DNA from: Globodera rostochiensis
Lineage: Eukaryota; Nematoda; Chromadorea; Rhabditida; Heteroderidae
Reading direction: 5' to 3'
NCBI GenBank assembly: GCA_018350325.1
Contig: JAEVLN010000002.1
Span: forward strand, 3,250,295-3,314,294
Length of the DNA stretch: 64,000 nucleotides
Part shown: piece after piece, positions 1 through 64,000 of the stretch
Position numbering within the stretch: position 1 is the stretch's first letter
Layout of the letters: each line of letters opens with the position of its first letter
Notes under the pieces: generated by a model
The model's database searches: none
What the model was told of the DNA's origin: nothing
What the model saw: the letters and a program-made list of their open reading frames with translations, nothing else
Position numbers and translations under genes: made by a program

Positions 1-595
1 AATTCATCCCGGATTGGATCTGATTATGTAATTTCTGTTTTTGTTGAGGCACCCTAAAGAATCCGGGTTTAATCCTGATTTGTGAGTGCATTTATGGGTT
101 TTCTGATATTGGCAACTCATTGATTCTGTCTATAAGGAACCCTGATTCTTTCGGATTGCCGATTTGCCTCAATTTCCTCTATCTTCGCATGTAATTTTTT
201 TTCCGAAATCCCAGTTGTGTTTTTAATAAAATTTTACTCATTTTGTGCGTCATAAATATTGTCGGTAGTTATTAAGTCTTGGATATTGTAAGTACAAGGC
301 TCATTCTATGCCTTTGCCGCATTTCTGGGGGTTAACCCAACTCAAGTAAATAAGCCGGGGGTGGTGGAATAGGAAAGTACTCATATGAACTTACATATTT
401 TGGAACTTTTTAAAATATTATTTGGCATTTTGCATAGATTTTTAGATTCTCCAAATTCTACCCATGAATTAATTCTCTGTTTGGGGCTCGGAACGTCCAA
501 TAACCGATTAATCATCCAATTAACGTATTTAATAAAATTACTACCTGTCATTAGAATGAAATTTGAGTTGATCAGCAATCAAGAGTTGACTAAAA
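1..595. other. intergenic, no gene recognised
   Basis: AT-rich sequence upstream of the MADF-BESS gene. The only open frames are short, overlapping and without recognisable motifs. It presumably holds the promoter and 5' leader of the next gene, but I see no clear TATA box. Confidence 0.5.
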
Positions 596-2539
596 ATGCT
601 AGATGAAGCTTCAGTCTCCAGAGAGATTGGTTCGAATGAGACTGCTGCTATGATCAATGCAGACGAACATGAGTTGGACACCGATCCGGGAATCCAGGGG
701 AGTGACAATGATGCCACTTCGTCCATGCAAAGGCAGCTTTCTGCCGCGGTGCAGGCAGTCGTGGAAGAGCCTACCTTCAATTTGCGTCTAATTGAGGCGG
801 TCAAGCAAAGCCATTGCCTTTATGATGCATCGGACAGGCAAATAGAATTTGAAAAATGTAAAAAACGCAAGCAGTTTTATAGGCAGTACAGAAGTGCGGA
901 CTACAAAATAAAGGTGTGGAACCGGCTTGTCCACGTCCTCAGCTTCCAAGGCGACGCGCGAACGTTGTACAACCGGTGGAAGCAGCTTCGGGATAAGTAT
1001 GGCAAAGAGGTAACTAACTTTTTGATTTAAAAACGATTTTCAAATAATTTGTAGAAGAAGAAGCTGAAATACAGCGGTGAACAACAGTCTCAATGGCAGT
1101 ATTTTAAGGTACACGAAGCATTAAAAACATTAATTGGAAAACCCAAATTTAGCATCTCGAATTTCTCGACCCCCACATGGTGGACAGGACGCAACAACGT
1201 TTTGAGCGTAATAAGGACGGGAAAGTTGTAATGTTTTGAGTGTTTTGCATTTTTTTTTTTTGAATTTTTCTTTTAATGTTAGGAACAGCGTCAAATAATC
1301 ATCACCGACCCAAACTTTGCGGCCCATCTGATCAACGAAGTTCGTCTGCAGCATTGCCTATACGACATCAAAGACCCGAAGTATCGTCACACGGAGTACA
1401 GGTCCATTTTGGAGTTTATGGAGGTTTTTGTGAGTTGGATTTGTCCTTGTGCTTGCGGCATTATTTTAAACACATTAGTTGTTTAGGAATCAGGCATGGG
1501 CCGAGATTGCCAAAAACTTGGCCTTTCCAGGTGACAAAAATGTGTTAATCCCCATTTTTAACGTATGTTTTTTTCGTTGCAGGCGATGTCAGTGCCCTTT
1601 ATAAACAATGGAAAAAAATAAGGGACAGATACGTGCGCGAAAAAAGGAAATTGCGCATGACAAATGGCGGAGAACATGAAGAACCCAACTGGGAGCTGTA
1701 CCGTGAATTGATGTGGATCGACCGGTATTTAGACGAGCGGGCGGCGTAAGTCTTTAAGGAGGGCATAGGTGAAACTTCGAGTCGTGCCTTTAGACAAGTG
1801 AAGCGAAAACGGGAGAGCAGCGAGCTGTCCGGTGACGAAGGGCTGTTCACGGAAGACCCCTATTCGTCCACTCTAAATTCTTCCGGGTTAAATTCTTTGC
1901 CCGGAAACACGGCCATGGACAACTCTCAGCCGCAGCACCACCAGTCTCAACAGCACCATTATGCCAACATGGTCATGTCGAATTCTGTTCAAACTATGGA
2001 AGACCAGACAATCATCGGACACCAACTCCAGCAGCTCGTAAAGTTGCAACCTCAACAGCAAATTGGCTCTACAACAGTGTTACAGGCAGGTTATTTCATT
2101 GGTTTTCTGATCAAAATGTCATGTAAACAGAATCCGGCGAGAGGTCGAGTGTCCGGCGGAGGGGCAATGCTCGGCGGGGGGTCAGTTGGGCTGAACGCTT
2201 CCACAGCGAGTGGCGGTGCGAACACGGCACTGATGATGCCCATCCAGCCGCAGCAGCAGCAACTCCACCACCAATTGGGCCAGGGGCCGCACCAGGGCGG
2301 GACGCAGCATGTGATAATCACCAATGAACCCACAGCCATCGACGGGGACAGAGCTTTTGCAATAAGGTGGGCCAACAATCACAGAGGTGGGGGAGGGGGT
2401 CTGTTGTTGTAAAAGGCAATAAAAACGATTTAGTGTGGCGGCCGATCTGATCTGTCTGCCGGAGCACGCTCGTACGATGGCACGTGCGCAAATTCAGCAT
2501 CTTCTTGAAAATTCAAAAATTACAATTGTGAAAGCGTAG
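596..2539 (+). CDS. MADF-BESS transcriptional regulator with two MADF domains
   Basis: This is a likely nuclear DNA-binding regulator of the Adf-1/MADF-BESS family. Seven exons are inferred: 596-1009, 1055-1207, 1283-1423 (or 1429), 1479-1530, 1583-1745, 1794-2366 and 2434-2539. The first MADF domain (from about residue 60) has LIEAVKQSHCLYD, a central tryptophan and YNRWKQLRDKYGKE. The second repeats the pattern with HLINEVRLQHCLYD, AWAEIAKNL and LYKQWKKIRDRY. A Gln/Gly-rich linker follows. Removing a 67-bp intron (2367-2433) joins DRAFAI to SVAADLICLPEH and gives a C-terminal BESS motif ending in AQIQHLLENSK. BESS motifs in this family mediate protein-protein contacts. The exact boundary after exon 3 is uncertain. 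Confidence 0.8.
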
Positions 2540-3061
2540 CCAAGAATAGGAAGTATTTGTTACTGTAAAACTCGGGCAAATCGCCATTTTAACATTGCAT
2601 ATTATATAATACTAACAATAAGTATTTGCAGGAAGTTCAGTGTAAGAATGTTGGAAAAATCACAAACATCGAAAAATGTCTTTGCTCTGGCCTGTGTTGT
2701 GCTACTGTTGGAGAATGTTTTGTCCGAATAAAACGGAAATTGAAATTCTGGTTGCGATTTTGAGTAATTCGCATTATTTTTTGCTCCAACAAAAAGCTTC
2801 AAATTTTATTACTTTTATATTCAACACCACAGATTTTGATATTTACTTTTGTCAACTCACAACGTTTATATGCTATATATGTTTATCCTCTGTTCAAGAA
2901 TAGAGAGCTCTTCAAAATGTGAATAAATTTTTGATTAAAATGTCGCGAGTTTATTTCTTTCGTTATAATGTGCCAGAGAATCGAAACACACTTCTGGTTT
3001 AAAGTTCGTAATCGGCCTTAATTTCAGTTATTTAAATAGCCAGGTTGTGTTTGTTCTCGGC

Positions 3062-4649
3062 ATGTCAATTCGACCGTTGACCGCCTTCAAACGGTTCAAG
3101 TGCTGTTTGTGTGGCGAGGAATTAGAGGGAGCGGAGGCGTTGGAGTCCCATTTGGCGTCCGTTCATGTGCTGTACATGGCCTACGAATGCGGTTTGTGTT
3201 GAGTGCGATCCGAATTAGGTTCTGGACATTTGCAGATTTCTGCAGGGACGCGCTGTTTCCCTCCGATTTTGCGTTGCGCGAGCATTACACAAAAATTCAC
3301 AGGAAGAATTCGTTTACTGTAAGTGATTTTAGTTATCGGTTTTGTGCAAAATGGTAAAACGGTTCTTTGCTTTGACAATGTGGTTTTGATTTTGCATTTG
3401 AATTTATGCTCTAAGTTTATTGTAGGTTCTATTCCAATATTGAATTCTGTTGAACGTTCGATTTTTGTCAGGTGAAGTACCGGGTGTCTCCGGAATTGGA
3501 TGAACGACGTGAACTGCTTCGACGTCTGGTCGCACAGTCAACGCACGAATCAGCCGCAATCACTCACCACCAGACCGAATCGAATGTGCAGCAGAATTCG
3601 TTCACTTCTCAGCTGCTTAAGAGTTGCACATCGCTGCTGCTCTCGAGCAGCCGCCTTCTGAACTGTGACATGAAGACGGCGAACAATGGCGATTATGGAA
3701 TAATTGAGGAGGAATCTCTTGGAGAGGTTTTAAAAAAAATACACTTAAGTCCTCTTTTTTTTTTTGTTTAGTCTTCGGACTACTCTAAATACAAAGCACT
3801 GGAGGACGAACGGACACTTTATGATGAGGACAACACATTTTTGTAAGTTCAAACAACGCTTTGAACTTGGGACATTTTACATTTCAGAATTTTAGGACTA
3901 TAGGCCAAGAAGAACACCATTCGCCATTCTCAATGGGTTCGCGCGATGAATCGTTGCAAATTGAGACCGACGATGTCAAGATGACTTTTAACGGTGCGGG
4001 AATATTCCCCATCAAAACAAAAATTAACATTTTTTTGTGGATTTCCTTTCACTTTTTAGTTTCGCCCATCATCAAAAAACGCTCAAAAAGACGTCGGATG
4101 TCGAATGCGCTTAAAGCAGAAAGTGACCAATCGTTGATGAACACATCGCAGGCATCCAATGAAGAGGCAAAGCAAAAGGGGGTAATTTGATGACATGAAG
4201 CCAACCAATTTTGACGGATTCCTCCCATTAAGCCAATGGTCGAGTGTTCGGAATGCAAAAGAATGGTCGGCCAATATCGCAATTCAATGCTCATTCATGT
4301 CAGGTTAGTTTTGGGGAAGAGCCCGCGCGGCGAGTGATGTCCAATTTTTTTGCTCCTCTCCGGTGCTTCAGCACGCACCATTGCGATCAGCCGATTTTTG
4401 AATGTCTTGCGGACGGATGCGACAAGAAATGGTATTCAATCTCCGCAAGGACCAAAGAGCACATCGAGTCGAAACACGGAGGGAATTATGCATTTCTTAG
4501 GGTGAGAAAGCATTCCGTCAGTCATTTTTTTTGAGAAAAAGCATAATTTTGAACAATTCACAAATGCTTTTCCCGCGCAGGACAACCGTCGTGAGCTGTT
4601 ACCGTCGCTGCGATTGATCGCCGTCCGTCTCTTTCCCGGTGATTATTGA
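3062..4649 (+). CDS. C2H2 zinc-finger protein
   Basis: A probable nuclear zinc-finger protein of unknown target. Nine exons are inferred: 3062-3191, 3236-3318, 3472-3726, 3772-3842, 3896-3993, 4060-4181, 4233-4303, 4372-4501 and 4581-4649. The start ATG opens MSIRPLTAFKRFKCCLCGEE, the first Cys pair, followed by HLASVH. A splice restores a second finger, YECDFC to HYTKIH. A basic stretch KKRSKRRR, a likely nuclear localisation signal, precedes two further Cys/His clusters: ECSEC with an H, and FECLADGCDKKW with HIESKH. All splice phases agree. I do not recognise an orthologue. Confidence 0.75.
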
Positions 4650-5101
4650 ACGCTTTGTCAGCAGCTGACCAAAATTGAACGATTTTAAATGATATTATTG
4701 TCTATTCTTTTTGATTTTCCTCCAGAGGGTACAAAGTTTCGGTTAAGCAATTGGTTACATTAATAAGGCGAGTGGAAGCATTGAATTTTTTTATGATGCT
4801 GAAGCAAAAAATAAACACAAAATAACCAAAACAAAAACCGAAGTTTTGTTCCATCGCTATTGCATAGAGCTTTTCAAATTCCGGCACTTTAATGCGAATC
4901 ATTTTGTCTGATTTTACCCCCAACATTGAAATATTCGAATTTGTTCTTTGAATTTTGCTTTCCTTCCAGCGGCGCATGTCCATTATAAAACTAATTAGCA
5001 TTTCGGGCCAATGTTTTCTTAATGTATTTATAACACAAACAATATGTTTATTTTGCAAACGCTCAAAAATGTGTGCCGGTGTCTTTTAATTATTATTTTT
5101 T
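4650..5101. other. intergenic, no gene recognised
   Basis: AT-rich spacer between the zinc-finger gene and REXO2. A 118-codon minus-strand frame (4702-5058) has no motif and no splice support, and I consider it chance. Confidence 0.5.
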
Positions 5102-6996
5102 ATGATGTTTTCAGCTCTCATCAGACGTTTTTATCTACAAGTTTTCACGAAAATGGACAACGGAACGGCGAAGGCGGCAATAAAAAATGTGCCGAATGGT
5201 CTGCGATTGGTGTGGGTCGATTGTGAGATGACCGGTTTGCCGGCGGAGGACGGCCACCGATTGGTGGAGATCGCATGCATCGTCACGGAGGCGGACCTCA
5301 CGGTCAGTTTCGATTAGAACACATTTTGGTGGGAGGGAGGGGGGAGGGGAGAAGAATTGCTCAAGGGCAAAATGCCGTTGAGAGGAGGGCAATTCGCTTG
5401 CGTGTGCTTTTGTCTATAAATGTGCGTGCCACAAGTGAACAGTTAGCGGTGCTTCTTCCTTCCGTCATTGACCAGCACTCCCTCAATTCGATCAAACGGC
5501 GGTGTCTTCTTTTCAACTTTGCATGTACGCTTTGAGTTCTGCAAAGGGAAATTCAAATTTCTCAAACTCATCACCAGACAGACATATTCAAACGCCAACC
5601 CAACCTTTCCCCTGCCATGCTAACTCACCTTCTGGGCTTACGGCGTTGTCTCCGTTTTTGTCCACCTTCTTGAAGCCCCGCTCAACCGCCTCCGCTAGCG
5701 TTTTTGCGTTGAACGTATCCAGCTTCTTCTTCAGCTCCTCCGGGTCCATCGTCTTCGATTTGTTCTGCCAAAATTGGAGCGCCTCCGCGGCACTGATTGC
5801 TCCGTTGCTGTTTGAGTCCACTTCTTGGAACAACTGCTTGAATTGCTCCTCCGGATTGACAGGTTCTTCTCCTTCCTCCTCCGTTCCTTCTGTCCCGTTG
5901 GCACTCGGTTGGCCTGAGGACTGAACAAATGATAGGACATATTATGTTAATTTTTGCCAGAAGTCCCGAAAATTGAAAGTGATCAAATCCCTCTTAAAAT
6001 TACCGAGGCGATGAAGCCGATGATGAGAGTCAGCAGAAGAAGAGGGAGATGCATTTTATTAGCCGATAAAATACAGAAAAGGCGGGCGTTTGGAAATTGA
6101 TCGTTCGATTTGGCAGTTGAGAAGTGAGAAACGGGTCTGAACTGCGCGAATGCTTCGTTCTAATTCTGAGCGAACCAATGAAAATATAAATGAAATTTTT
6201 GTTGTAATAGTCTGACCGAAAAGACGCTCGCGCAGAGGGGGGGGGGGGTATTGGGGGAAGCGAATGAAGGAAAGTGATGGATGAGAAGGGAAGGGGAGGG
6301 GGGGGGACATCGAAAGAGTTGGCCAGAGGGGAATTGGGCTCTTCTGTTTTTTATTGGTTGATTCATTTTGGAGAACATTTAGCCGATCGCCGAGTTCGGC
6401 CCGGTGGCGATCAGCCAGCCGCCCGAGGTGATGGAGGGCATGACCGACTGGTGCAAAGAGACTTTTGCGAAGAACGGACTGCTTGAGCGGATTAAGGCGA
6501 GCGACAAGGGCGAGCGCGAGACGGAGAAAATGGTCATCGGTGGGGGCTTGGCTTTGGGTGGAAAAGCCGGCTAAATTGCGCCTATCCTTAACCATTTTTT
6601 CGCTACTTCTCAGGTTTTGGACTTTTTGCGTGAGCATACGCCCCCGGGAGAATGTCTGTTGGCTGGCAGCAGCGTGCACCAGGACCAAGTGTTCTTGCGC
6701 AAGTACATGCCGGAGCTGTGCACCCATCTGCATCCCTACCGCATCGTTGACGTGACCACCGTGAAGGAGGTGTTGTTGGATGCTCCGTAAATAATATTAA
6801 ATTGGAAAGGGCAGGGACAAACCTATTAAAAGTTTCCGTGATTTGAAAATTGTTGCAGTTGGCCAAGCGTTGGTATGGGGACAAAGAGGCGCTGATCAAT
6901 TTGCCGCCGAAGAAGGAGGTTCATTTGGCACTGGACGACATTCGCGAGAGCATTGATTTGTTGAAGTATTGCCGGGAGCATTTCTTTGCCAAATAG
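5102..6996 (+). CDS. rexo-2: oligoribonuclease (REXO2-type 3'-5' exonuclease)
   Basis: DEDD-type exonuclease that degrades very short RNAs, typically in mitochondria and cytosol. Four exons: 5102-5302, 6383-6532, 6614-6769 and 6859-6996, giving 214 residues. Starting at 5102 adds a basic, hydrophobic leader (MMFSALIRRFYLQVFTK) that could target mitochondria; a second ATG at 5153 would omit it. The Exo I motif is LVWVDCEMTGL (Asp40, Glu42), Exo II has SSVHQDQVF (Asp141), and Exo III has HPYRIVDVTT (Asp163). The C-terminal ALDDIRESIDLL is typical of the family. The catalytic His normally five residues before the last Asp is replaced by Pro158, with His157 one residue further away. The 1.08-kb first intron contains an opposite-strand gene. 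Confidence 0.9.
5513..6054 (-). CDS. small secreted EF-hand protein nested in the REXO2 intron
   Basis: Encodes 122 residues in three exons on the minus strand: 6054-6004, 5920-5629 and 5538-5513. Exon 1 is a clean signal peptide (MHLPLLLLTLIIGFIAS). The mature part begins with an acidic Glu/Gly-rich stretch and has two EF-hand loops: DSNSNGAISAAE at residues 52-63, and one at 104-115 with Asp104, Asn106, Asp108, Val111 and Glu115. Both loops keep the calcium-coordinating positions, although the second has Asn instead of Gly at position 6. It therefore probably binds calcium in the secretory pathway or outside the cell. It lies wholly inside the first intron of REXO2, on the opposite strand. 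Phases and splice sites agree. The family role is unknown. Confidence 0.82.
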
Positions 6997-7380
6997 GGCG
7001 AATTTTTGAAGCGGAGAATGCCGAGCTTTTTTATTTGTTGCATATTTATTCAGAATTTATCAGTTTTGTATTTACACTTACTTATTTGGTGATTAAATGA
7101 GTTTTTTGCATATTACGCATTTTCGGTCATTAATCGATCGATGGACGACAATTTATAAGTTCCAAATTTTATAAGGATTAAAAAACATTTAGGGGTTCTC
7201 ATAAGCCGATCACGCCCAAAATCTCGGATTGTCATTAATTGATTCCCTCTCCTAACCCGCAAAAGCGTCGATTTTGTGCAACACAAAATCTCTGAGACAT
7301 TCTCCTGGAAAATGCTCAGACAATTGGCTTGAACAATATTTTCAATGCTTCTGTTCGCAATTCGATTGGCTTCTTCTTTT
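6997..7380. other. convergent 3' intergenic spacer
   Basis: AT-rich region between the stops of REXO2 (plus) and the globin gene (minus). It must hold both 3' ends. No gene is seen. Confidence 0.5.
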
Positions 7381-8977
7381 CTATTCGTGTCTGATTCTGC
7401 CGTTTGCGGATGCCGTCGTCCCCCCGTGCCGATTGGGCCCTTCCGCCGGCGTCCAGTCGCAGTCCGTCGTCCTCAGCTGTTGCAATCGCCGGCCCAACAT
7501 TTCAAAACGGCCGCCCATCGCACCGCCGTCGTCCGTTTCGGCAGCCGTCCCATTTTCGGTGGCATTTTGCTGCTGCTGTTCGTTGGATGGTCTTCTGAAG
7601 GAAATGGCAAGGCAAAATGCCATAATTCTCTTTTTCGCGGGAACGACCTGCAAAATGCCTTTGCCTCTCCCTCAAAGCCGCACCGGATCTGCAGAAGATG
7701 GGGGCGGTCGGGGAGCAGTTCATTGAGGGCATGCCAATGCCAACGAAACGAAAAGACTCACTTTGTCCGTCAAAAAGGCGATAAGTGTCCGCCAGGCGCG
7801 TCCCGCCTCGCGCGTCTTTTGAACTGCTTCCACGGCACAGAATTTCTCCATCGCAATTTCCTGCAAGACGAAAAAAAGGGTTCAATGAAACTGAAGCTTG
7901 ACTTGGCTTGGCGCCTCTCCTTGCGCCACTCACCCCCAACTTCTCCCACACTTCGGCACTCAGTCCGGACGAATGGGCCAAAATCTGATTAGAAAGACTT
8001 AAAGGCCATTTTCCGACTAAAATGTTGCTGCTCTCCCCTCTACAAACGCGCTTTACCCACCGCGTGTTGCTGTCCCACGCCTTTGATCATCGAAGTGATC
8101 TCTTCGCCGCCTTCGGTGCCCGACGGACCCGCCATCTCCACAAAGGCGATCAGTTCGTCAAAGAATCTGTGCCGTGGCATCAAAAAATAGAAAACGCGAC
8201 AAATGCTCAAAATCACTTGGCCATCAAACGGACGTGCTCGTCCATTGTGGCCAAATTTCCAGTGGAGGAAGAGGAAGCGAAACAGTCCACGTATTGGGCT
8301 TTGTAGAAGATCTGAACGACATCGAATTGTCGGCAACATTTTCGGCATGGACACTCTTCGGGAAGCCAAATTTCTTCCCCCCCCTTACATCTTTCACTTC
8401 CGGTTCGTGCTGCTCCAACTCGACGAGAATTTTCCTCATCAAGGTGGTCAGCTGATGGCGCATTTGACGCCACGTGGAGCACAAAGCCAAGCGTTGGCCC
8501 GAACTCATGCGGGACAACAGAGACTGAACTTCGATGGACCCTGGAGACGAACGGATTCAATTAATTCTCGGCAAATATTGTGAAATCCACTCAGAGGCGG
8601 CACGGCACCCACGGCATTTACCGTATCGTTGCCGTGACGATTTGCTTCGATAGGCGCGAGAGCCGTGCCGATTGAGGCTGGTGGACGGAGTGGACGAAGT
8701 GCCGGGAGTGAAAGTGCCGTGATGCTGTTGCGCTGCTGGCGAATTGCGACAAAATGTTAGTTTTTGAACGGAGAGATCGGTTTTTGACCAATTCGGCCAT
8801 TTTTGTTTTGTTAGTCCGCGAAAATCTCGACCGTTTTTCTCTCGTCCCGATTAAGCGATTTATTTATGTGCAAAATTATTCACTTGCGGAAGAGCGCGGG
8901 AAACGCAACGATTGGGCACGGCGAAAAATGCCATTTTTGCAGGCCGAAGTGGACGACGTTTGGCCTTCGATTGGCAT
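7381..8977 (-). CDS. globin-like heme protein with N- and C-terminal extensions
   Basis: Nine phase-consistent exons on the minus strand (8977-8884, 8735-8622, 8540-8389, 8311-8217, 8166-8061, 7984-7934, 7860-7762, 7688-7648, 7594-7381) give 321 residues. The globin fold runs from about residue 82 (SSGQRLALCSTWRQM) to about 245 (IRCGFEGEA). The E7 distal His is His146 (DEHVRLMAKFF) and the F8 proximal His is His186 (GVGQQHA), so heme binding is expected. A Ser/Thr/Arg-rich N-terminal extension of about 80 residues and a Gln/Arg-rich tail of about 75 residues flank the fold. Nematodes have many such globins with sensory or redox roles; which subclass this belongs to is not clear. Confidence 0.88.
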
Positions 8978-11900
8978 TTTTTAAACTTTCGGCGATCAAA
9001 TGGAACTTTTTGTTGACCAAAACAAAAAGAATTATTATTATTCTTACCTTTTTGTTAGAATTAAGAGAAGCAAAAAAGTCAATTCAACTCGAATAATTAA
9101 TTCCCTTTCCCCCTTTAAGCCCATGCCGTAACATCGGACTATTGACAAATGAAGCACGAAAAGGGGGGGGGAGTTTGGGGGATTAATGGGGGGGGGGGAC
9201 GGAGTTCGTCTGAACGAATGCATAATGGACTGACCCTCCAAAGGTGTTTCTGGGTTGGGTTGGGAAACGGGGAGAGGGGAGAACAAAGACGGAGATCAGT
9301 CAAAAAGTGTCTGGATGGGCAAAGCGTCGTGATGATGCCCCGAAGAGATTGGGGGAGTGGGGGGCCCGGGGGGGGGGGTATTCCCCCGGGGGGGGGGGTC
9401 TTTGTTTATCGCACCTTGCAGATGCCATACCCGCCGAAGGAATTGGTTCATGGAAACCGAATTTGGGGACGCCTGCATCATTTGTTAGGGACAAATTCAA
9501 TTGGCCAAAGCAAAAACAAACACGGAATTGTAAATTTTTCTCCTCTCCTCCAGGGGCAACCGACCCCCACCCCCCCCCCCCACGCCCCGCCCCCCCCAAC
9601 TCCCCGGGAGGGGGGGGGGTACATCTTTTTGTTCAAGTGAATGACCGACCGACCCAGTGCCAATGCCCTCTTTCAGACACACAAAATCGGCGATTAATGA
9701 GCCGTCCTAACGACGTCGGCCTTTTTAGCTATGGAAAAGCGCAAAAATTAATGGGGTGAGGGGGAGGGGGAGGAGTTGGGAAGCAAAGATTATGGGGGGG
9801 GGGGGAAGAGTGAAAGGGAAAATGGGGGGGGGGGGAGGGAGCGGAAGGCTTAAAATGTGCGGGTGCACTCGGATTTGCGGTGAAAGGGGGGAAATGCTCA
9901 TCAGAAATGGATGAAAGCAGTCAATGGGAAGAAGAGGGAGGGCAATTTGTGTCCGGACGACCTCTTCCAACGTCCAAAAGTGTTCCGGAAGAATTGATTC
10001 TCCGTTTGTGAGGAGAGGGAAAGCATTTGGAGTTTGATCACGAAATGGAGTCTCTCAATGTCCCAGGGGAAGAATGAGAACGATTGCGTGAGTTGGGATG
10101 AAACGAGGACACCGAAAACATCCCCGGAGGGGAGGGGGAGGGAAAAGACTTTCCCCGCGGCCCCCCCCCCTCTTCAATACTTTTTGCTTTTTGTCGTGCC
10201 TTCGGGAAATTAACTTAATTTGGCGTGGAGTGAAAAAGAAGAAGCTCACGCCATGCAATCCAAAAAATGTGAACAGAGTGAAGTGGAGAGAGGGGGCGAG
10301 CGGTAAAAGACTTTTGGGTTGCAATTGGAAGTCGGGGGGGGGGTGGACGGCACGACGGCAACAATGCTTAAAGCTACTAAACAGCTTTTGGCATTTAAAT
10401 GGAACATTTGCAAACCTTTGGCATTATTTGAAATAATTCTGCTGCAGGAATGACATAAAGTAGTGAAAGTCTGGACTAAATTGAAGAGACTACGCGGGGG
10501 TGGGGGGTGGGGGGCGGGTGCCGGTCGGTCGTCGCCCGAGGGGACAAAATTTAAGTCGAATGAAATCGGAGAACGCGTGCCAAAGCAATATGAATTTATA
10601 CGTCCCTATCACTTTCAATTCACTTACCCGCCACTAAAAATGCATTTGAGTCGCCGTGCCATTCTTTCCCACGGCGTCGCCGCCAGTCGAAAGCGAATTT
10701 TGGACGGATGAACAAAAGGAAAGGCAAAAGAAATGGGGGGGGGGGGAAACCCCGGAAATTTGTGGGACAAATAATGCGCGATCTGTCGAAACCGCCAAAA
10801 TCGGAGAATCGAATTGGAGCCGCCGAAGCCGGGCTCCTCTACGGTTCGGTTTGGTTTGGAAGCGCCAACCCACTCAAAATCACTTAAATTTGAATCAATT
10901 ATATTTGTGATTAGTGATCAGCATAAAGCCCACGGCTTTTTGACTTTCTCTTTTTCCTCTCGCCGTCTCTTCATTGTATTCTCTTACGACTTTCCCCCCC
11001 CCCCCCCAGTTACTCGTCTTTGCCGACTGACCGTCTCCCCGCCGGCGGTTGTCCACTAAAATCCCCCTCGTCCCCTAAGGGGCTTTTTCCTTTCCCTTCC
11101 CTCCCCCTTTTTCCCTTCTCAGTTTCGCGGTCAATACTTTTGAGGAAAGATTGAGGTGGACGGCAGAGAAGAGAAATGGAATTTAGAAAAATTGGCAAAA
11201 GCCTTCGGGCATCATTTTCCATCCCTTGGGCATTTTGTACAATTTTCCAATTGGACGATGCAAAATGCCGAAAGTGACGGAAGAGGGACAGCCAAAGGCA
11301 TCGTCACCGCCATCGATTTCAAACTTATCGGTCCAAAGCTTGCGCAAAAGGTTTCCTAACTTTGGAAATTCGAAATGTCCCCAAAACTCTTTTAATATTT
11401 ATACGAACGTCCAGACTTTTCGAGACCAGCCTTTAAACAAAACTGGACATTGAATCCCATCGAGACTTATAAATTAGCACTTATTGACCTCTTTCTTTAT
11501 TCTCAGATTCGAAGCCCAGCAACCGACGAAAAGTCCGAATTTTCAACAAAATGAATGGGGAAAAGGTATCTGCCAAAAGCGGACGGAATGTCGGGATCGG
11601 CAGCCGGACAAAGTGATCAAACAATCGCCGATCGAGTCGAGGTGGGCCGCCGGGGGAGGCCTAAAGCTTTAAGGTTATTCGTTTGGGGTTATCCAATCGA
11701 CCCCCCGCACATCGCCGATCGGAGATTCCAAGACTTAAGGAGGACTTTCCCACCCACCCAATTCATTCTTGAACTGATCAAACCCTCCCCATGGGCACAA
11801 AAGATCGCATCAAACCGTGCCGATGTTTCATATTCAAAAGCGCAATCAATGCCTCTGAATGTGCAATGAGTTCCAGCTGTGAATAATTATATTTGTGGTT

Positions 11901-14310
11901 GGTTAACTCTCCAATCACAGTGCGCCTCCGTGTCACCCCGGGCTATTTTCATTTTCCCTCCCCCCAGGGGATTCCAGCACAATTGACTCAGTCAATCCCC
12001 CCCCCCAACTCATTGTTTTCCGTTTTGTTCGACAGGCCGTGAAATCAAATTGGCCAAAGGCGAAGCATTGGCCCATCTCCACCCTTCCCATAACCCCCGG
12101 GGGGAGCACAAATATCCCACTTATTATGTGAATACCGAGCGATCACTTTTCAAATTATGCCCCAATTTTTCGCACTTTCATTTTATTTTGAGACAAAACC
12201 CTTCGGGGGAGGGACAAACCTTCACTCGCGTTCCAATTGGATTTTGGAAGAATCTCCCCCCCCCCCCCCCCCTCCTTCATGCCAATTGAGCCATTTCTCT
12301 TCATCTTGAGAGCTCTGCGCAACCCGCAATTTGTGCCCCCCCTCTCCCCCCCCCCCCTCCCGCGAAAGTATCGATTTGCGTTTTTGGGGCGTTCGTCCGT
12401 TTAGGAAGAAGCGCTAAACCAATCAGAACAACCCAAAACCCTAAATTAGGTCGTGGTTTGGTTTAAATGTGCAGTTGGTTTGTCCCAACCTCCGACGACT
12501 TTCCATGTTTTGGTCTGTGTTCTCGAAGACGACGGGCCGTTGCTCTTGACTTTCGAAGATTCTCCCCTCCCCCTCCCGACACTTTTTTTCAATGATCGGC
12601 TCACCGATCGCCGGGTGATCTTTTGCCCCGGTGACCGGAAAGGTCGCCGATCACCGACAGATTAATGAATCCCCACAAAAAGTTCATTTTGCTCATCGCC
12701 CCATTTCCGCCACAATTTCCCCGCCATTCCGTTCCGCGAGAACGCACAAATCCATCCATCCAATCCATCAATACAAAGCCTATCACCCGACACCCCCCCC
12801 CCCCCCCCCTCCCCCATTAACTATCATCCCCCACGGCTATTTCTTCTTAAATCAGCTGAATTGAGAGTGAGTGCCCTCGAGCAATAGCCTCCCTCCCAAT
12901 GCTCTCATCTCCGTCCAATTTGCACATAATTGACAGTCCCAACGAACAAACAGATGGGCTTTGAGTGCGGCATTTGGTGTGGACGGCCGTCCTCCCCCCC
13001 GGCATTCATTCATTCTCAATCCCATCCCATCCTCGGGCAATAATACCCTCAAACCGTATCTGTTCTCCCCCATGGCCTAAACAATCCTTCCGCCGAAGGG
13101 GCCCAAACACTAATCCTCCCACAACCACAACCCCCACTTCCATCCTCTTTCTTACTCTTCCGGCATTCTCTTCGTCCCTACCATTCATCCGGCATTCTCT
13201 TTGGCCCTTCCATTTGTCCGGCATTTTCTTCGTCCCTTCCATTTGTCCGGCATTTTCTTCGTCCCTTCCATTTGTCCGGCATTCTCTTCTTTCAGACTTC
13301 GATGGGGTGTCTTACCAACACTACCAAACGCCTCCAAGGTCATAAACATAATACATCCATTCATTTTTACCTTCCAAACTTGTTCACTCACACTTTCTGA
13401 TGGACCAAAAAGGATGCGGCCGAGCGGAAGAAATTGCACGCAAATCCGATCAGATTAGATTGGATTGAATTGGATTATGGGGGCCGAAAGCGTTCAGCGG
13501 GGGCGGGGGGGCGGGGGGGGCGGGGGGGGGGGCTAATCTCCCAAAAGCGGTCGGTCGGTGGCGGTTTCCGCCCGGAATGCGCGCGACTTCATTCTTTTCG
13601 GTCGTCCATTACATTTGACGCGGCGGCATTCGTTCATTTTGTGCCATCGATTCGTTTGGTCCGCAATTAAATTCTGAAGAATTAATTTTCAAAGTTTTTG
13701 AAAGATTTAAAATGCAGTTAAAGTCTGTCTCAACACTTTGCTGCTTCTATGATAATGCGATGCTTTCCGATCGATCTGCTGGACGTTTCCTCTTCTCGCG
13801 TCCATTGGCCACTCACTCGGCCCTCACTTCCCCCCCCCCCCCCCCCCCTCCGGCGATTGTCTCCCATTATGAACGACTTCCTCCCACACATTTTGAGTGT
13901 CCATTATTTGTCCCCAACTCAATCAATGGCTCTGGGGACCAATGACAATGGAAAGATTCGGACATTATGATCTCAAGCCGGCCCCAATTGGAATAAACTG
14001 ATCGGACACCGTCTCTTGTCCGATTCTTCTGATCAGAAATCAGTGTCCGATCAGTGTCAAATTGAAAGAAAATCTCTCTGAGCCTTCCCACACAAAAACA
14101 ACAAGTTCGGCCTTCCTCCCCATCTTTTGGTCACGTCACGCCCAATTTATTCATTTTTCATTTCCATCATTGCAATTATCCAAATTCACTTTCAGCGCTG
14201 GACGTCGTCGTCGTGTTCACTGCTCCCCAAGATCGACTCCGTCTTTGCACCCTCCGGGGAACAATGTCCAGTGGTCGTCGTTCTCTTCATCATCCCTTCC
14301 ACGCTCTGTG
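8978..14310. other. long gene-poor region rich in G/C homopolymers
   Basis: No spliced gene could be supported on either strand over more than 5 kb. The sequence is studded with runs of 8-20 G or C (for example near 9190, 9370, 9790, 9820, 12250, 12790, 13520 and 13830). Open frames here are mostly poly-Pro or poly-Gly artefacts of those runs. The 3' part probably includes the promoter of the Rho-GEF gene. Confidence 0.55.
13170..13295. repeat. 29-30-bp tandem repeat
   Basis: Four to five copies of a unit containing ccggcattttcttcgtccc followed by ttccatttgt. They lie in the gene-poor region upstream of the Rho-GEF gene. Confidence 0.8.
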
Positions 14311-17300
14311 ATGATGAACAACCACAACTACAACAACAGCAACAACAATTGCCTCCAATCTGTGAGAAGGACGCCGCCGATGGTCGCCGCCACAAAGCCC
14401 AAAGTGCCGCCGAAGCCGACAGGGCTAAACAAAATGTTGGTGGGCAACAACAATGGAATCGCCCGGGGGGATATTTCGAAGGACGAAGGCGCTGGAGGGG
14501 GCGGAGGGGAAGGGACGGATCAGAAGAAAGGGAAGAACAATCGGACGACGGAAGTGACGGACAACCAAATGGAAGGGGAAGAGAATATTCATCATCAAAT
14601 TGGAAGAGGACATCCTCCTGCTGCTTCTTCACAAAAACCCGCACTTTTGAAGAGGCCCAACAGCGTAATTATTTGTCAAGAACAAAAAAGGTCAAAGCGC
14701 CGCCCTTTCGCAGAAACCGCCAATTCCCGCCAAAAACGCTTTTGGAAGTGCGCAAAGTGCCGGCACAAAATGCCACATTATTCACCCGCCGTTCTCCGCC
14801 CCGACAGTGCGCAAACCGTCGGCACGTCCGCCGCCTCCGCCCGTCGACGGCAAAATGCACAAAACGGCCAAAAATGTCCCGAAGTAAAATGGCAACAAAA
14901 TTGGCATTTTTGAGACTTTTCAATTCCCCCCCCCCCCCGCCCCCGTCAGACCGCCGCCAAACCCACCGCCGCCACCACCAAAACTTTTGGCCTTTCCGGC
15001 CGAGGAACAAACCAACATTTATGAGGTAAAAGTGAGCTGCGATTGCCCAGGCATTTGCTAAGAATATTTAGGAAATTGGAGACGAAGCGATCGATGGAGG
15101 GAATGGAAAGGCGGCACAAACGTCACAAAAGGGGGGCAAAGAAGTGCCGAAATACCAAAAGAGGACAGTGCCCGGAAGGCATTCGCCCCCGGGCCGTTTT
15201 CGACAAAATTTGGGCCAAGAGCGGGGCGGCCGGAGACGGACGACGCAATTGGACCAATTTTGGAGGCTGAAGGGCGAGGAGGCAAAAGGGGCCGAATGGG
15301 ACGGAACAGAACGTCGGCAGGAGGACGAAATGCCGCCGCTGACGGTAATACGTCTTCACCAGCAACAGCCCCTCGATTAGAGACCGGACGACGGGACGAG
15401 ACTGTGCCGACTTTGGGTAAAGTCTCGAATCGCCGTGCCGGTCTCGAACAAACCCTTTTTTTTCCCTTTCCGTTGAACGATTTGAACATTCCGTCCCTCC
15501 CCCAGCCGTTCGGTTCGACCTCCTCGCCGTTCGTCTGTTGCTGCTCCGTCTGTCTGCACTCGTCCCCGCTGCTGTCCCGTTCGCTGTTCCTCCCATCAGC
15601 CACCACCACTCTTTTGGACAAAACGGCGCCATCGGCCTCAATGTCACGGCACCGCTCGCGCATGGCCAATGGCGACATTGAGCATAAACTTGGCCGAATT
15701 GGCAGCGATCTGCGGCTGAACTTGACCAAAGGGGTTGGTCAAACACAGGCGCCCATTAGACTGATCAATCCAATACATTGGAATGGATGTGTTGATCACT
15801 TCCAATGCATTGGGACTGATCAATCCAATGGAAGTGTCGATCACTTCCAATGCATTTGGACTGATCAATCCAATGGAAGTGTCGGTCACTTCCAATGCAT
15901 TGGGACTGATCAATCCAATTTGATCACTTCCAATGCATTGGGACTGATCAATCCAATTCGACACTTCCAATGCATTGGGACTGATCAATCCAATTCGATC
16001 ACTTCCAAAGCATTGGGCCTGATCAATCCAATGGAAGTGTCGATCACTTCCAATGCATTTGGACTGATCAATCCAAAACATTGTAAACACTTTCCTTTGT
16101 CTCTCGTCCATTTTCTTCATCAACCAACCGTCCTCTTTAGGCTTCTTTTTTGTTTATAGCACATTTGTTGTGTCGTGCGTATTCCATTAATATTCTGCAG
16201 ATGGACAAAATTCGCTATCGGATGGCTTTGCTCAACACCAGACACTGTCCGTCCGCACATTTTTGTGCTTTCGGCAAAAGGCTTTTCCCCCAGCAGGCAA
16301 ATAATGCGAAGTCAGTCGGCGCTTTAGGGCGAATTTAAACGCTAATCGAATGACTTTCGGACGGATTAGCAAAGGTTCCACAAAATCAGACGGCCAAAAG
16401 CATTTCATTTGCCCCTTTTTTGGGTGTTTAGGTAACTTTATAAACCGGTTAATTAGTGTTTTTGAGTGGCGAATTGGCAAATTTTCATTATTTTCTCCTA
16501 AAAGAAATTTGGCGACGAAAATGAAAGCTGCCAATAGCAGCAGAACAACGGCAACAATTGGTGCCAACAAATCGACTTTTTATGTGACCACCGAAGAGGG
16601 CGAAGAGGACGACGAGGCGACGGCGGGGGAAGAGGACGAATTTGCAGACGATTGGTCCACCACCAGCAGCGGAAGTTCTCAGGACAAGCGGCAGGATGAA
16701 GCGGACGGACGCTGTTGGAAGGACGCGGAGGACGCGGAACGGAGCGAAAGAGGTCAGTCCGTCCGGGTGGGAGGAGGGGGAAGGGGGGGGGGGAGGGGTT
16801 CAGTCCGTCCGGGGGGGGGGGAAGTGGGGGGGGGGGGGGGGTTCAGTCCGTCCGGGGGAGGAGGGGGAAGGGGGGGGGGGGTTCAGTCCGTCCGGGGGGA
16901 GGAGGGGGAAGGGGGGGGGGGTTCAGTCCGTCCGGGAGGGGGGGAAGTGGGGGGGGGGGTTCAGTCCGTCCGGGGGAGAAGGGGGGGGAGGGGGTTCAGT
17001 CCGTCCGGGGGGGGGGGAAGGGGGGGGGGGGGGGGGGGGGTTCAGTCCGTCCGGGGGGAGGGGAGGGGGAAGTGGGGGGGGGGGGTTCAGTCCTCCGGGG
17101 GGAGGAGGGGGAAGGGGGGGGGGGGGTTCAGTCCGTCCGGGGGGAGGGGGGGAGTGGGGGGGGGGGGGGGGGTTCAGTCCGTCCGGGGGGAGGAGGGGGA
17201 AGTGGGGGGGGGGGGGGGTTCAGTCCGTCCGGGGGGGGGGAAGTGGGGGGGGGGGGGGTTCAGTCCGTCCGGAGGGGGGGAAGTGGGGGGGGGGGGGGGT

Positions 17301-20300
17301 TCAGTCCGTCCGGGGGGAGGAGGGGGAAGGGGGGGGGGGGTTCAGTCCGTCCGGGAGGGGGGGAAGTGGGGGGGGGGGGGGGGTTCAGCCGTCCGTTCGG
17401 AGGTGGGGGGGGGGGAAGGGGAAGGCATTGTGCATTTGACAGTTGGGCGGTTCAGATGTTCTTTTGAATTCAATCAAATTTATTCACCGGTCCATGACGA
17501 AACAATTGAAGCTTAAAATCTCTTTACAATTCCCTCGTCAGCCCAATCTATTAAGCTTACATGGCTTGTCTATTCTTTTCGCAAAATTCATAAGAAACGA
17601 AGCAAATGTGAGTCAGGGTTTGATCGCCGGGGGGGGGGAGGGGGCGTGGAGGGGTTATATAGGGGAAAGACGCCCCCCCCCCTCCACCCGCCCGTCTTGC
17701 ATTTGTGTTTTTTGGCCAATTGATCCCCCCCCCCCCTCACCTCGCCAACAATTCATCGGTTCCATCTCCCCATGAATATTCATCACATCATTAGCAACAA
17801 CAAATAAATAATGCATATTTTGGCCGGGACACTTTTGTTTCAACTTTTGTCCCTAACCGTTCAGCAAAGGACGGCGCCCCACAACCTTTGGGGATGCCGC
17901 GCAGATTGGCCATAAATCAAAATTCTGATCAGTGAACGATGAGAAACAAAAAAAAGAAGAAAGTTACCCGTCGCTTTTTGTGCCTTCCTTTTTTGAAATG
18001 CCAAACAAATTGTGTCGAACAAAATAAATGCGCCAATGTCTCATCCGTCCAAATGTCCGATCGATTTATTCAAAGTGTCCGACATTTATACGCTTCCCCC
18101 CCCCCATTTTAGCATTCATCGCGCCCTCGACGACAACGCAATGCCCGCAGCAGCCCCCGTCACTTTGGGAAGAGATTGAAAGTGAATATCAGCAATTGGT
18201 GGTGGAGAGGCGACGACGTCGACAAGGACAGGCAGAAAGTGAGCAAGCAAATTAATAAAAGGTGGATGGATTTCAATCAATTAGTGACGACAATTAGCAA
18301 CTAATTTATCAAAGGGCCTCGGGCATTTTGAGCTTTTGGTGGGCCTTTCCTCCCCCCCCCCCCCCCCCCCCCGGGGGGGGGGGGTGCATCGGGTGGGCTG
18401 CCCATCCAAACCAAACTTATTACGTGAACATTTCTGGAAGCAGCAGACGTCAGCTGAAAGTGCGCACTTTCATTAAATTTCCCACGGCACGAAGCTGAGG
18501 GATTGCGATCGTTTCGGCAATTAGAAAGACTTTTTCCCCCCGGGCGATGCTCATCCCTCACAGCAGAAGGATTGTGATGGGATGCGATGGGATGTGATGG
18601 GATGAGTGATGTGATGTGTGGTTTTGCGGTGGTTGGTGGTGGTGATTGGTCTCTTCTCAAGCCCTTTAATCCGTTCGGTTCGGACTTCGGAAGAGCCGGG
18701 GATGAAAGAATTGGAGGAGGTTCGCCGTTCATGAGCTCATTTTGTTTGCTTTTTGCGTGGAACAAAGCCGAAATCAAATCAGCCATGATCCAACCGCCTC
18801 AAAATTTGTCTTTCACTTTTTTGAAATTCGATAGGCGGGCAAAGAGAAAGTCGGGGGGGGGGGGGGGGGGGGGGGAAGGAACAAAGCAATTTATGTCATG
18901 GAAGTGAAACACATCCATTCATTTGATTATTCTTCCAATTCTGGCATTTACGTCTTCTCCCCCTCCGGCGTCGTCATCGGCTTTCTGGAATGTTAGGGAT
19001 TTGTGCCCAAAGTCCCAGCCAGATTTGGCGCTGTGCGGATAAGTGTTTGCGTCCAATCCGACGTAAAGCATGCCGTCCCTTCCCCTCAGATTGTCCCCAC
19101 CAGTCCATGGACACTTTTTGTGCTGTTGACATTGACACGCTTTGCCCGCCGTCCCGCCCATCAACCGCCACCACCCCCGTCTTCGCCAACATTGAACATT
19201 TCCCTCAGCAGGTTACGGAGCCCAAAGTTTTTTGGTTTTAAAAGTTTTTGTTTTGGTCCCTAGAACCCAGCTGCCGTGCCAGAAACGTGTGACGATAGTG
19301 CCGAAACTGGACGAAAGCAATCGATGAAGAGCTGTTGCCCCAGTTCGTCCAGCTCCTCCTCCAGCTACTGCTGCTGCTCTTCTCATGCCGATTCTGTCGC
19401 GTACACTTCGCGACTGCCCATTCAGCAGCCGCTCTACCAAATTTACATGCTCCAAGAAGAACATCCGCTGGCCGATGTCTCTGCTTCTCCTGCTGCTGCT
19501 GTTGCTTCTGATCCGTGCTCTTTCGTAGTTTCCCCCATCGACGACATTCCCTCCGTCGCCCCCCTCCGATTGGAAACCATTGCCGAAGTCGCTGGAGGGG
19601 ACAACCAACCGAAAAGTGTCGCCGCTGGCACTGGAGGGGCAGAACAGCGGGGGCCGGGCGTTCGGGGGACGCGGAACGAGCTGGACAAGGTGGAGGAGAC
19701 GGACAGGTGGGCAGAAGCCTCGAGACTTTCGCTCTCGAGCAGTGTCGATAAGTGAACATTGCGTTACAGCGCGTGCAACGACCCGACAGAGAACGGAAGT
19801 GTCGGCTCTTCTTGTGCCGTCAACGTTCATCGACACTCGTCCACCGCCTCCTCCTCCGCCGATTCCGGAAGAGGTCAGTTTGTTCCAAAGAAAGGCGGGC
19901 GGGGCGTTTCTCGGCTAACTGTACACGCGCCTCCCTCACTGTATCGCGTGCAGTTGTCTCCAAGACCGACCGCAAGTACAGCTCTGTCTTGTGCGCCTTT
20001 AGGGCTTCTTTTGAAATGTCTCTCCCCTCAAAGTACAGCTCGGTCTTGTGCCGCATTTAGGGCTTCTTTTGAAATGTCTGTCCCCAAGTACAGCTCGGTC
20101 TTGTGCCGCCTTTAGCGCTTCTTTCGAAAATGTCTGTCCCCTCAAAGTACAGCTCGGTATTGTGCCGCCTTTAGGGCTTCTTTTGAAATGTCTGTCCCCT
20201 CAAAGTACAGCTCGGTATTGTGCCGCCTTTAGGGCTTCTTTTGAAATGTCTGTCCCCTCAAAGTACAGCTCGGTCTTGTGCCGCGTTTAGGGCTTCTTTT

Positions 20301-22668
20301 GAAATGTCTGTCCCCTCTTGAACACCGTTCCCACCACCGTTCAGCTGACTCGCTCTCGCGTCTCTCCTCACATCCGAACACTCCCAACGTATCGCAACCG
20401 CCCGTTCGTAGGGAACGCCTTCTTGGCGGCAGCAAATTCGGCTCTCAGCGATCGCTTTGGTGCGAGCTTCCCGGTAATGGCCGAGGAAAGGCTTAACATT
20501 TAAACATTTATTCCCCCACTTTAAAGAGGTGAAGGAGGCCGGCTTCCTGGACAAAATGGACAGCGGGGAGAAGAAGTTGCAAGAGGCATACTTTGAGGTC
20601 GAATTTGGGCTTATTCAGCCATCACTAAAAGGGATTTTGCCTTGCGGGCTTTCTGTTTTCGTTTGGCAAAAATTGACAATTTGTTGGCACTTTTGTGAAA
20701 GTCGCTTTTATATTGGCAGGTGATCACTTCCGAGGCTTCCTACCTCCGGTCGCTCTCCTTCCTCATTTCCCACTTTATGTGCACGCCCGAAATGTTCGGT
20801 TCCAAGAGTAAACGTTCAGTGATTTCCGTGAGTCTTGGGATTTGTTTTTAAAAAAATGTTTTTTTTGAATAAATTTCAGAGTTCCGAAAGGAAGCAGCTG
20901 TTCAGGTGATCGCAATCGCTTTCACTTTGCGCGAAAAGTCAAAAAGCAAATTATTTTAGCAACATTGTGGCGATTCGCGACTGCAGTGAACGGCTGTTGT
21001 GCGAGTTGGAGACGCGGCTGAAAGAGAGTTTGGTGCTGTCCGAACTGTGCGACATCCTTTGCGAACACTTCGAGCGCCATTTCAGCCCCTACGTCAACTA
21101 CTGCTCCAACCAGGTGATGATTGATCACCGATAGGTGTTGTTGGTTGGTTGACTCAAAACTATTTTTGAAGGTATACCAGGACCGGACTCTGAAGGCGTT
21201 GAAGTTGGTCATTTGTTGTGTTTCATTCTGTCAACCTTTTGACCCTCCCAGAACATCCAATCCGCACTTCTTGGCCTGCATTCAGCGCCTCGAGGCGGAT
21301 CGCCAATGCCAAGGCTTGGACATGCGCTCCTTTCTGTTGCTGCCAATGCAGCGGATCACGCGTTATCCACTGCTTATATATGCCATCCTGGACCGACTGC
21401 ATCCCGCCAAACTCCAACACTCAGTGGCCACTCGCGCACTGACATTGGCAATCCAAGTAAGCACCCCAAACAAGCAAATCATATATAGAAGCAACAGATC
21501 ATTTATTTCTCAGGTTGTGCGCAACTGCAACGAAGGCGCGCGGAAGATGGAACGGACGGAGCAGTTGCTGGAGATCGACTCGAAGATCGTCTACAGAGGC
21601 TCCGAACTGCGTCGCGTGCCGTTGGTGTCCAGCGGACGCTACGTGGTGAAGAGCGGTCGCCTTTTGCAATTTGTGGAGCGTCGCGCCGCGAGCACACTGA
21701 AGATGCGGCATTTGGTAAATGAAATCGCTTGAACAAAATGCATCGGATGAATGTTCTACAGATGTTGTTCCTCTTCTCTGACCTGTTGCTGATCACCAAA
21801 GGACGTCCCAACGGCACGTTCGCCTGCAAAGACTATGCCCTGCGGCGCTTTGTCGTCGCCGAACCCCTCGAGGCAAATGACGCACGCGTCCCACCGCGCG
21901 CATCGGGCAGCGGTTGCAGCCTGCACTTGATATTGTGCACGTTGGTGCAAAACGCCTGGGGCAATCAGGTGGAACTGTTGCTGAACGCCGACAGCGAAAG
22001 TGACCGAGAACGGTGGTTGGCAGCGATGAGACCGCCAAGTGTAAGGAAAATGAATAAAAAGGGGGGGGGGGCAGTCACTGCATTTTCTCGATTCTTGCCA
22101 GTGTACCAACCCAGCAGACGAGAAGATCTACGCGGAATGGGACTGCCCACAGGCAGTAGCAGTGCACAACTACGCTATTCAGCAAGAGGACGAGTTGGAC
22201 CTGGTCAAAGAGGATTTGGTGAACATTCTGCGCAAAATGCCCGACGGATGGTTTTACGGAGAGCGAACGCGTGACGGAAAGACGGGCTGGTTCCCGTCTT
22301 CGTATGTGCAACAGGTCGTCCACCTTTGGGTTATGCGGGTCTTCGTCTCAAATTCACATTTTTGTCGTTGTTGGGGGGGACATTAATGCTGTTGATAATT
22401 AATTAATTGATGTCCCAAATGAGGTCAATTAAAACATTTGCTCGTTTAGGTGATGAACGACCATATCAGGGCCAACAACTACAGGCAACGGCTGGGCGTT
22501 TTACAACAGCGCTCCGGTGACGCCGTGTTTAGGCGCGGCTCTTCCCTGCAGGCGATGCCCAACGGCAGCGACTCGTCCCTCTCACACACCCAGCAACACG
22601 AATACGCGCTGCTGAGCCGGTTGAGGCGCCTGAGCAGTCCGTTCGGTGTGGCCCCACGTGACGGCTGA
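14311..22668 (+). CDS. ephx-1: ephexin-type Rho guanine nucleotide exchange factor (DH-PH-SH3)
   Basis: Activates Rho-family GTPases, probably downstream of receptor signalling in neurons or muscle. The N-terminal half is low-complexity: Asn-rich, Pro-rich (14714-14883, 14950-15025 ending TNIYE), acidic (exon ending 16753) and Ser-rich (19264-19706, with LPIQQPLYQIYMLQEEH). The DH domain starts near 20346 (QRSLWCELP, then EVKEAGFLDKM) and continues with VITSEASYLRSLSFLISHFM and LPMQRITRYPLLIYAILDRL (21300s). A PH domain follows (GRYVVKSGRLLQFVE, MLFLFSDLLLITKG, RWLAAM), then an SH3 domain (VHNYAIQQEDELDL, GWFPSSYVQQ). The tail after SH3 begins VMNDHIRANNYRQRLGVLQQ, which marks the ephexin class. 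Most 5' exons are phase-consistent; those between 15345 and 16520 are uncertain. Confidence 0.88.
15757..16080. repeat. about 45-bp minisatellite in a Rho-GEF intron
   Basis: About eight imperfect copies of a unit that includes gggactgatcaatccaatgg and cacttccaatgcatt. Each copy holds the palindrome tgatca. The open reading frame across it encodes repetitive peptide but is interrupted by unit-length variation, so I treat it as intronic. Confidence 0.85.
16754..17420. repeat. G-rich minisatellite (16 units) in a Rho-GEF intron
   Basis: Sixteen units each start with a variant of ttcagtccgtccggg and continue as an almost pure G tract of 20-30 bases. The first unit begins with the splice donor gtcagt directly after the exon ending SERSER. 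The plus strand is extremely G-rich, so G-quadruplex formation is expected. Long open frames here encode only Gly/Ser/Val artefacts. Confidence 0.9.
19977..20318. repeat. about 57-bp tandem repeat in a Rho-GEF intron
   Basis: Six copies of a unit with aagtacagctcggtcttgtg, ccgcctttagggcttctttt and gaaatgtctgtcccctc. They lie between the exon ending 19873 and the first DH-domain exon. Confidence 0.88.
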
Positions 22669-22882
22669 CACTTAGGCCAAACTCCTTTCCCAGATTGATC
22701 AAAATAAACCAAAATCTTTCTTCCACTCATTTCCCCAACCCTTCCGTGCCCATCTCAAATTCACATTCTCCGTCTTATTCCTCCACTTCAACATTTTCCC
22801 ATTATTTTGGCATATTCATCCCTCTCCAACAGAAGATTTAAAATATTTTATAAGACAAGCAAAAATGTTGGAGGAGGAGACT

Positions 22883-23033
22883 CAGGGTTGGACAAGACCG
22901 GGTAATCCGGTATGAGAATATCCGGCCTTGAACGATGACAGTTAAATTATGCAACCGGGACCGGTATCCGGGTGTTTTTGAGCTTTTCCGGTATCCGGGG
23001 GACCCGGATAATATCCGGTTTTGTCCAACCCTA
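22883..23033. mobile_element. small TIR element (MITE-like)
   Basis: About 150 bp bounded by agggttggacaagaccgg and its inverted counterpart ccggttttgtccaaccct, with one mismatch. The interior repeats the word atccgg in both orientations. It has no coding capacity. Confidence 0.7.
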
Positions 23034-23570
23034 GTGGAGACAGAAACAAAAAACTAAAATATGACAATCCTAAACATTACTTTATTTCACTTTTATATCC
23101 TCTTCCAACTTGAATATGTTCTTTTTTTACAAAAAAAAATTAAGACACGCATTTTTAATTATTTGTTGAAAAAAAAAACCTTTAAACCCCACAAAAACGG
23201 TCGGGGTCAGTTTGGCGCCGACAAGTTTGAAACATTCATAACTTTTTTGTTAGTTAACCAAATCAAACAATTTTGGTATCCATCGAAAGTCCTATGTCTG
23301 TCGATGCTTTAATAGAAAATAGCTAGTCGATATGACCTAAATTAAAAAAAGTTAAGACTCCGCGCGCCAAACTGACCGGATCCGCAAAAACCCGGGTTCC
23401 ATGGCAAATTGCATCCAGCGAAGGGTCCTAGAGTTGGTTCTGGTAGCTTATATTTTAATGTGAATTCAGACCGAATCGAAAAGCCGAAAGTTTCGGATTC
23501 GGCTAACCCGAGAAGCTCGGTGTCGGTTTCTAAAGCGGAGGATTCGGAAGAATATTTGAGGAAAAGGAAC

Positions 23571-23651
23571 CAGAAACTGACAACCAAAACATTATGCCAG
23601 AAACCGACAACCAAAACATTATGCCAGAAACCGACAACCAAAACATTATGC
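23571..23651. repeat. 27-bp tandem triplicate
   Basis: Three head-to-tail copies of a unit containing gacaaccaaaacattatgcc. Noncoding, upstream of the WRN-type gene. Confidence 0.85.
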
Positions 23652-23727
23652 CAAATTCATTAGTGGGAATTGGATTTGAATAATTACTTATTTTATTTTT
23701 TGTGCTAATTCTTTCATTGATAGAAAA

Positions 23728-23733
23728 TTTCAG
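23728..23733 (+). promoter_or_regulatory. possible spliced-leader acceptor for the WRN-type gene
   Basis: A consensus tttcag lies six bases before the start ATG with no obvious partner donor in a 5' exon. In nematodes such a site usually accepts a spliced leader. The assignment is inferred from position only. Confidence 0.4.
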
Positions 23734-23739
23734 AATCTA

Positions 23740-26700
23740 ATGAGTTTTTCAGTGGCAATTAACGACGATTTTTACGATGAGTCTCAGGATCATTTGTATT
23801 TAATCAATGAAGATGAAAATGCATTAAACGAGGCAAGATAATTTAACTAATTAACACCCATTATAATTGAATTTGAACTTTTTAGACTTTAACGTTCGAA
23901 GACAGTGAAAGTGAAAACACTGAGACCGTATCAAATGGCATTTGTACAGCGTCTTCTCCCAATCCGACGCCATCGTCGTCGGCATTACTTTCCTCAGAAG
24001 GGCATTCTTTTGCCGCCGTTCTGACTGAACGAAGCTTGGAAATTCTGAAAAAATATTTTGGCTATTCTCGATTCCGCCCTTTACAATGCGAAGTCATCGA
24101 CGCGGCCTTGCGCAGTCGTGACCAATTGGTTGTTCTGTCCACAGGTCGCTCCCTTCAGCGATGGACTTGCCCCCCCCTCAACCGCAAATTTCCATTGGTT
24201 TAATAACGCTTAGGCTATGGGAAGAGTGTGTGCTACCAATTGCCGTCGCTTATTCGCAACAATCTCACTTTGGTCGTCTCCCCACTGATCTCTCTGATGG
24301 AAGACCAAGTCAATGCCCTCGAGTAAGCAAACACTTTTTGTGTGATATTTAAATTAAAGTTTCTAAACATTTGGCGGTGATTTTTGGGTCCGATTATTTG
24401 TTTGGTTTCACACGAAGGAGGAACCCAAATTTAGACAGGCTGGAGTTGATGCTGCGTATTTTGGAGGCAATCAAACGAGAGAATCAATTTTCGATTCCAT
24501 AAAGAGGGGACGACTTCGTATCCTCTACATAACTCCGGAAGCCTACCAATCCACGCCGGATTTTATTCGAAAAATCCACGAATGTAATTTTATTTTGTTG
24601 CTTATGTAATTAGTTCCCTTATAAAACGATTTTTTTAGTTTCTTAAAAAGCAAAAAGCCTCATCTTTAGTTCATTTTTTAATATGCCGTTTAACTTCTCG
24701 TTTTCAGACGTTGGACTGCTCGCCGTGGACGAGGCCCATTGCATTTCGCAATGGGGCCATGAGTTCAGGCCAGGCTATCGCCAAATTGCCGATATTCGCA
24801 ACGTTTTGGTAGGCGTCCCCGTCATGGCGTTAACGGCGACCGCCACTGCCCCGGTGAGAAATGACATCATCCAGAATTTGCGATTGAACAACCCCAAAGT
24901 GACAATGTCCGGCTTTGATAGGTGTTTTCAACTTCTGTTTACATTTAACGCGGCAAACATCAACTTTTTCAGGAAGAATTTGTTCATTGAAGTCCAAAAA
25001 CGAACCCAGGCATTGAGGTGAGAGCGCTTTTGCTTTAGCTGATGCTCTCTTGTTCAACATTTTCCGATTCAGTTTCGAAAAGTGTGTGCAGAATGATTTG
25101 GAGCGTCTTCTGGAGGACGACCCCAAGCATGGCCCTAATTTTGGCGGTCCCACAATAATTTATTGCCAAAGTCGAGAAAGCGTCAATAAACTGACACAAC
25201 AACTCCGAAGTTAGCAAAGGGCTTGGCTGATATAAATGGTGAAATAGAAAGGACTTTGTTTATTGATGTTTTTTTGAAACGGATTTGAATGGAATGTTTT
25301 TCTCACAACTGTATTAATTGTACTTCTTCCACTTGAGGCATCGGAGTTCGTGCAGTCGGTTACCATGCCGGGATGACGACCCCTCAGCGACACAAAGCGC
25401 ACAAAGATTTTGCTACGGATCGGGCGAGCACGTGCGTTGCGACCATTGCGTTCGGCATGGGCATTGACAAAAAGGACGTCCGGCGGGTAATCCATTACGG
25501 GGGTCAGTGGACAATTTACGGGTTAATTGTTTCAAAATGCAAATTCAGCACCGGGAAACATCGAAGGTTATTACCAGGAAATTGGACGGGCTGGCCGCGA
25601 TGGCTTTCCCAGTCGATGCAATATTTTTTACTCCAGCAGTGACATAATGATTCAGAAGTGAGCAAATCGCGGAGTTTGAATTTTGTATTTGTTCGTTTTT
25701 GTAAAGGAACCGAATCATGAAGAACAATCTTTCGCGGGACTACGAACATCACAAACTGGAAATGCTTCGTCGGATGGAACAGTTTTTGACGACAATGAGT
25801 TGCCGCCGTTATTTGATTCTGTCCTATTTTGACAATTCCATTCAACACCCGGACGCGCCGAATTCCGACTGTTGTGACAATTGCGCAAAACGGTGCCAAT
25901 TGGGAGGGAAAGACTCGAAAAGTTACGGCAAGCAACCGATGGTCGACTTTGGTGAGGAGGCAAAAAAGCTGTTCAATGCGCTTGAACTGTTCAACGGACG
26001 AAGTGGACTCAGAAAACCCATCGATTTTCTGAGAGGAAATGAAAATGTACAATATTTAACTAATAAATAAGCATCCTTTTATCGCTTTGTTTTTAGAAGA
26101 TTCCTATCGCTCTCCGGAAAAGCAAAGGACCTCTTGGTCAAGAACTGTTCGGCAGTGGGAAGAACAAAACCGACACTTGGTGGACGGAGTTTGGCAAATT
26201 GTTGCGCAACAACGGCTTTCTGCTGGAGTCCAAGTCCACGTTCGCCCAATATGGCTATCTGACTCAATTAGCACCAAAAGCGACCGAATGGTTAAGCCGA
26301 GATTCGAAAGTGAACATTTTATTGACTAAAATAGGGTTTTGGATACGCATATTTTGCTTTTTTTATTGAAAATGACTTGCGGAACGGCTTGCAGTTTGCA
26401 TGTCGTACCTCAAATGGTCGGTTCAATGAAACTGCAAATGTACCGTCCGCGAGTACCCATACATAACTCTTTCTAACGCTGTTACTTTGTTCAGCAATTG
26501 GAGCTCATCCCCAACGAGTATTTGCTTTCGTCGTTCAACGTTAAAACAGCGGTAGAGCATCGGGGGGCACCGAATAGAGCGGCTGTTGTTCAAGTCTACT
26601 CAGAAAAGTAAGTAATCGGTGTTCAGAATAATTTGATACTTGTTTTGGCCAATGGATAATTCAAATTATCCAATTTCCATTCATTGAATCAGAGATACCA

Positions 26701-27790
26701 TACGATTGTTTATTTATTTGAATTGAATTTCAGAAAATTGAATGAATCCAAAGAGCGAACGTACAAAGACGGCACTTACTATCACTCACCCATCTCCACT
26801 TCGACTTCATCTTGCATTGAAACTTATGAAAAGGTTGTCCATAAGTTTTGTCGCTAATTTATCGCAACTCGGTTATCTTCAGCTTCCTGAACTGCGCAAA
26901 GAGCTTGAAAACTTTCGTTATGAACTTTCTTTGCAAATGGACTGTGCGGCAAATTCCGTCTTCAGCAACACCGTCGTTGAAGAATTGCTGAGGATTCGGC
27001 CAACAAAGTCTGAAGAATATTTTTACACCGTCTCATTTTTGTCGTTTAGGGAGCAAAGTCTTGCCATCGTGGAAGGCCTCCCGGAACAACGTCGGCATCA
27101 ATTTGCTAAACAAATTTTGTGTTTGGTTGCCAACTTTTGTGCCTCCAACGGCGTGCCGACGGATCAGACCGGTTCGGCCGGCGGCGAGGTGCCGTTGGAG
27201 TTGGAAGGCACAATTCGTGAACAGCTGAGTCCGTCCGAGCGCACGACCTTTTTGGCTCATTTTCTCGGCCGCCTTTCTCTGGTGGAATTGGCCTCTCGCT
27301 TCAAACTCACTTCTGGGACCATTGTAAACCATTTGAACTCGGCCGTCCGAAAAGGTCTTCCCGTTCATCTGGACGTGCTCTTGATCAGCCCCAACATGGT
27401 CAGCACTGTGTACCAAAAAGTGGAGGAGAATAGACGAGGTCAAATTTTGCTATTCTCTGGCAATCAGTGCCAACAATTTAGTAGAAAAAATGAATAACTG
27501 ACTTATTTGATATTCAATTTAAAAAAAAACAATTTTAAGACATAATCCGCATGAAGCCAATCATGGAACTTCTGCCCGAAAATTTGCTCTCCTACGACCA
27601 ATTGCGGATTATTCTCTCCATTTTCGAGTTTGAATATGGCATTAAAGCCGAATCAGGGGCGGATGAACCACCGCTGTTCAAGCGAAAGAGTTCGTCGTGG
27701 ACTGCACAATCGGGCGAGACGGGTGGGGGCGGGGCCGACGACGTCGTGTACAATGTGAAGAAAAAGAAACACTCCCTTTTTGATGCTTGA
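23740..27790 (+). CDS. wrn-1: RecQ helicase, Werner (WRN) type
   Basis: ATP-dependent 3'-5' DNA helicase for replication-fork repair and genome stability. An acidic N-terminus ([18 protein letters not shown]) is followed by helicase motifs: 0 ([10 protein letters not shown]), I ([12 protein letters not shown]), Ia ([12 protein letters not shown]), II ([19 protein letters not shown]), III (MALTATAT), IV ([13 protein letters not shown]), V ([15 protein letters not shown]) and VI ([12 protein letters not shown]). The zinc-binding RecQ-Ct (CDNCAKRC) precedes an RQC winged helix ([20 protein letters not shown]), an HRDC domain ([17 protein letters not shown]) and a WRN-type helix-turn-helix ([19 protein letters not shown]). 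There is no exonuclease domain, as in C. elegans WRN-1. The first intron appears to use a GC donor (after 23832). Confidence 0.92.
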
Positions 27791-28272
27791 CGATTTTATA
27801 CAAACTGTAACACACCTTTTATATCTGTTGCTTTTTGAATTATAATGGTGATAATAAAGCAAACTCAGTGTCTCCTCATGCAAAGAAGTGTGCTCACAGA
27901 TTTGGGGTTGTCGCGAAATTTTGACGTTTTGTTTTGGGAAACGGAGGGGGGAAAATGTTGTCACAGTTTTGACCAGGAATGGCGGGGGCCATGGATACAA
28001 ATTTTTTATCCGTGTCCGGATATGTCATCAGCATTTGTTCCGTCCGTATCAGATTGAAATTGCGGGCACGGGCATTACTCCAAGAAAATCTTTCATTTTT
28101 CTGGGAGAGAGCCCCGGCAGGGAAATAAGAAAATGTAATTGAAGCAAAAAAATTCAGAAAGATGTGAAATTTTTTTTTCAAAAATTCTTTTGTATAATTG
28201 GAAGTGAACATAATAAAAATGCATCTGATACAACCAAAAATCATAAGTGGTTCTCTTGCTTTTGTTTAATTG
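27791..28272. other. convergent 3' intergenic spacer
   Basis: AT-rich sequence between the stops of the WRN-type gene and the F-box gene. No gene is supported. Confidence 0.5.
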
Positions 28273-29657
28273 CTAATCAGTGTTCAGCATCATCACGTTG
28301 GCAGCATTTGGGAGCTTTTCCAAGATTTGCCTATTTCCCAGAACGACATTGAAGAAAAAACGAACGGCCCGGTGGTGAGCTTTTCCCCGTTTGACTCGGA
28401 TCAGCCGAATATCTGACAAAAGATGAAATGGTGATCAAGGAAGAATTGAAGCAAATTCCCTCACCATTTGTAATTATTTTGGGCTCCACGCAGTGCATGA
28501 ACTGCTCGACAAAGGCGTCCGTAAGAGTGAAAGTCTAAGGGGGGAGGGGAAAGAAAATATTCGAAACAGTTCGTATTTATTTCTGTTCGGGCAAGATAAA
28601 AACAAGAATTTTGCTTATTTTGAATTCCGGGCCCTAAGAATAAAAGATCACCTGGAAAACCCAATAGTTGACGTGCCCGAGATTGCGCAACAGTTTGTTG
28701 AGCTTCAAGAAGAAAGCGCTCGGCGGCGTCAGAATTTTGTAGAAAGTCCTATAAATTCCGCTTTTGCACCCAAACACCGAATCGGACAGTCGGACTTAGC
28801 GTAAAAGTGCGGGTAGTGAAGTCCGATCGCATCGACGCCTCCTAAAATTCCGCTTTTCCTGTCGTCCGACTCCCACGCCTCGTTGGTAAACGCCCGAAGT
28901 TCCTCGAAATACAGTGACAGCTGAGCGCCGCCATCCGCGGACGGCTTGGGCTTCGACTGGCTGCGTCGGTACGTCTCCACTGTCATGAAGGACGGGTCGC
29001 CGATCGGTTTGAGCATATTTCTGTATGGAATTTACTCATTTAGTACAATAAAATGCGATGAAGAAAACCTGGAAGTGAAGTATTTCTCGGTGCGATAAAC
29101 TTTAATAATGTTTCCACTGCTGAGAATCTGAATTTTCGCAAAGAAAAATTGAATAAGTACATTAAAGCTATTATTTTGATACGGTTTTGGGGGTTTTTAG
29201 TATACCAATTTTAGGTTTAATAAAAGCCGAATACACCGATAGGAAAGCCGGAATCCCAAAGCTAAAAGATGCCAAAAAATGGATTAAAGGGAGTTTACCA
29301 TTGAGAATGTCCTTTTCGATGAAAAAATGACGTAGTCAATCACTCGACTGGCAAGGTATTTGCTGTTGTGACGAATCATTTGGTGCCACCACGCACAGAC
29401 ATGTTCACAACTGTCCAAATCGTTTCTCTCCAAGTTGCCAAAAATTAAGAGCCAAAGTTCCGCTGAAAGAAGTTCATACGGCTGCGGAAAACTAAGCTGA
29501 AAAAAACCTAAATTAATTAGCTTATAAAAATCAGTTTATCAAACAGTACTTCAGAATTTGTCGCAGGCAATTCGGTGTTGAGGGCCTTACAATTAGTATC
29601 CGCCACGGCATTCGATAGAAACAAACTGGAAAAGTTTTCAGCAATAAAACTGGACAT
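28273..29657 (-). CDS. F-box protein
   Basis: A likely substrate adaptor of an SCF ubiquitin ligase. Seven phase-consistent minus-strand exons (29657-29550, 29496-29299, 29127-29069, 29020-28778, 28718-28652, 28534-28465, 28412-28273) give 294 residues. The F-box occupies roughly residues 43-85 (LLSAELWLLIFGNLERNDL, then CAWWHQMIRHNSKYLASRV). The rest has no recognised repeats, but includes GGVDAIGLHYPHFYAKSDC and a C-terminal basic helix RLIRVKRGKAHHRAVRFFF. A stop in the longest open frame is bypassed by a 59-bp intron joining DCPIR to AFFLKLNKLLRN. No signal peptide is seen, so it is probably intracellular. Confidence 0.8.
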
Positions 29658-29975
29658 TTAAGCAACTGAAACAAACGAAGACCATTAAAAAAAGTTTTAA
29701 ACAATAAAAAGTGCCAGAGAATTTCAAATTGCCTAAGAATAGGCCAGTTTTATCTTTTACATTTTATTAGCGGATTTTTTATTTTATTTACTGGGAAATG
29801 TACGGCGGTGCCGATATGTAAGTGAAGACGGGAAGAAAATAAAAATATGTAGGCATCAAACAAGTTTTTTAATTAAAAATGAAAACACTTACAAATTAGA
29901 AAAATAACATTACGCCAAATATCAAAAGCAAAGAGAAATTTTGAAATTCTCAATAGAGACGAGATTTATATGGAA

Positions 29976-30019
29976 TAAAAAACGTCAAATATGGACTAAA
30001 AACCCCCTAAAAATCTCGA
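29976..30019. repeat. 44-bp direct repeat, left copy
   Basis: Identical to 31467-31510 in the same orientation. The two copies bracket about 1.45 kb that includes the zinc-finger mini-gene and its minisatellite. The sequence begins taaaaaacgtcaaatatgga. Confidence 0.85.
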
Positions 30020-30089
30020 AAATCACCCGTTTTAACGAGAAAGTTCAGGAAAGAGAATGGGCAAACCAATCGTAAAAATAACATTGCTC
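30020..30089. repeat. dispersed repeat shared with 33401-33472
   Basis: About 70 bp starting with atcacccgttttaacga are shared, with a few changes, with a segment just upstream of the GRHPR-type gene. The copies are noncoding. Confidence 0.75.
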
Positions 30090-30279
30090 AGTGAAGGTCA
30101 AAAAACATGATCTAAAGCCGAGATTAGGTATGTGACTATATTCATGTTAAGAAGAAAGTGACAGAATCCAAAGTTCAATGAGTGCTGATAATGCGAAGTA
30201 AATCAGTCGCTTTCGTCCATTTGATAATTGTGGCCCTAAAGAGGGCCGTTTGGGTTAGTTTTGGGTGTTGTCGTTGTCC

Positions 30280-30578
30280 TCAGTTGTGGTTATGGTAACC
30301 AGCCTGGTAGAGCGTGATTTGGAATTCTCCGAAATCCAGCTCTTCCGCCTTTCTTAAGTTGCTAAAATAAAAACAAATTCTATTCAAATTACTTACAGTC
30401 TATATCTGCAATCATGATGCCTCCTGCGGTAGCATTCGTAGTATACTACCCTAGGATTTGGTGAATGACGTTTGTGGTAACGGTGTTGCGCACAATACGC
30501 GTGCACCGCTTCCCAGGTGGCGAAAGTACCAATCTCTACCCACAGAATCTCGTGCAAATTGCCGAAGTTCTCGTTCAT
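30280..30578 (-). CDS. stand-alone FLYWCH/WRKY-GCM1-like zinc-finger mini-gene, copy 1
   Basis: Two exons (30578-30397 and 30361-30280), separated by a 35-bp intron, encode 87 residues. The pattern YYECYRRRHHDC followed by GYHNH gives C49, C57, H84 and H86, the C2HxH layout of FLYWCH and Mutator-transposase FAR1/WRKY-GCM1 domains. TWEAVHAYCAQH near residue 22 resembles the start of such domains in MULE transposases. There is no transposase catalytic domain nearby. The exon and intron sequence matches the plus-strand copy at 57444-57742. The family assignment is inferred from pattern, not from a search. Confidence 0.65.
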
Positions 30579-30624
30579 AATGAGGAATGAGAAGGAAAAA
30601 AGTGAGAATGGTGAAATCCCTGTC

Positions 30625-30632
30625 TATTTATA
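30625..30632 (-). promoter_or_regulatory. TATA box of mini-gene copy 1
   Basis: On the minus strand tataaata lies about 47 bp before the ATG at 30578. It is preserved in copy 2 at the same spacing. Confidence 0.6.
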
Positions 30633-30824
30633 CCAAAAAACAAGGGAAAATATCGGTCATAGCGGCCAGAGCCAAAATCGAACAAAACATATACCAATCG
30701 ACTCCTCTCGGTCTGCAATGTAAGAATCCGAAAAAAAAATTTTGGGCAACAATTCCCTAAAGATTTACAGACCCGGGACTGAAGTGTCTTTTGACTGGAT
30801 ACTCAGTGTCCACTGATTAAAAAG

Positions 30825-31030
30825 GCGTACGGTCCGAATGCCGACCGCCCGAATGCAGACCAAGCCAAAATCGGTCCGAATGCCGACGTCCGAATGCAGA
30901 CCAAGCCAAAATCGGTCCGAATGTCGACCGGTCCGAATGCAGATCAAGCCAAATCGGTCCGAATGTCGACCCACTGTAAATCGGCCTGAATACCGACCAA
31001 GCCAAAATCGGTCTGAATGCAGACCCATCA
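30825..31030. repeat. minisatellite upstream of mini-gene copy 1
   Basis: Imperfect units built from cggtccgaatgccgacc and gaatgcagaccaagccaaaa. The same family occurs, inverted, at 57172-57370 and as a shorter block at 31381-31455. Confidence 0.85.
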
Positions 31031-31054
31031 CAACAAATCTAAAATTTTATCGCA

Positions 31055-31310
31055 CAAACTTTAGCCATTTTGAAGGAACAAATAAAAGCAATCGTTCATC
31101 AAAATTGAATGTTCGCCACAGAGATTCAAAGCATATTCAAAAATATCGACGCATTTGCACAGATCAGTGGCAAACTTTTGATTGGGTTCGGTTCCTCGGC
31201 GTCCAAGCGCCCCTTCAGAAATGTCCACAGTTTTTGACGCCATCGCCCATCGTCGATCAGTGCGAACAGCGGCAGAAGGAATTGCATATAAACGAAACGA
31301 AAAAGAGCTT
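31055..31310 (-). pseudogene. frameshifted fragment of an unidentified gene (copy of 56899-57105)
   Basis: The minus strand reads FRFVYMQFLLPLFAL, then DDGRWRQKLWTFLKG and DAEEPNPIK. There a one-base loss breaks the frame; the continuation CVDIFEYALNLCGEHSI is in another frame. The plus-strand copy at 56899-57105 is uninterrupted here. No start, promoter or flanking exons are present. Confidence 0.7.
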
Positions 31311-31380
31311 TAGCTCTTGAAGAGCTTTCGAATGACTATAATAATGTCTGAATATGTCAAGGTTGAAGCAAGTTATTGCC

Positions 31381-31455
31381 CAGTCTGTATTCGGACCGGT
31401 CTGCATTCGGATCAATTTATGTTTGGTCTGTATTCGGACCATTCTGCATTCAGAT
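31381..31455. repeat. short block of the same minisatellite family
   Basis: Four degenerate units of the ctgtattcggaccgg / ctgcattcggat type, oriented opposite to the array at 30825-31030. Confidence 0.7.
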
Positions 31456-31466
31456 ATGTAGCCGAC

Positions 31467-31510
31467 TAAAAAACGTCAAATATGGACTAAAAACCCCCTA
31501 AAAATCTCGA
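31467..31510. repeat. 44-bp direct repeat, right copy
   Basis: Identical to 29976-30019. See that entry. Confidence 0.85.
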
Positions 31511-31681
31511 TCTTAGGGGGTGCACTTTTGGTTTGAAAAAATTTTTGATTTTTAAGGGTACATTTTTCGCTTTTATTGCATTTTTCTTAAGAAATTTCAA
31601 AGACAGCAAACAAACAAAAAAAGTGTCAACTTTTTCAAATACATAGACGGAAATAGAGTGTTTCAATACTCGTCCCAGAGG

Positions 31682-33335
31682 TCAGCCGAACTTCAATTCC
31701 GCCACCATTTCTATCCCCTGGAAGAAATTGCATATGTTCTGTTCAGTGGTTGAAGCCATCAAATCTCTCGTCGCGTAAGTTGCGGATCCAATGTGCGGCA
31801 AAATGACTAAAAATGGATGAAAGTCTGCTTCAACGCTTTTTTTTTGTTGTAAAAATGATGGAATTCCATTCACATTCACATTCTATTCCGTAACCTACCA
31901 CAATTATCCATGCTGAAAAGCGGATGATCCGTAGGCAATGGTTCGGGATCCGTAACGTCAAGTCCGGCGGCGCGAATGCGTCCGTCTCTGAGCGCTTCTC
32001 TCAGCGCTTCGATGTCGACCAAAATGCCTCTAAATTGATTTTGGAGTTCAATTAACACTGACAAATGAGTGAGTAGTCGCCGAACCTGGAAATGTTGATC
32101 AGAATCGAGTCTTTTTTCATTTTTGCAAAAGCGTCTCTATTGAATATTTGGGCATTTTCCTTCGAAGGCGCGGCGCAAACAATCACAAAGTCACTTTGAG
32201 CGAGAAGCGCATCAAAAGAGACGAATTCGAATGGAGAGGAATCTGAAAAATTTAAATTTGACTGCTTTCGTTTTCTGCGAGGACGAACTGCCAGACAAAC
32301 CACAGAAACTCACCCACGGGCCTTCGGTTGTTGTAAATGATTCGCTTCGGTTTGAACGCCACCATTTTGTTGGCCATGCAAGTACCAATCTTTCCCATGC
32401 CATAAACTCCAATAACGGCGTCCACGAGGGTCTTACCACACACTGAACGGCATGGAAATACAAAATAACGAAAAATGATCAGTAAAAAAATGGTTTTACC
32501 CTAATGACCCAATGTAAAGAATTATGATGAGCGGAAACAACAACTCACTGTAATAAGGCGACCACGTCTTCCAACCTCCGCTTAAACATTTCAGTGAGAC
32601 ATCATAGATCAAAGAGATTTTAAAGATGTGAAGGAAAAGTGCTCACGTTTGCGCGGATCTGACAGCCTCCGGGACTTAATTCGGTGGTTGTTTTGGGAAC
32701 AAAGTTAACAAAATGTTGGCCTACTTCTTCGCGCCGTGGCCAGAAGAAGTGCCATGCCCAATTCGGCCGTCGCATCGGTCAGAACGTCTTCAGGGCTGAA
32801 ATGCGTACCAATGGAAATGGGCACAAGAGGCGTAACCTGGCGTGTATCCGATGCGAACTCCACTTAATATCGGCGCGATCAATCAAAATCTATCGGGCGA
32901 TCGATTAAACCGAAACTGTCTGATCGACTTCAAACATTTAAAGTCAGATTAATGCCTATTTTTAACTTTATGCCCGATTTGCCATCCCATGTGCCCACCG
33001 TTTTCTGCAGGCTTCCAAATCGATGTGCTCATAGCCAACGCTCATTGTGCCCACAACTTTCAATTTTGTCGCCCGCTCCAACAGTTCCTCGTCAATTTTG
33101 TCCCGTAGAAGACAAAAAAGTGCGTCGGCATCGGCGACCTTCTCCAACAGCATTTCCCTAGGCATTTGACCATGTCCGGCTGAAATTGGAAATTGAAGGC
33201 AATTAATCGATCGTCTGAAAATTTGAAATATAACTAACAATATTGGAAAACATCGCCTACAGCGGCCAATTTCTTCAACGAAACCGTCGAATCCGTGACA
33301 ACTATTTTCGCCTTAGACGACAATTTCTGTGCCAT
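31682..33335 (-). CDS. glyoxylate/hydroxypyruvate reductase (D-2-hydroxyacid dehydrogenase)
   Basis: NAD(P)H-dependent reduction of glyoxylate or hydroxypyruvate. The minus-strand start at 33335 opens MAQKLSSKAKIVVTDSTVSL. The substrate domain includes DADALFCLLRDKIDEELLE and VVGTMSVGYEHIDL; splicing then gives VRIGYTPEDVLTDATAELGM and the helix ALLLATARR. The Rossmann fold shows VIGVYGMGKIG. The catalytic set is present: Arg in ILINISRG, Glu in GLDVTDPEPLP and His in ILPHIGSAT. The protein ends NICNFFQGIEMVAELKFG. It looks like GRHPR rather than 3-phosphoglycerate dehydrogenase because of its length and DPEPLP signature. Its start is 321 bp downstream of the succinate-CoA ligase stop on the same strand. 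Confidence 0.9.
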
Positions 33336-33400
33336 CGTTGCTCTTAAAGGGTGCTGATGAAGTGAAAATGCAAACAATGGAAGCAAATTTCGCATACTAA

Positions 33401-33472
33401 ATCACCCGTTTTAACGAAAAAGTTCAGGAAAAAGAGAATGGGACAAACCAATAGTAAAAATACCGTTGCTGA
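33401..33472. repeat. dispersed repeat shared with 30020-30089
   Basis: Near-copy of the 70-bp segment beside the 44-bp direct repeat, located in the short spacer between two minus-strand genes. Confidence 0.7.
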
Positions 33473-33655
33473 TAAGAAATTGGAATTTTAACGATTAAAC
33501 GGACCAAAGATATTAAAATCGAAGAAAATTTAATTACCAACTAAATCGAACTCAACTGCAAGAATTAAAATGAACAGGTTGAAAATTAGGTAGAATAACA
33601 AAATTCCATGCAAAATGTTTTTGATTTCATTGAACAAATTGTAATCAAAAATAGT

Positions 33656-35929
33656 TTAGGCTCTGTCGGCATATTTTTCTCTTTGTTTGCCCAATTCGGC
33701 GTCTTCCCCATGAGAAAGTCGGACTGCTCTCTTCGCCGCTTCCTCAAAAGAGTCGTAACATTCAAAAATGCCCAAATGGGAGGCGCCCGCGATCAGCTCT
33801 TTGGCCTCAGCCATGCGAGTGCCCTTCAGCCTGAAAATGAACAAAAGTAATAAATAACTCTGATTTATTATGAACCTCAAATAACACAAGTTTAAGCCGT
33901 TCCCCCTATGTTTCAGTTCACTAATGGGAAACAAATACAATACAAAAAATCGCATGCCTAATAACCACCGGAATGTCCAGCTTTGAATTTGCCATCGCCT
34001 CCAGAATGCCTTGAGCGACCACGTCACAGCGGAGAATGCCACAGAAAACGTTGACAAAAATGACGCGAAGTTTGGCAGAGTCGGTCAAAATAATTCTGCA
34101 CGCTTCTTTGACTTGTTGAACTGTGGCACCTCCACCCAAATCTGTCGAGAAATTGCAATTTACAATTATTAGAACGACCGGCTTAAAGCCAGAAACTAAC
34201 CCAAAAAATTGGCCGGCTCACCGCCGTGCAATTTGATTATGTCCTAAAACGATTAAATTGTTAGCAAAAATATTTTTAAAAAATGATTTCTTTTTTACCA
34301 TTGTTGCCATCGCTAAGCCAGCACCATTCACTGAATGTGGTTAAAATGATTTACTATACGCAATTTTTGTTAATTTCCTCTTACCCATACACGCGATGTT
34401 GCCGTCAAGACCAACATACGACAACCCGCACTTCTTGGCCATGGTTTCTCGGAAATCCTAAAATTTGACATATTTTTTTAAAGCGTCGAGACCGCTATTT
34501 TGAAGCGCTACCATTTCATCAAATGTCTCCATACCAAAAATGTCCGACTGTCTAAAAGATGCATTGTCATCGAAATTCAATTTGGCATCGACACAAAACA
34601 CTAAAAAGAGTAATTCAGAAATCAGAAAATGCACAATAAAATTGCCCCGGGCGTCGTCAGTTTCGGCGAATGGATTTATTTCAATTTGAGAGGCGTCCAC
34701 TTCAATGAAAAGGTCATATAACCTTCGAATTTGTTCAGAGGCCTAAAATGTTTTTTCTATTAAATTTAGAAAAACTTTCACAAACATTAGCCAATGCTTT
34801 TTCAGAAAACTTCAAAAACTTTGCAACTCTTTGACATTGCTCTTCGGTTACTCCGTCAAGCACAGAAATTCGTTCCTAAATTCGCACATTACAAACAAAA
34901 AAAAAGAAGTTTAATTAAAGGTTCTAAAAAGAAAAAAATTGCATCGCATTAATACAAACCTTAAAAATCAATTCAGGCTGATTAATGGCAATCTCTTCGA
35001 TGTCCATGCCACCAATGGGACACGCAACGATCACCTGACAAAGACTGGCGATCAGACATAAAAGATATATAATAAGTGATCGCAAAGTTGGTGCCATAAA
35101 ACATTAAATTCAAAATATGGGAAACCAATTTTGTAAAAAGTTTTTTTGCATTTCGAAGTCGGAGATTGAAATTTCCGCAAATAAAACATTTTTGTCAAAA
35201 AAAGAAACGGATATCCAATTTTTAATTCGATTATAAGAACAAAAAATAGGTAAGTAAACTAACCGGGCCAGTCGATGTTGGATCCATAATAATGGACAGG
35301 TACGTTTCTCGGTTGATCGTAATCGATTCTGCGACCATAACCTGAACATTTCTTCCAATCAAATGCAAAGCTTCAAATCAATCAATGCCTTATTGACGAG
35401 TACGCCTTGGTCACTTGTCTGCTGCGTGACCAGTCTTTTCCCGAGCATTCCATTGACATGACTGATCGCCTTTTCTATCCTGAAAATAATGGATTTAAAA
35501 GTCAACGAAATGTGTGTTATGCTTACGATTTTGTGATGCGAATCCCTCCTCCGTCCTTTGGGCAATCGATAAAACGTCCTTTGCCACGTCCTCCCGCCAA
35601 GATTTGCGCTTTAATGACGTATTCAGCAAATGCTAAATTTAATAGAAATAATCTTTTGTAAAACGTCTCTTTTCCGTCTATTTATCGAAATTGTCCTAGT
35701 TTTTCAAAACAAACAAAGTACCGGTTTTGTCGAAATTCTTATCCGTTGCTCTTACGCCTTCTTCGACAAGGAAGAAGTCTTGAACAGTGCATCCATTTTG
35801 ACGAAGCAACTGTTTGCTTTGGTATTCTTGCAAATTTAAATTCCTGGTCTGATTTGTTCTGCACATTCTTTTCAAGCCAAAAATTGAATTAGTTGCGATT
35901 GAATTGGTCGTTCGAGTCAGAAAATTCAT
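33656..35929 (-). CDS. succinate-CoA ligase, beta subunit (mitochondrial)
   Basis: TCA-cycle enzyme that couples succinyl-CoA cleavage to ATP or GTP formation. The chosen start gives a presequence-like N-terminus (MNFLTRTTNSIATNSIFGLK) before RNLNLQEYQSKQLLRQNG. The ATP-grasp part shows YVIKAQILAGGRGKG, LVTQQTSDQGVLVNK, RETYLSIIMDPTSTGP and GGMDIEEIAINQPELIFK; also IEINPFAETDD and DAKLNFDDNASFRQ. The CoA-ligase part includes YVGLDGNIACM, LGGGATVQQVKEACRI and VVIRLKGTRMAEAKELIAGA. The N-terminal half looks like GDP-forming enzymes and the C-terminal half like ADP-forming ones, so nucleotide specificity is unresolved. The usual FGGI is VFCGILRCD here. Confidence 0.9.
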
Positions 35930-36414
35930 TTCATAACCTCCGTCTCTGGGACTTGACTTGCGCAGTACTTCTGGAAATAAAATGAATAACAATAACTAGG
36001 CGGTGGATTTAATAAGTGCTAAATTCGTTTCGCACCTAAAAAAGCACAAAAGCTGCAATTGTAAGACTTTTCTCGTGTTCGGAAAATTATTTAAATATGT
36101 ATCGTTCGGGATCCGAACCGGGATTCTCTCAAGGTTTTTTTAAGATTTTAACAATGTTTTGTTAAGAATTTTGGGAGCAAAAATTGTTACATTTTTAACA
36201 TTTCTTTAAGCGAAAATTCAAAAAAGTAATGAGAAAAATGCTTGAAATTTTTGGCCATCTGTCTTAAGATTTATTCAAAATTTTAAACGAAAATTCTTCA
36301 AAAATTCCACAAATCTCAAATAAAGGACGGAAACCACGCGTACTCCCCGAATCGAACTTAAAAAAGGACAATTTAAATTGTATAGTTTGGGGTACCCCAA
36401 AAAAAGACAATCTA
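35930..36414. other. divergent promoter region
   Basis: AT-rich 485 bp between the divergent starts of succinate-CoA ligase beta and TMEM41B. No gene is seen. Confidence 0.5.
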
Positions 36415-37529
36415 ATGCCATCCCTAGACATACCTATTTTTAGAATGAATTCTCTGATAAGCACTCGAAGTGTTACGCTTATTTCCATTGTGGTCATCTA
36501 TTTGGGTGTTCTTTTGACACTTTATACACGTTTTCCGGAATTGAGACCGTAAGTTTATTGCGAGCAATTCGAAAGAAATTTGTTTACCTGTTATTTCTCT
36601 TCCAGGGATGAGCGGGAGCACTTCCGTTACCCAAAGACGATCGACGACGTCAAATTGCTCGGCCGCGTTCTCATCCGATACAAAGACCAACATTTCTACA
36701 CAGTTATTTTTGGCGTCGCTGCCGTTTATTTGATGTTAGTGTTTAAATTAATGGAGGAGTTTTTAGTCAAGCAAATTGTTAGACTTCGAAAAAAAAGATT
36801 TTTGTCTGGCTGATGCACTTTTCTCATCGTAATAAATCGGATCGTTTAGGCTCCAATCTTTCGCCATCCCCGGCTCCATTTTTTTGACCATTCTGTCCGG
36901 TTATCTTTTCTCCTTTCCGCTGGCATTGGCCCTCGTCTGTTTCTGCTCGGCGGCCGGTGCCACCGTTTGTTACTTCCTCTCGCAGATGTTCGGACGGAGT
37001 TTGATGATGCATTACTTTCCCGACAAATTGTCTCAATGGCAAATTGAGGTAAATTGGGCAAAAGTCAACTGATCGCTAAAAGATTAATTCAAAAAAACTA
37101 TAAGTGCGACCATTTTAAGAAATTGGATAAAAATTATCAATTGTTCCAACTTTCAGATCCAGAAACAGACTGACCACTTATTCAATTACATTGTCTTCCT
37201 TCGCATCACGCCCATCTTGCCCAATTGGTTTATCAACTTGGCCAGCCCTGTCGTGGACGTCCCTGTCATGCCGTTTTTCTTTGGAACTTTGGCCGGTTTG
37301 TGCCGTTATCAAATTCTTGGAATTGAATTGCCGTCTTCCAATTGTCTCATTCATTCTAGGAGTTGCCCCACCGAGCTTTCTGTTCATCCAGGCCGGCACA
37401 ACACTTCAAATGATGACTAATGCCAACGTCGTCTGGTCTTGGGGGTACATTTCCCTCCTCGTCTTCTTCGCTGCCCTCTCCCTAGCCCCCGTTCTTTTTA
37501 AATACCTGAAAAAGGCAAAGGTCGAATAG
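36415..37529 (+). CDS. tmem-41B: TMEM41B-type VTT/DedA membrane protein
   Basis: ER multipass protein; the family scrambles phospholipids and supports autophagosome and lipid-droplet biology. The first transmembrane helix is VTLISIVVIYLGVLLTLY. Splicing gives LQSFAIPGSIFLTILSGYLF, CSAAGATVCYFLSQMFGR and the VTT core FLRITPILPNWFINLASPVV, followed by FFFGTLAG and VAPPSFLFIQAGTTL. It ends with a hydrophobic helix and FKYLKKAKVE. These features match TMEM41B closely. Five or six exons; the start at 36415 could also be the in-frame ATG at 36445. The AAR2-type gene begins 390 bp further on, same strand. Confidence 0.9.
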
Positions 37530-37918
37530 GCGATTGACTTTAAACGATCTTTTCGCTGGGCAACGCAAAACTGTGAAAAACGGTCTTAATCGCTCTAAAC
37601 TTTTGTAATTTATCAATTTAATTCTATCGTAGTCACTCCGAGATTGATTTACTCCGACTTTATCCCGTTTGTTGTTGTATTAAATTGTCCTCTAAAACCG
37701 GTTTAGAACATAATTTTTGCTAGTATTTGATTGCCTTCGATTGATTGTGACAATATTTTGTTTCTTCTCCCCTTAATTTCGTAAATCTATTGTATTTACA
37801 TTTTTGACCGAAATTTCTAAACGGACTGTCGAAAATAGAAACCCTTGCTTTTGTTGTCGAAAATACAAAAATATTGGGATTTTTTTGGATAATAAGTCTG
37901 CTTATTTTTCCGTTGCCA
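37530..37918. other. intergenic spacer TMEM41B-AAR2
   Basis: AT-rich 389 bp between two plus-strand genes. The spacing suits either an operon or a short promoter. No gene is seen. Confidence 0.5.
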
Positions 37919-39696
37919 ATGGATGAGTCGCAATTGCATAGAGTTTTTCGTGCTGGGGAAATGTCGCAAGAATTGGCGCTGGAACTGTTCGAAAATGGCG
38001 GAGTGTTGGTCAGTCAGTGACCTAATCGGATGCAAAACATTGATTTTTTAGGTCCTAAAGGATTTCCCAGTGGGCTGTGAGTTTGGCATTGACTACCGGT
38101 CGTGGGTTGTGGGACCGAACTTTTTGGGAATGAAGGTTGGATCTTACAGTGTTATCATGTGCCACAGCGTATCCTGTTTTCTGCAGATGATCCCCCCTGG
38201 CGTGCATTTTGTGTACTTCAGGTCAGTCCGTTCGTTCATTCGTTTTACCATTTCGTTTCATTTTAAAGTGTTCCGGGCGCTCCACGGATCGCATTTTTTC
38301 ACTGTTTTCAAGAAAAGGAAGTGGTTTTGCGGAGATGGGATAAGCAGAGTGAAGATTTGGTGCCGGATTACAAGTCTGACGAAGTTGAGGTGTGTTCAAG
38401 TAAGTTAAAATCATATATTCCATTTATGGTTATGTTTAGTTGGGTCGACTTCGCGCAAATCTCAAAAACATTGACCGCCATTTGGGCGTTTACCCATTCT
38501 CAGGTCCGTCAGAGCATTTGATTATTTTGTTATGTGAACAAAAACACTTCCGTTTCAATTCCAAACGGAATTTGGCGTTTCTAACGGTTTCCTGTTCCCC
38601 GGAGTTTCTTGCTTTTTGCAGATTATCGTGACTGGCTGTCGTTGTCGTCGTACATAACGCCAAAGATCGTCCGGCGGCTGTCCCCTTCAAATGCGCTCGG
38701 ACGTATTTCTTCCCAAAACGAAATGGTCACGCATGAGGCGGAATTGGAAAAAAGAATGGTGAAAACATAATGCACAGACTGAGGAAAGGCTTTCAATTTT
38801 TTTGGTTTCAGGGCGACCCTCTCGGCCTTTCCATTGTGGACAGAGAGCACCGGGGGCGCATTCGCTTTACGGACGAATACGGACTGCCGCTGATGAGCGA
38901 AGGGGAAGAGGCGCAGTTGCACTTCACACAAATACCACAAATCACGGTCAGTGCACGACAAACACGGAAATCGAAAAATTGTCCAATTATATTTTTGTGT
39001 TTAGTTGGCTGAAACAAATCTTAGAAGGGCCGGAATTGACAGTTCGGACAGATTTTTACGTTGTCTCAGTTCGGTGGGCGGCGATTATCGCGAAGTTCTT
39101 GGCGAATTTCAATTTGCTTTCATCATCTTCCTCATCGGACAGGTATCATCTTTCTGCAGTGTTGGGTTATAGCTGTAAGGGGGAGGGGCGTGCGCTTGGC
39201 AACGGCCACCTTTCACCCCAAGTAACTCGTTTACCGGACGGGGAATTTTGTTTGTTTTATGGGGTGGGTTAAAAGAGTTTTCGGCTTAATACTTTCTCAA
39301 CGCTTTTAGGTTTACGAAGGATTTGATCAATGGAAGAGGTGGATCCATTTGGTCTGCAGCTGCACGACGGCTCTCCAATCGCAAGCGCAATTCTTCAACG
39401 AGTTGTTCGCGGTGTTTCACTTCCAGATGAAAATGGTCCCGGACGATTTTTTCGTTGATGTGCTGGCGCGCAACAATTTCTTATCCTCCACACTTTCGCT
39501 GTTCTTCGCAAACATCGAGGGTTTGTTACCGGGCCATTTCTGGGCTAATTAGTATATGAACAAACATAATGAACCTTAGGTTTCACCATTTTCAGACACG
39601 CCTTCCGTGGACCCGAGTTTAAAAGCAAAAGGGACAAAATTCAGAGCACTTCTGGAAAAACGTTTTAACCGATCCTTCGTGTTGGACAGTGAATGA
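37919..39696 (+). CDS. AAR2 splicing factor
   Basis: U5 snRNP assembly factor that holds PRP8 before BRR2 joins. The start opens [20 protein letters not shown]. Conserved blocks are [20 protein letters not shown] with [37 protein letters not shown] and [14 protein letters not shown]. The C-terminal domain has [50 protein letters not shown] and the terminal [18 protein letters not shown]. About nine exons. The stop lies only 38 bp from the stop of the convergent ING gene, so the 3' UTRs must overlap. Confidence 0.9.
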
Positions 39697-39734
39697 GAAA
39701 GGAACTTTTTAATTTTTCTTTGACACTCTATTTC

Positions 39735-42447
39735 TCAATGTGCTAAGTCCGAGGACGAAGATGAGCATGGTCGCGCACCGCTCCGTTGCATTTTGCACGT
39801 TGGACAATACCATTCCCCCCGGGGTTCCTAAACGATCCATGGAAAACGAGCCTTTAAAAATCGGAAGAAAAAAACCTGTGTTATGCCAACACACTCGTAG
39901 TGGAACCATTCAAATTGACACTAAAGAGCATCACATAAAAAGTTCATCGTCAGACAAATCCAAAACTAACGTTTTTATTGTCGCAGGCGACCATGTTTCC
40001 ATGCGAACGCTGAACTCGTGGTCTGTCATGATTGAGATTCTTCCCCTGACCTGTTTGCAAATGCACCACGTTTTGTTGTCGTCGGCCTCCTCTCCGTCTC
40101 CCTCTTCGTCCTCCTCCTCCTCTTCGTCCTGGTAACTGTAACGGTCTTCATCCTCAACCGCCTCTTCGAATTCGTCTTCCACTCCTTCCTCCCCAAAGGG
40201 CCTTTTGCGCCGTCTTCGTCGTCTAACGCCCGTTTGAAAAGTCCGCCCGCTGGTGAGAGACTGAAAACAAAAGTGCAAATCCAAAAACAGCCCCGTAAAC
40301 TACATAGGTGCAGCACCGGACAAATATAATGCTTTTAGAAAGTAAAAGGTCGTATCCCTTTCATTTGACACCAATTTGTGCAAGCTCAAATCGAATCAAC
40401 AGGAAATAGGGGGGGGGGGAGGGGGTTATGATGCGGGTTGAACTGAGCGCGCGTAATGCTGGGATCAAATCAAATGATACGATCGTTTTTGCAATTCATT
40501 ATTAGCCTTTCAGAATAGTCGAAATGCATTAAGCGTTGCTACACTCATACGTTAGCTCTCGACGATGTTCGAGCCGACCCTTCCATCCGGGGAGGCCCCG
40601 TCGCTCGTGTTGTCCCCGCGATCAACATCTGTTCTACCTTTTTTGTCAACCTGAATAAATGAGTGGTTTTAAACATTTTCCTGTGGAAATCCCAACTTCC
40701 TCGGCCTTCCGTGCCTGCTCGCCTGTGCACCGGCCAACAACGGCATTCGGGCGAGCGATGGCTGTCGTGCGTGGTGGGGGATATGAGAAGGGACCACCGC
40801 AACGGGGCCAAAGTCGGCACATTCCATCTCAACTTTGGCCGACAAAGTGCTTGGAAATGACGTCGATGTTGTCGAAATGGACGATGCCGAACCCTAAAAG
40901 CACATAGAAAAGCTTAATGATGATTTCGTGCTTAATTTTAGCCATCGAAGTGAATTAACAAAATTAGGGAGAATCCGTCCGTTTTTCCATTATTAGTGTT
41001 TTCAAGTCCACAACCATCCGGGTCGGAACGTTCATTCAATACCTCTCCTAAAAAAGGTTTACGTGAGAACACAAAGGGATGCCCCTTCACAGACTTTGAT
41101 GGTCCATCTCCACCGTTTCTTGCTGTTGAACTGCTCCAACGTGTGCCAAAAAGCGTGGAATTGGGGTCGGCTTTAGCTTCTGTTCGGAAATGCCTTAATT
41201 TCGCACGGACGGGCCATCACCTTCGCGGGAATTGCTACTTCGGCATCGAAGATGTCCTCGTAAGCCATTAATGTGGCACTGCTGCTGGTTGGGGCGTCCA
41301 AAAGAGACGGACGACGCTGAAAACAATTAAAAATGACCAAAATATTGTAAAGTCAAGGAGGAAAACTATCCGATCTATTGCGTGAATTGTTTAATCTGTT
41401 CTGATTATGCCCTTCCCCTAATACAGACAAAAAGTCCCTTTATTAAATATTAGCATTAACATTTAATTGATTTGATGGGATTCGGAAATCATCGAATTGC
41501 TGCGCCCGCTGGCCCTTTGAAATTGGCTCTGTTTCCGTCGAAGCACTACTAAATATGCTCAGTAATTTCCAATGTTTTTTTTTGCACTTACCCCTCAAAC
41601 ATTTCATCGCCATTTAAATGTTCCGCCATCGCCGCGGGGGCGAATGGCCGCAGGGGATGAATTATTTGTTGCCCGAGACTGTCGCTGGCACAGCTCAAAT
41701 TTTCCAATACATCGGCTGAAAGGCCCACGGAAGAGGACGTCGCTGACATCGTTTGCACAAAGTCTGTAACAAAGAATTGTCTGCTGAGAATGGTCCTGCA
41801 CTATTTCTGCCCACTCTTCTCGATCAGCTCCGTCTCCCCGGGATTCTCCGCCTCCAATTCGGTTTTGAACTCGGCGAGGTCCTTCGCCACTCGTTCCTGG
41901 TACTTCTCCAGCGTCAGCTGCAAATATTCGGCCACCTGCACCTTTCCCGAGCCAATGTCGTGCACCGATTGGAATTTCTAAATCTCGCACATTTTAAATG
42001 CTAAAATTAAGAGGAGACTGATTAAACAATGAAACCCAGTAAAAATCTTAATAAAAAAAAATAAGTTGTTTCCATAAACCCACCCACCCCCAACAATTCT
42101 CTGTTCTTTTGCTCCAACCCAAACGGTTCCATCTGTCCGATGTTGTCGAAGAGATAGCGCGAGTCTCTTTGCAATTTGTCGAACGCAACTAAAAGCTTGT
42201 CAGTTTCAATTTCGAACCTCCAAATCTAATCGTTTGAAGGGGGCAGGCATTTAATTTTAGCCGTCTACCAAACCATCCGTCCCCTTCCATTACCCGAATA
42301 TTGCACGTCCAACTGCTGCAACTCTTTGCACTTCTTTCTGAGTTCGTCGGGAAGGTATTCGAGCACTTAAGTATATTTAAATTTCAGATCATTACAAATC
42401 CGAGAAGTTTCTCCCACTATCCCTTCCGCCGGTGGGCGTTTAGCCAT
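39735..42447 (-). CDS. ING-family PHD-finger chromatin protein
   Basis: Reader of histone H3 lysine-4 methylation in acetyltransferase or deacetylase complexes. The N-terminal ING domain is split over exons near 42360 (YLPDELRKKCKELQQLDVQY), 42190 (FDKLQRDSRYLFDNIGQMEP) and 41990 (SGKVQVAEYLQLTLEKYQER). A long low-complexity, basic and acidic linker follows (exons near 41270, 40870-40710, 40280). The PHD finger is rebuilt by splicing: TWCICKQ, RSHGNMVACDNKN, CQFEWFHYECVGITQ and EPRGEWYCPTC, with all C4HC3 ligands. The first exon is uncertain; the ATG at 42447 implies a 30-bp intron. Confidence 0.85.
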
Positions 42448-42887
42448 TCAAAAATTGGATACTTTTCAGTCAAAGCCCGCCCGTTCCTTATCCTAACAAA
42501 AAGGGGGACACACATTCGATCGCGTCTTCCAAATAATGCATTCGTTGACGAGCAAACTTTATAACAGAAATAATTGCCTCACTGCGCGTTAAAACTGAAA
42601 ATGAATGCCGAAATGGACACAAAAAAATATATCGCACAATGGCGCCATTCGTACGTATGGCATTGGTGGGAGTATTTTTTAACCGATGCAAATGCGCAAA
42701 AATGCATACATACGGAAATATTTATTTATCAAACCGCACAAAGGCCAAAAACATTTGGACATACGTCGGCAATACAACATGAATTCGCGATTCAGCTTCG
42801 AGTCGCAAATCCAAAAACCGTGATCCACAATTAATATTTTAAAAGCTTTTTGTATCCATATCCAAATCCTAAAATCGTTTTCCTTGC
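42448..42887. other. spacer between ING and NDUFB8 genes
   Basis: About 440 bp, same-strand flanks. The plus-strand open frame here has no motif. No gene is seen. Confidence 0.5.
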
Positions 42888-44945
42888 CTATAACAGAGAG
42901 GCTGATGTCTCATTGAACGGATATTTCGCTTCCGCTTCTTTCTGATCAAATCCCTCATCGGCCGGCTCAAAAGTGTAGTTCAGAATTGGATACTTTGTGA
43001 ATTCTTCGTATGGCCATGCACGGAAGAAGTCGTACGGATATTGTTTTGGCATCTGAACGTCGGCATTACTACAATAATTTATTGCTGATAGGACTTTTTA
43101 GGCTAAGAAAACAATCCGAAAATGTCATCATTCAAATTTTGCAGTGCGACACAAAAATCTCCACGTAAATCTAACAAAAAATCTTATTTAAAAATAATAA
43201 GTCGCACGCACCACTCGAGGCCGATGCAAGGGCTCGTATTTCTGTTTGAACCAAAAAAATGGGTCGTCTGGCGATCTGTAAACCCAATAGGCGATCAAAA
43301 AGATCGGTCCTAAAACAGCGACCAGAGTCTTGAGCACTTCTCTCCTTGAAAATGTGTAATTGGCGAATGAACTAACCTTTTTATCCAAAAAAAAAATTTA
43401 AAGAATTTCTCGTCAAAAAATTAAGATTTTTATCAAAAAAAAAAAAATTACGGTTCGTAGCTTTCTTCGTCCAGTCCAGTGTACGACCAGCGATCAAAAC
43501 GGTAGCGCGTGAATTGACGAGGAACCCAAACAATAAGCAATTAAACGAATAAAAAGGCGAATTTGTAATTTTACGGGTTCGTTCCAATTGCGACGATGCG
43601 CGGTATTTGAGTAATTGTCGTAAGGGTCACGCTGTTCGAAAGCGACAATGCCGACATCCGGATAGTCTCCGATCTTTTAACATAAATTAAACAATTATAC
43701 CAAATAACTGTCAGACTCTTCAACCCCTCCATCACATACACTCGGAATATAAAATGTTTTTTTTCGAGATTCCGTGTTCGGTTGGTCCCTATCAGGGACG
43801 TAGCCAGGGGGGGGGGGGGGGGGGGGGGGGGAATTCCCCCCCCCCCCAAATGAAATTTCAGAAAAAAAAAACAAGAGGGGGGACCCTATTGTTTTACATT
43901 TTTACAGCTTTTTGATCAATTTTCTTAACAAATTGCCATCAAAAATCAAAAAAATTTTCCCGGCGGCGCCTATCGGCACCACCGGGCCGCTCCTGGCGCT
44001 CAAATGGGAATGCCATCTGAGCGCCGCGCTCAGATGGATCAATTCCCCCCTCCGAAATTTTTTTCTAGCTACGTCCCTGGTCCCTATATTTCAATAGAAA
44101 AAAGCCGACGCACGTGGTTGATGAAGTCGTGCGGATGATGAGGCCTTACAAAATGACTTATATTGTATACAAACTGATCGGATCGGCACCAATCACCTGT
44201 AGTCTTCGGGTCGCAGTCCGTATTTTATGGCAGCCGCTCGACGCTCCTCCTCGTTTCGAGGGTATGCACCGGGCATGTGATCTCTGCAAGCAATTTTCTG
44301 TTGGACACACGAGTTCGTTAGTTTTGACTAGGGTAGCACGGGAACCGAACCAATACTGTAATGTTTTTACTGGGACTGAAACATAGTTTTGGTTTTTCAA
44401 ACTCAGTTATAAATGGTCACACTGTTTCAGGGACGTAGCTAGAAAAAATTTCGGAGGGGGGAATTGGTCCGACTGAGCGCGGCGCTCAGATGGCATTCCC
44501 GCCTGAGCGCCAGCAGCGGTCCGGCGGTGCCGACAGCGCCGCCGGAAAATTTTTAAAATTTTAGATTGCAGTTTATTAAGAAAATGAGTCAAAAAAAGAG
44601 TAAAAGTGTAAAACAATAGGGTCCCCCCTCTTGTTTTTTTTTCCTCAAATTTCATTTCGGGGGGGGGGGGGGGAATTCCCCCCCCCCCCCCCCTGGCTAC
44701 GTCCCTGCACTGTTTTATCAAAAACATTTTTTGTCCTTTAGTCCCGGTTTCTCCCAAAAGTTCCTGTCTCGTCCTTTTACATTAACAACTATTCACCTCG
44801 GATACCATCCCGGCTGGGCGACGGCACCACGGCCTGAAAGTGCCATTCAGCTCAGTCGTGTTTGATGGACGCATCCAAAGAATAACTTACAAAGTGCGGC
44901 CGAAGCGTGCAAAAAGCGACGACTTTCGATTTTTGAAATAATCAT
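42888..44945 (-). CDS. NADH dehydrogenase 1 beta subcomplex subunit 8 (NDUFB8)
   Basis: Accessory subunit of mitochondrial respiratory complex I. The minus-strand start at 44945 gives a presequence (MIISKIESRRFLHASAAL). The exons then read GRGAVAQPGWYPR, DHMPGAYPRNEEERRAAAIK with YGLRPEDYR, PHHPHDFINH, IGDYPDVGIVAFEQRDPYDN with HRRNWNEP and FTRYRFDRWSYTGLDEESYE. Next comes a transmembrane exon (LKTLVAVLGPIFLIAYWVY), then MPKQYPYDFFRAWPYEEF through to the stop. Order and motifs match NDUFB8. Two introns carry hAT-type MITEs (43793-44079 and 44428-44707). It starts 196 bp after the MRPL41 stop. Confidence 0.88.
43793..44079. mobile_element. hAT-type MITE in an NDUFB8 intron
   Basis: Ends cagggacgtagccagg and ctagctacgtccctg, flanked by perfect 8-bp duplications gtccctat. 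The interior has long G and C runs and a hairpin-rich core with tgagcgccgcgctcagatgg. There is no coding capacity. The 8-bp duplication and ends starting CAGGG point to the hAT superfamily. Confidence 0.9.
44428..44707. mobile_element. hAT-type MITE in an NDUFB8 intron, inverted relative to its neighbour
   Basis: Ends cagggacgtagctag and ctggctacgtccctg, with perfect 8-bp flanking duplications cactgttt. It is the reverse-oriented sibling of the element at 43793-44079. Confidence 0.92.
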
Positions 44946-45140
44946 CGACCGCAGAATCCTTATCTAATTTAAAAACTCTTGAGAATAAAAGATCAAAAGT
45001 ATGGATTGCTGTCTATCACATTTTATGCATTCGACCGATAAAAAACCAATGACGGATTCAATTTATTTAAACTCGATAACTGAGATAATTCAGCAAGTGA
45101 GCAATGAATTAGCGCAACGCAATTTGGGACAGAACGAACT

Positions 45141-45834
45141 CTACGTCTTTCCATGCTTCTTCTTCTCTTTTGTGAATGTTTGACGGATTTTTTCGGCATA
45201 AAAAAAATCGAAGAGCACTTTTGCGTCGATCGGAGGCGGCGGCCACAGCTCCGTCTCTTTGGAATTTGCAATTGCGTCTTGTTCATTACCACCGTATTTT
45301 GCCAATTTCTTCTCAAAATTGCGTAACCTTGAATTTCAGGAATTATTATTCTCGGAATATTTCTCGGTTTGCCTACCTCTCTTCTATTTTTGAGTCTGCT
45401 TTATAGGAGACGTACGGTTTTAACTCAAAATTGGACAGATCGGGCACAACCAACTCAGGCACCATTTCGGGGACATGAACATATTCACCGCTAACCGGAT
45501 CGTTGTATCCGGTGGGTTGTACTCCGGTGTAACCTTAACACAAGCACTTCAAAAAAGACAAATAGCGAACACCGCCGCATTTTGTGCGATGTATAAATGA
45601 CCCCACCCCTCCCGCATAAAAGCCAAATGCGTCTACGCACGCCGTTAACCCACCCGAGAGCGCCTTGTGGTTGTTTTTCATAAATTTAGGTGAGAGTTCT
45701 GGAAATTCCTTTTGCTGCCCGGGCCATTTGTGCGCCTCAACAACAACCGGCCCAATTTTGTGCCACCCAGCCTGGCCCTTTTTCTCGAACGGCCATGGAG
45801 CACGAAAGCAAGAAGCCGTAATGCGACGAACCAT
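45141..45834 (-). CDS. mrpl-41: mitochondrial ribosomal protein L41
   Basis: Protein of the large mitoribosomal subunit. Three exons are apparent. The start at 45834 ([20 protein letters not shown]) leads a basic N-terminus with [17 protein letters not shown]. The second exon has [20 protein letters not shown] and the family core [20 protein letters not shown] with [11 protein letters not shown]. The third ends in a Lys-rich tail KEKKKHGKT. It sits between nicastrin (279 bp upstream) and NDUFB8 (196 bp downstream) on the same strand, so co-transcription is plausible. Confidence 0.88.
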
Positions 45835-46112
45835 CAGTCGATGTAAGTCTATAAAAGAAAGAACAGAGTATCATCACAAGTACATCAATACAATTGTATA
45901 GGTCCAAGTGTTCACCAAACCATTAAATTAATTTTGAAAGTGTTATACTTTAAAAGATTTTGTTTGTGACTGGAACAATTCTCAAGAAAGTTGGAAATGA
46001 AGATTAAAGTAAATTTAAAAAAATGCGTTCGATTCTCGCAACCAAATAATAATAATAATAAAAGAGATCGCGTTTGATATGTTCTCTCATCCTCCGCCCA
46101 CTCGCTTCACTT

Positions 46113-49100
46113 TCAGAGAGGCTGTGGTGCACCTGGTCGAAGGAAATTGTCAAGGAACCATTGTTCTTTGGGGGCGAAAAGAAGCGGAATGCAAAGCATC
46201 AGGACGACGAAAGCCGTGACGAAGGCGTACAGCTCGAGTCGGTAGTCGGCCTTTAGGTACAATTCAAACGTGGCCTCATGAGCCCAATGCGAAGCGACCC
46301 AAGTGGAGTATTTGCCACTAGTGAAGTTGTAATCTGAACAAAAACCATTTTTCATCCGTTTCAAATACGCATTTGGACGGAAATACAAAGCATTAATCAC
46401 ATTTTGAAAAAATTGCAACTCGGTAAACAAAAAGCAGCTTTGTCCGACTCGTGTCCACCACCTTTAATATCGAAGGCCGGCGATTTGGCAAGGGTCTGGT
46501 AGATGCTGGCCCGGTAACAGTGGGCCTTTCCATCCCGATCGTTCATCCACACATGGGCGTGGTCCTGGAAGTAGCGTCCTTTTCCGTTCAATGTAAGTGT
46601 AATTTCTCACATTCCGCGCATTGTTTAGATCACGACATTGGCTTTGCGTTCGAACATTTTCCGTCGACACGATGTCGCCGGTGGAAAGAGTGAGTAAGGA
46701 AAATATCAAACGCCGAATTATTGGATGCCTCAGTCTGCCGCTTGCGCTCCCAAACAAAAAGGAATTAGCTAAAAACATTATAATTGTTAGTGGCATTATT
46801 TTGCTGACGGTCAATTTAAATGGCTGCTTTGGTTTTTAAAAAATATTGTACCCGTTATTTCCCAACTTAATATTTTGGTTCTTTGAGACAGTATCTTTAA
46901 CACTTTGTTTTGACCAAATAAGCAAACAGTGCCTGTCTCGTTGAGAAATTGGTCCATTTGCATGTCATGGGTGGCATTTGTGAGTGTACGAAAAAGCGGA
47001 CAAGACCAAGTGGTTTTGAAGAAACAGTTGCCCAATTCTTCCGCCTAAAATAAGCACATTAAACACTAAACACACGCCAATGGAGTCCAATTACATATTT
47101 GTCATTGACTTTGAACGCCGCGCTTTCTGTTGCATCATTAAACACATACGAAAGTGCCGCTCTCAGAGCAATGTTTGATGCATCGATTATTTTGTGGAGG
47201 TACTCTTCCATATGTTTGGGCTGAGAGCGAATTTGATCGTCCAAGAATGAGTTAACATAACTAAATAGAAGTAAGTAGAAGAAATTAATGTATGTTAAAT
47301 ACCCGTATTGGTATTTGCCAGGCCCGAATGAGCTCAGAATCAGTCCAGGGACTTTAGTAGATGTCTTCAGAATGGAGTGGTAACTGGACGGTGGGACCGC
47401 TTCGTAGTCAGGCGTGGTAGGATCAACAAAATGAACGTGCTCGTGCTCGCCGCTTCCGTTTGCATAATGTAGAATAGTATCAACCTAAATAACATTCACG
47501 CGAAGCTTAAACGACTAGCATTATGTATATACAAATTTAAAAAATAAAATCTCATCTCAAATACGGTGGGGGGGGGGGCAGTTAAAAAATTTTGCAATTT
47601 CCATTCGCTTGAAAAGTTTAGGGCAAAGACAAAATATTGAACAAACCAGGCTTTTGTTTTGGTTGTAAATTTGGCTGTCAGTGTGCGCATAAAGTTTCGA
47701 CGATGCACCGATTTGTTGAAGTTCCATGAAAAAGGAAAGTGCGTCCACTCCAATCTGTCGAACGTTGTACTCCTTTGTGGTGAAGTTCTTTGCCTCTGCG
47801 GGAAATTTTTCCCGTTCCATGTCCCACATCCAACGACTGCTCCCAATGTAGCCCAGGGACTCGCCATGCAGAAAGGCGAACAACAATTGACGCCCCGACT
47901 GCCGTGAGAGGCGTAAAAAGGTTTTCATTTGCTGACCAACAGCATCGGCGGCCAACAGCAAGGACATAAGGGAGCTGAGTGCAGACAAATCACCACCTTT
48001 GGTATTGCGAAAAGTGGAGAATGTGTCCATCTAAGAATGGCATTTTGGATAAATCCAAATAATAGAAAATGAGACTCGCAAGTTAACTCAAAAAAAAACA
48101 TAGCCATATTCATAACCAAAACGTACAATAAAAACATTCCAGTTTTCTAATCTAAATGATGGAACCGACCCGAGCTGCCAATACAAATTGATCAACGCTG
48201 GCGTCAGGTTGGCTCATATTCAGTGATGGCAACATCAGAAAAACATTCAAATCCTCTAACACTTCGCACAAAGAACTGAAAAAGCCAAATCGGTCGGTTA
48301 TGTTGAGAGAAACTCCTAAAAAAATATTCAACTCACTTTTCAGCGTCTATATATCTCTCCAAACAAATCTTTGCATTTCCGGCTGAAAACATGAACTGAG
48401 TCATGCGCCCCATGCAACGGAATCCGTCGGCCAACAATTTGTTGTTAAAAGGATTGAGGCACTAAACACAGAATAAATAATTCATTGCTATTCTTTGATC
48501 TTTGCCCGACCTTATCAACGATCAATTTGATTTCATCTTCGTTGGTGGCCAGACGAAGAGGCTTAGCGAAATTGACAAACTTCAACCCATCGGGGTGGAT
48601 TGCGTTTCCTTGATTCCATCCATGACAACTCTCAGCAGTCGTTTCTGTCGGATAGAAAGCTGCAAAAAACTTTAGTGGTAATTAGCTTCAATTTACCTGT
48701 GAATTAAAAAATATTGCATCCCTAAAACCAGTTTCGTATCTGATAAGCAATTGATCCAAGCACAAATATGTGAGTTCAAAGGACAAACCGAGCAAATTTA
48801 TCCAAAAACATTAAATTCCAAAATTTTCAAAGCTAAGCTAATTTGTAAGACTTTCAGACATCGTAAAAATAGTACAGAGTTTAACTTACAGAACTGGCGG
48901 TTTGGACAAAACGCATCCTCAGAAAAGTTTGAAGGCCTTTCGTTTCCACGATCTATCAACAAAATCCCGACAACCTTTTCGTGTGAACGAAGTACGTCGA
49001 TCAAAGGTCTAAAGAAATAGAATTGTATTTTAACTTTCTTTCACATAAAGAAAGAAAACTAATTAAAATTATAAGCCCAAAAAACTGCCGATATACTAAC

Positions 49101-49541
49101 CCTCTCATTTTTTTAAGGGCAACAACAGCAATTATATTAGAAATTCCGAAAGGCAAATTGTCGACGGCACTTTGCACATCTTTTTTTTCGGCAATTGTAG
49201 TCAGTGCGCCAACATTTCCATTGATATCAGCTTAATCGAGCAAATGTAAGTGAATTACTATACAATAAAACGAATACATTGACATCCAATTGAATCAGTT
49301 CCATTCAGCATTCGAATGCATTGGACTTCGCTGTTATTGACTCTAATAAAAATTTGATCCTGTATGTTGGCATAAGAGTCCACTAAAAGTTAATTAGCAT
49401 TAATTACGTTTTGTTTTCGGAGTGTGGATTTTTTTAAAGGCCAGCCAAAGTATCATTATCAAAAAAACTTTTACCTCCTATGAAGATAAAGCATTCTAAT
49501 AGCAACACAAGCAGAAATAGTGAAATATTAGAAGGAAACAT
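46113..49541 (-). CDS. aph-2: nicastrin (gamma-secretase subunit)
   Basis: Type I membrane glycoprotein of gamma-secretase, needed for Notch cleavage. The minus-strand start at 49541 gives a signal peptide (MFPSNISLFLLVLLLECF). The ectodomain includes QIFIRVNNSEVQCIRMLNGT with DSIGCQ, then IDVLRSHEKVVGILLIDRGN, the aminopeptidase-like segment GRQLLFAFLHGESLGYIGSS with RWMWDMEREKFP, and late exons with FQDHAHVWMNDRDGKAHCYR and YSTWVASHWAHEATFELYLK. A single C-terminal transmembrane helix (LYAFVTAFVVLMLCIPLLF) precedes a short tail. The DYIGS signature reads GYIGS here; the preceding Glu is kept. More than ten exons, not all resolved. Confidence 0.9.
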
Positions 49542-50647
49542 TTGATAGGCGCCAATTAATCTACATAATTTGGTAAATAGGGTAGGGGTCAGTTGCGTCT
49601 CAGGAACGTTTAGCAACTCATAACTTTTTTCAAGACTGACCAATCTTCATAATCTTTATATTATTCGAAAGCTCTAAATGATTAGAAGATATATGTCAGC
49701 AACAACGAGCCGATTCGATTCATTATTAAAAAGTTATAAATGAAAGGTGTAAAAATCGGACTTTTTCATTGTTTTCTTGGTCATAACTTTGTTCAATTAT
49801 TCAAATTCTTTTTGAATGGTTAAATTTGGCGTATTGTTAGTTTTGAAACGATCACGCATATTACACGAAGTTTTTGTTTCCTTTCCCCTACAGTAAAAAT
49901 CATTTTCTCACTTTTCTTTTGTGAATACAAATCAATCGCGAAAAAGTTTGGAATTGGTCCATCGAAATAAATAAATCTTTTGGGTAGATATGCATAGAGT
50001 TATGGTACATATATCTAAAAATATCTAACTGATTTTGAAATTTTCAAATAACCGGATTCGAACATTCGTTGAATTGAATTTACAATTTGTGAAATGAAAT
50101 AATAATCTATATTTATGTATATTTTTTAGAAATAGCATGTTGAAGGAAAAAACAATGTCAGGGCCTTATTTGTTAGGCAAAAAATGGGGGGGGGGGGGGA
50201 GGCTGTGTTTACGTGTACATATTTTTCGTTTTTATTGCACTTAAAGGATTTCCCCCAAAGAAAATTTTCTCCAAAAATCATTTTAGGGTTCAAGGCATTT
50301 TCCGTTTTACTGCATTTTTCTTAAGCATTTTCCAAAAAATGTTCCATCGTCGTGGGTGCGGTGCGGCGTTTGAGGAATAGGAAAATTTTTTGGTACAAGA
50401 TGCAAAACAAAAGAGTCTCCCTATGGATTTTTTGCCATTAAACATTTCGGGAGGCCCCTTGGTCCTCCCTGGCTACGGCCCTGAACAATATAATTTATTA
50501 ACATTCGTTTTCGATTCCGTGTTCTATTAAATCCTAGTTCGGATCTTTTTTCCATGATTGTAATAACGCGATAAGACAAAAAAAAAAATTCTATGTATGT
50601 TCAAAATGAAGTAACATTAAGATTGACATTATTACAAGTATATCGAA
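49542..50647. other. divergent intergenic region nicastrin / Vasa-like gene
   Basis: About 1.1 kb, strongly AT-rich apart from one MITE (50159-50483). It should contain both promoters. No gene is seen. Confidence 0.5.
50159..50483. mobile_element. degenerate hAT-type MITE
   Basis: Left end cagggcc, right end ggctacggccctg, flanked by near-identical 8-bp duplications (aacaatgt and aacaatat). A poly-G tract lies near the left end. The left inverted repeat is eroded. Confidence 0.75.
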
Positions 50648-53600
50648 ATGATATCTTTGGATGATTGGGGCGCTGGAGGAGTCGACAACTTTGCATTTGG
50701 TGGTGGGGGTAGTGGACGCGGACGTGGTCGTGGTGGGCTTCCGATGGATTCTAGATTTGGCCAAGGACCTCCTGCTGACCATGGTTTCCTTTTTATACGT
50801 CTCGAATTAAGGTTGAAATAAACGGCAACGGGAAATTCTGATTGGCAAGGGGTTTTCTTCAATGTTTTGTTTTAAGCTGTCACCGTACCTGATGCATTTG
50901 GTAGTGGACGCGGACGTGGACGTGGTGGACCTTCCATGGATTCTGGATTTGACCAAGGACCTCCTGCTGACCATGGTTATGCTCGTAGGTTTTAACATGT
51001 CATTTAAGGTGGAGGGAGGGTGGGCACTAAACATCATTGGAAATACCTATTTTTGAAATAAATAATGGGGTTTTTTTGTTTCGATTACTCATTTTTCCGT
51101 TTCAAGCTGTCACCGAATCTGCATTTGGTCGTGGGAGTATTGGACGTGGACGTGGACGTGGTGGACCTCCGATGGATTTGGCACAAAACGGATTTGTTGG
51201 CGACGGTCATGCTCGTAGGTTTTTAAAATATGTCAATTAAGGTTGAACATTAGAGACTATCGGCTAATATTTTAATAAGCAATGGTTTTGTTTTTGATTG
51301 AATTACTCAATCTTTTTTTTCAATTTAAGCTGTCCTTGAAAATGCATTTGGTCGTGGGGGTAGTGGACGCGGACGTGGTGGACCTTCCATGGATTCTGGA
51401 TTTGACCAAGGACCTCCTGCTGAACATGGTTATGCCCGTAGGTTTTTATACTGTTCAAATTAAGGTTGAGAACAAACGACATCGGGAAATTCTGATGGGC
51501 AAGATTCTTCAATGTTTTCGTTTTAAGCTGTCACCGAATCTGCATTTGGTAGTGGACGCGGACGTGGACGTGGTGGACCTCCGATGGATTCTGGATTTGA
51601 CCAAGGACCTCCTGCTGACAATGGTTATGCTCGTAGGTTTTTATACGGTTCAAATTAAGGTTGAGAATAAACGGCACCTTGGAAATTCTGATTGGCAAGG
51701 GGTTTTCTTAAATGTTTTGTTTTAAGCTGTCACCGAATCTGCATTTGGTAGTGGGGGTATTGGACGCGGACGTGGACGTGGTGGACCTCCGATGGATTCT
51801 GGAGTTGACCAAGGACCTCCTGCTGACAATGGTTATGCTCGTAGGTTTTTATACGGTTCAAATTAAGGTTGAGAATAAACGGCACCTTGGAAATTCTGAT
51901 TGGCAGTGGTTTTCTTAAATGTTTTGTTTTAAGCTGTCACTGAATCTGCATTTGGTAGTGGTCGCGGACGTGGACGTGGTGGACCTCCGATGGATTCTGG
52001 ATTTGACCAAGGACCTCCTGCTGACAATGGTTATGCTTGTAGGTTACTTACTTATGATGTTGTATACTATGCATGCCTTAGCTAAAATGGAGCAGCGCGA
52101 GAGGGCTGCGCATGAAATCCCACACATTCCCACGAAGCGTGCAATTGAGGAAATTTTCGAGGAGGATGTTCGCGTCAAGGACAAATACGTTAACATTCGT
52201 GAAGAGGATGAGAATGTGACGGTCACTGGTCCATATGCAGACAAATACCAAGAATTTGAGTAAGAACTTTGTAACAAGATTATTGCTTTATTTATTTGTT
52301 TTAAGGCGTTGGTCAGACTTCGAGTTCGAGCCGGCTTTGTTGGCAAACATAGAGAAAGCCAATTACACGTTTCCGCGTAAAATCCAGTCGCTTACTTTTC
52401 CGCTGATAAAAGGAGGTAGGTGAATTATTGGTGAAAAGGAAAATAAACATCAAAAATCGAAAGATTTTTGAGCCTAACAATCTCACGTCGATTTGAATTA
52501 AAAAAAAAAGAAATGTTTTTTTTCACATTTGCTGATTTTAAATCATATTAAGGCCACGACTTGAAAGGTCATGCCGAGACAGGGAGTGGCAAAAGTGCCG
52601 CCTTTCTGCTTCCGATCATCGACGCCGTCATGAAGAACAAGAAATTAGGTCAGTACACTTCGCGACGATGCTGTCCATTCGCACTGATTCTGGAGCCGAC
52701 ACGCGAGTTGACTGTCCAGGTGTACGATCAGGCGAGAAAACTGACAGTCGGTTAGTAATTTTGATGACTAAACTACTCATATAAAATGGCGATAACTTCC
52801 ACAAAACGGACAGAATCGGAGCAGTGCCATTGAAAGGAGACATTACAGTAGATCTGGGATCCCAAAATTCAACGCCCTCATTATTATTCAGGAGTTTCGC
52901 AAAAGTGTTTTTTTACGAAAGCGAAGCAAATTGTAAGGGGTAGAAACTTTCTTGCTTATCTAACCCCTTAAACTTTTATATTTTGGATCCATTTTCCTAT
53001 ATCAGTTAAAAATTTTACGAGATGACCCGTAACCTACTACTATATATATCCAGTTACGAGATGACCGTAACCTACTACTAGTATATATCCAGTCGAATTC
53101 TATGGGCTTCAATTTTGTTGTCAAATTAAGATTGTGATGTGTCGGTTTCTCGAGCATACGGAATGTATTTGCGTCATGCGAACCTTCGTCAAATTTCTAC
53201 GGATGGCTGTGACATTCTTATCGGTACACCAGGACGTATCTGCGACTTCTTCCACGCCAAAAATGTGAGGGAATTTTCTGGCCTTTTGTGTGCTAAATTT
53301 TGTTTTCTTTTCAGCTCTTATGCGACAACTTGAAGGTGCTCGTTTTTGACGAGGCAGACCAGCTGTTGGAGGACAGTTTCCAAGCCAATTTGCGTCAGCT
53401 TAATGTAGTTACCAACTGGCCCAAGGCATGGCAAATTAAAAAAAAAAATTTATTTCTTCTTTAATTTAGATTGAAGAGCGTCAGACGTTGTTGTTCAGTG
53501 CAACTTTTCCGGTTGTTGTGCAAAAGTGGGCGGATGAATGGATGCGCAATGATTCGATGATGGTCTCAAACAAACGGTTGGTCGGTGCGAATTCGCGCAT

Positions 53601-54431
53601 CAAACAGAAGTTTTTGCTGACCAACAATGCGTCCAAGAAGGACACGTTGCTCCGACTGTTTCAGCTCGAATTGGAGGAGGCGAAGAAACGCGACCGTAAG
53701 CCAATGTTTTTTTTCTTCTCTTGAATTGGTTTTTGTACCCACCACCACGAACCTTCTTATTTCAGCCGTCAATGGAAAAATTCGCAACACTATGGTATTT
53801 GTGAATTCAAAACGTGATGCGGATGTAGTTTCAACTTACCTGAATCAATTTGGCTTTGAAACCACCACAATCAACGGGTTAGTTTGTTGGTGGGATTCTT
53901 CTCCAGAAAAGTTTTTGCATTGCTTTCAAATTAAGCAACCGTCCACAAGAGATGCGAGAAAAAGCACTGTCGGACTTCCGTGCCGGCCGTTATCAGGTAG
54001 GTAGGAGCTGCCTGCAAATCAATAAACTCCAAATTTGTCAGATTGTTGTCACGACGGATGTTTGCGCGCGTGGGCACGACATCAAAGACTTGGACCACGT
54101 TATCAATTTGGATTTGCCCCCGTCAGGAGGGGAAGGGATCGAGGAAAGTTATACGACGTACGTGCATCGCATTGGTCGTACCGGGCGTTTGCAGGAGGGC
54201 TCGGCCACCACATTTTTCGATGCTACCGCTGATATCGCCATGGCGCAGGGAATCGTCAAGGCACATATTACCTCATTTCTTGTCGTTTGCTTGAATTCAT
54301 TTCAAATTCTTAAGGGTCTCCAAGAAACGGAACGAGAAGCGCCAGAATGGCTTCACAAACTGTGCACTGAGGGGTTCGCAGGTGGAATGGGCGAAGTCAC
54401 TGATGCGGATTTGTTGGATGTTTTGAAATGA
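50648..54431 (+). CDS. Vasa/GLH-like DEAD-box RNA helicase with RGG-repeat N-terminus
   Basis: ATP-dependent RNA helicase, probably of germ granules. The start opens [20 protein letters not shown]. Seven Gly/Arg-rich exons (50648-50798, 50877-50984, 51107-51214, 51330-51437, 51528-51632, 51727-51840, 51934-52038) encode units such as [20 protein letters not shown] with [12 protein letters not shown]. The core has the Q motif (YTFPRKIQS), I ([14 protein letters not shown]), Ia ([12 protein letters not shown]), Ib ([13 protein letters not shown]), II ([13 protein letters not shown]), III (LLFSATFP), IV ([14 protein letters not shown]), V ([13 protein letters not shown]) and VI ([14 protein letters not shown]). 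Motif V has His where Leu is usual. The acidic end is DADLLDVLK. Vasa/GLH assignment rests on the repeats plus core and is not certain against DDX3/PL10. Confidence 0.82.
50877..52038 (+). repeat. array of six duplicated exon-intron units
   Basis: Exons 2-7 of the helicase gene and their introns repeat with a period of about 200-230 bp. Each exon begins ctgtcacc (or ctgtcctt) after ttaag (or tcaag) and ends before gtaggt. Exon lengths are 108, 108, 108, 105, 114 and 105 bases, all multiples of three and all in phase 1 at both ends. The introns are also similar (gttcaaattaaggttgaga is recurrent). Confidence 0.92.
53018..53095. repeat. two-copy tandem repeat in a helicase intron
   Basis: A unit with acgagatgac and cgtaacctactacta, followed by tatatatccag, occurs twice in the long intron between motifs Ia and Ib. 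Confidence 0.8.
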
Positions 54432-54689
54432 GGCCGTTTAATCCTTTGTTGAAAAACAGAAAAGGACGAATTCGTTGAATCCAAGTTGTTGATTTTTGAC
54501 AATTCTGAAACACATTTTCAAATATGTTTTGCTTCGAGTAAAATATTCCTTATCATGTGTTCGATATGCGGCGTTTTATTGAAACTTGTTTTCTCAAGAC
54601 AGAAGCTAGATAGTTTTTTTTCAAACATCCGCTTTTTTCCGTCCGTGAATCCGTTTTCAGAATCTTGAAAAAGTTATAAGTAGCATGAA

Positions 54690-55697
54690 TGTTTTTTCGG
54701 TTACACCAATTTCGGTCGAAATGAGTTCCCAACTAAAGATACAATTCAGTACCGTTAAGGCGCTGCCGGCTCAAACGCCGTAGTCAGTCGTTAATGGTCA
54801 ACAAGCTGAACCACTTTCTGCTCGGTTGTGCCACAAACCAAGACATGGCCGGCGGAGTGTATTGTAACACGCGCAATGTGTTCGATTGGTCGGATAGCAC
54901 AGCGGCAAGTTCATGCAAGGCCGTAGCCAGGATGGGGGGGGGATCCAAAAAGTCGATTCTTAGGGCTTTATTTTTGCTGTTTATTGCATTTTTGTTAATC
55001 AATTTTTCCGAAAAGTGTTGGATATCACTTTAAAATTTTCAAAAAATTTCATTTTCGGGGAGGGGGGGCGGGCCCCTCCTGGCTACGGCCTTGAATTCAT
55101 GTGTAAATCACTAGAATCGAAAATTATCTAAAAACAGTCTTTTTTTGCCCCCCTCAAAACAATCGGATTTTTTATTTGAAAAAGAATTAATTCACCAATT
55201 ATGAAGAGCTTTAACACTCCTCAATCACCCAAAACTTCAAGGAAATGCGTGTAAATGAGCATTTCAGAGTTTTGTCAATTACGCCTACGACCTGTTCAAA
55301 ATGGCCAACGCGAGCTATCTGACCCAACAGCGCAATCGCAAATTGACGCTCGCCCACCAATGGACGGTACGACACGAGCCGCTCGCCACCATCCCCGTTG
55401 AGCCGTCCTCCTACGCACAGCAGCGCAAGTTCGAGCTGGCTCTGTCGAGGAATGGCACTTCAACCAATTGCCGCGGTTCGGCAATGAAAAACAGGCATTT
55501 TTTGTTTTGTTTTTTAAAATTTAAATTGACAGGGACGGAGGGGGGCTACAGCGGAGGGTCGCGAGGGTCATCTCACACCATAACTTTTTGGACCAAAAAG
55601 TCTTCATATTTGTCGAATGACCATCTGGATGCTTGTTTTTTTAGATTTATTTAACTAATGATTAAGTAATGACTGATGGCATTATTCCATATTTCAG
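54690..55697 (+). pseudogene. truncated duplicate of the MED27 gene
   Basis: The segment aligns to the intact MED27 locus downstream in pieces: 54690-54752 matches 57922-57985 (upstream region), 54759-55448 matches 58438-59118, and 55449-55680 matches parts of 59985-60440. Exons 1 and 2 are missing. Exon 3 has an in-frame TAG (cgccgtagtc against cgccgcagtc), and a deletion joins two distant exons after SYAQQRKFELALS. It carries the same intronic MITE with the same target duplication. It is therefore a decayed segmental duplicate and not a second working gene. Confidence 0.88.
54916..55093. mobile_element. hAT-type MITE, copy inside the MED27 pseudogene
   Basis: 178 bp with perfect inverted ends caaggccgtagccagg / cctggctacggccttg and flanking 8-bp duplications agttcatg and aattcatg. 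It is near-identical in sequence and position to the element in the intact MED27 gene. Confidence 0.9.
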
Positions 55698-57105
55698 AAA
55701 ATGTTCATCATTTTGCAATTCCTTCGTCTGTCTCCGTTTTCCGCCAACGGACGGTGGCCCTGCAAATTTTGCTCCAACGGTCGACGACCCGTCGCCAACA
55801 GTCAATCCCTTCACCTCGTCGGTCGTGTTGAGATGGAATTACTGGACGAAAATGCCAAAATGACACTTCCAAATCGAACCCATTCATTCGCATTCGACGA
55901 CGGAGTTCGTTTCGACTTTGAAACGGCCGACGTTCCAAACAGAGAGCAAATCCACACGGAGTGAGTCGGTGCTGGGAGTAGGCACCGGCCCCTCCTTTCT
56001 GGCCACCTCTTTCCCGTTCATCAAACCCTTTTCTGTTAGAAACAGTTTATTATTGCCCGAACTCTGATTAAGCTCGCTTCCCGATGTGCTGATCTGCGAC
56101 GAGTGGTGGCTGCCCATGTTGCCATCTACCGGCAACTGATCTGCGAAACGCTGTCCGAAGAGGGCGATGTTCGCTGACAGATCGGGTTATCGGACAGATG
56201 GACCCAATTGGTGTTAAAATGTCACGAGCTTTGGTGTGGGTGGTGGACCCGGTGATGGCGACATTTCCGGGACTGCTGGACACGGACAGTGACGGAACCG
56301 TCCTCCTCATGGGACTCATGTGCAAATTCAATTTGGACAAAGTGAGCTCCGACTTCCTTTCGGTCACTACCCCCCCCCCCCCCCTCCCCAAATTCAGCGC
56401 GCTTGGCCCCACAGGACGGCGGCGTTCATTTCAGTGCCCACACTTCAGAGACGCACACTTCAGTGCCGGGACACTTCAGTGCCAGCAATTAATAGCATAT
56501 AACTTTTTTTAAACTCAACCAAATCAAACAATCAAGATATCAATTGAAGGCTCTAAATAAGAAGTATCGTATAAAAAAAAACCAAGGTGGTTCAATTCGT
56601 TTTTAAGAAGTTCAACGTGAAAAACACCCAAAATCGGGGCTTTTTATCCGTTTTATCGCAATAACTTTTTACGAATTTTTAATTGATTAGCGTTGGCTTA
56701 ACAATAGCTTTTTAAAAAAGCTTAGTGCTTTCCAATGACATCTTAATTGTTTGATTTGGTTGAGTTTAAAAAAAGTTATATGCTTTTAATTGCTGGCACT
56801 GAAGTGTCCCGGCACTGAAGTGTGGGCATTGAAGTGTGCGTCTCTGAAGTGTGGGCACTGAAATGATGTGTACCGCCACAGGAGGCCACGCGTCGCTTTC
56901 GTTTCGTTTATATGCAATTCCTTCTGCCGCTGTTCGCACTGAACGACGATGGGCGATGGCGTCAAAAACTGTGGACATTTCTGAAGGGGCTCTTGGACGC
57001 CGAGGAACCGAACCCAATCAAAATGTTTGCCACTGATCTGTGCAAATGCGTCGATATTTTTGAATATGCTTTGAATCTCTGTGGCGAACATTCAATTGAC
57101 TGAAC
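55698..57105 (+). pseudogene. decayed remnant of an unidentified multi-exon gene
   Basis: Several protein-like pieces follow in order on the plus strand: VEMELLDENAKMTLPNRTHS and FDDGVRFDFETADVPNREQ (55830-55960); KQFIIARTLIKLASRCADLR and VVAAHVAIYRQLICETLSEE (56040-56175); after a frameshift, LTDRVIGQMDPIGVKMSRAL and WVVDPVMATFPGLLD (56170-56340); and FRFVYMQFLLPLFALNDDGR with FATDLCKCVDIFEYALNLCG up to a stop at 57103 (56890-57105). An inverted-repeat element (56427-56865) interrupts it. I do not recognise the protein. The frameshift and insertion suggest it is dead; the last piece has a second, frameshifted copy at 31055-31310. Confidence 0.6.
56427..56865. mobile_element. inverted-repeat (foldback/MITE) element
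   Basis: Both ends start catttcagtgcccacacttc and continue inverted for about 90-110 bp, built of sub-repeats of cacttcagtgcc. One arm has an extra sub-repeat. The interior is AT-rich and noncoding. No clear target duplication was found. Confidence 0.8.
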
Positions 57106-57171
57106 GATTGCTTTTATTTGTTCATTCAAAATGGCTAAACTTTCACGATAAAATTTTACATTTGTTGTAAT

Positions 57172-57370
57172 GGGTCTGTATTCGGACCGATTTTGGCTGA
57201 GCCTGCATTCGGACGGTCTGCATTCAGACCGATTTTGGCTTGGTCGGTATTCAGACCGATTTACAGTGGGTCGACATTTGGACCGGTCGACATTCGGACC
57301 GATTTTGGCTTGGTCTGCATTCGGGCGGTCTGCATTCGGATCGGTCGACATTCGGACCGATTTTGGCTTG
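57172..57370. repeat. minisatellite upstream of mini-gene copy 2
   Basis: Imperfect units of gaccgattttggcttgg and ctgcattcgga, inverted relative to 30825-31030. It ends shortly before the TATA box of the mini-gene. Confidence 0.85.
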
Positions 57371-57389
57371 TTTTCCCTTGTTTTTTTGG

Positions 57390-57397
57390 TATAAATA
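57390..57397 (+). promoter_or_regulatory. TATA box of mini-gene copy 2
   Basis: tataaata lies 47 bp before the ATG at 57444 and is preceded by a T-rich stretch. Copy 1 has the same sequence and spacing. Confidence 0.6.
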
Positions 57398-57443
57398 GAC
57401 AGGGATTTCACCATTCTTACTTTTTTCCTTCTCATTCCTCATT

Positions 57444-57742
57444 ATGAACGAGAACTTCGGCAATTTGCACGAGATTCTGTGGGTAGAGATTGGTACTTTC
57501 GCCACCTGGGAAGCGGTGCACGCGTATTGTGCGCAACACCGTTACCACAAACGTCATTCACCAAATCCTAGGGTAGTATACTACGAATGCTACCGCAGGA
57601 GGCATCATGATTGCAGATATAGACTGTAAGTAATTTGAATAGAATTTGTTTTTATTTTAGCAACTTAAGAAAGGCGGAAGAGCTGGATTTCGGAGAATTC
57701 CAAATCACGCTCTACCAGGCTGGTTACCATAACCACAACTGA
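57444..57742 (+). CDS. stand-alone FLYWCH/WRKY-GCM1-like zinc-finger mini-gene, copy 2
   Basis: Exons 57444-57625 and 57661-57742 with a 35-bp intron give the same 87 residues as the minus-strand copy at 30280-30578, and the intron is identical too. The predicted zinc ligands are C49, C57, H84 and H86 (ending GYHNHN). A TATA box, short leader, good splice sites and a stop make a complete transcription unit. The 3' flank (57743-57918) is shared with copy 1 but differs by substitutions and indels, and similarity ends near 57918. No transposase domain is present. The product is basic and probably nuclear. Confidence 0.68.
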
Positions 57743-58065
57743 GGACAACGACAACACCCAAAACTAACCCAAACGGCCCTCTTTAGGGCCACAATTATCA
57801 AATGGACGAAAGCGACTGATTTACTTCGCATTATCAGGAAAATCACTCATTGAGCTTTGGATTCTGTCACTTTCTTCTCAACATTAATATATTCACATAA
57901 TCTCGGCTTTAGATCAAGTTCGGTTACTTTTTTCGATTACACCAATTTCTGTCGAAATGAGTTTCCAACTAAAGATACAATTCAGCACCGTTATTTCCTA
58001 GCCGTACTTGGTGCAATTTGACACTGTTTTTTAACGAACCACCCCAAAAATCGAATTAATTAAAT

Positions 58066-61000
58066 ATGGGTGATGGGGGAGGCGATGTGCAGGTGACCAT
58101 GCCGCAGCTGTGCAATTCCATTGAGAAATGTAAAGTTTTTCTTTTGGGCTGAACGATGCGAACATTTCCCCAGGTCTTCAGCACCTTCGGGCCCTTAAAA
58201 GCCAAGTGATTTCCACTCACAATTTATTGGCAGAAAAAATTGCAGTTGTTACAAGAACGGATGGGACGAGTCCCTTTGAGTTGGACGGCGTTAGGGAGGA
58301 GTTGGAGAAGGCTGCTGGGCTTATTGCCGATGAATACAAGTAAAAACATGTCCAAATTCCATCAAAATTTTGTTTTAATCAGGCAGTTTTCATTCTTTAT
58401 AAATACAATTAAAATTTAGCAAAATTGAGTCGGAGGCGAAGGCGCTGCCGGCTCAAACGCCGCAGTCGTTAATGATCAACAAGTTGAACCACTTTCTGCT
58501 CGATTGTGCCACCAACCAAGACATGGCCGGCGGAGTGTATTGTAACACGCGCAATGTGTTCGATTGGTCGGATAGCACAGCGGCAAGTTCATGCAAGGCC
58601 GTAGCCAGGATGGGGGGGGGATCCAAAAAGTCGATTCTTAGGGCTTTATTTTTGCTGTTTATTGCATTTTTGTTAATCAATTTTTCCGAAAAGTGTTGGA
58701 TATCACTTTAAAATTTTCAAAAAATTTCATTTTCGGGGAGGGGGGGCGGGCCCACCCTGGCTACGGCCTTGAATTCATGTGTAAATCACAAGAATCGAAA
58801 ATTATCAAAAAAACAGTCTTTTTTTTTGCCCCCCTCAAAACAATCGGATTTTTTATTTGAAAAAGAATTATGAAGAGCTTTAACAATCCTCAATCACCCA
58901 AAACTTCAAGGAAATGCGTGTAAATGAGCATTTCAGAGTTTTGTCAATTACGCCTACGACCTGTTCAAAATGGCCAACGCGAGCTATCTGACCCAACAGC
59001 GCAATCGCAAATTGACGCTCGCCCACCAATGGACGGTACGACACGAGCCGCTCGCCACCATCCCCGTTGAGCCGTCCTCCTACGCACAGCAGCGCAAGTT
59101 CGAGCTGGCTCTGTCTGATTATGTGCAGAAATACCAATCGACAAGACACCCCGTCGAGCCGTTTTTCTATCGGCTGGTGCTGAACCATCTCGAGCAGTCC
59201 GCGCTGAGCTCAGCCATCGAGGTTTGTCTGATACGTATACTTTGGGGTTTTTTTTGAGTCGAAACGAAAGATGCTCTTAATGTTAGCCAGAAAGTGATCT
59301 TAAATGTCCAATCATTTGGGTAATGATGACCGATTAATTAAGGAAATAACTTCTGAAGCTAAGTAAAAGGCTAAAGAATTTCACTGCATTTTCTTCCTTT
59401 TTTCCGGTAGTTGGGTCCCTCCCAACTATTCAGATCCCCACGACAATTTTAAACTTTACTTAGAGAGTTCAAAACTCAGAAAAGTCCGTTTTTTTTTTGC
59501 TGTTGGAACCAGGGGCGTAGCCAGAAAAAATTTCGGAGGGGGGAATTGATCCATCTGAGCGAGGCGCTCAGATGGCAATCCCATTTGAGCGCCAGGAACG
59601 GCCAGGCGGTGCCGATAGGCGCCGCCGGGAAAAATTTTTTGATTTTTGATGGCAATTTGTTAAGAAAATTGATCAAAAAGTTGTAAAAGTGCAAAACAAA
59701 AGGGTCCCCCCTCTTGTTTTTTTTTCTTCAAATTTCATTTCGGGGGGGGGGGAATTCCCCTGATTCCCCCCCCCTGGATACGCCAGTGGTTGGAACCAGG
59801 GTTTTTGTTGTTTTTGTCGGTGAAATTTAGCCAAATTTTTGAGTTTAGTTGAAGTTTCTGTCCCTTCCGCGTGCCAATTACAAAATGGCAGACAAAAACG
59901 GACCTTCGGTGTGTCTGTTGAAGGCGCTTTTGCTGGTGAACAACGGAAGCATTGACTACGTCCATTTTGTCGCTCCTCACGAGGAATGGCACTTCAACCA
60001 ATTGCCGCGGTTCGGCAATAAAAAACAGGCATTTTTTGTTGTTATATTTTAAAATTTAAATTGACAGGGACGGGGGGGGCTACAGCGGGGAGGGGTCGAG
60101 GTCATCTCGCGCCAACACAACCATAACTTTTCACACGTTTTAATCTAAAACTTTTTTGGAAAGAGACGAAAGGCCTAGCCGTTGCTTGATAAGTTCTACA
60201 AAAACGAGCTTCTGGATGCAAATGTTTTTTTAAGAATAATGGTTTTGTTTTTTATAATATTTTGTCGAAAATCAATGAAAATACTTTAAAATTTTCAAAA
60301 AATTTTGGATGATTTCCGGAGGGGGAGGGGGGGGGCAGTATCCCACCTCACCTTGGTTCCACGCTTGCTGGTTAGAGTCAATTTTTTGATGTATTAAATA
60401 ATGATTAAGTAATGACTGATAGCGCCAGATGTTCTTAAGTCCACATATGACATTTCCATATTTACAGATTGATTTGAGTGTGCCCAGCAGATATGAGCTT
60501 TACCACAAGTTCAACATGTACGGCAACGTGGTCAGTTCTGCCATTTTGGCTGCCGGGGGGGGGGGGCGTTCTAAGTGAACAAAAAAAATTACCGACAAAA
60601 CTATACTACAAAATAAAGCGTAATCAACAATATGAATAAATAAAAATAACGCGCAAATCTGTAATGTACTGCAAATTTTCACTCGTGTTCTGTCAAGAAT
60701 ATTTTAAAATGAGACAGTCACAATGTGTGGGTGGGTGGGTCCCCACTCCAGGGAGTCTCCGCCGACAACCTCAAAAATTTTCGGAAATCGTCCGGCGGTT
60801 AATTCGTTAAACTGACACAACATTCGATTTTGATGCGTCGTCGATGAAAATCATTTTATTCGACTTCACGAAACTCCCAAAGTTCCAAATCCATTGATTT
60901 TGCAGATATTTTTTAACTCATTTTCCGTCTCAGGTGATCAACTTCCTGTCGAACTGCCCGAATATGAACGCCAAAATCTTCACTGCCTTCTTCAACCAAC

Positions 61001-61119
61001 TTGCACGCCTTTACACAATCGACCAGCGGTGTTCGCGTTGCGGGAAGCGGTTGAGGGAATTTTCGCCCGTCATAACCACGGAGCAACCGAAGAACACCGT
61101 GCATTTGACTTGCAAATGA
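58066..61119 (+). CDS. mdt-27: Mediator complex subunit 27
   Basis: Subunit of the Mediator coactivator that links regulators to RNA polymerase II. The start opens MGDGGGDVQVTMPQLCNSIE; exon 2 reads LQHLRALKSQVISTHNLLAE. Later exons give QSLMINKLNHFLLDCATNQD, FVNYAYDLFKMANASYLTQQ, KYQSTRHPVEPFFYRLVLNH, GPSVCLLKALLLVNNGSIDY and IDLSVPSRYELYHKFNMYGN. The last exon has the family zinc motif RLYTIDQRCSRCGKRLREF with a distal HLTCK. Two introns hold hAT-type MITEs (58594-58771 and 59510-59788). The boundaries of the exon near 58930 and of the exon 59886-60030 (possible GC donor) are uncertain. Confidence 0.82.
58594..58771. mobile_element. hAT-type MITE in a MED27 intron
   Basis: 178 bp, ends caaggccgtagccagg and cctggctacggccttg, flanked by agttcatg and aattcatg. 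It is the parent or sibling of the copy at 54916-55093. Confidence 0.9.
59510..59788. mobile_element. hAT-type MITE in a MED27 intron
   Basis: About 279 bp, left end caggggcgtagccag, right end ctggatacgccagtg, with flanking 8-bp duplications gttggaac. Its interior matches the two elements in the NDUFB8 introns. Confidence 0.88.
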
Positions 61120-61838
61120 ATGAATTTCAATTCCATATTTATTATTTGTTTTTGTTTTTTGTTCATAAACAATTCGTCAAAATACATAAGTAAATGAATG
61201 AATGAATCCGAGGCAGTTCAGAAACAGAACGGGGGACAATTTGTTGGAGAGGAGGGGGAAAAGATTTTGCTGCTTTTTGTTTTAGAGAACGAACACGGGG
61301 TGGGGAATGTGTCAGGGATCTAACCGGATTTTCGGACATTTTTGGGCTCGGCATGCCGGAGTCCAGACATTTTTTGGCATCCGGTTACATCCCGGGTGGG
61401 TGTTTATGCAGGATTTGGCGGTGAGTCGACCTCAGAAATTGCGGTAGAAAGTTCAATTGTTACATTTGTTTCCTGAAGAAATAATGAGTGAATTCACATG
61501 GAAAACGAAACGACGTTTTGAGGCATATGCAAATGATTGATTGATTGGTTGATTTTATTATGTGTGAACAATTGATGGATTTGGACGAATAATAAACAGA
61601 AAAAAGAGAAGAGAGAGAAAGAATCACATTGAGGTGCTTATTGTTGTTAGCATTGGGCGGAAGAGTCGGAGGACGGCTTACATTTCATAGAGACCGCCAA
61701 AACCCCCGCGGGGGGATGTTTAGGCTTGATCAGTCCGGTCTAATCGACGAGTTGCGGTGATTGGCGGGCGTCTGTCCCGCGTTTGACAATCTTTAAGCTG
61801 AAAGGAGCATCCATTTTGTCCGGTCGTGTTCATTTCCG
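61120..61838. other. convergent 3' intergenic region
   Basis: Lies between the MED27 stop and the stop of the minus-strand coiled-coil gene. It includes a short gaat microsatellite (61195-61206). No gene is seen. Confidence 0.5.
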
Positions 61839-64000
61839 TCATTGGTTGGCACTGAACACGTGAAAGTGTGTGGCGCTCGCGGGGGGCGGAAGAGAGACAA
61901 AAGGGCCAAAAGTGTTGGGCGGGTGGCAGGGAGAGACGGCAACGGCGCCCTCCCCGGCGGGGACGGGGGGAAGGTCCTCCCCGAAGAACAGCAACGACGG
62001 TCGGTCCGGCACTTTCTGCTTAAGCTGTTGTTGTTGTTGCGCATGGAAGTGCATTTGGGAGGAGCCGGTCGACAAGTTGGACACGTCCGAACCGTCGGAG
62101 GGGCGCTTCAGCAGCCTCTTCAACCGCTGAACTTCGCTGTTGGCCCGGTCCAACTCTGAGGCAAGCATGGACTGTCTGCAAATGTTTGATGACCAAACAA
62201 ATCCCATAAAAACTGGTCCGGGCTGTACACATTCGATTTAACCGCTTCCCCCGCCCCGACACACCTCTCCTTCAGCTTTTTGATGTCCGTCCTGCAGGTA
62301 ACATTCTGCCTCATCAGATCGGTCTTCTCCGTCTTCAGTCTGACCACGTCCACCACCAACTCGTCTAGGCGTCTTCGTTCGGCCTCGTGCTCTTGCTCCC
62401 CTGCCCCTCCTTAAATTGGATGAATCTGTACACTCTTTCTTCATTCATTTCTGTCCCCCATAATCACAATTTCTCTCCCATTTTTCACTTTTTTGGCGCG
62501 TGCCATTTGTCGCCTCTTTCCGATGTTGGGCCCCTCCGGCGCTTCGTTCGTTTCCTCCGTCTCCGCCATTGCCAAGACGCATTCGGCTCCCCGATGGGGC
62601 CCCATTCTGTTGGATATCGGCCGAGGACATACTCTCCTGAAGGTGATTTTGCCTTGACCTCTTCTCCCTTCCCTTCCCGCAACAAAACCATTCCGGTGTC
62701 CGAGTCGTGCCCTCCTCCTCCCCGGACTCCGTCGTCCGCTTCGTTCAGCACCTCCTCCACTTCGATCTCCACATCATCCGAGTCGTCGTCGTCGTCCTCT
62801 GCCTCACTTCGTCCGTTCCAATGCCTTAAGTGTTGAATGCTCGACCGAAAGGGGGCTACGTTCCCCGGAGGCGGCCGATGATGAACAGCGTAAGGGGAGG
62901 AGGGGGTGGAACGGTGCTGATGATGCTGGTCGATGCAGCCGAAGGACGCCTCCAACATGGCGGAAGTGCTGCTGAAATAGGCGGTGGAATGGAAGGGAGG
63001 GGGAATTTGAGTGATTGAAATTCGGGGAGAGCGAACGGTTTGAGGATGTTGACTAGATGAACTACAGCTCGAAGTTCTTCGATTTCGAAGCCCATTCCAA
63101 AATTGAAGTCACAACAGCCCACTCACTTCCTTTCCGCCGCCTTTGCACTTCGTCCCGCGTTATTTGTACGCCATCTCAAAAAATGGTGGTGCGCGGGCGT
63201 GTGGGGCTGAACAAAGGATGGCCTGTCAAAGTGTTGACCGGACGAAGACGACGAGGAGGCGGAGGAGGACAAACGACACTCTTCCATCGGAGCTACCAGC
63301 GGTATTATCCGACCTGAATAAACCGAACATGGCGTGCTATGATCAGTCAAAAGCTGGGGGTTGGCACCCCGACCCGAAGATCCCGACTTATTGGGCCAAA
63401 AGAATTTTGCCAAATTTACAGACCCCCTCGGTCCCTGGCCAACGCTCTCCTCCATTGCTGTTGCACTCCTTCGGCCATCGGAGAAGCGGTGCTGCTGAAC
63501 TGCGAGGAGGAGCCGGATGAACTGCTAGAACACAGTGTCTCGGACAGTCGACAGCCAAGCGGCGCCTTTTCGTTGAAGCCATCGTGGCCAGACATGTGAG
63601 GCGCGCCGGATGACACGTCCTGGGACACCGACCGTGACCTGTTTATAAATGATCAAATCGATTAGCCCGTAGGGCGGACTCCTAATGAGAGTATGATTAT
63701 TTATTCGGTCATCAGAGTGATTGCCCGCCCACCTTGCACTGAACACTTTCTTCACTGAGTGGAACAGTCCCAGCGGATTCGGCCCGTTGGAGACGTTCAC
63801 GGAGCCGTTCAACTGCTGATGATGATGGCTGTGCTGCTGCTGCTGATGGTTCTGCTGATGTTTTGTTGGGTTGTCCACAGATTCCAAAAATGCCATGCCG
63901 TAGAATTGGGCACGCTCCTTTAGGTTGGAGTACAAGCCGTCCAACAGAGACGCCCGAGTGCGCTCCTGAACGCATATTTTCATTTGTCGGTTTCTGTGCC
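61839..64000 (-). CDS. coiled-coil, low-complexity protein, 5' end outside the window
   Basis: I do not recognise the family. Minus-strand exons run from beyond 64000 to the stop at 61839. The first visible piece has a conserved-looking helix (QERTRASLLDGLYSNLKERA, then QFYGMAFLESVDNPTK), then Gln/His- and Ser-rich stretches. Phase-consistent splices join AKAAERN to STSAMLEASFGC. An acidic segment (EAEDDDDDSDDVEIEVEEVL) follows. The C-terminal coiled coil is EHEAERRRLDELVVDVVRLK, TEKTDLMRQNVTCRTDIKKL and QSMLASELDRANSEVQRLKR, then a Gln/Pro-rich tail. The exon between 62630 and 62414 is unresolved. A cytoskeletal or scaffold role is possible but unproven. Confidence 0.65.

Follow-up and report, generated by a model that had tools for sequence, protein, structure and literature searches.

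A Mini-Gene Family of Globodera rostochiensis with a Zinc-Finger-Like Product and a Histone-Type 3′ End

Two sequence-identical copies of a small gene are present in the window, i.e., the whole stretch of 64,000 nucleotides of Globodera rostochiensis DNA analyzed here. The feature extends past the coding sequence to a histone-type 3′ end, absent from the earlier note on this DNA. The gene belongs to a family that appears to comprise four intact genes, of three kinds, and some additional fragments, each intact copy predicted to encode a single zinc finger of the WRKY-GCM1 type, of 79–84 residues. We consider it probable that this is a domesticated host family of zinc-finger mini-genes with a replication-dependent histone-type 3′ end, giving a replication-coupled, non-polyadenylated mRNA.

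Structure and Identity of the Window Copies

Copy 2 is located on the plus strand (57444–57742) and is composed of exon 1 (57444–57625), an intron of 44 nt (GTAAGT..CTTAAG, 57626–57669) and exon 2 with the HNH region and the stop codon (57670–57742), with a predicted product of 84 aa. Its TATA box (57390–57396) lies in a context, TATAAATAGACAGGGATTT, common to all four family genes. Copy 1, with the same exon 1-intron-exon 2 sequence, is on the minus strand (30280–30578; TATA box 30626–30632), and in both copies the distance from the TATA box to the ATG is 54 nt, in line with the equal spacing noted earlier. An alternative acceptor, TTTTAG, which ends at 57660, would give the intron of 35 nt and the protein of 87 residues originally proposed; this form is also in frame and possible only in the window gene (hereafter W), as only the 44-nt form is retained in the paralogues A and B described below. 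The 44-nt splice is also used by four of the five UniRef models (P0001–P0004), the G. pallida model P0005 diverging at that point. The intron of the window gene may be of 44 nt rather than 35 nt.

Between the two copies 299 of 299 bases agree, those of the intron among them, and the identity claimed in the earlier note reaches even further: the longest tract without any difference is 419 bp (57419–57837, plus strand) and is probably a gene-conversion tract. The flanks differ by both substitutions and indels, as had been observed, i.e., at 13 of 349 aligned positions (272 bp of upstream fragment and 77 bp downstream) with an additional 16 gap columns. The window duplication takes in, besides the mini-gene, the upstream element and a gene fragment, the latter with an open frame in copy 2 and, again as described before, a frameshift in copy 1. 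At the flanks' rate, the chance of finding no difference in 419 bp is about 1e-7; since 0/419 differences stand against 13/349, the identity is unlikely to result from a duplication of flank age alone. We infer that it is maintained by gene conversion. A recent duplication only, with flanks as similar as the coding sequence, fits the window pair poorly (13/349 in the flanks versus 0/299). The earlier note had offered two readings, a non-autonomous element carrying its own DNA-binding protein and a stand-alone finger kept uniform by gene conversion; the latter is the better one, given the kept frame, a dN/dS of about 0.3 (see below) and the 419-bp tract as compared with the flanks. Upstream of copy 2, the region 56426–56866 is occupied by a separate foldback-type repeat, the arms of which are 93–98% complementary.

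Paralogues, Fragments, and Selection

A search of the genome for further copies, as the earlier note had advised, yielded two paralogues, A (C1:5207889) and B (C1:6145679), both on another contig than the window pair, and several fragments. The paralogues are 51–53% identical to the window gene in protein sequence. W, A, and B have in common the TATA box, the leader, a single intron, and the hairpin 3′ end, and the four genes are homologous over a region that begins a little ahead of the TATA box and closes right behind the hairpin block; these limits correspond to the extent of a transcription unit. With the 44-nt intron (GTAAGT or GTAAAT...CTTAAG), the protein of W comprises 84 residues and those of A and B 79 each, the HNH region and the stop at the end being common to all three kinds. 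The UniRef models of A and B are identical to the predicted 79-residue proteins letter for letter, while the window genes have two models with the same splice and different ends. Protein and profile searches found homologues in Globodera only, four of the five models being from G. rostochiensis. Among the fragments, C1:5565841 contains only the end of exon 2 with the hairpin 3′ module, C36:42966 only a decayed 3′ part, and C37:72402 only a promoter relic, with an inverted-repeat element immediately behind it. When at most one mismatch is allowed, the family TATA motif is present in the genome at the four genes and at this relic.

In NG86 comparisons, dN and dS are 0.42 and 1.37 between W and A (dN < dS, p 1.4e-4) and 0.38 and 1.45 between W and B (p 1.2e-5), i.e., dN/dS is about 0.3 for W against each paralogue, with synonymous change near saturation (dS about 1.4). 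Between A and B (dN 0.24, dS 0.40) dN is not significantly lower (p 0.11). As judged from the sequences of W versus A and B, the coding sequence of the mini-gene is under purifying selection. Diversifying selection, hinted at by conserved flanks around a poorly conserved coding sequence, was rejected, with dN < dS in all three comparisons and significantly so in two. In the leader, intron, and 3′ flank taken together, 18/197, 18/194, and 5/194 aligned positions differ in the three comparisons, far below synonymous sites, and the introns of A and B are identical at 44/44 positions, though their synonymous sites differ by about 31%. This conservation may be due either to RNA elements under constraint or to conversion in patches.

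P0005, the 88-aa model from G. pallida, is similar to exon 1 and terminates in TTTTEDDDNTQN and a stop. This end is the 3′ UTR of mini-gene A read in another frame, up to a TAA before the hairpin; therefore, the 3′ UTR, up to that TAA and short of the hairpin, is older than the split between G. rostochiensis and G. pallida. As modelled, P0005 leaves the frame before the second Cys, so that this Cys and the HNH are absent.

The Histone-Type 3′ End

In both window copies a histone-type 3′ stem-loop (Rfam RF00032) is located 32 nt past the stop codon, GGCCCT-CTTT-AGGGCC within CAAAC..ACA, at 57775–57790 on the plus strand in copy 2 and at 30232–30247 on the minus strand in copy 1. It is followed by a conserved block common to histone genes, CAAATGGACGAAAGCGAC, at 57799–57816 (plus) and 30206–30223 (minus), which is a candidate histone downstream element. 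About 58 bp of the sequence beyond the stop codon is repeated at many other places in the genome, as a nucleotide search showed. The hairpin of copy 2 scores 29.8 bits for RF00032 (E 5.7e-07 in a 201-nt stretch), under the gathering score of 34, at which a scan of the whole window gave no match; in the genome-wide scan, with 75 of 22,353 candidates scored, all 26 places listed, those of histone genes among them, stay below 34 bits.

An exact 21-mer across the hairpin occurs 23 times in the 92.6 Mb genome (reversed control, 0), and with up to two mismatches it is found at 25 places, two of which have two mismatches. Eighteen of these lie behind core-histone genes or their remnants, five belong to the mini-gene family (the four genes and one fragment), and two are relics without a gene. 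The hairpin of 15 histone places follows an intact C-terminus of H2A, H2B, H3, or H4, that of two follows an H2B remnant, and one has a core-histone match 394 bp upstream. When the 3′ ends of the 25 loci are set in register, the block downstream of the hairpin, (C)AAATGGACGAAAG(C/T)GAC, proves common to much of the H2A/H2B set and weaker in H3 and H4. The mini-gene has the 6-bp stem, the 4-nt loop, and the conserved flanks near the stop codon, as well as a downstream element like that of the host's own histone genes, closest to H2A/H2B. Histone coding was not found among the Pfam matches of the mini-gene, which is also absent from the core-histone places. Histone mRNAs of C. elegans, according to an excerpt of PMC1924863, end 3–6 nt past a hairpin of the same kind, which is then followed by a conserved element.

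Several candidates were set aside. C23:304608 was left out of the 25 places (Rfam 28.6 bits, stem and loop unlike, no histone in the stretch read), and 13 places with three mismatches to the 21-mer were not counted, ten being one unrelated repeat (CATGGCCC..) and two another repeat. C3:1754283, with three mismatches, has a histone-like 3′ flank, yet no histone end was found there; it may be a decayed histone 3′ end. A pattern search for U7 snRNA gave five matches versus three in the control, with no convincing context in the four inspected. A promoter common to the family and the histone genes was rejected as well: with three mismatches allowed, the family TATA motif has 30 matches genome-wide in all versus 25 for the reversed pattern, near the control level, and at five histone-cluster loci the context of TATAAA 30–85 nt ahead of the ATG is unlike that of the family TATA box. 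As a separate observation, the host stem-loop histone genes (L024, L029, L039, and others) appear to have introns, with intron-like stretches ahead of the C-terminal exon in their open frames and exon-wise Pfam matches.

The 3′ module could also be a histone 3′ UTR captured by chance, in a gene that was recently duplicated in the window and is polyadenylated in practice. The inclusion of the upstream element and the gene fragment in the duplicated segment, the fragment C1:5565841, in which the 3′ module is joined to no more than the last part of exon 2, and the ATTAAA or AATAAA sequences that A, B, and copy 2 have within 300 nt are all compatible with such an origin. Nevertheless, we regard it as unlikely, because a functionless module would hardly be kept so long: it is kept between W and its paralogues despite the near saturation of synonymous sites, and G. 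pallida retains it at least as far as the TAA just ahead of the hairpin.

The Neighbouring Tm1-Like Mutator Element

According to the earlier note both copies follow the same minisatellite. Repeats are indeed present upstream of both; however, those of copy 1 are separated from the TATA box by some 180 bp of other sequence. The repeats there form the termini of a complete Tm1-like foldback Mutator element of 640 bp (30824–31463, minus strand; ends GGCTAC..GTACGCC), which carries a gene-like fragment and is bordered by a 9-bp target-site duplication matching at 8/9 positions, TTTTTAATC (30815–30823, minus strand) and its partner TTTTTAGTC (31464–31472). The minisatellite upstream of copy 2 (57172–57366, plus strand) is a tandem-repeat terminus of the same element family, outside the gene. 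At the protein level, the copy-2 form of the fragment inside the element and a stretch at C6:1402716 are 95% identical; the fragment was possibly captured from the host.

The minisatellite matches many places in the genome, several of them as facing pairs. At C19:544880–547985 (within C19:544700–548200) it constitutes the inverted termini around a FLYWCH stretch (E 5.6e-06, above the cut-off) and a MULE stretch (E 8.5e-04, below the cut-off), with no 9-bp duplication seen by eye. This Phantom-type Mutator element, with its tandem-repeat inverted termini and FLYWCH domain, appears to be the source type of the minisatellite and resembles Tm1 of root-knot nematodes; it is not among the genome matches of the mini-gene proteins. 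Since elsewhere in the genome the minisatellite makes up the ends of a Mutator-type element, and since A and B have no listed match to it (40 of 74 candidates scored), it lies outside the gene unit, and its inclusion in that unit was rejected.

It has to be considered whether the mini-gene is cargo or a derivative of a non-autonomous Mutator (Phantom) element of the Tm1-HH type, as in root-knot nematodes, where the hairpin lies between foldback termini. In Meloidogyne, Tm1 unites a FLYWCH-MULE transposase, foldback termini of ~14-bp repeats, 9-bp target duplications, and histone-hairpin elements (excerpt of PMC3169594), and the same kind of element is present in this genome, with such repeats upstream of both window copies. 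At copy 1, however, the Mutator element closes with its own duplication before the gene begins, no terminus was found downstream of either window copy among the 40 of 74 candidates scored, and no inverted repeat over 29 nt was found in 3.4 kb around each of A and B; moreover, the homology of the four genes is that of a transcription unit. This origin is accordingly improbable, and the non-autonomous element of the earlier note finds no support, the minisatellite being the terminus of a separate element closed ~180 bp upstream of the copy 1 TATA box.

The Encoded Protein

The WRKY-GCM1 superfamily groups the FLYWCH, FAR1, WRKY, GCM, and AFT zinc fingers, with zinc ligands in the pattern C-x(4-8)-C ... 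H-x-H. The mini-gene proteins carry C-x6/7-C..H-x-H, invariant in all three G. rostochiensis kinds, and would bind zinc through these residues. They miss every curated Pfam cut-off and are assigned to no Pfam family; FLYWCH (PF04500) was found with an E of 0.015 in one of three members, under the cut-off, and hhalign against seven of the genome's own FLYWCH domains gave a probability of 0.15%, which is not significant. The predicted fold, modelled from four sequences with the tails of P0001 and P0005 probably mis-modelled, is beta-rich, and the confidence of the model is fair. AFT2 and WRKY domains rank high among its structural neighbours, and no FLYWCH structure is present among those listed (50 VIA rows). 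Foldseek found no match in the PDB at E ≤ 0.001, and a sequence search of the PDB gave nothing relevant. Of the FLYWCH/WRKY-GCM1 likeness described earlier, the strict FLYWCH part did not stand, while a wider WRKY-GCM1 fold is suggested by the model. A C..C..HNH module similar to that of the mini-gene protein is found in a host gene exon at C34:4013450, with a marginal FAR1 (E 0.027) / RYYR-CCHC match.

That the RNA is the conserved product and the reading frame secondary, as could be the case for Cg-1, a spliced transcript of 456 nt with a histone hairpin and frames of only 3–32 residues (excerpt of PMC3169594), agrees with the stronger conservation of the leader, intron, and 3′ part, relative to synonymous sites, in each of the three comparisons, but is improbable given that all three kinds retain the frame, the stop, and the C/C/H/H residues and show in-frame indels, that dN is well below dS for W versus A and B, and that the protein model folds with fair confidence.

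Proposed Mode of Expression

In the preferred reading, a domesticated host gene family, each gene has its own TATA promoter, a short pyrimidine-rich leader, and one short intron. After transcription and splicing, the hairpin would be recognized by the stem-loop-binding protein (CDL-1/SLBP), and the transcript would be cleaved a few bases past it, giving an mRNA without a poly(A) tail, produced and stable only in replicating cells. Use of the histone 3′-end pathway would couple expression to DNA replication, in S phase; with message ends of this type, synthesis of the proteins may be restricted to phases of DNA copying. The product could be a small DNA- or chromatin-binding protein delivered together with histones in the dividing germline and embryo, and gene conversion would keep the two window copies identical.

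Comparison with Known Systems

In the view of 2011, as presented in an excerpt of PMC3169594, the histone hairpin was confined to replication-dependent histone transcripts before the non-coding Cg-1 of Meloidogyne was described. No report of a protein-coding non-histone gene with a histone hairpin 3′ end was found among the matches listed in searches of the open-access literature. Our tentative proposal is that cyst nematodes possess a class of non-histone coding genes on the histone 3′-end pathway, by which a lone WRKY-GCM1 finger is timed with replication, and that the hairpin-ended Cg-1/Tm1-HH transcripts of root-knot nematodes go back to a gene of this class that a Mutator element had picked up. 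If true, a conserved coding family with a histone 3′ end would mean that this pathway is open to takeover by other genes; it would also offer a simple test system for the replication-coupled expression of a DNA-binding protein and a pointer to the origin of the Cg-1/Tm1-HH hairpin.

With metazoan replication-dependent histone genes the mini-gene shares the hairpin, its flanks, the short distance to the stop codon, and the downstream block, the likeness to this genome's own histones being close for H2A and H2B and less so for H3 and H4. In contrast to them, it has a zinc-finger-like product, a TATA box and leader specific to the family, and a location outside histone clusters. Unlike FLYWCH, FAR1, WRKY, GCM, and AFT fingers, its protein is a lone single domain with no partner domain. 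The Phantom-type element on C19 is similar in its FLYWCH domain and in the same minisatellite, there as termini, but differs in having a transposase gene between inverted termini, and no histone hairpin is listed there (75 of 22,353 candidates scored).

Compared by description, Cg-1/Tm1-HH of Meloidogyne (excerpt of PMC3169594) is also a small family in a plant-parasitic nematode, with a hairpin outside histone genes and a short spliced transcript. Tm1-HH is, however, non-coding, its hairpin lying between composite foldback termini accompanied by a 9-bp duplication, whereas the mini-gene encodes a conserved protein and is not enclosed. As Tm1 includes such hairpin-bearing non-coding elements (Tm1-HH, Cg-1), the association of histone hairpin, FLYWCH, and Mutator is seen in both groups of nematodes.
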